From positions 1 through 25,918 of the IMG/VR virus record IMGVR_UViG_3300034105_003404: a stretch of 25,918 bases of DNA. The stretch is one strand, 5' to 3'. Position numbers and translations under genes: made by a program. Origin of the DNA: a virus. Positions 1 to 25,918 of this stretch are shown here, in pieces. The notes under the pieces were generated by a model. That model was not told the origin of the DNA, did not search any database, and saw only the letters and a program-made list of their open reading frames with translations. Position 1 is the first letter of the stretch. Each line of letters opens with the position of its first letter.

Positions 1-121
1 TTAGTTCTTTATCGCAATCAATGATGAGTTGATACCAGCCCTCATCAACCTCTATGGCAGAACGATAGGGAGGTTTTATCTTTTCGACAAGCTGCTGGAC
101 CTTGGTAAAGGTGTTGTCCAT
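1..121 (-). CDS. Partial hypothetical protein, paralogue of the 787-1197 gene
   Basis: The first 40 codons are visible from the ATG at 121 and the gene runs off the left edge. The visible protein contains EVDEGWYQLIIDCDKEL, which matches VDEGWYRLVIDCDKEL in the product of 787-1197, so the two are diverged copies of one phage family. The start lies one base after the stop of the WhiB gene upstream (TAATATG), so it is probably translated with it. Function is unknown. Confidence 0.8.
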   Translation of the reverse strand, partial: MDNTFTKVQQLVEKIKPPYRSAIEVDEGWYQLIIDCDKEL

Positions 122-122
122 A

Positions 123-428
123 TTAACGTTTTACCCTATCCTGAATAACTTTTACTCCACGCTTTGACCTCTCTCGCTGCCTCTGCCTGTGCGAAAGGCC
201 GCCCCATATGCCTTGTACATTCATGAATGTAAGTGAGAAATCTAGGCACTCATTTTTTGAAGAACATGATTCGCAAATCTGCACAGCTTTTTTGTTGTTT
301 GACTTTTCTTCTCCGTTTGCGCTCTTCTCCGGAAACCACCAGTCGGTAGGCATGCCCCGGCATGCACCACTGAACCGTGGAACCTCGGTGTTTGCGCTCA
401 GCAAATCAATATCGTGTACTGTTGTCAT
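123..428 (-). CDS. WhiB-family transcription factor (first of three)
   Basis: This 101-residue protein has the WhiB signature: Cys23 followed by the TDWWFP segment, Cys52-x2-Cys55, Cys61, then GIWGG at 73-77 and a basic C-terminal tail. The four cysteines should bind a [4Fe-4S] cluster, and the GIWGG turn plus basic tail are the usual contact with the primary sigma factor and DNA. The family is confined to Actinobacteria and their phages, where known phage members such as WhiBTM4 repress host whiB genes. The ATG overlaps the stop of the upstream gene (ATGA, 425-428), so the two are co-translated. Which promoters it controls cannot be read from the sequence. Confidence 0.93.
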   Translation of the reverse strand: MTTVHDIDLLSANTEVPRFSGACRGMPTDWWFPEKSANGEEKSNNKKAVQICESCSSKNECLDFSLTFMNVQGIWGGLSHRQRQRERSKRGVKVIQDRVKR

Positions 429-715
429 TTTGCAACCCTTTCGCTAGACCCAAGACGAATTATTTTTTCAATCTTATTCCTTATTTTTGACATTTGGTCC
501 CATAGCTCATAGAAATTCTCCACATCATGTTGCGTTACAACAATCAAGTTGTTTTCGAGTTTTGGGGAAGTTTTGTAAACTTCGTCTGCCAAAACAGCGT
601 GCTGTGCGCGCATTTTGATTATTTCATCCTTGGTTTTATCATCAACTTCTATATCTTTGATGTTTTTTATGACTGTCCAAAAATTCATTCTGGTTTTGGA
701 TGGCCTGTTGCGCAT
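425..715 (-). CDS. Hypothetical helical protein, leaderless
   Basis: I do not recognise this 96-residue protein. It is charged and probably mostly helical, with no cysteines. The reading frame extends upstream to a TTG at 751, but that TTG is the first base of a TTGACA -35 box. A -10-like AATAGT sits 17 bp downstream and ends 7 nt before the ATG at 715, so I place the start at 715 on a leaderless message. It is the first gene of a short operon with WhiB and the truncated gene at the window edge. Confidence 0.65.
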   Translation of the reverse strand: MRNRPSKTRMNFWTVIKNIKDIEVDDKTKDEIIKMRAQHAVLADEVYKTSPKLENNLIVVTQHDVENFYELWDQMSKIRNKIEKIIRLGSSERVAK

Positions 716-722
716 AGGCCCA

Positions 723-751
723 ACTATTTCACATTTTTTAAAAAATGTCAA
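723..751 (-). promoter_or_regulatory. Sigma70-type promoter for the 425-715/WhiB operon
   Basis: On the minus strand TTGACA (751-746) is followed after 17 bp by AATAGT (728-723). Only 7 nt separate the -10 from the ATG at 715, which predicts a transcript starting at or next to the start codon. Confidence 0.6.
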
Positions 752-786
752 ATGTTTAAGACACGAATTTTGTTTTAAATTTAGCT

Positions 787-1197
787 CTAAATTTCAGTTG
801 GGGTTGGCGTGGTGATTGAGTACTTTTGGTGACGTAGGGACTCTGCTGCATATTCTGGGTTCAGCGTCTTGCGCCATCCACCAATTGACTTCATAAGAAC
901 ACCAGGGCCACCAGTGGCGCTACACGTCTTGAATGAAATACCTTCATATTTGGAGATTATATTGTTGATTTTCTCCAGAGTATCTTTGTCGTCCATATTC
1001 GATGGTTTTATGTAGTAGCGAAGGCCGCCAAACTTTTCTTTAACTTGGTATATCTGATAGTTTGGGTCCACTTCGGTCAGCTCTTTGTCGCAATCTATGA
1101 CCAGACGATACCAACCTTCGTCAACATCTATTGATTTCCAGTATTCGGGAACTATTTTTTTCTTAAGTTCCTCTATCTGCAGTTGTATCTCATTCAT
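787..1197 (-). CDS. Hypothetical protein of the 'KFGGLRYY' phage family
   Basis: The 136-residue product carries VDEGWYRLVIDCDKEL near the N terminus, VKEKFGGLRYY in the middle and a C-terminal TCSATGGPGVLMKS...GGWRKTL segment. I recall proteins of this pattern from other phages, without a known function. Its N-terminal half is duplicated in the gene cut by the window start. The ATG lies inside the end of the upstream 52-codon gene (8-nt overlap), so translation is coupled. Confidence 0.8.
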   Translation of the reverse strand: MNEIQLQIEELKKKIVPEYWKSIDVDEGWYRLVIDCDKELTEVDPNYQIYQVKEKFGGLRYYIKPSNMDDKDTLEKINNIISKYEGISFKTCSATGGPGVLMKSIGGWRKTLNPEYAAESLRHQKYSITTPTPTEI

Positions 1198-1348
1198 TTG
1201 GATACTTTCCGATTAATTTGTCCAATTCATCATTGCTCAGAAACTTCTCAACCACCTCAACGGCAGCAATATTTTTGTGCATTATGCACCGCTCTGATTC
1301 TCCGAACATATCCAAAACCGTCTTGATTGTTACGTTGAGGTTTTTCAT
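1190..1348 (-). CDS. Small hypothetical protein, 52 aa
   Basis: A 53-codon frame begins at the ATG at 1348, preceded by AGGATG about 5 nt upstream, a good ribosome-binding site. It ends in a TGA overlapping the start of the 787-1197 gene by 8 nt. The product starts MKNLNVTIKTVLDMFG and looks like a small helical protein. The tight overlap and Shine-Dalgarno site are the main reasons to call it real. Confidence 0.65.
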   Translation of the reverse strand: MKNLNVTIKTVLDMFGESERCIMHKNIAAVEVVEKFLSNDELDKLIGKYPNE

Positions 1349-1382
1349 ATTTTCATCCTAATCACATAATGACGCAATTTAG

Positions 1383-1455
<73 letters not shown>

Positions 1456-1460
1456 GGCAT

Positions 1461-1619
1461 TCAGTTGAGTTTTGCTATTTCCTCTTCAAGAATTGCAATT
1501 TCTTTAGCGTCATTGGCTATCTCTTTTTCGAGCGCAGCAATTTCTTTTGTAAGAGCATCAATTTTGTTGCTTAATTCTTTTTCACTGATTGGCTTACTAG
1601 TCTTGTTCTTGGGGTTCAT
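1461..1619 (-). CDS. Small coiled-coil protein, 52 aa
   Basis: The product is MNPKNKTSKP followed by a heptad-rich stretch of Lys/Glu with Ile, Leu and Ala at repeating positions (ALTKEIAALEKEIAND and so on), which should form a coiled coil. An in-frame ATG lies upstream at 1658, but AAGGG sits 5-6 nt before the ATG at 1619, so I prefer the shorter form. It lies directly before the tRNA gene and may be co-transcribed with it. Function is unknown. Confidence 0.65.
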   Translation of the reverse strand: MNPKNKTSKPISEKELSNKIDALTKEIAALEKEIANDAKEIAILEEEIAKLN

Positions 1620-1632
1620 TCTTACCCTTTGA

Positions 1633-1794
1633 TTAGTTCCACGGATTGTTCCATTCATCAGTATCTAATTCTACTGCGTCCGTGTCGGCATCATTGGTCT
1701 TGTCATCTTCTACCTCTTGCCAGTAAGAGACAACATCCTGCTCACTTATGGATGTGCGTTCAACCTGAATGATTTTTTTGAATAACTTTTTCAT
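1633..1794 (-). CDS. Small acidic protein, 53 aa
   Basis: A 54-codon frame starts at the ATG at 1794, with GGGA a few nt upstream, and stops at 1633, just before the coiled-coil gene. The product begins with a basic patch (MKKLFKKIIQVERT) and becomes strongly acidic with a tryptophan-rich end (DEWNNPWN). This pattern is common in small phage proteins that bind host enzymes, but no family is recognisable. It lies between nrdJ and the next gene on the same strand. Confidence 0.6.
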   Translation of the reverse strand: MKKLFKKIIQVERTSISEQDVVSYWQEVEDDKTNDADTDAVELDTDEWNNPWN

Positions 1795-1840
1795 TTGTTC
1801 CCTTTTTATGCGACAGGAATTAATATTGCTTTCAAAGAAC

Positions 1841-3769
1841 CTACTTTACTGGACACGCCCCTGTTGCGCAATCATCAAGAGATAGCTCATCCCCAAAAGC
1901 TGCTTGTTGCAATGGGGCGGAGAAATCAATTTTTGAAATCAGCTTCTCATAAACTTCCTTTGCAACCTCCTCGTATGGTGGAAGTGGGAAATTATGGTCG
2001 GCGTGAAGCAGGAAGGATACCGACTTGACACCTTTGTCATAGTTCTTTGACAGCCATTCCTTAATGAGTTCAAGTTCTTCCTTGCGGTAATAGACAGTCA
2101 CAGACACGGCATTGTCGGCCCAGACTGTTTGCATCTTTTTGACCCATTCGAGCTGCTCTACCGCAGTCATCGCAGATGCAAGGATTGCGTTCTCGGGAGA
2201 TTTGCACGGAAACTCAACCACATATCGTGTGTGGTCTTCTCGTCCATCAATCCCAATATCCCAGACAACCTTGTAACCACGCTTGCGACATGCTTCAACT
2301 AGCGGGTCGGACGAACCAAAACGAACTCGTCGGATGTAGTGACTTGCAAATGCTGGGTGAATACCAGGAGTAACGCCAGGAAGCAACGACAGCGTCCCCG
2401 ATGGTTGTACGGTCGTCAGACGGACAGACTCAGGGAAATCATGCTGAAATGAATAGACTGCGTCCACGGACCGCAGGTAGTTGTACCCACCAGACAGCCA
2501 GCCAATCTGCTCTTCGGAACACTGAAGGACTCCAGTAATACTCTGTCCGAGTCGTGCGTTTTTTGTAACCATGGCTACGGTTTTTTCGTATGGATAGTTC
2601 ATCCGAGTGATGTGCTTCTGGGTCATATAGAGAAGCTTTGATACGGAATGAAGCTGTTCTTCGGATTCGATGTTTGGGAGAAAAATTGTTGAGAGGTTGC
2701 ATGACTCCCCATCGGCTAATGCGATTTCGGCACATGGATTGAAACCCTCAATTGTTGGGTCGGGGCGCTTTTCACCCAACCGGCCATACTGGCGCGCGAG
2801 CTTGCGGTTAACGAGACCGTATGGTTCTCCGGTTCCGTCGTAACCCTTCCACAGCTCTGGCATGATTTCATCATAAGCATCGGCATAGATGCTGTTATTT
2901 GAATTTGCGCGCCATGCTGGGACACTTCCGGACGCCCAGTTTTTTGCACGAATGAAAAGCACATCATCTGGGTCACCAATAGCAATCTGTGCGGAGCGAC
3001 GTGACGAACCCGAAACAACAACTCGGCCAATGATATTGCAAATGTCAAGCACATCAATTGAGCGAAGCTTCTTGCCTTCACGATTCTGCATTACCTTGCT
3101 GATGTCGGTAATTCCATCAATGAGTGCCCCAGGCCCTGATGCCGTGCCGCCGAATGTCTTGAGTGGTGCGCCAAACTCACGAATCAAAATTGTCGAATAC
3201 GAAAATGATTTACCAGTGTCAAAATATGACTTCAAAACTGCGTGCAGAAGGCGTTTCCAGCCCTGACGAGAGTCTGGAACAATGATGTCTGCATCATTTG
3301 AGCGTTCGTGCGTAATGGATACGCCGGCTTTAACCTTTGGCAAGTCGTGAATCTTGGAGCGTTCTACCGAAAATCCGACTCCACCGCCGAGCATCAAATA
3401 CTCAAAAAGAAGTTCAAAGTCTTCGATTTTTTCAATGTTGGTGAAGTAGCAATTATTCAGGGATGAACCACTGAACTTCTTAACCAGCGGGGTGCCAAGC
3501 TGCCAAAGGGCACGGCCCGAAAAAGAACAACGAAGATTGAACATGTGGTCAAACAGTTCTTCTGCTTCTTCTTTTGTGTATGGAACACCAATTTCAATTG
3601 CCCCATCAATAACTCGGGTGATTGTTTCTGGCCAAGTTTCGTTTCGCCCGAGTTCTTCAATCCTGCGGCTGTAGGTTCGTAGGTAAACGACCTCGCCGAG
3701 CCCACCAAAACCCCATGGTGGTGTCTTGGTTTTATAAGACGATAGAAATTCTTCGGAAAAAATTGACAT
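1841..3769 (-). CDS. nrdJ: Class II (adenosylcobalamin-dependent) ribonucleotide reductase
   Basis: This 642-residue enzyme reduces ribonucleotides to deoxyribonucleotides for phage replication. NPCAEI at 344-349 holds the thiyl-radical Cys346 with Asn344 and Glu348. Cys107 (NNCYF) and Cys357 (SCNLS) are the expected substrate-reducing pair. The radical-to-partner spacing of 11 equals that of C408-C419 in Lactobacillus leichmannii RTPR. The C-terminal tail has Cys634 and Cys639 (CATGAC), spaced like C731/C736 of RTPR, and would be re-reduced by thioredoxin, which is encoded at 17000-17338. It is about 100 residues shorter than RTPR, resembling the short phage class II enzymes such as that of mycobacteriophage L5. 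All key residues are present. The start at 3769 is supported by AGAGGGG about 8 nt upstream. Confidence 0.95.
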   Translation of the reverse strand: MSIFSEEFLSSYKTKTPPWGFGGLGEVVYLRTYSRRIEELGRNETWPETITRVIDGAIEIGVPYTKEEAEELFDHMFNLRCSFSGRALWQLGTPLVKKFSGSSLNNCYFTNIEKIEDFELLFEYLMLGGGVGFSVERSKIHDLPKVKAGVSITHERSNDADIIVPDSRQGWKRLLHAVLKSYFDTGKSFSYSTILIREFGAPLKTFGGTASGPGALIDGITDISKVMQNREGKKLRSIDVLDICNIIGRVVVSGSSRRSAQIAIGDPDDVLFIRAKNWASGSVPAWRANSNNSIYADAYDEIMPELWKGYDGTGEPYGLVNRKLARQYGRLGEKRPDPTIEGFNPCAEIALADGESCNLSTIFLPNIESEEQLHSVSKLLYMTQKHITRMNYPYEKTVAMVTKNARLGQSITGVLQCSEEQIGWLSGGYNYLRSVDAVYSFQHDFPESVRLTTVQPSGTLSLLPGVTPGIHPAFASHYIRRVRFGSSDPLVEACRKRGYKVVWDIGIDGREDHTRYVVEFPCKSPENAILASAMTAVEQLEWVKKMQTVWADNAVSVTVYYRKEELELIKEWLSKNYDKGVKSVSFLLHADHNFPLPPYEEVAKEVYEKLISKIDFSAPLQQAAFGDELSLDDCATGACPVK

Positions 3770-3775
3770 TAGGTG

Positions 3776-3793
3776 CCCCTCTGTTGTTAGGGG
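3776..3793 (-). promoter_or_regulatory. Hairpin covering the nrdJ ribosome-binding site
   Basis: On the minus strand CCCCT (3793-3789) can pair with AGGGG (3780-3776) across an 8-nt loop. AGGGG is the only Shine-Dalgarno-like sequence before the nrdJ ATG at 3769, so this stem would mask it. The leader is too short for a cobalamin riboswitch and I see no B12 box. Confidence 0.4.
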
Positions 3794-3832
3794 AACGATA
3801 GTACACCTATAAGCGGCAAATCAAACGTTAAT

Positions 3833-4165
3833 TTATAAAACGATTCCAAGTTCTTTGGCACGTTCAACCGTGACATACGAACCCTTTTTTGCGAGAATTA
3901 CTCGTGCAGTTGTGAATGGGGTGATTCTTCTATTTTCGTAAATTGTTTCTTCGACTAGTATTTTTTGAATATCCCTTAAAGACTCAATGACTTCTGTCGC
4001 AAATGCGATTTGAACTTTTTCGTGAGTTTCGGGAGAACAATCACCGGTTGGGTGACCGCAAACAATACAGGCAGACCTATCTGCTCTTATGATTTGTATT
4101 CCGTCAGCGGTCTGGTCGGTATTTGAAAAAATACTAAAGCTTGATGAATAAAAGGAGTCGCTCAC
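3833..4165 (-). CDS. Small zinc-ribbon-like phage protein (CxxCGHxTGDC)
   Basis: The 110-residue product carries CIVCGHPTGDC at 33-43, three cysteines and a histidine suited to metal binding. It ends with VILAKKGSYVTVERAKELGIV, a tail I recall from several actinobacteriophage proteins. Function is unknown. The start is a GTG at 4165 with no Shine-Dalgarno. A TAGTAT box ends 6 nt before it, so the message may be leaderless. The gene diverges from the 4426-4860 gene. Confidence 0.7.
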   Translation of the reverse strand: MSDSFYSSSFSIFSNTDQTADGIQIIRADRSACIVCGHPTGDCSPETHEKVQIAFATEVIESLRDIQKILVEETIYENRRITPFTTARVILAKKGSYVTVERAKELGIVL

Positions 4166-4371
4166 ATATAGATACTACCATCGTTATTCGGGAGAGCTAA
4201 AAATCACTAGGCGGAAAACGGCGGCCACACCCAAATCAATGTCAGATAGATTAATCCGGGGTTTCCGGACCACCCCAAAATTCGGGGCCTACCCAAAAAT
4301 CGGAACTAGCCATACGGCGTACCCATATAGAGAAAAAGGAATGTCCTCCGCAAAAATTTTTTCTAGGACCT

Positions 4372-4399
4372 CTATTTCAGATAAATCTATTTGAAATAG
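4372..4399. repeat. Inverted repeat around the -35 of the 4426 promoter
   Basis: CTATTTCA (4372-4379) and TGAAATAG (4392-4399) are perfect 8-bp inverted copies 12 bp apart. The right arm covers the -35 box of the promoter at 4391-4419, so it is a plausible repressor operator. The 14 bp TCAGATAAATCTAT between and around the arms recur at 4962-4975. Confidence 0.45.
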
Positions 4400-4419
4400 G
4401 TTGATGCCTGCTATATATT
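4391..4419 (+). promoter_or_regulatory. Strong sigma70-type promoter, leaderless output
   Basis: TTGAAA (4391-4396), a 17-bp spacer and TATATT (4414-4419) form a near-consensus promoter. The ATG of the next gene follows 6 nt after the -10, so transcription should start at the A of ATG. Confidence 0.75.
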
Positions 4420-4425
4420 AGGGCT

Positions 4426-4860
4426 ATGACAAATCAGTACTGGCTAGCTACCTACCCGGACCTAATCGAGGGAATCGAGCAGGATGGAATAACAGAGTTC
4501 AACGAAGATAACGGCAAGTACTTCTTGACGATGTTCGGAAACGAATATGACGCAGCTGTGATGGTCGCTGTTTTTGATGGCAAACGATTGGTCGGATTTG
4601 AGGAAGCGGACATCAACGGACGCAAATACCAAGTACCGGCATATGTGACGTTCACAGAAGCCATATGTATTGAAGTAAATGTCAACAAGATTGTTGAAGA
4701 AGGTATCGCAACTATCACTGAAACAGAAATGTTCGATGTACCTGCATACGTGATTACAACAGACTCCCCCCTAATAAAAGCAGAGAACATCATCAACAAG
4801 TCAATCGTCTCAATTAAAGATAAGCGCATTCCTGGTCTAACTGAAAAGTTCATCAAATGA
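4426..4860 (+). CDS. Hypothetical protein, 144 aa, leaderless
   Basis: I do not recognise this acidic, beta-rich protein with no cysteine cluster. Two similar segments (KYQVPAYVTFTEAICIE near 68 and EMFDVPAYVITTDSP near 101) suggest an internal repeat. There is no Shine-Dalgarno, and the perfect promoter immediately upstream predicts a leaderless mRNA. The stop overlaps the ATG of the following membrane mini-protein (ATGA at 4857). Confidence 0.75.
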   Translation: MTNQYWLATYPDLIEGIEQDGITEFNEDNGKYFLTMFGNEYDAAVMVAVFDGKRLVGFEEADINGRKYQVPAYVTFTEAICIEVNVNKIVEEGIATITETEMFDVPAYVITTDSPLIKAENIINKSIVSIKDKRIPGLTEKFIK

Positions 4861-4985
4861 ACCGCGCAAAATTCATTGATGTAGTCCTATTGGCCGCAGC
4901 CATTTTAGGAATTATTATTGCCGGCATGAAGCTAACCCGGACACCAAAGCTGCTTTCATCATCAGATAAATCTATGTGGGAATAG
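4857..4985 (+). CDS. Single-pass membrane mini-protein, 42 aa
   Basis: It starts in the ATGA overlap with the preceding gene. Residues about 6-23 (FIDVVLLAAAILGIIIAG) form a clear transmembrane helix, followed by a short basic segment (MKLTRTPK) that should stay cytoplasmic. The coupling suggests its product works with the 144-residue protein, perhaps anchoring it or acting on the membrane. It is too short for family assignment. Confidence 0.65.
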   Translation: MNRAKFIDVVLLAAAILGIIIAGMKLTRTPKLLSSSDKSMWE

Positions 4986-5079
4986 CGGCTCCAAATACTG
5001 TCGTATTGCTCCCCACGCCCTGTGGCGTTTCTCAAAAAGTTCGAGCGATAGTTGCTATTTAGAGATAAATAAAAGCACC
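4986..5079 (+). other. Gene-free stretch with a weak hairpin
   Basis: I see no gene between 4986 and 5340. The first part contains a short stem ACGCC/GGCGT (about 5014-5027) followed by a T-rich run, which could be a weak terminator for the 4426-4985 operon. The rest holds the CTTG-rich tract and a promoter, listed separately. Confidence 0.35.
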
Positions 5080-5207
5080 TTGCTACCTGTCACCTTGCTT
5101 GCCTTGTCACCTTGTCACCTTGTCACTTGCTAACCCCTTGCCTTGTGTCTCACCTTGTTGCTTGTCTCTCTAATCGCTTGTCACCTTGTCGCTTGACTTG
5201 TCTCTAT
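5080..5207. repeat. CTTG-rich degenerate tandem repeat tract 1
   Basis: About 130 bp are built from imperfect 7-9 bp copies of CCTTGTCA/CCTTGCTTG, with CTTG recurring more than ten times on the plus strand. It ends about 60 bp upstream of the TTGACA promoter at 5270. A second tract of the same kind precedes the second promoter of the same sequence (5559-5654). It looks like an array of protein-binding sites or a slippage-expanded regulatory region. Confidence 0.7.
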
Positions 5208-5269
5208 ATATAGGTATCTAGTGCCATAAATACCCCTTGTGATATATCAAAAGAATTTCTATAAATAAC

Positions 5270-5298
5270 TTGACAATATCCCAACTATGCCCTATAGT
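5270..5298 (+). promoter_or_regulatory. Promoter 1 of a duplicated pair
   Basis: TTGACA (5270-5275), a 17-bp spacer and TATAGT (5293-5298). The spacer TATCCCAACTATGCCC is nearly identical to that of the promoter at 5688-5716, which suggests a shared operator between the -35 and -10 boxes. Confidence 0.75.
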
Positions 5299-5340
5299 TT
5301 TATTTGTGAGGCACACGCCCCACCTAAACAAAGGAATTAT

Positions 5341-5493
5341 ATGAGAGACATCAGCACAGTATCCACAAAAGAAATCCAAAAAGACCTAGATTTTATTTCT
5401 GAACAATGGGGCGTATTCTCAACTGAAGCCGATATGCGTCAAGCACTTGTTTCCACCATCACAAAAAGATTGGTTTGGGGCGCAAGCAAGTAA
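5341..5493 (+). CDS. Small hypothetical protein, 50 aa
   Basis: The frame is open from 5287, but that start lies within the promoter, ahead of the predicted transcription start. The ATG at 5341 has AAAGGA about 6 nt upstream and is the real start. The product (MRDISTVSTKEIQKDLDF...) is a small helical protein with a Trp-Gly pair and no known family. It is a single-gene unit closed by a strong terminator at 5509-5546, so it is probably highly expressed and separately regulated. Confidence 0.75.
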   Translation: MRDISTVSTKEIQKDLDFISEQWGVFSTEADMRQALVSTITKRLVWGASK

Positions 5494-5508
5494 TTCAGTA
5501 GCCAACTA

Positions 5509-5546
5509 AGAGCCACCTAGCACCCCTCGCTAGGTGGCTCTTTTTT
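5509..5546 (+). terminator. Rho-independent terminator
   Basis: A perfect 13-bp stem (AGAGCCACCTAGC at 5509-5521 with its complement at 5529-5541) around a 7-nt loop is followed by a T run to 5546. It lies 15 bp after the stop of the 50-residue gene. Confidence 0.95.
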
Positions 5547-5558
5547 ATTTGCCCCTAC

Positions 5559-5654
5559 GCCTTGCGCCTTGTGCCTTGCCTTGTGCCTTGCCTAGTGCCT
5601 CGCCCTATGCCTTGCCTTGTGTCTCGCCCTATGCCTTGTGCCTTGTTTCGTGCT
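5559..5654. repeat. CTTG-rich degenerate tandem repeat tract 2
   Basis: This tract is made of imperfect GCCTTGT and GCCCTAT heptamers and ends about 30 bp before the second promoter. The CCTATGCC words in it echo the CTATGCCC of the promoter spacer, as if the tract were made of operator-like sites. It parallels the tract at 5080-5207. I see no gene between 5494 and 5748. Confidence 0.7.
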
Positions 5655-5687
5655 ACGGGCTACCTATCTACGCTTGACAGACAATGC

Positions 5688-5716
5688 TTGACTTTATCCC
5701 ACCTATGCCCTAAGGT
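5688..5716 (+). promoter_or_regulatory. Promoter 2 of a duplicated pair
   Basis: TTGACT (5688-5693), a 17-bp spacer with TATCCCACCTATGCCC and TAAGGT (5711-5716). It matches promoter 1 at all but a few positions from -35 to -10. A further TTGACA lies at 5674-5679, without a -10 at the right distance. Confidence 0.7.
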
Positions 5717-5748
5717 GTAATCATAAGCAACCAACAAGGAGATACACA

Positions 5749-5991
5749 ATGAGAAGGAAACTAGCAATAGCAATAGCGATAGTGATAGGAGTGAGTTTAT
5801 ATTCGTTCTCTAGAGAGAGTGGATACACTTGCTCTAGTAGCCCTGTATTGGTATCACAAGGTGACACGATTACAAGTATCGTACACGCTCATTGTGAAGG
5901 CAATACACGCCGAGCCATAGACGATACCTATGAGATATATGGCAGTCTCATTATCCCAAGTCAGCAGATATACCTACCAAGTAGCAAGTAG
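5749..5991 (+). CDS. Small exported LysM-like protein
   Basis: The 80-residue product starts with MRRK and a hydrophobic helix (residues 5-19), a signal peptide or anchor. The rest (about 33-77) fits a single LysM repeat: VLVSQGDTITSIVHAHCEGN, a middle helix, then a glycine turn and IIPSQQIYLPSS, like the usual GDTL...NG...I.PGQ.L.LP pattern. Cys28 and Cys49 could form a disulphide outside the membrane. LysM domains bind peptidoglycan, so it may act at the host envelope, for example in superinfection exclusion; that role is inference. AAGGAG lies 7 nt before the ATG. Confidence 0.65.
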   Translation: MRRKLAIAIAIVIGVSLYSFSRESGYTCSSSPVLVSQGDTITSIVHAHCEGNTRRAIDDTYEIYGSLIIPSQQIYLPSSK

Positions 5992-6122
5992 TGGTAGGTG
6001 GAGAGAGTGTCATAGGTGGCACTCTCTCCAAACTGCTTACGGGTGAGAGATTCGATACTACTGAGTGTTGTGGCAGTAGTGAAATCTTGACGGCAGGCGT
6101 ACCACCCAGAACGCCTGCCGTC
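5972..6122 (+). ncRNA. Row of hairpins with 10-nt loops, candidate structured RNA
   Basis: Four stems follow one another. ACCTACC (5972-5978) pairs with 5993-5999 and overlaps the LysM stop. GGAGAGAGTG (6000-6009) pairs with 6020-6029. ACTACTG (6057-6063) pairs with 6074-6080. GACGGCAGGCGT (6089-6100) pairs perfectly with 6111-6122. The last three each have a loop of exactly 10 nt. GGTGG in the loop at 6010-6019 is complementary to CCACC in the loop at 6101-6110, so a kissing interaction is possible. There is no T run, so these are not ordinary terminators. It could be the 3' UTR of the LysM gene or a separate RNA. Confidence 0.5.
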
Positions 6123-6174
6123 GCTTAGTTGTCACTGTGAAGCGCCACACGAAGCATCAGCAAGGAGAAAGGAA

Positions 6175-6204
6175 ATGAAAACCTTGCCGATAAGGTCAGA
6201 TTAG
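6175..6204 (+). CDS. Nine-codon mini-ORF with strong RBS
   Basis: AAGGAGAAAGGAA directly precedes an ATG that opens only nine codons (MKTLPIRSD) before TAG. The excellent ribosome-binding site with so short a frame suggests a leader peptide or the remnant of a frameshifted gene. No gene follows on this strand until 6954, so nothing nearby is an obvious target. Confidence 0.25.
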   Translation: MKTLPIRSD

Positions 6205-6232
6205 CAAAGAGCTGCAGTTTGTCGTGGAAGTA

Positions 6233-6874
6233 CTAGACGAAGAACCTAGTAGAGAAGCCATTGGCAAGTAGTCCGAATACGAGAGCGCTGTAGTAGTCAT
6301 CTGAGGCAAGCCACATGACCTCATCATCCGGTTGGCTGTATGGAAGTTTCAACGCCGTATGAAAGAGCAGTGGATACATACTCTCTTCGTTGCGAACGAG
6401 CATTCGACCAGGTACGAAGACCTCCTCATGCCAGATGACCTTTCTTGGAACATCGTAGGAGTATCCCTTACTGACGAATGAGACTTCGTCATTTGCCACA
6501 TGGGTGACTGTTAGACACTCGTTTACTGCCCTGTTGCCTATAGCGAACTCTTTGGCAAGGTCCTTGTCATAGGTGTCTATTGGATTAGAACTGACATAGC
6601 CTTCAGCAACCATTGAGATGGCATCTAGCCCCCAACCCAGTCTAAGTATGGCTACTGCTGACGAGACAGCCATAAAGCGCTCATATGGCGTCTGACGCTG
6701 TACTACATCGGTCATCTGTGAAACAACGCTTAGAGAGCCTCCACACCAGCCATAAAGGACCTGATTTATGTCCTCGCCTATGCCTCCTTCGGCTACCATC
6801 TCGTTTTTAGCCTCTACAGCGGTGGCCAATACCATGGCCAATTTCATCATCCTGCTGTCGTAGTTGTTATCCAC
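6233..6874 (-). CDS. Hypothetical protein, 213 aa
   Basis: I do not recognise this soluble, mixed helix/strand protein. It has two cysteines, a glycine-rich turn (YGWCGGS near 41) and an aromatic C terminus. The start is GTG at 6874. There is no Shine-Dalgarno, and TAGCAT ends 6 nt before it, the same spacing as other likely leaderless genes here. It stands alone, diverging from the basic protein gene at 6954. Confidence 0.7.
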   Translation of the reverse strand: MDNNYDSRMMKLAMVLATAVEAKNEMVAEGGIGEDINQVLYGWCGGSLSVVSQMTDVVQRQTPYERFMAVSSAVAILRLGWGLDAISMVAEGYVSSNPIDTYDKDLAKEFAIGNRAVNECLTVTHVANDEVSFVSKGYSYDVPRKVIWHEEVFVPGRMLVRNEESMYPLLFHTALKLPYSQPDDEVMWLASDDYYSALVFGLLANGFSTRFFV

Positions 6875-6924
6875 AAACCAATGCTAGAGCTTGAAAGCCG
6901 GCACGGGTGGCACTTCCCCTACAG

Positions 6925-6936
6925 AGTGATATCACT
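6925..6936. promoter_or_regulatory. 12-bp perfect palindrome upstream of the 6954 gene
   Basis: AGTGATATCACT is self-complementary. It lies just upstream of a TAGTAT -10-like box (6941-6946) that ends 7 nt before the ATG at 6954, where an operator would sit. It also falls between two divergent genes and could serve both. Confidence 0.45.
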
Positions 6937-6953
6937 TGACTAGTATTTGCTAC

Positions 6954-7172
6954 ATGACACAGAAAAAGAAAACACCAAACAAGAAGGCAGCAACTGCAAA
7001 GAAGGCTGCTCCGAAGAAGAAGCCTATTCAAAAGAAGATTGCAGAAATCCCGCAGCCAACACAGCAAGACGTAAAAGAGTTTCAGGTTGTTGTTGAAGAG
7101 CTCAAGGATGTTCGAGATGCAATTGTAAAGACTTCGTTCTTTGGCAAACTCACAAAGTGGTTTAGAAGCTAA
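6954..7172 (+). CDS. Small basic protein with Lys/Ala-rich tail
   Basis: The first 30 residues are almost all Lys, Ala and Pro (KKAATAKKAAPKKKP), like the tails of histone H1 or actinobacterial HU. The C terminus is helical and ends in an amphipathic FFGKLTKWFRS. DNA or membrane binding is plausible; function is not known. The frame reaches back to a TTG at 6936, but that is upstream of the -10 box at 6941, so the ATG at 6954 is used, probably on a leaderless message. It overlaps the convergent gene by 4 nt. Confidence 0.7.
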   Translation: MTQKKKTPNKKAATAKKAAPKKKPIQKKIAEIPQPTQQDVKEFQVVVEELKDVRDAIVKTSFFGKLTKWFRS

Positions 7173-7480
7173 CTTGCGTTAGCCATTTCGTGTGCTCCCA
7201 GAAAGGGAGCTACACGCATACCAAAAGACGAGAGACGCCACTTAGTTGTCCCTGCTTTGTCTATTTGCTCAAACAGCCCACGGGATGTTAGTTCGATTAG
7301 TAAAGTCGCCAACTCGTTTGTATCATCAAACATGACAGAGTTGTGCATCAGCACATCATCAATAGAGAACGCACTCATGCGTCGTTGTTTAAAAATCAAT
7401 CCACAGTAAACACACATACGCATCTTCTTGTTCTTGTATATTTCGTCAGCAGCGCTCGTCTCATCAGTCCAACGAGTCAT
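7169..7480 (-). CDS. Winged-helix-like protein with CxxC
   Basis: The 103-residue product has a CVYCG pair near residue 24. Its second half (LATLLIELTSRGLFEQ...TTKWRLSSFGM) has the rhythm of a winged helix: recognition helix, then a wing with K/R and a final strand. A GTG at 7492 is also in frame, but the purine-rich GAAGGG touches it and is better spaced for the ATG at 7480. It overlaps the end of the upstream gene by 17 nt, so translation is coupled. A regulatory role is inferred from the fold only. Confidence 0.6.
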   Translation of the reverse strand: MTRWTDETSAADEIYKNKKMRMCVYCGLIFKQRRMSAFSIDDVLMHNSVMFDDTNELATLLIELTSRGLFEQIDKAGTTKWRLSSFGMRVAPFLGAHEMANAS

Positions 7481-7853
7481 AATCCCATTCACCCTTCTTT
7501 AATCCGGTACGATACTTCAGTTCGCTTGCCCTCATGTTGGACGCTTTTGCTTCAAGATGCTTCTTCCGGTATGTCTCGCCAATAGCGACCAGTGCATACT
7601 TACCCCAATCAGTGATTTTGTATAAACAGATTGCATCGACTATACGACTTTCAATAAACTCATTCTTTTCCAATGTCTTCATCGTCCTGTCTAGGTCGAT
7701 AAACCGCTCACGACGATTCAATTGAAAACGACGATAATCGTCACGGGTGAACCATTCGTGCTTCATCCCAGATTTCATTTTTGCATAGCAAAGAACCACA
7801 TACGCTTTGCTACCGTGCTTCATGACGTTGTTTGGATTTTTGTTTTTGTTCAT
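7464..7853 (-). CDS. Winged-helix-like DNA-binding protein
   Basis: The 129-residue protein has a basic N terminus and a central block (FIDLDRTMKTLEKNEFIES...LYKITDWGKYAL) that reads as the recognition helix and wing of a MarR-like winged helix. The ATG at 7853 lies 2 nt after the tRNA-like element at 7856-7932. Its only Shine-Dalgarno candidate, GAGGG, is part of that element's acceptor stem, so processing of the RNA may affect translation. Confidence 0.6.
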   Translation of the reverse strand: MNKNKNPNNVMKHGSKAYVVLCYAKMKSGMKHEWFTRDDYRRFQLNRRERFIDLDRTMKTLEKNEFIESRIVDAICLYKITDWGKYALVAIGETYRKKHLEAKASNMRASELKYRTGLKKGEWDYDSLD

Positions 7854-7855
7854 AG

Positions 7856-7932
7856 TGCCCTCGGTTGGATTTGAACCAACGTGTCACCAACTACGGTTTC
7901 TACACCTTATAAGAGTGGGCCGATACGAGGGC
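7856..7932 (-). tRNA. tRNA-like element, D and anticodon arms not canonical
   Basis: The outer parts are perfect: acceptor GCCCTCG pairs with CGAGGGC plus discriminator A, and the T arm is GTTGG-TTCAAAT-CCAAC. The 43 nt between do not give a normal cloverleaf. The best anticodon arm has a 4-bp stem and loop CTTATAA (anticodon TAT, Ile) but leaves almost no D arm; a small ACC/GGT hairpin would then be a variable arm. It may be a degenerate tRNA, an unusual phage tRNA, a tRNA mimic, or an attachment site copied from a host tRNA end. No CCA is encoded. Confidence 0.6.
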
Positions 7933-7988
7933 TGAATGAGTAGCCATCCGTACATCGTTCCCACTAATGTCAGATGACTACTCAATCC

Positions 7989-8222
7989 TTAGTTGCTTAT
8001 CTTGTTCTTGGAATTCTTCAATGAATTAAGCTCAACGGAGAACAGTTTGACAAATTCATCTGAGTAACGGTGCTGAAGCACTAAGGCTGCTCGACGACGT
8101 GCCTCTTGTCGCAAGCGATTCTGCTGTTTCTGGATTTCAACTCGACATTGCTTTTCCTCCAAAGACAATGGCTTTCGGCCACGCTTCACTGTTCCCTGAA
8201 CGACATTCTCGTATTCACTCAT
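7989..8222 (-). CDS. Small basic protein with AT-hook-like motif
   Basis: The 77-residue product has KRGRKPLS near residue 12, an AT-hook-like RGRKP core that can sit in the minor groove. A long Arg/Gln/Glu-rich helix follows (QKQQNRLRQEARRRAALVL). It is probably a DNA-binding phage protein. An in-frame TTG-ATG pair lies upstream at 8258-8253, but AGAGGG 6 nt before the ATG at 8222 decides the start. It diverges from the 8371 operon. Confidence 0.65.
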   Translation of the reverse strand: MSEYENVVQGTVKRGRKPLSLEEKQCRVEIQKQQNRLRQEARRRAALVLQHRYSDEFVKLFSVELNSLKNSKNKISN

Positions 8223-8298
8223 GATTTTCCCTCTTTCGGATGTTTCTTGTCCCATCAATATAAATGCTCACGGGTAATAAATCAACCCCAAAACAATG

Positions 8299-8327
8299 TT
8301 GACAAAATAAAATCTGACCTGTACAGT
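8299..8327 (+). promoter_or_regulatory. Strong sigma70-type promoter of the 8371-10516 operon
   Basis: TTGACA (8299-8304), 17-bp spacer, TACAGT (8322-8327). Transcription should start near 8334, leaving a leader of about 37 nt with AAAGGAA before the ATG at 8371. Confidence 0.8.
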
Positions 8328-8370
8328 TCCATCAACCCAATAAAACAGAGCTACATAGAAAAGGAAACAT

Positions 8371-8622
8371 ATGGCATCAAGGACTCATGGCAACAAGGTA
8401 GTGAAAGAGCTGTTCAGGCAACTGGCAGCACTCGGCTTTGTAATTGAACACAAAGGAAGCACTGGATACAAAATCACACCACCACCGAGTATCCATGGAC
8501 CCGTGTACTACACGCATGGAACACCACAGGCAGTAAAGCCAATCCTCAATCAGTTCCGCAAAATCTATGGAGTAGCACTTCATGACCCGGCGAAACCACC
8601 AAAAAGCAAGGTGAAACAATGA
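8371..8622 (+). CDS. HicA-like small protein
   Basis: The 83-residue product reads like the HicA/YcfA double-stranded-RNA-binding fold: helix (VVKELFRQLAALGF), strand, GSTGYKITPPP, strand (VYYTHG) and helix (VKPILNQFRKIYG). The catalytic His of HicA toxins in GSHH is replaced here (GSTG), so it is unlikely to be an active mRNA interferase. No antitoxin of HicB type follows. The ATG has AAAGGAA 5 nt upstream. It is the first gene of the operon and overlaps the next by ATGA. Confidence 0.5.
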   Translation: MASRTHGNKVVKELFRQLAALGFVIEHKGSTGYKITPPPSIHGPVYYTHGTPQAVKPILNQFRKIYGVALHDPAKPPKSKVKQ

Positions 8623-9083
8623 GCAATGCAGACATTCCATCAAAGAAATTCAACTTTTCAAATGATTTGGCTTACGGGCATATGGGTGAGTCTGTAATTA
8701 AGGACTTTCTTGAATCTCTTGAGCAAGGCGACTTTGAAGTCAAGACAGACAGGTTTAGGAATGGCAACATGGCAGTTGAGCTATACCAGAACCCACGAAG
8801 GCAGCTGGACCAAGACCAGAATCAGGTTTGGGTTCCAAGCGGACTGAATATCACAACAGCGAAATGGTGGGTCTATCAGTTCACTCTGGGCGAATCGTTT
8901 ATTGTCGTCTCGGTTGAGCGTCTTCGCAGGTTTATCAATATGAACAGCCATGACTTCAATGAAAACACATTTACTCCATTTGCACCCAAAAGCGATAATC
9001 CGGCTATGGGCTTCATACTGAAACCACATCACATAATCGAAATGATGATTAGCCCAAAGTACGACGAGTTGCCGGGGGGATGA
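8619..9083 (+). CDS. Putative PD-(D/E)xK-type nuclease-fold protein
   Basis: In this 154-residue protein, Glu24 (GES) precedes GDFEVKTDRFRNGNMAVE, where Asp38, Glu40 and Lys42 fit the D...ExK metal site of the PD-(D/E)xK nuclease superfamily, as in phage resolvases and recombination nucleases. The rest (WWVYQFTLGESFIVVSVERL) gives the core strands and helix. The substrate is unknown and the assignment rests on the motif alone. It starts in an ATGA overlap with the HicA-like gene. Confidence 0.5.
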   Translation: MSNADIPSKKFNFSNDLAYGHMGESVIKDFLESLEQGDFEVKTDRFRNGNMAVELYQNPRRQLDQDQNQVWVPSGLNITTAKWWVYQFTLGESFIVVSVERLRRFINMNSHDFNENTFTPFAPKSDNPAMGFILKPHHIIEMMISPKYDELPGG

Positions 9084-9084
9084 C

Positions 9085-9513
9085 ATGTCAGTGGTTGATA
9101 CCAAGCAATACGACAATCATGTTTGCGACGAATGCCATCAACCAATCCTGCTGTTTATGCCAGAGAACTACATAGAAGAGGGATACAAGCAAATCATTGG
9201 TGGAATGTGCTTTGATGCCGGCGGAGCCTATTCGGAGTTCAATGACACATCTCAGTCGTGGTTGGTGTCCACATGGGTTGACGGGTACATATCCCTGTGT
9301 CATGACTGCACTGCTCGTTTGTGGTCAGTGCTACCTAGGGCCATGACCAAGTTTGGAAAGCCGCTACATTTTTCGACTGACCCAGAGAACGCAATGCCTT
9401 GTTGTAAATGGGGGTGGACTTGGCGTATGGTTGATGGAGTTAGGAAGCTGTTTTGCGCAGGACAAGATGGTCTTGAATGGGAACAAGTAGAAGATTCAGG
9501 AAGCCACGAATGA
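9085..9513 (+). CDS. Cysteine-rich hypothetical protein
   Basis: The 142-residue product has CDECH at 14-18, CHDC at 72-75, CC near 106 and FCAG near 123, so one or two zinc sites are likely. The Trp-rich middle and end give a compact fold. No family is recognisable. It starts 2 nt after the preceding stop. At its own stop an ATGA opens an 8-codon frame (9510-9536) that may only carry ribosomes on to the next gene. Confidence 0.65.
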   Translation: MSVVDTKQYDNHVCDECHQPILLFMPENYIEEGYKQIIGGMCFDAGGAYSEFNDTSQSWLVSTWVDGYISLCHDCTARLWSVLPRAMTKFGKPLHFSTDPENAMPCCKWGWTWRMVDGVRKLFCAGQDGLEWEQVEDSGSHE

Positions 9514-9540
9514 GCATCATAAGCAATCAAGAATAGGACT

Positions 9541-9750
9541 ATGGGTACTCGCAGTACTAAGATTTCAAAATGCAACAAGGGACGATTGGATACTATGCCT
9601 GAGAACATTGCGACGAAGACATTCACAATCGAAGTAAACAGGTTTAATAGCGACATCCTCACATCAATCTATTCAACAGAAGAGCTAATATCCATGTTGT
9701 TGCAAAAGGGCGGAATGATGAGTGTCTCGGTGGTTAAGGAAAATGAATAA
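9541..9750 (+). CDS. Small hypothetical protein, 69 aa
   Basis: The product has a basic N terminus and a C-terminal half with strand-helix-strand (TFTIEVNRFNSDILTSIYSTEELISMLLQKGGMMSVSVV, given here only as a fold hint). AGGA lies close before the ATG at 9541; an in-frame ATG at 9595 with GGA upstream is the alternative and would give 51 residues. It overlaps the dioxygenase start by 8 nt. Confidence 0.55.
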   Translation: MGTRSTKISKCNKGRLDTMPENIATKTFTIEVNRFNSDILTSIYSTEELISMLLQKGGMMSVSVVKENE

Positions 9751-10516
9751 AGCTGTTTCGATATACAAGAATGTCATTACGGGCTCGATACCTCCTACTC
9801 CGATATCACTCGATGTTGATGCTGAGCTTTTTACTGATTGCGACGAGACGCTTCTTAGCATTGCCGACACAATTGGTCAACCTGTTGCGTACCAACAGGA
9901 ACAAAAAGGTTCTCTTGTCCAGAACATATTCCCAATACAGAAAACCGAGACAATGCAAATATCAAGCAGTTCAAAGGTTGAGCTTGGTTTGCATACAGAG
10001 ACAGCATTCCATCCATACAAGCCAGACATTGTTGCTCTACTATGTGTTCGTGGAGACCCTACGGGCATAACAACTATCGCTGAAGTAAGGGATGTGGTTT
10101 CTAAGCTAGATAGTTACTTGATTGATGAGCTGTGTAAGCCGAACTTCACCACATCATTGGACCCAAGCTTCATGCTTGAAGGACAACAGGATGCCACTAT
10201 ACCCATATCTGTTTTGCGCAATCACAATGATGAGTGGCACCTAACATACGACGAAACTCTCGTGATAGGAAAAACGAAGGAAGCAAATCACGCATTACTC
10301 CATCTCAAGGTAGCTATACGAGATTCGATTGTTGATTACATACTTGAAACGGGTGACCTGATGCTCATAAACAACAACACGGCCGTACATGGTAGGAAAC
10401 CTTTTATTGCTAGGTATGACGGAACAGACAGATGGCTTAAGCGCGTTCTCATAAGAACCAGCAGTACTCCTTCAAATCAAATTGAAGGCAATGTCATTAC
10501 AACTAAATTTTATTAG
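9743..10516 (+). CDS. Fe(II)/2-oxoglutarate dioxygenase, VioC/AsnO (clavaminate synthase-like) type
   Basis: The 257-residue enzyme has the metal triad of the clavaminate synthase-like family. His84 and Glu86 lie in LGLHTETAFHPYKPD, with HxE rather than the HxD usual in TauD. His216 lies in NNNTAVHGR. The 2-oxoglutarate-binding arginine is in DGTDRWLKR (Arg230/Arg234). VioC, AsnO and clavaminate synthase share the HxE triad and the DRWLxR block, and the first two hydroxylate free arginine or asparagine at the beta carbon. The substrate here is unknown. It ends the 8371 operon. GTG at 9722 is also in frame; AAGGA before the ATG at 9743 favours the shorter form. It is a little short for the family, but all catalytic residues are present. 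Confidence 0.85.
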   Translation: MNKAVSIYKNVITGSIPPTPISLDVDAELFTDCDETLLSIADTIGQPVAYQQEQKGSLVQNIFPIQKTETMQISSSSKVELGLHTETAFHPYKPDIVALLCVRGDPTGITTIAEVRDVVSKLDSYLIDELCKPNFTTSLDPSFMLEGQQDATIPISVLRNHNDEWHLTYDETLVIGKTKEANHALLHLKVAIRDSIVDYILETGDLMLINNNTAVHGRKPFIARYDGTDRWLKRVLIRTSSTPSNQIEGNVITTKFY

Positions 10517-10857
10517 TCAGTGAACCTCTTACCGCACTTCATGCACCTCTGCATCCACGGGTAAACTTTTCTATCTTGAGGTAAATGTTGGCATCCCGTA
10601 GTACCTGCAGCTTTGTTGCATACATCCCTAACAAACTCAGCCAAGGAAACCCCAAGCTCTGCTGCTGCTGACTTCCATCTTTCATGGTCTTCGTCTGTAG
10701 CCCTAATTAAAACTTGTTTGTTTGCTGGTAGACCAGGTTTTGCGCCGGTGTTTGCCTTACGGGTGAGTTCTGTGACACCCATGACATCATCAACAGCTGC
10801 TCGAATATTGTCTTGAACCTCTTCGGCACTGTCTTTGGATGATTCATTTTTGTTCAT
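10513..10857 (-). CDS. Ribbon-helix-helix DNA-binding protein with zinc-binding tail
   Basis: The core KQVLIRATDEDHERWKSAA then GVSLAEFVRDV is a ribbon-helix-helix (Arc/MetJ-like) DNA-binding domain. The tail has CQH and CMKCGKRF, a probable zinc ribbon. I start at the ATG at 10857 (114 residues). The frame is open to 11061, and about 45 plausible codons precede this ATG without an ATG, GTG or good TTG after the upstream stop, so a longer, overlapping form is possible. The stop overlaps the convergent dioxygenase stop by 4 nt. It is likely a regulator of the 11-15 kb operon. Confidence 0.7.
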   Translation of the reverse strand: MNKNESSKDSAEEVQDNIRAAVDDVMGVTELTRKANTGAKPGLPANKQVLIRATDEDHERWKSAAAELGVSLAEFVRDVCNKAAGTTGCQHLPQDRKVYPWMQRCMKCGKRFTD

Positions 10858-10993
10858 AGATAACAAAACTACCTCATGGACATCTAGTTCTGGCAGTTCT
10901 TTGTGTTTATTTATTCCCTTGAACCTGTTGCTGAATCCCAGGAGACCCTTGCCTATTGATATTTCAAATTCTTTTACTTTTTCCTTTGATGTC

Positions 10994-11647
10994 CTATATT
11001 TCCCCTCGGTCGATAGCGACTTCCTCGCCGCCCCCTCCGTTGGATACGGTTTCCGCAACATCGATTACCTCTCCATCTTCTATTTCTGATTCACCAAGTA
11101 TTGAATTAATTACGTCTGATGGAAGCACGCCGCTTCTTCCCATTATCTCCAAAAGCTTACGGGCTTCTGATTCTGGAGAGAACTGACTAATAGAACTTAC
11201 ATCTATTGCGCCGGAAAGGGTTGACCTAACATTGACCTGCGAATTAACATCCATCTGCACATTAACATTTGTCTGCTCCATACCGAGCAACTTTGAACGC
11301 CTATCCATTATAGACAGAACTTGCTGGATGGCTTTTAAGTCTGGCTCTGCTGTCACCTCAGTGCCATCATCCATTTCCAACTTTCTATGCTGAGTCATGG
11401 GCCATATTGCCGACTGAAGAGAGTCAAGTCTTTCAAGCTCCATTCTCAAAAGCTCTGGATAAGCAAAGAGTGCTTCTGAGTTGAGCTTTTCAAGCTGTCT
11501 TCTAATCGCAGTTCCTACAGCTCTGCTTGACATACCAAACCTACGGGCTATCTCACCATGGGTTACACCGGCTTGTCTTAGCTTGAATATGCGCAAGTCC
11601 CTTTCAGCAAGGAACTCCCTAGTTAAACCGCCTTCGCCTTTTGACAC
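10994..11647 (-). CDS. Probable terminase small subunit (HTH protein)
   Basis: The 217-residue protein has an N-terminal helix-turn-helix (LRQAGVTHGEIARRFGMSS at about 23-41). The middle reads LLRMELERLDSLQSAIWP ... DLKAIQQVLSIMDRRSKLLGME, the pattern of phage small terminase subunits where a run like KAVxRVLxIxxRRxKLLGL is common. The last 50 residues are acidic and glycine-rich. TerS recognises the packaging site, but here no large subunit lies beside it; the neighbours are a primase-helicase and an RHH protein. A general HTH regulator is the alternative. Confidence 0.55.
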   Translation of the reverse strand: MSKGEGGLTREFLAERDLRIFKLRQAGVTHGEIARRFGMSSRAVGTAIRRQLEKLNSEALFAYPELLRMELERLDSLQSAIWPMTQHRKLEMDDGTEVTAEPDLKAIQQVLSIMDRRSKLLGMEQTNVNVQMDVNSQVNVRSTLSGAIDVSSISQFSPESEARKLLEIMGRSGVLPSDVINSILGESEIEDGEVIDVAETVSNGGGGEEVAIDRGEI

Positions 11648-13396
11648 TTAGCCAACTTTCATATATTCAAGAACTTCAAATGGGAAAATCTTCCCACGCC
11701 TCATTTTAGTAGGCCACGGGCGCTCATCGCGGCCACCCCTAAAGTGTCTCACATCGTAGACATATCCCTCCATTGAGGTTGGGTCTGGTTGTAACGAAAT
11801 GCCGAACTCCGGCCAACGAGACCAGACTGCAGAGCCGAATGGGCGTAACTCACGGGTTGTAAGGCTTGAACCAAGAGGGGCGTGGTGTTCGAGCCATAAG
11901 GCGCATCCAAACTGGTCACGAATGTAGTCAAGAAAACGAGCCACCTCTACTGCAACAGCTTCGCTTGTCCTGTTTCCTGAATCAATAAATGACTTATACA
12001 AAGGACCAAGAACAAGTAGGTCTGGTTTAGTCTTCTCAACAGTCTCCTCAACTAGGAGCCTGTCAGAGACGCTAAGCAAATCGATACCAGCCGGCTTGAT
12101 AAGAAGATGGGCTTCAACTTGCTGAATCCGGTTTCCATTCATCAATTGCGTACGGGCTATTGCGGCATTCATGATGCTACGGGATGTTCGGCGGATGATT
12201 CGCTCAGGGTTCTCTAGGTCAATAGTCAATGTCCTAATTGGTGGCATTGATTGATATGTAAAAGGATTAACTCCAGAGGCAGAAAGTATCGCAACCTGCC
12301 TAGCAAGCATTGTCTTTCCAACGCCCTCAGCTGCAACAACTATCACGCGCTCCTTACGCTCCAAGAGTCCTGGAATAACCCAATCAAATTCGTCGTTGTC
12401 TGATTCGGAGATAAAGTTTTCCCAGTTAACCAAACGACCAGTATCGGTGCGCTCACTGATTGTCATCGATGTAAGAGCAATGCTTGCCCTGTTCAACTTC
12501 TGAGAGTCGCTCAGGTTCTCGGAATCAAAAATATCGTTAATCTTTACAAGGATTGAATCCATCTGAGATGGTTCTTCTTGCGGTTCCTCTACGGGTGACT
12601 CCTCGTAATCGGAGAGGGGGATGAAATCATCAAAAGACTTACCGGCAGCAAAGTGGTCGTATGCATCTTTGCCTGAAGCCGAAAGCCATACACCTCCCGT
12701 ACACCTCGCCTCATCCAGCTTTGAGCGAACAATCATGGCAAAGGACTTGCCGACATCATCGTTATCAGAAATAATTTCGACATGGGCTCCAGCTAGAGCT
12801 TTTGTAAAACTGTCTTCCCATTTGTTATTGCCTGCTCCCCCGGGTCCTGTGGTGGCGATTATTCCCAGCTCGATAAGAGCATCAGCATCTTTTTCGCCTT
12901 CAACAACCCAAATGGGCTCATTGTTTTTTACTCCCTCAATGACTGCGGGCAGATTGTAGAGAATCTTGTCTATTCCGGAGAGAGAGTAAATCCAATCTCC
13001 ACTTTTTTCTGGGTTTGGCCGGCGCTGCAAGAAAGACTTGCTCCCATCTTCACGCAAAAACCGTTGCTTCTCGTATGCAAGATTGCCATTTGAATCAATG
13101 TATTTGTAAGTCTTTACAAGACGTTGCTTTGGTTTGTTGTTCTTGTCAAATGTTGCAGACGGGGGGAAGAGGTCTTTCTGGGTTATGCCAATAGCTTCGC
13201 ATATCTCTGATGCACTACAGGGCTTGCCCCTATGGCAATACACGACAACTTTTCCATTGTCATCTTTGACAGAAAGGGACGGGTTGCTGTCATCATTCCT
13301 GCACGGGCATCGAGCTTGCCACTGTCCATCACCACCACGAACGCCTTGAAGCTTGCTTAAGAAGTTTGAAACTGTAAGTGAGGCGGCGTAGGTCAT
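11648..13396 (-). CDS. Fused primase-helicase (zinc finger, TOPRIM, RepA-like ATPase)
   Basis: The 582-residue protein combines a CHC2-like zinc finger (Cys30, Cys32, Cys54, Cys60), a TOPRIM domain (VVEGEKDAD at 164-172 with Glu166, and SDNDD at 210-214) and a RecA/RepA-like ATPase with Walker A EGVGKT at 357-362. The Walker B region is near 458-466 (PDLLVLGPL) and EHHAP at 503-507. It should prime and unwind DNA at the phage fork, as gp4-type or plasmid RepA/primase proteins do. The Walker B strand lacks the usual terminal acid, which is typical of the RepA-like (AAA_25) branch. Start and stop abut the WhiB and TerS-like genes, so it lies in one operon. Confidence 0.9.
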   Translation of the reverse strand: MTYAASLTVSNFLSKLQGVRGGDGQWQARCPCRNDDSNPSLSVKDDNGKVVVYCHRGKPCSASEICEAIGITQKDLFPPSATFDKNNKPKQRLVKTYKYIDSNGNLAYEKQRFLREDGSKSFLQRRPNPEKSGDWIYSLSGIDKILYNLPAVIEGVKNNEPIWVVEGEKDADALIELGIIATTGPGGAGNNKWEDSFTKALAGAHVEIISDNDDVGKSFAMIVRSKLDEARCTGGVWLSASGKDAYDHFAAGKSFDDFIPLSDYEESPVEEPQEEPSQMDSILVKINDIFDSENLSDSQKLNRASIALTSMTISERTDTGRLVNWENFISESDNDEFDWVIPGLLERKERVIVVAAEGVGKTMLARQVAILSASGVNPFTYQSMPPIRTLTIDLENPERIIRRTSRSIMNAAIARTQLMNGNRIQQVEAHLLIKPAGIDLLSVSDRLLVEETVEKTKPDLLVLGPLYKSFIDSGNRTSEAVAVEVARFLDYIRDQFGCALWLEHHAPLGSSLTTRELRPFGSAVWSRWPEFGISLQPDPTSMEGYVYDVRHFRGGRDERPWPTKMRRGKIFPFEVLEYMKVG

Positions 13397-13749
13397 TATG
13401 TACTCATCAATTGTTGTAGTCGGACCGTCTCATCATATCGTCGTGTTTTTAAATTCATCTTCTGCCTAAGGAATTTTCGCTGACTCTCTGTCATACCTCC
13501 CCATATCCCAAATGGCTCCCACTCCATTGCATATGTGAGACATTCCATTTGTATGGGGCATTTAGCACAAACGCTTTTTGCGTTGTTTATCTTTTCCAGC
13601 TCACATCTAGTTAATGGCGACCCCGGGAAAAACCAATCTGTCGGACAAGAAGTACAAGCTCCACCTTTTGGGAAGTCTGGAGGGCCATCAAGATTCAATG
13701 TTCCGTATCTACCATTGAACTGTTGGTTTTCTTTCTCATCTATTGTCAT
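13396..13749 (-). CDS. WhiB-family transcription factor (second)
   Basis: The 117-residue protein has ACTSCPTDWFFP (Cys32, Cys35), Cys49, Cys61-x2-Cys64, Cys70 and GIWGG at 81-85, followed by a basic tail. Two cysteines beyond the usual four make the cluster ligands ambiguous; Cys32 or Cys35 with 61, 64 and 70 fit the family. It is encoded in the replication operon, its TAA sharing one base with the primase-helicase ATG, so it may tune this operon or redirect host RNA polymerase. Confidence 0.92.
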   Translation of the reverse strand: MTIDEKENQQFNGRYGTLNLDGPPDFPKGGACTSCPTDWFFPGSPLTRCELEKINNAKSVCAKCPIQMECLTYAMEWEPFGIWGGMTESQRKFLRQKMNLKTRRYDETVRLQQLMST

Positions 13750-13763
13750 GAACGCAAAGAGTA

Positions 13764-14330
13764 TTACTTACTAAACCTCAAGTCAAGTGCCTTCCATGTT
13801 GACCACAAGAATTTCCTAATTGACGCTCTGGTTCTATCTTCTCGGCTCACGGGTTGCACTATTTCCTGAATTGCCAAATCTAAAGCTCTACCGGATATGT
13901 ATGCAACCTTGTAAATTGCATCTTGCCACTCATCACTGTTCTTGACTTTTTCCCAAGCGTACGGGTCAAACCTGTTGTATTTGCTAATCATTTCGTCATC
14001 GACATTTGAACGAGAACCCATTATCTCCATGTGCCAGCCAGTTGCTTTCTCTATTGCGAACAACAGCTCTATTATTCCACGGTCGCCATCTGAATCCTTC
14101 AGATTTTTAGCCATACGATTAAATTTTCGCTCAGTAATCATCTGGCAATAGACATCCAGCATGTTGGAATAGTCTGTTGCTTCAGCAATAAATGGGTTAT
14201 TTTCCATGTCAGTAAAAGATGAATCTTCAATCATCTCCTGTATTGCGTCTAGATAGTCAGACTCAGCTGCGATTGGGTCAATGTCTGCGTAGTCCTCAGA
14301 GTCTTCATCCATTGGTTCCCAATCTTCCAT
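13764..14330 (-). CDS. Hypothetical protein with acidic N terminus
   Basis: The 188-residue product begins with about 35 strongly acidic residues and continues as a helical domain (for example IIELLFAIEKATGWHMEIMG and AIYKVAYISGRALDLAIQEIV). No motif is recognisable. It lies between DUF932 and WhiB, starting 2 nt after the DUF932 stop, and so is translated from the same message. An acidic tail could mimic DNA or contact SSB-binding partners; that is speculation. Confidence 0.7.
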   Translation of the reverse strand: MEDWEPMDEDSEDYADIDPIAAESDYLDAIQEMIEDSSFTDMENNPFIAEATDYSNMLDVYCQMITERKFNRMAKNLKDSDGDRGIIELLFAIEKATGWHMEIMGSRSNVDDEMISKYNRFDPYAWEKVKNSDEWQDAIYKVAYISGRALDLAIQEIVQPVSREDRTRASIRKFLWSTWKALDLRFSK

Positions 14331-14332
14331 TT

Positions 14333-15352
14333 CTATGTACCAAGCAATGCTCTTTGCACTGCCAACTTCTTTTTTGTTGCAGAAGAATTTTCATCCATGC
14401 TAGCGATTGCAAGTTCTTCTGGGCTAGTGAATCTATAGTGGTCTAAGTATTCACAAATAGCATTATATACCGACCAAGCGTTGTAACCATATCCGGCAGC
14501 ATTTCTCTCGTTTTTATAAATAGAGTTAATTGCATCTTCTATAGAGTTCCGGTGTTCTCTTTGTCTCTTTGTTTCTGATTTTGTTCGAGGTGCAATTATT
14601 TTTAACACTGCATCCGAGATAGATGACACGGGTGTCTTTATAGAAAGAAGCTGCTCGGCACTACGGGTGAATTCATCTCCCCATTTAGTGGAAATTTCTA
14701 AAACTTCTTGAGCATCGTCAATTATCGAATCCATGTTTCGAGTATGTCTGGCTGTAAAAACTCTTCTTGCTGTTTTCTCACCTAGAACAACAGTGTTGTT
14801 GCACACCGCTCGTATTTCGGTATTTGAATATCTTATTGGCCACACACCATCGTGGCCTGCTGAGATGACTAGGTATCTAGCAAGCTTATCGTTAACACCA
14901 AGCGCATCAATCACAAGTGGACCGAGGTCTATTGTTGCAAAAAATCTTGAACCGCCCTTAAGACAGCCGCATGTATCAATAACTGCGTCACCCTTTGAAG
15001 CACCCACTACAGCAAGGGCTCTTTCAAGAACTTCGCTGTTCTGTCTTACTTCGTACCTTGTTCCAACTGTCGCCAACGGGTCAAAGGAGCCATCAAAATT
15101 CTGTTTTAGGGTCGCCCTACTGTCATTGATGACCACTGGTGAACCATCCGAGTTTCGGATTAGCTCTCCGGAATCATCTACGGCAGCTACCTTGGTGAGA
15201 ATAACGTCATAGTTCGCACTGGCGGCCTCAAGCATTGCCTCCATGGTCTGTAGGCCCTTCATGGGCGTTCCAAGCCGGTGCCAAGGCACCTGTCGGTCGT
15301 TGTAGGCCATACGAATCCTGCCATTTTTGGTTTTATCTAGTTCGTGAGCCAT
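14333..15352 (-). CDS. DUF932 phage/plasmid protein
   Basis: The 339-residue product fits the DUF932 (TIGR03299) family of phage and plasmid proteins: VPWHRLGTPM near the N terminus, the LATVGTRYEVRQNSEVLE block around 92-110, then RYLVISAGHDG and IRAVCNNTVV. The family is widespread in mobile elements with no settled function; a link to DNA recombination has been suggested. GGAGG 4 nt before the ATG at 15352 decides the start over an in-frame codon at 15367. It is the first gene of the 10.5-15.4 kb operon. Confidence 0.85.
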   Translation of the reverse strand: MAHELDKTKNGRIRMAYNDRQVPWHRLGTPMKGLQTMEAMLEAASANYDVILTKVAAVDDSGELIRNSDGSPVVINDSRATLKQNFDGSFDPLATVGTRYEVRQNSEVLERALAVVGASKGDAVIDTCGCLKGGSRFFATIDLGPLVIDALGVNDKLARYLVISAGHDGVWPIRYSNTEIRAVCNNTVVLGEKTARRVFTARHTRNMDSIIDDAQEVLEISTKWGDEFTRSAEQLLSIKTPVSSISDAVLKIIAPRTKSETKRQREHRNSIEDAINSIYKNERNAAGYGYNAWSVYNAICEYLDHYRFTSPEELAIASMDENSSATKKKLAVQRALLGT

Positions 15353-15369
15353 TTTTCCTCCACCCAATT

Positions 15370-15393
15370 ATCCCACAGCATTACTTTAGTCAA
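15370..15393 (-). promoter_or_regulatory. Likely promoter of the DUF932/primase operon
   Basis: On the minus strand TTGACT (15393-15388) is followed by GATAAT/TAATTG at 15-17 bp. It faces the plus-strand promoter at 15399-15427, and the two divergent -35 boxes are only 5 bp apart. Confidence 0.5.
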
Positions 15394-15398
15394 AATAC

Positions 15399-15427
15399 TT
15401 GCAATTATTAAAAAGTGGCTGTATTCT
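15399..15427 (+). promoter_or_regulatory. Promoter of the 15434 operon, leaderless output
   Basis: TTGCAA (15399-15404), a 17-bp spacer and TATTCT (15422-15427). The ATG at 15434 follows after 6 nt, so the transcript should begin at the start codon. Confidence 0.7.
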
Positions 15428-15433
15428 TTTGTC

Positions 15434-16093
15434 ATGACAACAACTTACTCCCCAAAAACCCAAGAATTCCTCACTAGCTTTTCCGACCAGGCTATCCAAA
15501 TGATGATGATGACAAAGCTCATGGGTAGCAAGATTGAGAAAGGCCCAGTAGACACCCCATCTGTGCTCTTTTATGCAGTTCCGGGAAAAGACAACCCCCT
15601 CGAAGAGGAAGTTGGAGTTGTTGAGATTAACCCGGACGACGGGGCACCCGCAGACCACATTTTCAACTGGCTCATTGGCGTATACAAGGATGTTTCCGTT
15701 GCCCCAATATGGGGAGGAATCATTTCTGATGTCGTAGCCCATTGTGGGAGCAAAAGCGAACACGACACCGTTGAGCAAATGAATGACATTAAGAGCAGGT
15801 ACCCAGGAAAGAACCTGCAACAGATTTTTAACGAGAATCCGCTTGAGAGCTCGCTGACTGAAGGCTTGACAACAATCATTTTTGACAGCTACGGGAACTT
15901 CGCCACCAATCTCACAACCTATAAGTATTCCGACGAGGGAACCCCTGTTTTTACTTTCAGCAAAAGCGAATTTATTGGTTCAATGTTTGGCGATAATGCT
16001 GAGTCTTACTCAAATCAAAAACTGACCTCACAAATTCAAGCTTTTATCATTGCGGTTGAAGTTTCGGAAAGCATCAAATCAAATGGAGAATAA
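15434..16093 (+). CDS. Hypothetical protein, 219 aa, leaderless
   Basis: I do not recognise this soluble acidic protein. It contains a methionine-rich helix (QAIQMMMMTKLMG near 20-32) and one cysteine. An upstream start at 15344 would lie before the promoter, so the ATG at 15434 is used. It heads a three-gene operon that overlaps head to tail to 16633. Confidence 0.75.
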   Translation: MTTTYSPKTQEFLTSFSDQAIQMMMMTKLMGSKIEKGPVDTPSVLFYAVPGKDNPLEEEVGVVEINPDDGAPADHIFNWLIGVYKDVSVAPIWGGIISDVVAHCGSKSEHDTVEQMNDIKSRYPGKNLQQIFNENPLESSLTEGLTTIIFDSYGNFATNLTTYKYSDEGTPVFTFSKSEFIGSMFGDNAESYSNQKLTSQIQAFIIAVEVSESIKSNGE

Positions 16094-16304
16094 CGAAGCG
16101 TACATGGAGTCGGTTCTTGCTCAATCAGCACATGTCTTGCGACGTGTTGCCGTTATCCGAGACCACGGGTTCACATTTGATTCAGAAACATCAACTCTCT
16201 TGGACCAAACATTGGAACTTATTGATGAAATTTCAGAAAATGAAAGCAAAAAGTGGGGATTCACACCAGGACCATCATGCGATGGATACCCAGGTAAGCG
16301 ATGA
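16083..16304 (+). CDS. Small helical protein, 73 aa
   Basis: The product (MENNEAYMESVLAQSAH...) is mostly helical, with a glycine/proline-rich end (GFTPGPSCDGYPGKR). The ATG at 16083 overlaps the previous stop by 11 nt; a second ATG at 16104 is possible. Coupled translation makes it part of the 15434 operon. Function is unknown. Confidence 0.6.
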   Translation: MENNEAYMESVLAQSAHVLRRVAVIRDHGFTFDSETSTLLDQTLELIDEISENESKKWGFTPGPSCDGYPGKR

Positions 16305-16633
16305 TATTTTCATTTGAATTCAACTTGTCTAAGCTGCAGGCAGAACTCATGACCGAAGCGCTTCTAGGAATGATTAATACGGGTAAACGCCTAGCTGCAT
16401 CATTGGATGAAGAAGGTGGCTTGCGCACTCATCTGAACGGCCGGAATTTGAGCGAAAACGAAGTATCCCAGTTAATTCTTGCTTTTCAGCAGGCTAACTC
16501 AATACTCGGAGAGATTGAACAAATTGAAGAAGAAGAGAATAAAGCTGAAGCAAAGAAAAGTGTTTCTGGAGTGATTGACGATATTTATGAAATGCTTCAA
16601 TCATCAGAAAACCCTCCACCTTTCAATCTGTAA
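16301..16633 (+). CDS. Hypothetical helical protein, 110 aa
   Basis: It starts in an ATGA overlap with the preceding gene. A central acidic coiled-coil-like stretch (ILGEIEQIEEEENKAEAKK, 67-85) lies between helices. No family is recognisable. Its last 37 nt overlap the end of the convergent gene at 16597, so the two messages are complementary at their 3' ends. Confidence 0.65.
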   Translation: MIFSFEFNLSKLQAELMTEALLGMINTGKRLAASLDEEGGLRTHLNGRNLSENEVSQLILAFQQANSILGEIEQIEEEENKAEAKKSVSGVIDDIYEMLQSSENPPPFNL

Positions 16634-17007
16634 ACTCCGTTCTCTAAATCGCTGCTTAAATATTCCCTCCATCTAACACTGAACTCTGCATGAGTCTCAT
16701 TGTCTTTGGGTGAATAATCAAATGCGGTGTTGGCTTCCTTGAGTTTTACTTTTTCATCATTGATAATTCCGTGTTTTGAATAAAGGTCAGACAATGCGTC
16801 GTTGGGCGAATCACCAACACCAATCATCTTTGCTTCTTCTGAATCCCAAAAATCTAATGCATCACAGTCATCGCCTGATATGTAATTAGATAAACCTTCA
16901 GATTCCTCTGAATAATCTGCAATTGCAAACCACTTGCCACCTTCGTAAACGCCCGAATAACGTGATTCCCTTATCACTACTGGGTAAAGGGATATTGCAT
17001 CACTCAT
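16597..17007 (-). CDS. Hypothetical protein with 'SGVYEGGKWFA' motif
   Basis: The 136-residue protein has YSGVYEGGKWFAIAD near the N terminus, then a GDDCDALDFW block and GVGDSPNDALSDLY, an ordered motif set I recall from unrelated phage hypothetical proteins. Function is unknown. The ATG at 17007 sits inside the thioredoxin stop (ATGAGTGA, 8-nt overlap), so it is co-translated with thioredoxin. A longer frame to 17052 would overlap that gene further without reason. Confidence 0.7.
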   Translation of the reverse strand: MSDAISLYPVVIRESRYSGVYEGGKWFAIADYSEESEGLSNYISGDDCDALDFWDSEEAKMIGVGDSPNDALSDLYSKHGIINDEKVKLKEANTAFDYSPKDNETHAEFSVRWREYLSSDLENGVYRLKGGGFSDD

Positions 17008-17338
17008 CTTCGTATGATTCAGCTGATAAAACTTTCTCGAGTTCCGTAACAATAAAGTCCGGTCCAGCAGCTCCGACTATCGTTGAGACGACTTCTCCGT
17101 CAGCAAATATCAGAAGTGTTGGAATACTCATAACATTGAACCGTTGTGCCAACGCTCTGTTCTTATCAACATCAGATTTAACAAATCGTATTATTCCTTC
17201 GTATGCGGTACTGAGCTCCTCTAGGAGTGGGGTCATGTATTGGCACGGCCCGCACCATGTGGCCCATATGTCAAGGACCATGGGGGTTCCGCTCTCCGCT
17301 AGAACTGAATCAAATTCGTCTTGGGTTATTTCTCTCAT
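17000..17338 (-). CDS. trxA: Thioredoxin
   Basis: The 112-residue protein is a complete thioredoxin: the WCGPC active site at 28-32 follows strand MVLDIWAT, the cis-proline is in MSIPTLLIF, and a glycine before the final helix is present. It should reduce disulphides in the cytoplasm. The class II ribonucleotide reductase at 1841-3769 needs such a reductant for its tail cysteines. The frame extends to 17425, but TACAAT ends 6 nt before the ATG at 17338 and homology begins there. It diverges from WhiB 3 across a shared inverted repeat. Confidence 0.95.
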   Translation of the reverse strand: MREITQDEFDSVLAESGTPMVLDIWATWCGPCQYMTPLLEELSTAYEGIIRFVKSDVDKNRALAQRFNVMSIPTLLIFADGEVVSTIVGAAGPDFIVTELEKVLSAESYEDE

Positions 17339-17344
17339 ATGTCC

Positions 17345-17415
17345 ATTGTATTCCCTATTTGTCCACCCACAAATATGCCTTGCGGGTTGCAACTGGCTAT
17401 GTGGGTGGCTATATT
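17345..17415. promoter_or_regulatory. Divergent thioredoxin/WhiB promoters sharing an inverted repeat
   Basis: Plus strand: TTGCAA (17387-17392), 17 bp, TATATT (17410-17415) drives WhiB 3. Minus strand: TACAAT (17350-17345), with a TTG-type -35 16 bp away, drives thioredoxin. A 9-bp inverted repeat, CCACCCACA (17363-17371) and TGTGGGTGG (17400-17408), puts one arm at the thioredoxin -35 and the other inside the WhiB spacer. One regulator, possibly WhiB itself, could control both. Confidence 0.65.
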
Positions 17416-17443
17416 GACTGAACACCCATATTAAAGGAGCTTT

Positions 17444-17674
17444 ATGATTTACTCAGGCGATAACTGGCGCTCATCACGGGCGTGTATTGATGCCAGCACA
17501 CTTACCTTTTTCCCTAGCAGCCGAAAGGTGCGATTACAGGCTCTTGCCTATTGTGGAATTTGTCTTGTTCGTGGTGAGTGTCTCAAGTATGCTCTTGATA
17601 ATTCAATTGAGTTTGGAATCTACGGAGGAAAGACTGAAGACGAACGAAAGGTTATCTTGCGTCGCAGGCAATGA
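17444..17674 (+). CDS. WhiB-family transcription factor (third, short form)
   Basis: The 76-residue protein has Cys14, Cys37-x2-Cys40, Cys46 and GIYGG at 58-62, the minimal WhiB core. AAAGGAG 6 nt before the ATG is a strong ribosome-binding site, unlike most genes here. It is co-transcribed with the SNF2-like helicase, which starts in the ATGA at its end, and diverges from thioredoxin. A redox-sensing switch is an attractive but unproven reading. Confidence 0.9.
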   Translation: MIYSGDNWRSSRACIDASTLTFFPSSRKVRLQALAYCGICLVRGECLKYALDNSIEFGIYGGKTEDERKVILRRRQ

Positions 17675-19608
17675 ACGAAAAAAGACTCTGGCTAAATGAC
17701 GACCATCTAATAATCGACTTTCCATACGACCCAGATGAGGTCGCAGCGATTAAAAAGATACCTGGGGCTAAGTGGGACAAGCTTGCCCATGTTTGGCGTG
17801 CTCCCGCTACGAGCCTTTCGCAGGTTCGGGATTTTGCGATACTTCATGACTTTGAAGTAGATACATCCATAATGCTATTTGATGAGCCAAAACGACTAAA
17901 CAAGTCATTTGGTATGTGGAGCGACGATAGCTGGATTTATCTTGGCTTTAACTACGACCAGGTAAAAGTTCGTTCGGTTAAGCAGCTTCCCGGTGTTACA
18001 TGGGATTCAAAATCAAAAGCCTGGAAAGTCCCCAGAACGGCAGTTCGTGAAGCAATTCAATGGGCGACAATGTTCAAGATGGATGTATCAGCAGAACTTC
18101 ATCTTGACGCAGAAGAGTTTGCTGAAGTTAGCAGAAAACGAGCAGATGCATCACGCGCTTACAGTGCAGAAATAGAAATACCGAACATTTCTGGTTCTCT
18201 TCTTCCATACCAAATGGCTGGAGTGTCGTATGCACATCAGACTAGAAGGTGCTTCATTGCTGATGACATGGGTCTGGGTAAGACTCTTCAAGCCCTAGCA
18301 ACACTCGAGTACTGTGCGTCTCTTGGAGAAGATGTTTATCCAGCAATAGTTATGTGTCCATCAAACCTTGTCCTTAACTGGAAGTCAGAAGTCGAAAAGT
18401 GGACACCATCCAGGACCGCTACTGTCGTAACAGACCGTTCTGATTTTCCTGAAGAAGAACACGACATAATCGTAATTGGCTATGCAAACATTCATCACTG
18501 GGTCAAAAGCCTCAAGGGATACAAGTCATTGATATGCGATGAATCTCACTACCTAAAAACTCCAACTGCCCAGCGCACCAAAGCAGCTATAAAGATTTCA
18601 AAAACCATTAAGTCTGGAGTTGTTTTGTGTCTTACTGGCACGCCTGTCACTAATAGGCCTGCTGAGTATGCAAGCCAACTGGAGATAATCGGCCGTCTCA
18701 ATGAGCTTGGTGGCACATGGGGCTTCTATAGGCGCTACTGCGGAGCATTCAAGGACAAGTGGGGCCACTGGAACACATCTGGGGCGACAAACCTTCAGGA
18801 GCTGAACGAGATACTTCGTTCTCTTTGTTATATACGTAGGACAAAAGAACAGGTTCTTCCGGAACTTCCAGATGTCATACACGATAGACATATGGTGAGC
18901 CTTTCAGAAAAACACAAACTAGAGTACAAAAAAGCAGAAGACGACATAGTCGAGTACCTTGTGCAGCGCGCAAAAGAAATTGCTCTAGAAATTGGCAAAT
19001 CTCCACATTCGGCTGCAGTTGTTGCACGCATAAAAGCTGAATCAAATGTCCACCTTGTAAAGCTGTCCGTGCTACGCCGGCTGGCTGCTAAGGGCAAGAT
19101 GGAATCAATTAAGGAGTGGGTTAAAAACCAGATTGAAGCCGGCGAAAAAGTTGTAATTGCCGCACACCATAGAGATGTTGTTGATGCCTTAGCAAATGAG
19201 TTTGGTGGATTAAAAATTCAGGGTGGCATGGATGTACACGAAGTTGAAAAAGCAAAGAAAGACTTTCAAAACTTGTCTACGGAAGAAGCTCCTGTAATAG
19301 TTCTATCTATGCAAGCTGCAAAAACCGGACACACACTTACGGCAGCTCAGAAAGTTCTGTTCGTGGAGCTCCCATGGACGCCAGCTGATGTTGACCAGCT
19401 CTACAGTCGATGTCACAGGCTTGGACAAAAAGGTTCAGTAATGGTTACCTACGCAATAGCTACGGGCACTGTTGATGAACAAATCTACGACCTAATTCAA
19501 TCAAAGCGCTCAATAGTAAATGCTGCCGTTGATGGTTCAGACATTTCTTCTGATGATTCTTCAAGCAGGCTTGTACTTGACTACCTAAAACAAGGGCTTA
19601 ATCGTTAA
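17671..19608 (+). CDS. SNF2-family (SMARCAL1/HARP-like) DNA helicase
   Basis: The 645-residue protein has two N-terminal repeats (IKKIPGAKWDKLAHVWRAP at 28-46 and VKQLPGVTWDSKSKAWKVP at 103-121) resembling the substrate-recognition domains of bacterial and phage SMARCAL1-like enzymes. The ATPase follows: Walker A DDMGLGKT at 198-205, DESH at 290-293, TGTP at 322-325, and motif VI SRCHRLGQ in the C-terminal lobe. Such enzymes remodel or reanneal branched DNA at stalled forks. All motifs are intact. It follows WhiB by an ATGA overlap and ends convergently with an 11-nt overlap. Confidence 0.9.
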   Translation: MNEKRLWLNDDHLIIDFPYDPDEVAAIKKIPGAKWDKLAHVWRAPATSLSQVRDFAILHDFEVDTSIMLFDEPKRLNKSFGMWSDDSWIYLGFNYDQVKVRSVKQLPGVTWDSKSKAWKVPRTAVREAIQWATMFKMDVSAELHLDAEEFAEVSRKRADASRAYSAEIEIPNISGSLLPYQMAGVSYAHQTRRCFIADDMGLGKTLQALATLEYCASLGEDVYPAIVMCPSNLVLNWKSEVEKWTPSRTATVVTDRSDFPEEEHDIIVIGYANIHHWVKSLKGYKSLICDESHYLKTPTAQRTKAAIKISKTIKSGVVLCLTGTPVTNRPAEYASQLEIIGRLNELGGTWGFYRRYCGAFKDKWGHWNTSGATNLQELNEILRSLCYIRRTKEQVLPELPDVIHDRHMVSLSEKHKLEYKKAEDDIVEYLVQRAKEIALEIGKSPHSAAVVARIKAESNVHLVKLSVLRRLAAKGKMESIKEWVKNQIEAGEKVVIAAHHRDVVDALANEFGGLKIQGGMDVHEVEKAKKDFQNLSTEEAPVIVLSMQAAKTGHTLTAAQKVLFVELPWTPADVDQLYSRCHRLGQKGSVMVTYAIATGTVDEQIYDLIQSKRSIVNAAVDGSDISSDDSSSRLVLDYLKQGLNR

Positions 19609-19756
19609 TAACCTTTAAGCACTCTTTGCAGGTAACAAAAGATTTGTTTGCTGTAACATAATATGAGCCATCATCAAGACCGCAAGAGGTGAGGTAGAAA
19701 CTAAGACCGTGCCATCCGTTGCTGTAGTGAACAACTTTAATTTCTTGCTCGCTCAC
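19598..19756 (-). CDS. Small zinc-ribbon-like protein, 52 aa
   Basis: The frame starts with GTG at 19756, with GGAG 5 nt upstream, directly after the stop of the DUF1599 gene. The product has one cysteine in TSCGLDDG and a CKEC pair near the end (VTCKECLKVIND), plus two histidines, and so could bind zinc. Small phage proteins of this build are common; function is unknown. It overlaps the convergent helicase by 11 nt. Confidence 0.65.
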   Translation of the reverse strand: MSEQEIKVVHYSNGWHGLSFYLTSCGLDDGSYYVTANKSFVTCKECLKVIND

Positions 19757-19758
19757 TA

Positions 19759-20298
19759 CTACTCCAGGCTAAGTAAGAATGTTCCCGATTCCCACATGAT
19801 TCCAATTGCTGAGTAACCAATTACATCCATCACATTGTCCTTGATTGATTCGTTGTTGGGGTTTGTATTATTGCCAACAAGATTTTCAAGTCTCGCAATC
19901 TTGTCGTGAACCCTAACCATCAATCCAGCTCTACCAAATCGCTGAATGTTCTCGTGGCCATAATCATGTTGTTTTCTGCACAAAGTTTCGTGCACTTCAG
20001 GTGATGTCAAATTAAAACCAAGAGAGCGTGAGAGCATGCTGGCAAGCCTTCCAATCCCCCTCCATGCCTGTGAGGCATCTTTTGCTTCGTGATGAAACAT
20101 GTCATCTATAAACACGTCGTGTGAAACTCGGAGCATCTTGATAATGGGCATACTCGCATCTTCAAAAGATGCAATAATCTTCAAGATGCTGTCCCAGGCC
20201 AGGTCTTGTTCTTCTTCTGGCGGGAGTATCTTACTCAACGCAATTGCGGCGGCGGCATTCCATGTTTTTGGTGTTTCTTTATACATTTGCTCAGTCAT
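19759..20298 (-). CDS. DUF1599 / nucleotide-modification-associated protein
   Basis: Residues about 109-170 of this 179-residue protein (KQHDYGHENIQRFGRAG, VRVHDKIARLENL, then ESIKDNVMDVIGYSAIG) match DUF1599 (nucleotide modification associated domain 1). The family is found beside base-modification genes in phages and is related to all-alpha NTP pyrophosphatases such as MazG. The acidic and His residues in the helices fit that. It begins 8 nt inside the end of the DNA methyltransferase, supporting a joint role in DNA or nucleotide modification. Confidence 0.75.
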   Translation of the reverse strand: MTEQMYKETPKTWNAAAAIALSKILPPEEEQDLAWDSILKIIASFEDASMPIIKMLRVSHDVFIDDMFHHEAKDASQAWRGIGRLASMLSRSLGFNLTSPEVHETLCRKQHDYGHENIQRFGRAGLMVRVHDKIARLENLVGNNTNPNNESIKDNVMDVIGYSAIGIMWESGTFLLSLE

Positions 20299-21784
20299 TT
20301 AATAATCCTTTGAAGATTTTTCCAAGCCATTCGGCTACGGGTGCAGCCACTCCATTCCCGGTCTGCTTGTACCTAGCTGTATCGGGTTGTTCTTTGCCAT
20401 CCGCACGCCACCTAGTGTGGTCCACGGGCCAGCCCATCAAAATTTCACACTCTTTTGGTAATAAACGCCTAACTACCATGTTCTGCAACACTCCGGTTGA
20501 CTGTTTTGTCCCCGCCCTAATTGCATGATGAATGCCACCATCAACAAGCTTGTCATTGTATTCATCGTAAGCAATTGCGTCAATCACTAGATTTTCACCT
20601 CGGCTCGATGGTACGCCGCCGTCACCACCACTACGAAGTGTCATTGCAACCCCATCATTGAGCTCTTCCATTTGAGCAACCATTGGTGTGTTTAGTCCAC
20701 CCGTTCCCATGAATGCAGTCAATGTGTTGATGGTGTCACCCTGTAGTCGTACGCCATCTTGTCTGTGTGGGTGAAAGACTATTGGTGAGTTTTCATCTTC
20801 ATAGGCGACACTTGGTGACTGTTGCGTAGCTTTAAGTGTTGGTGAGTGGTCTGTAAAAACATTTGCATTTGAACCGAACTGTGTATCAAAAGAAAAAACT
20901 TGATTGTCTTCAACAATTAATTTATCTTCGGCAACATACTGAGTGCCAACACCCCTCCAGTCTCTAGCTTGCAGTGTCCCTATGACATCTTGATATGAAT
21001 CTGTTGTGGTTTCAATACTGTCAGTTAGTATGGTGCCTGGGCCTTTTGCATCACGGGCACGCAATGTTAGAGCGGTGTCTGTTTCTTGCCATTTAGCAAA
21101 ACCGCTATTCTCGTATGCTAGGACTCCCTGTTCGCTACTGCTTCCAATGCTTGACGAAGCTTTTCCGGAAGCTTTTTGTTTCTCCTGTCGGCCCTTCTGA
21201 GAATGCCTTCGCACGCCCTCTTGGACAGGTAATAGCGGGATGGGACTTCGCTCTGCGGCACCAATATCGTATGTAGCACACACGAAGATGCGGCGCCGTC
21301 GCTGGGCGACTCCGTAGTACTGAGCATCAAGGATTGCCCAGTCAAGCGCCACGCACCCTGATTTGGCCATTTCATCGAGGACGACCCCAAAGTCAGCACC
21401 CTTGTTGGAAGTAAGTGCTCCGGGAACGTTTTCCCAGATTGCGAGTCGTGGGTATTGTCCATTTGTTGCATCACGCATCTCCTTGATTATTCTCATTGCT
21501 TCATGGAACAAACCAGAGCGTGCACCATCAAGGCCTGCGCGTTTGCCGGCCACGGAGAGGTCCTGACACGGACTTCCAAAGTTAATGCAGTCAACTGGTT
21601 CTATCTCGTTGCCCTTTACATCCCTGACATCTAAGTACTTGGGGATGTCGGGCCAGTGCTTGCTGAGTATTCGCTGACATGCAGGGTCCCACTCAGCTTG
21701 CCATTTGCACTGCCATCCGGCAGCTTCGAATCCAAGGTCGAAGCCGCCGACGCCGGCAAATAGACTGCCGAAGGTAAGGCTCAG
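20291..21784 (-). CDS. DNA cytosine-5 methyltransferase with apparent CTG start
   Basis: The 497-residue enzyme has motif I (FAGVGGFDLG at 9-18), motif IV GSPCQ with catalytic Cys73, motif VI ENV at 118-120, motif VIII QRRRR, and motifs IX-X in RRLLPKECEILMGWP and QTGNGVAAP. The long middle contains several RxRDxxGxGT-like turns typical of phage enzymes. It methylates C5 of cytosine in a site that cannot be read from sequence. The first in-frame ATG/GTG/TTG after the upstream stop is at 21553, which would remove motifs I and IV. The only reasonable start is CTG at 21784, overlapping the SSB stop as CTGA, with GAGGAAG 8 nt upstream. Confidence 0.88.
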   Translation of the reverse strand: MSLTFGSLFAGVGGFDLGFEAAGWQCKWQAEWDPACQRILSKHWPDIPKYLDVRDVKGNEIEPVDCINFGSPCQDLSVAGKRAGLDGARSGLFHEAMRIIKEMRDATNGQYPRLAIWENVPGALTSNKGADFGVVLDEMAKSGCVALDWAILDAQYYGVAQRRRRIFVCATYDIGAAERSPIPLLPVQEGVRRHSQKGRQEKQKASGKASSSIGSSSEQGVLAYENSGFAKWQETDTALTLRARDAKGPGTILTDSIETTTDSYQDVIGTLQARDWRGVGTQYVAEDKLIVEDNQVFSFDTQFGSNANVFTDHSPTLKATQQSPSVAYEDENSPIVFHPHRQDGVRLQGDTINTLTAFMGTGGLNTPMVAQMEELNDGVAMTLRSGGDGGVPSSRGENLVIDAIAYDEYNDKLVDGGIHHAIRAGTKQSTGVLQNMVVRRLLPKECEILMGWPVDHTRWRADGKEQPDTARYKQTGNGVAAPVAEWLGKIFKGLLND

Positions 21785-22260
21785 AAAGGTTCTTCCTCAA
21801 ATGAGCCAACATCGTTTCGGCTGGTTGCTGGACGAGCGCCTGCTCGTGCTGGTGTTTTCTGTGCAGGACGAGCATTGACAGGGTTGCCTGAAGCATTCTC
21901 TACCTTTGCTTTGCGCTGCAATGTTTCAATGTTGCGTACAGATACGCCGATTTCGTCAGCAAGGATGTTCACTGCTGAACGCTTCTTTCCTGACTCTTTG
22001 TCGTCCCATGTTTCTTGCTCAAGACGACCCGTGACTGTTACGCGAATTCCTTTTTCAAGCACTCGGGCTGCATCTTCTGCAAGGTTTCGCCATGCAATGA
22101 CATTGAAGTAGGAAGTCTTTTCTTGCTTCTCGCCTTTTGCGTCGGTCCAGAAGTTGTTGACCGCAACAGAGAATGAAAGCTTCCCTGCTCCTGAGTCAAA
22201 ATAACGCATTTCTGGGTCCGCCGTGAGGTTTCCGGTTATTGTTACTGGCGCTGATGACAT
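21781..22260 (-). CDS. ssb: Single-stranded DNA-binding protein
   Basis: The 159-residue protein has the OB fold of bacterial SSB (ITGNLTADPEMRY, YFNVIAWRNLAEDAARVLEKG, VTVTGRLEQETW), a basic Ala/Pro linker and the acidic tip FEEEPF that recruits partner enzymes. It coats single strands at the phage fork. GGAG lies about 9 nt before the ATG. Its stop overlaps the methyltransferase start, so the two are translated together. Confidence 0.95.
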   Translation of the reverse strand: MSSAPVTITGNLTADPEMRYFDSGAGKLSFSVAVNNFWTDAKGEKQEKTSYFNVIAWRNLAEDAARVLEKGIRVTVTGRLEQETWDDKESGKKRSAVNILADEIGVSVRNIETLQRKAKVENASGNPVNARPAQKTPARAGARPATSRNDVGSFEEEPF

Positions 22261-22330
22261 GTTCGTATTCTCCTTGTGTTTGGTTTATGTATCGCCGAAA
22301 GCAGCATATCACTCGTGGTAGGCTCTGTCA

Positions 22331-22549
22331 ATGGCCACTAACCCTTTTGAAATAAGGCTTTCGTTAACCAATGCGATTGCTAACTCGTTGTTTGACATTG
22401 CTTTTGATGAGAGCATATCGGACAAAGAGCTTGCGCAGCAACTTGAAGATTACAAAGATGTTGCATCAATGCTTCTTGAAGACCTCGGGTGCGAGGTCAT
22501 TGAAATCAAAGACGGAAAGATGATTTGCTCCTTTAGTCCACAAAAATAA
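22331..22549 (+). CDS. Small acidic helical protein next to the array
   Basis: The 72-residue product (MATNPFEIRLSLTNAIANSL...) is helical with a short C-terminal hairpin (CEVIEIKDGKMICSFS). It is not recognised. There is no Shine-Dalgarno; TAGGCT ends 6 nt before the ATG, so it may be leaderless. Its stop lies 2 nt before the first CGGGACTA of the array, and transcription of this gene would read straight into it. Confidence 0.65.
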   Translation: MATNPFEIRLSLTNAIANSLFDIAFDESISDKELAQQLEDYKDVASMLLEDLGCEVIEIKDGKMICSFSPQK

Positions 22550-22551
22550 CA

Positions 22552-22770
22552 CGGGACTAGTAAGTGACAGGAATAAATTGAAGCGCAGAAGGAGCGAAGC
22601 GACTGGTATTCCAAGGAAATACGGAAGGCCCCATTTACTCCATTTACGAATGGCTGTAGGCCGAAGGCCGTAAGCCTGAAGAGCGAGCAGCGTTAAATGG
22701 ATAAATGGAGGGAGTATTACTTTGGAATGCGAGCAAGCAATTTTGCCGTAGATTTTTATTCAAATATATT
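22552..22770 (+). ncRNA. Array unit 1, family A
   Basis: Core: CGACTGGT (22600-22607), helix P2 GTATTCCAA (22606-22614) with TTGGAATGC (22722-22730), ACGGAAG, helix P3 CCATTTA...CATTTACG (22631-22648) with 22691-22708, then GGGAGTA. A GGCC-GAA-GGCC hairpin caps P3. GAATAA/TTATTC and ATTG/CAAT close the unit. Confidence 0.65.
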
Positions 22771-22932
22771 CGGGACTAATAAACAGACTTAGCATTTGCG
22801 TGCAAGGTCGCGTGCTGCGTAGTTGTTTATGTCGTTGTGCACGGCTCAGCGTGCAAGCGAAGCGTCATAAGACATAACGACGAAGCATCTCGCGGACTGC
22901 ATGCAATGCGATTGTTGTGATGAGACCCAACA
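22771..22932 (+). ncRNA. Array unit 2
   Basis: Extended rod: CATTTGCGTGC pairs with GCATGCAATG (one bulge, one wobble), CGCG with CGCG, TTATGTC (22827-22833) with GACATAA (22871-22877), and TGCACG (22838-22843) with CGTGCA (22850-22855) around a 6-nt loop. It is distantly like family D (GCATT...GCGTGCTG). Confidence 0.55.
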
Positions 22933-23080
22933 CGGGACTAGTTAGTTCATAAACATACAAAGCGAGTTGTTGCTTTTAGGAGCGGAGCCTTAGCGAAGGT
23001 TTCCAGAGCGTAGCCTGGAATCTGAGCGGAGGCTAAGCGATGAAAAGAAACACGAGTGGGAACTGTGATTAGGCTTTCCT
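22933..23080 (+). ncRNA. Array unit 3
   Basis: CTTAGC (22989-22994) pairs with GCTAAG (23032-23037) and encloses TTCCAG (23001-23006) with CTGGAA (23015-23020). No relative was found in the window. Confidence 0.5.
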
Positions 23081-23249
23081 CGGGACTAAATACCTACCGG
23101 GAACAGACAGCGAAGTTACTTTCTTTTCGAGCGGTGCGAGAGCGAGAAGGTTCCAGAAGCGGAGTTATTTTGCGATTAAAGACTTTATGGGAACAAGCGA
23201 AGATGCGAGCGTTGAAGGACGAGAAGCTTGAATGTAAATAGTAAAACTT
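23081..23249 (+). ncRNA. Array unit 4
   Basis: CTTTTCG (23123-23129) pairs with CGAGAAG (23143-23149) with one wobble; GTTCC later pairs with GGAAC. Its start (AATACCTACC) resembles that of unit 11. Confidence 0.5.
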
Positions 23250-23407
23250 CGGGACTAGGGACTATTCAAGCGGTGAGTCGTTTGATGCGAGCAGTGAAGC
23301 GCAGTGTACTTAAAGGATTTAAGAGCGGGATAACGAGCAGTCTGGAATTTCGAGCGTTCGCTGAGCGAGGAAAGAAGTACGAGCAAAAGTTGTGCTGTGA
23401 GCCTACT
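23250..23407 (+). ncRNA. Array unit 5
   Basis: The boundary word is doubled (CGGGACTAGGGACTA). A 6-bp hairpin CTTAAA-GGA-TTTAAG lies at 23309-23323. No relative was found in the window. Confidence 0.45.
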
Positions 23408-23581
23408 CGGGACTATGAAGTATGTTTTACAGTCCATGTTCAACAAACAAGCTTTATGAAGCGTCCGGAGCTGCTGAAGACTGGTGGTAGCTCTTTTGCG
23501 GACACCGTCGAGGCATCTCCAGGTAAGCGAGTATGCGATAACTTTTATTCGATTCATAGATAGTTTTTATTCAATACGACT
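23408..23581 (+). ncRNA. Array unit 6
   Basis: GTCCG-GAGCT (23463-23472) pairs with AGCTC (23489-23493) and CGGAC (23499-23503), a two-step hairpin. It ends in TTTTATTCAA and 7 nt before the next boundary, like units 1 and 17. Confidence 0.5.
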
Positions 23582-23786
23582 CGGGACTTACATATAAAAG
23601 GATTGAAGCGTGAACGAGAAGGAGCGCAGCGACTGGTAATTTCGAGAAAAACGGAAGAGACTCTTTTCTCGTTTTCTGGGTGGCTGCAAGCCCCCCAAGC
23701 GATAGCGGGAAAAGGAAAAAGAGAGGGAGTATTTCGAGGAACTACGAGAGAGCGATTCATCCGGGGACTTTTCAACAAAACCATTA
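23582..23786 (+). ncRNA. Array unit 7, family A
   Basis: It shares GAAGGAGCGCAGCGACTGGT and ACGGAAG...GGGAGTA with unit 1, but the P3 arms are different sequence, CTCTTTTCTCGTTTTC (23661-23676) against 23710-23725, and still pair. A GGGGACTT half-site at 23763-23770 lies near its end. Confidence 0.65.
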
Positions 23787-24007
23787 CGGGACTAATAACC
23801 ACAGGGTTAGGCGTGTGCCTGTTTTGAAAGGGAGAGAATCGACTGGTGGTTTTTAAAGTTTACGGAAGAGGCTCTTTTTTGTCTTTTTTGAGTGAGGTAC
23901 GAGCAAAAGCGACGCTTTTTGGAGCGGTAAAAAGAAAAAAAGAGAGGGAGTAAAATTTAATAAACCATGAAAAACGGCACTGCCAGGAGTTGTTAGATAA
24001 ATCAACA
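23787..24007 (+). ncRNA. Array unit 8, family A with a family C-like 3' end
   Basis: It has the CGACTGGT, ACGGAAG and GGGAGTA blocks of family A; P3 is CTCTTTTTTGTCTTTTTT (23872-23889) with 23929-23946, P2 is GGTTT/AAACC. Its last 35 nt (TGCCAGGAGTTGTTAGATAA) match the end of unit 11, so it looks mosaic. Confidence 0.65.
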
Positions 24008-24150
24008 CGGGACTAACTTCTATAAGCCAACAAGCATTGCGTCTTTCTGTTCGATGTGAATGAGCGTGCTGGTAACGAGGTACGAAGTTACGCAAAGCGA
24101 AAGAACAACGAAAAAGAAAACGCATGCGGTAGCTTTTATTTGATACGACT
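24008..24150 (+). ncRNA. Array unit 9, family D
   Basis: It shares CAAGCATTGC, GAGCGTGCTG and CACGAA/TACGAA-type loop words with unit 13. Inner stem GTAAC (24072-24076) with GTTAC (24087-24091), 10-nt loop; outer stem GCATTGCGTCTTTC with GAAAACGCATGC. Confidence 0.6.
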
Positions 24151-24401
24151 CGGGACTTATGTGTACTAGGACTATTTGAAGAGTCGCAATAGCGACGAAG
24201 TGTTATTTCTTGGAACGATACGGAGCGAAGAAGGTATGCGTAGGGAAATGTGAAGCGACGGAGTGCGACAGCGCTTCGGCGCTAGCATAAGCGAAGTGAC
24301 CTTCTTTTAGCGAGGTATTGTGTAAAGAAATACACGAGGTGCGTTGTGGCGAAGCAAATGTCCGGGATGTCGCAATCAAAGATAAACATCTACCAAAGTC
24401 T
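24151..24401 (+). ncRNA. Array unit 10, family B
   Basis: AAGAAGG-TATGC (24228-24239) pairs with GCATA (24285-24289) and CCTTCTT (24300-24306). Inside is AGCGC-TTCG-GCGCT (24270-24283), a UUCG tetraloop hairpin. Also GTCGC-AATA-GCGAC and GTGTA/TACAC hairpins, and a 3' AGAT-AAAC-ATCT hairpin. Confidence 0.65.
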
Positions 24402-24556
24402 CGGGACTAAGTACCTAGGTTGTCGGGCTGCCGACACCTGATGAGGAAGCGTAATTTTCATGGCCCCTGGTGGCGGACACGGAATCATGTAATGATTTCG
24501 AGGTCTTCCGCCCCATGTTAAATTTGCTGGTGCCAAAGCTGTTAGATAAGTCTGCA
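24402..24556 (+). ncRNA. Array unit 11, family C
   Basis: GGCGGA (24472-24477) pairs with TCCGCC (24507-24512), enclosing GGAATCAT (24481-24488) and ATGATTTC (24492-24499) around GTA. It is followed by GCTGGTGCCAAAG and TGTTAG, all shared with unit 16. Confidence 0.65.
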
Positions 24557-24691
24557 CGGGACTAATAACCAAAAACAGTGAGCATTCCGAACGAAGCGAC
24601 GTAGCCGCCGAGGCATCCCGTAGCTCGCGTAGGGAGCCTGGCGTCTACCGAGCAAGCGAGGAGGCGAGGAAAAGTCTCATGTTTGCCTACA
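24557..24691 (+). ncRNA. Array unit 12
   Basis: The shortest unit. AGGCATCCC (24611-24619) pairs with GGGAGCCT (24632-24639), 8 bp with one bulged A and a 12-nt loop. No close relative was found in the window. Confidence 0.5.
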
Positions 24692-24831
24692 CGGGACTTA
24701 TCTTTACAAACGAGCAAGCATTGCATTTTCGTTCGACTCGGAGCGAGCGTGCTGTGACAAGGCACGAAGTCACGCAAAGCGAGCGTAGGTCGATAAGAAA
24801 ATGTATGCGGTGAGTGAGTAGTAAATGAAAT
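24692..24831 (+). ncRNA. Array unit 13, family D
   Basis: Related to unit 9. Inner stem GTGAC (24754-24758) with GTCAC (24769-24773) replaces an A-T pair of unit 9 by G-C; outer stem GCATTGCATTTTC with GAAAATGTATGC also changes on both sides. Confidence 0.6.
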
Positions 24832-25079
24832 CGGGACTTATGTGTAACAGGACTGTTCGACGAAATGGTTAGCGACGAAGTGTTATTTTTTGGAACAAAA
24901 AGAAGCGAGGAAGGTATGCGTAGGGTAATGCGAAGCAACGAAGTGCGACAGCAATTCGGCGCTAGCATAAGCGAAGCGACCTTTTGAGCGCACTTATTGT
25001 GCAGAAAAATACACGAGAAGCGGTCCATGAGGCGAATATCCGGGATACCGAATTCATAGATAAATATCTATTCAAGTCT
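24832..25079 (+). ncRNA. Array unit 14, family B
   Basis: Related to unit 10 over most of its length. AAGG-TATGC (24911-24919) pairs with GCATA (24965-24969) and CCTT (24980-24983). The 3' hairpin AGAT-AAAT-ATCT precedes the boundary. The UUCG hairpin of unit 10 is weaker here. Confidence 0.6.
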
Positions 25080-25307
25080 CGGGACTAGATAATGGTTTGA
25101 TGGTTGAAAAACAATCACGCAAAATCAACTTAGACAGATAAGAGAATCTAGGTGATTCTGGCGAAGCGCATGCGTAGACATGAATCAACGGTTGCCGGGT
25201 TGAAAAGCGTAGGGTTGTTCGAGCCGAGCAGCGGTGAGAACACACGAGCGTTCAACTCGGCAAAGATTTGCTTATGTGGATAAGTTGGAACTCTATTCAA
25301 ATATCCT
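25080..25307 (+). ncRNA. Array unit 15
   Basis: AGAATC (25143-25148) pairs with GATTCT (25154-25159), and GCCGAG (25223-25228) with CTCGGC (25256-25261). It lies between the second copies of families B and C, as if inserted there. Confidence 0.5.
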
Positions 25308-25462
25308 CGGGACTTGATACCTTGAGATGTCAGGTTGTCGCGCCGAGATGCTAGGCGTATTTTTATGACCCCCCATGGTGCGGACACAAAATCATGTAAT
25401 GATTTTGAGGTTGTCCGCCGTCATATAAATCGCTGGTGCCAAAGTTGTTAGGGGGGTTAGTA
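25308..25462 (+). ncRNA. Array unit 16, family C
   Basis: Same fold as unit 11: GCGGACA (25380-25386) with TGTCCGC (25412-25418), enclosing AAAATCAT and ATGATTTT around GTA. The two outer inner-stem pairs are A-T where unit 11 has G-C and G-T. Confidence 0.65.
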
Positions 25463-25694
25463 CGGGACTTGATAGCGAAGATTTTGCAGCACGGCGGGCG
25501 TAGCGTGACTTGAGTGCGAGCATCGCTGTAGCGGACCGGGTAAATCGACTGAAGCTAGTGAGTGAATTTTGTGTATACAAAATGATACGAGCGTTGCTGA
25601 GGGAGATTTCTCGGGTAGCGGAAGTGGGCGAGTGGCTCAGTCAAAGCGTAGAGCGTTTGTGCTGCAAATCTGGTAAGTTTTATTCAACTTGCTA
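25463..25694 (+). ncRNA. Array unit 17
   Basis: A 7-bp hairpin ATTTTGT-GTAT-ACAAAAT lies at 25566-25583. The unit ends GTTTTATTCAA and 7 nt before the next boundary. No relative was found in the window. Confidence 0.45.
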
Positions 25695-25853
25695 CGGGGC
25701 TAAATAACAAATTCAGGCGTTCGTTTCTTTCTGGGAACCAGAATAAGTGAGCAACGGTCAAGCCTCTTGACGAAGCGAAGTGGCTCGACAATTAATTGTT
25801 GCGGCGATTGCTAAAGGCATTAGCGATGACTAATCAATCACATGTTGGATAAT
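25695..25853 (+). ncRNA. Array unit 18, variant boundary
   Basis: It starts with CGGGGCTA instead of CGGGACTA. Hairpins TTCTGG-GAA-CCAGAA (25729-25743) and GCTAA-AGGCA-TTAGC (25810-25824). Confidence 0.5.
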
Positions 25854-25918
25854 CGGGACTAGAGACTTTATACCGGGAAGCGCTAAGGTCTTTAGTGATT
25901 CGCAAGCAATGATTAATT
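25854..25918 (+). ncRNA. Array unit 19, cut by the window end
   Basis: It begins with CGGGACTA; only 65 bp are visible, too little to assign a family. Confidence 0.4.

Follow-up and report, generated by a model that had tools for sequence, protein, structure and literature searches.

The array described here consists of about 20 to 30 different folded RNA elements in a phage known from metagenomes alone. A scan of the window, i.e. the whole stretch of 25,918 bases that was analysed, revealed 18 exact copies of the word CGGGACT, all on the plus strand and all within positions 22552–25860. In 100 dinucleotide shuffles the word occurred 1.50 times on average and seven times at most, and none of the 100 reached 18. 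One variant word, CGGGGCT, is located at 25695 on the same strand. This recount agrees with a first-pass annotation of the same DNA, which had reported 18 exact words and one variant in a single orientation, and the measured spacings span exactly the 135–251 bp that it had given as unit length. From the first to the ninth, the word-to-word distances are 219, 162, 148, 169, 158, 174, 205, 221 and 143, and from the tenth to the eighteenth 251, 155, 135, 140, 248, 228, 155, 232 and 159.

All units of the window lie on the plus strand and start with their word, so that the first coordinate of each unit is also that of the word. Unit 1 (22552–22770, word at 22552–22558) belongs to family 2, which returns as a second copy in unit 7 (23582–23786). 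Between them lie units 2 (22771–22932; family 6), 3 (22933–23080; family 22), 4 (23081–23249; family 7), 5 (23250–23407; family 8) and 6 (23408–23581; family 9), and unit 8 (23787–24007) represents family 10. Second copies were also found for family 0 (units 9 and 13; 24008–24150 and 24692–24831), family 3 (units 10 and 14; 24151–24401 and 24832–25079) and family 4 (units 11 and 16; 24402–24556 and 25308–25462). Unit 12 (24557–24691) is assigned to family 11, unit 15 (25080–25307) to family 12 and unit 17 (25463–25694) to family 13. The variant word opens unit 18 (25695–25853; family 14), and unit 19 (25854–25918; family 15) runs off the window end. Tandem Repeats Finder detected merely 2–2.4 copies of 8–14 nt in this array, ruling out a tandem-repeat origin.

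The array continues past the window. In the near-identical genome G006 (locus L062), 28 exact words and one variant are present; nine further words lie beyond the stretch covered by the window, up to a gene termed ORF-B, and the last word sits inside a terminal element. Upstream, the array adjoins ORF-A (22331–22549, plus strand), a conserved 72-aa gene for which a Pfam search gave no match. The first word of the window is positioned 2 nt past the ORF-A stop codon. A word follows the stop codon in 17 of 22 ORF-A loci, including several near-identical contigs, at a distance of 2 nt (15 loci) or 0 nt (two loci); the other five loci, all from a distant clade, have no word at this position. In the distant relative L146, a word is found 3 nt past the stop codon of another gene. 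At the 3′ end, the last unit holds the small ORF-B with its CPxC motif, which closes the array and is followed by the terminal element. The earlier statement that the units carry no genes needs correcting, as the array is flanked on either side by a small conserved gene in its own orientation.

Six non-identical arrays were found at one shared locus, five of them from one group and one, G002, far diverged. They follow a common plan consisting of an ORF-A-type gene of 72–75 aa, a word 0–2 nt past its stop codon, 18–29 units, a CPxC gene and the terminal element, with unit lengths of approx. 90–330 nt across arrays. Each boundary displays the extended word [U/A]CGGGACU N4 A[G/C][U/C]. Differences between the genomes mainly concern whole units; family 22 (unit 3), for instance, is shared with G006 and missing in G003, G004, G001 and G005. 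In the clearest cases, the sequence of tails and heads changes exactly at the word, while an inexact junction was seen for family 9. Units are mostly gained or lost whole, and the proposed role of the word as the boundary between them is supported. Distant relatives carry groups of one or two units at other loci. Three scans for more arrays returned 50, 33 and 27 stretches. Those outside the array clade and a G009-like group were rejected on spacing and context, without gene calling, as repeats of similar sequence, as words spaced by multiples of three or as words lacking the extended motif. Comparison of INPHARED phages with the array DNA gave zero matches at E 0.01.

The units are under purifying selection. 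In three diverged comparisons, their conservation was 0.79–0.82, as opposed to 0.50–0.61 at fourfold-degenerate sites (G004, 0.793 and 0.609; G001, 0.788 and 0.563; G005, 0.819 and 0.499), and for G003 the corresponding conservation values were 0.959 and 0.855. Paired cells of family 1 reached 97.8%, compared to 87.6% in shuffles and at most 47.9% with slid structures, and its covariation score was 0.353 versus 0.165 (sd 0.012). Both sides had changed in 26 of 73 pairs of family 1 and in 19 of the 76 pairs of the family 3 consensus, the consensus structures being derived from the very alignments used for these counts. Further pair types in family 1 were not above shuffles, 475 of 500 being equally high, and families 7, 8 and 15 contained no or one compensatory pair. 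In 21 of 22 families, the consensus energy was lower on the plus than on the minus strand, only the ORF-B unit behaving differently, and G-U outnumbered A-C combinations on the plus strand by 99 to 38. Compensatory pairs themselves were barely strand-specific (plus, 153 of 1139; minus, 130 of 1012).

The predicted fold of many of the RNAs is dominated by one or two long, imperfect hairpins, whose flanks are more open. In G006, 18 of 28 units had fold z-scores below −2 (mean −2.68), and in G002 this applied to 21 of 29 units (mean −3.56). In L146, the sequences between words scored −1.5, −4.8, −3.7 and −2.1, and those past the last word of two groups scored −0.8 and +1.1, with no predicted fold. 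Conservation above fourfold sites, compensatory pairs and the excess of G-U over A-C argue that the plus strand works in folded form, most simply as RNA. Compensatory pairs together with the structured plus strand exclude coding units, except for the last one, which holds ORF-B. The units are structured and non-coding, as had been supposed from the first inspection, and the contrary case raised there, conserved words separating units of unconserved structure, was examined: unit structure is conserved. It is most improbable that the array is non-functional repetitive DNA kept by recombination. Such DNA might show the fast unit turnover seen here, with family 10 as the sole one of 20 families tested that has a significant match in the diverged G002 array, but it would account neither for conservation above fourfold sites nor for covariation and a nearly invariant word.

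The explanation we favour, with about even confidence, is a single transcript that CGGGACU, probably as a cleavage site, divides into mRNAs and numerous small structured RNAs. ORF-A, 18 to 29 different structured RNAs and ORF-B would form an operon read as one plus-strand transcript. A putative endonuclease would most likely cut at or beside the word and thereby free the ORF-A mRNA, separate RNAs and the ORF-B mRNA, and the discrete RNAs may be trans-acting products made in infection. As the word is the sequence common to all boundaries, recombination between words could add or remove whole RNAs and leave their neighbours undamaged. The location of the word right behind stop codons leans towards a role at the RNA level, as does the lack of structure past the last word of small arrays.

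Between 22200 and 25918, no intrinsic-terminator-like site was found on the plus strand and one on the minus strand, compared to 3.7 on both strands of shuffles; the lack of a plus-strand terminator in the array suits cleavage of a long transcript. The word itself is predicted to be no more open than the array average, which does not favour cleavage, and its flanks are more open. Also unfavourable to cleavage, no members of the RNase III, PemK/MazF and RNase E/G families were detected in eight records, of which the 174-kb relative G001 is circularly complete (123-bp exact terminal repeat) and seven are fragments. For G001, 97 of 156 reference ORFs were scanned against Pfam and PHROGs, 59 lying outside the scan, and three of its four family tables comprise the 25 commonest of 29, of 57 and of 38 families. 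A phage 'RNase E' (phrog_645) was discarded as processing enzyme: its match in the window is a helix-turn-helix (HTH) protein (10994–11647) whose similarity to sigma-70 region 4 falls just under the Pfam cut-off, and PF10150 gave no match.

Outside the arrays, the hexamer CGGGAC is depleted in G001 (2 seen, 11.2 expected), G002 (0 and 6.2) and G007 (0 and 5.8), on both strands and alike in sense and antisense, which partly favours a role of the word at the DNA level and would be left unexplained by cutting of the sense transcript. In a codon-shuffle test, the comparison word CAGGACT was also low (8 versus 14.3), and TCAGGGC, GCCCTGA and CGGAACT were not. Absence of the heptamer outside the G001 array was abandoned as a signal because 18 out of 420 permuted words were absent as well; its count of 0 was not below the hexamer-based expectation of 0.44, and the hexamer result was kept instead.

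A site that is acted upon at the DNA level would be expected to be depleted on both strands. CGGGACT might accordingly be a recombination junction for cassettes encoding structured RNAs, its boundaries marking assembly rather than processing, an explanation that we regard as rather unlikely. It would fit the whole-unit differences, in the clearest of which the sequence switches exactly at the word, and the repeated families within arrays, which are mostly out of tandem order. On the other hand, recombination through a shared sequence of 7–8 nt followed by selection would yield the same breakpoints, and the word 0–3 nt past stop codons is left unexplained. No tyrosine recombinase (PF00589, none of eight records), serine recombinase or Y1 transposase was detected in the eight records, the circularly complete one included. 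A folded attC-like site would lack its partner: in the five array-bearing records covered (G006, G003, G004, G001 and G002, with G005 and G007 outside the comparison), AGTCCCG is located in the ORF-B unit, in the terminal element of that unit or further on, and not in the structured units. With similarly low confidence, we consider an RNA-cassette system in which the same heptamer is swap site in DNA and cut site in the transcript, giving an exchangeable library of structured RNA effectors. If so, such phages would swap RNA effectors in response to varying hosts, in the way that integrons exchange genes.

The depletion on both strands would also suit a protein-binding site on DNA or nascent RNA, for example an antitermination (nut-like) site, an operator or a titration array. 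A nut-like site would keep the polymerase moving through 3–6 kb of structured RNA. A word or variant lies no more than 190 nt upstream of 28 of the 38 terminal-type elements found; AGYCCCG precedes the word in 25 of these 28, and 22 have CGGGACY, an inverted arrangement which would represent a paired site. Consistent with protein binding, a second motif, RYTKTBAT, is overrepresented in the sequence preceding words (present in 13 of 56 tails, compared to 8 of 540 interior windows), its broader form starting mostly at −19. A bare operator array, however, needs no conserved structures between its sites; words are placed at unit ends, and CGGGAC is not depleted in five distant relatives, so that we hold this explanation for doubtful. 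For the terminal element, a helix in which AGYCCCG covaries with CGGGACT was rejected, as the commonest pair, AGCCCCG with CGGGACT (11 of 28), creates a C-A mismatch. A search for the terminal-element pattern across the genome collection gave seven matches, approximately our chance estimate. Pairing of the word with AGUCCCG of 16S rRNA was dropped without computation because the conserved downstream positions do not fit.

That each word is part of a promoter and the units are initiated separately appears quite improbable. As a promoter might require, 66 of 72 non-redundant contexts have T or A directly before the word, and conservation extends to some positions downstream. Upstream of words, however, neither a −10 nor a −35 pattern is conspicuous, sigma-70-like sites in the array number 4 versus 5.0 in shuffles, and the sequence past the last word of the two small L146 arrays is without predicted structure. 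One tail resembles the T7 promoter, and the other tails do not, so that a T7-like promoter was rejected.

Rfam 15 produced one match in the window array (E 3.4), its 17.1 bits falling short of the gathering score of 100, and tRNAs were the only families to reach the gathering score in eight sources that carry arrays or their relatives. ARAGORN found no tRNA in the arrays scanned; tRNAs are located elsewhere in G001, G004 and G005. tRNA remnants, suggested by some tails, were detected neither by ARAGORN nor by Rfam. Phage tRNAs are cut from longer transcripts, and their arrays resemble the present one as one-strand runs of many small phage-encoded structured RNAs, but the units described here share a short word instead of a common fold. 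We know of no described phage locus in which a single punctuated operon encodes two to three dozen different structured RNAs, and searches of the open-access literature in PMC, which covers neither preprints nor most subscription papers, did not list one.

TIGR arrays occur without Cas proteins in phages and parasitic bacteria, and their RNAs are processed from a long precursor, in the stem-loop type at linkers (PMC12045711). tigRNAs are 36 nt long, have edge and loop repeats and need the Nop-domain protein Tas (PMC12045711); the present array differs in its units of approx. 90–330 nt and in the absence of a Nop domain (PF01798) from all eight records, seven of them fragments. The TROVE domain (PF05731), searched in view of Ro60/Y RNA, was equally absent from the eight. 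GOLLD, ROOL and OLE are large structured RNAs, the former two residing in phages as well as prophages, frequently close to tRNA islands (PMC12286853). Each is a single large RNA, whereas many units are present here and no non-tRNA Rfam family reached the gathering score.

The array is like an integron cassette array in its single orientation, 7-nt common junction word and whole-unit gain and loss, and unlike it in having no integrase found, although this could be the host's, no attC-like partner sites and units without genes. With CRISPR it shares a tandem punctuated layout of differing units; in contrast to near-identical, regularly spaced repeats of ~20–50 nt, it has a 7-nt word plus a few weaker positions, irregular spacing of 135–251 and long self-complementary units. 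A word that serves as cleavage site would imply that infected cells contain an activity processing RNA in a sequence-specific manner, and a word that serves as junction would imply that RNA genes are exchanged as cassettes. The array RNAs constitute a ready set of candidates for RNA-based host takeover or counter-defence. They may include decoys of host defence, as the first-pass annotation suggested. Unlike type III toxin-antitoxin RNAs (ToxI-like), the window array contains no short tandem repeats of one RNA. CsrB-like RNA sponges go with the protein CsrA and expose GGA in hairpin loops; CGGGACU contains GGA, yet its copies in the window are spaced 135–251 nt apart.

In the window, 18 exact copies of the word CGGGACT mark the borders between the array units, all on the plus strand and all inside 22552–25860. 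Dinucleotide shuffles of the window (n = 100) gave a mean of 1.5 matches, and none of the 100 reached 18. A variant, CGGGGCT, is located at 25695, and including this copy the words are spaced by 135–251 bp, confirming the word count, strand, variant and spacing described in the first-pass annotation. A consensus of the flanks, [T/A]CGGGACT A N N N A[G/C][T/C], was derived from 72 non-redundant word contexts, the seven core letters being (nearly) fixed by the search pattern. With the first word base as 0, T occurred 44 times and A 22 times at position −1, A 61 times at position 11, and T 44 times and C 25 times at position 13. A second motif, RYTKTBAT, was present in 13 of 56 tails compared with 8 of 540 interior windows; its broader form mostly starts at −19. 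Predicted openness of the word flanks exceeded the array average, while that of the word itself did not.

The window is a fragment (a 25,918-bp IMG/VR record) and shares 99.99% identity with G007 over 25,890 bases and with G006 over 20,809 bases. The array is longer in G006, with 28 exact words and one variant. Using the single-strand binding protein (SSB) encoded beside the array, 56 loci were retrieved. Non-identical arrays at the same locus are carried by G003 (94% DNA identity to the window), by G004, G001 and G005 (81–83%) and by G002, which is without a blastn match to the window and has an SSB 72% identical. At SSB identities of 71% or less, words never formed a cluster larger than three, in a set in which some loci are short on the array side and two were inspected in part. 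G001 comprises 173,962 bp and is considered circularly complete because of its 123-bp exact terminal repeat; it encodes, among other proteins, a major capsid protein, a tape-measure protein and WhiB-like regulators. Like the first-pass annotation, we infer that the phage infects actinobacteria and comes from freshwater. A gene for a C5-cytosine DNA methylase (20291–21553) adjoins the SSB gene and the array, and ARAGORN placed a tRNA-Met (CAT) distant from the array at 1382–1455 on the minus strand.

Directly upstream of the array lies ORF-A (22331–22549, plus strand, 72 aa). The word follows its stop codon in 17 of 22 ORF-A loci, after 2 nt in 15 and after 0 nt in two of the G002 type; these 17 include several near-identical contigs and one that breaks off behind its only word. 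No word stands behind the stop codon in the remaining five loci, which are related to the distant record G009. Counted without the final word and the unit that holds ORF-B, the arrays consist of 27 (G006), 26 (G003), 22 (G004), 18 (G001), 23 (G005) and, with variant words included, 29 (G002) units, which are 91–329 nt long. In the last unit the word is followed by ORF-B, a gene that encodes about 72–79 aa (its exact start being uncertain) including a CPxC motif. Its versions in the G006 and G002 groups share 33% identity, and Pfam gave only sub-threshold zinc-ribbon matches. A terminal element 3′ of ORF-B has the form AGYCCCG – about 50 nt – CGGGACT – about 40 nt – TGACGGTGGCGGATGA.

When the units of seven records were clustered by Blast, 22 families proved to occur in several genomes, besides smaller ones. 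Single-copy units were compared with fourfold-degenerate sites, taken from up to six genes, with G006 as reference. Identities of units and fourfold sites were 0.959 and 0.855 for G003 (n = 14 units), 0.793 and 0.609 for G004 (n = 14), 0.788 and 0.563 for G001 (n = 11) and 0.819 and 0.499 for G005 (n = 14). The units are thus better kept than fourfold-degenerate sites and are therefore strongly constrained. In family 1 (10 sequences), 26 of 73 consensus pairs were changed on both sides and 97.8% of cells were paired; shuffles gave 87.6%, and sliding the structure no more than 47.9%. The covariation score of this family, 0.353 (shuffles: 0.165, sd 0.012), was reached in 0 of 500 shuffles; further pair types were not above shuffles. 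Both-side changes occurred in 19 of 76 pairs of family 3 (7 sequences) and in 4 of 25 pairs of family 0 (8 sequences); families 7, 8 and 15 contain 0 or 1 compensatory pairs. In 21 of the 22 families the plus strand had the lower consensus energy, the exception being the ORF-B unit, and compensatory pairs amounted to 153/1139 on the plus and 130/1012 on the minus strand. Departures from Watson-Crick-only structures (20 families) were G-U in 99 and A-C in 38 cases on the plus strand, compared with 44 and 87 on the minus strand. Mean single-sequence fold z was −2.68 (plus) and −1.82 (minus) for G006 units (n = 28), and −3.56 and −3.28 for G002 units (n = 29). One or two hairpin loops were present in 13 of 20 consensus folds. 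The simplest reading is that the folded plus strand is RNA, not single-stranded DNA.

Within the five-genome group the arrays differ by whole units, besides short indels and one deletion of ~21 nt in a family 0 unit of G003. At the clearest junctions the genomes have the preceding tail in common as far as the word, and the following unit in common from about the word onward: family 10 is followed by 0 or 11, family 4 by 13 or 16 and family 6 by 7 or 22. A less exact junction is formed by family 9, whose tail differs over the last ~35 nt according to its neighbour, and the ten bases adjoining the word are often variable. Repeated families (0 to 5) are mostly out of tandem; two family 5 units are adjacent in G005. 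Of 20 families tested, family 10 alone matched G002 significantly (E 2.9e-7 and 0.0013).

The exact breakpoints at the clearest junctions favor the main rival explanation, in which the word is a DNA cassette junction, as does depletion of CGGGAC on both strands outside the arrays. In the 160,900 bp of G001 that lie beyond the array region it occurs twice versus 11.2 times expected from sub-words, which by z makes it the 25th most strongly avoided among 2,080 hexamer pairs. G002 and G007 have none versus 6.2 and 5.8 expected. The counts of these three genomes are not fully independent, as G007 belongs to the window's species and G001 is a relative. Synonymous codon shuffling in G001 gave 2 versus 13.9 expected (sense) and 0 versus 4.8 (antisense), with one comparison word low as well. 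Depletion was absent in G009, G010, G011, G012 and G015. As the effect extends to both strands, the motif is more likely to be recognized in DNA, or in RNA transcribed from both strands; no other result speaks as strongly against pure RNA cleavage. A cassette junction is disfavored by the lack of matches to tyrosine recombinase, serine recombinase or Y1 transposase in eight records, seven being fragments and seven from one group. The same records contained no match to Nop, TROVE, RNase III, PemK or RNase E/G. For an HTH protein at 10994–11647 the PHROGs label RNase E looks wrong, the best Pfam match, slightly below the cut-off, being sigma-70 region 4. Many of the most avoided hexamers outside the G001 array have the form TANNNT of promoter −10 boxes.

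More distant relatives (G009–G014) were reached through word scans with longer spacings. Locus L146 of G009 encodes a related helicase, SSB and ORF-A; ORF-A also occurs in G010, G011 and G013, with no array behind it. In place of an array, the words of G009-type phages form small groups between genes, in contexts similar to the extended motif. In L146 one group follows the stop codon of a 148-aa gene (9082, 9270, 9473) and another precedes a gene reading like WhiB (4402, 4611); some words also occur singly, and by eye one unit is present at two places. Stretches starting with a word gave fold z values of −1.5, −4.8, −3.7 and −2.1, those behind each group's final word −0.8 and +1.1. Since only the former fold, n units there have n+1 words.

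Most weight is given to a punctuated operon, because the word directly follows stop codons in two gene contexts, because words border plus-strand structures with nothing structured after the last word in L146, and because terminator prediction found no plus-strand intrinsic terminators in the array. One transcript would start upstream of ORF-A, run through the array and be cut at or near CGGGACU; a cutting enzyme, discrete RNAs and RNA targets are presumed. RNA punctuation and a DNA cassette junction can be combined, which would be the novel case. Rfam matched only tRNAs, outside the arrays, and ARAGORN no tRNA in the arrays scanned. Searches of the open-access literature (PMC) turned up no description of such an array; the nearest analogues found were TIGR-Tas (PMC12045711) and GOLLD/ROOL/OLE RNAs (PMC12286853).

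In five of five G009-type loci (L234, L143, L235, L236, L237) the word's complement, AGTCCCG, directly follows the ORF-A stop, apparently also lying within the coding region of the convergent helicase gene. Behind the ORF-A homologue of L072 the minus strand at ~9300–9690 resembles by eye a tmRNA gene, with a tRNA-like stretch beyond. A dispersed element, AGYCCCG ... ACGGYGGYGGATGA, was found mostly intergenically in G001–G006, G009–G012 and G015 (e.g. L113, L135, L199), on the minus strand in G009–G012 and G015. It contains the word or a variant in 28 of 38 copies, often appears by eye to lie behind a gene end or intrinsic terminator and ahead of the following promoter, and possibly has a regulatory role.
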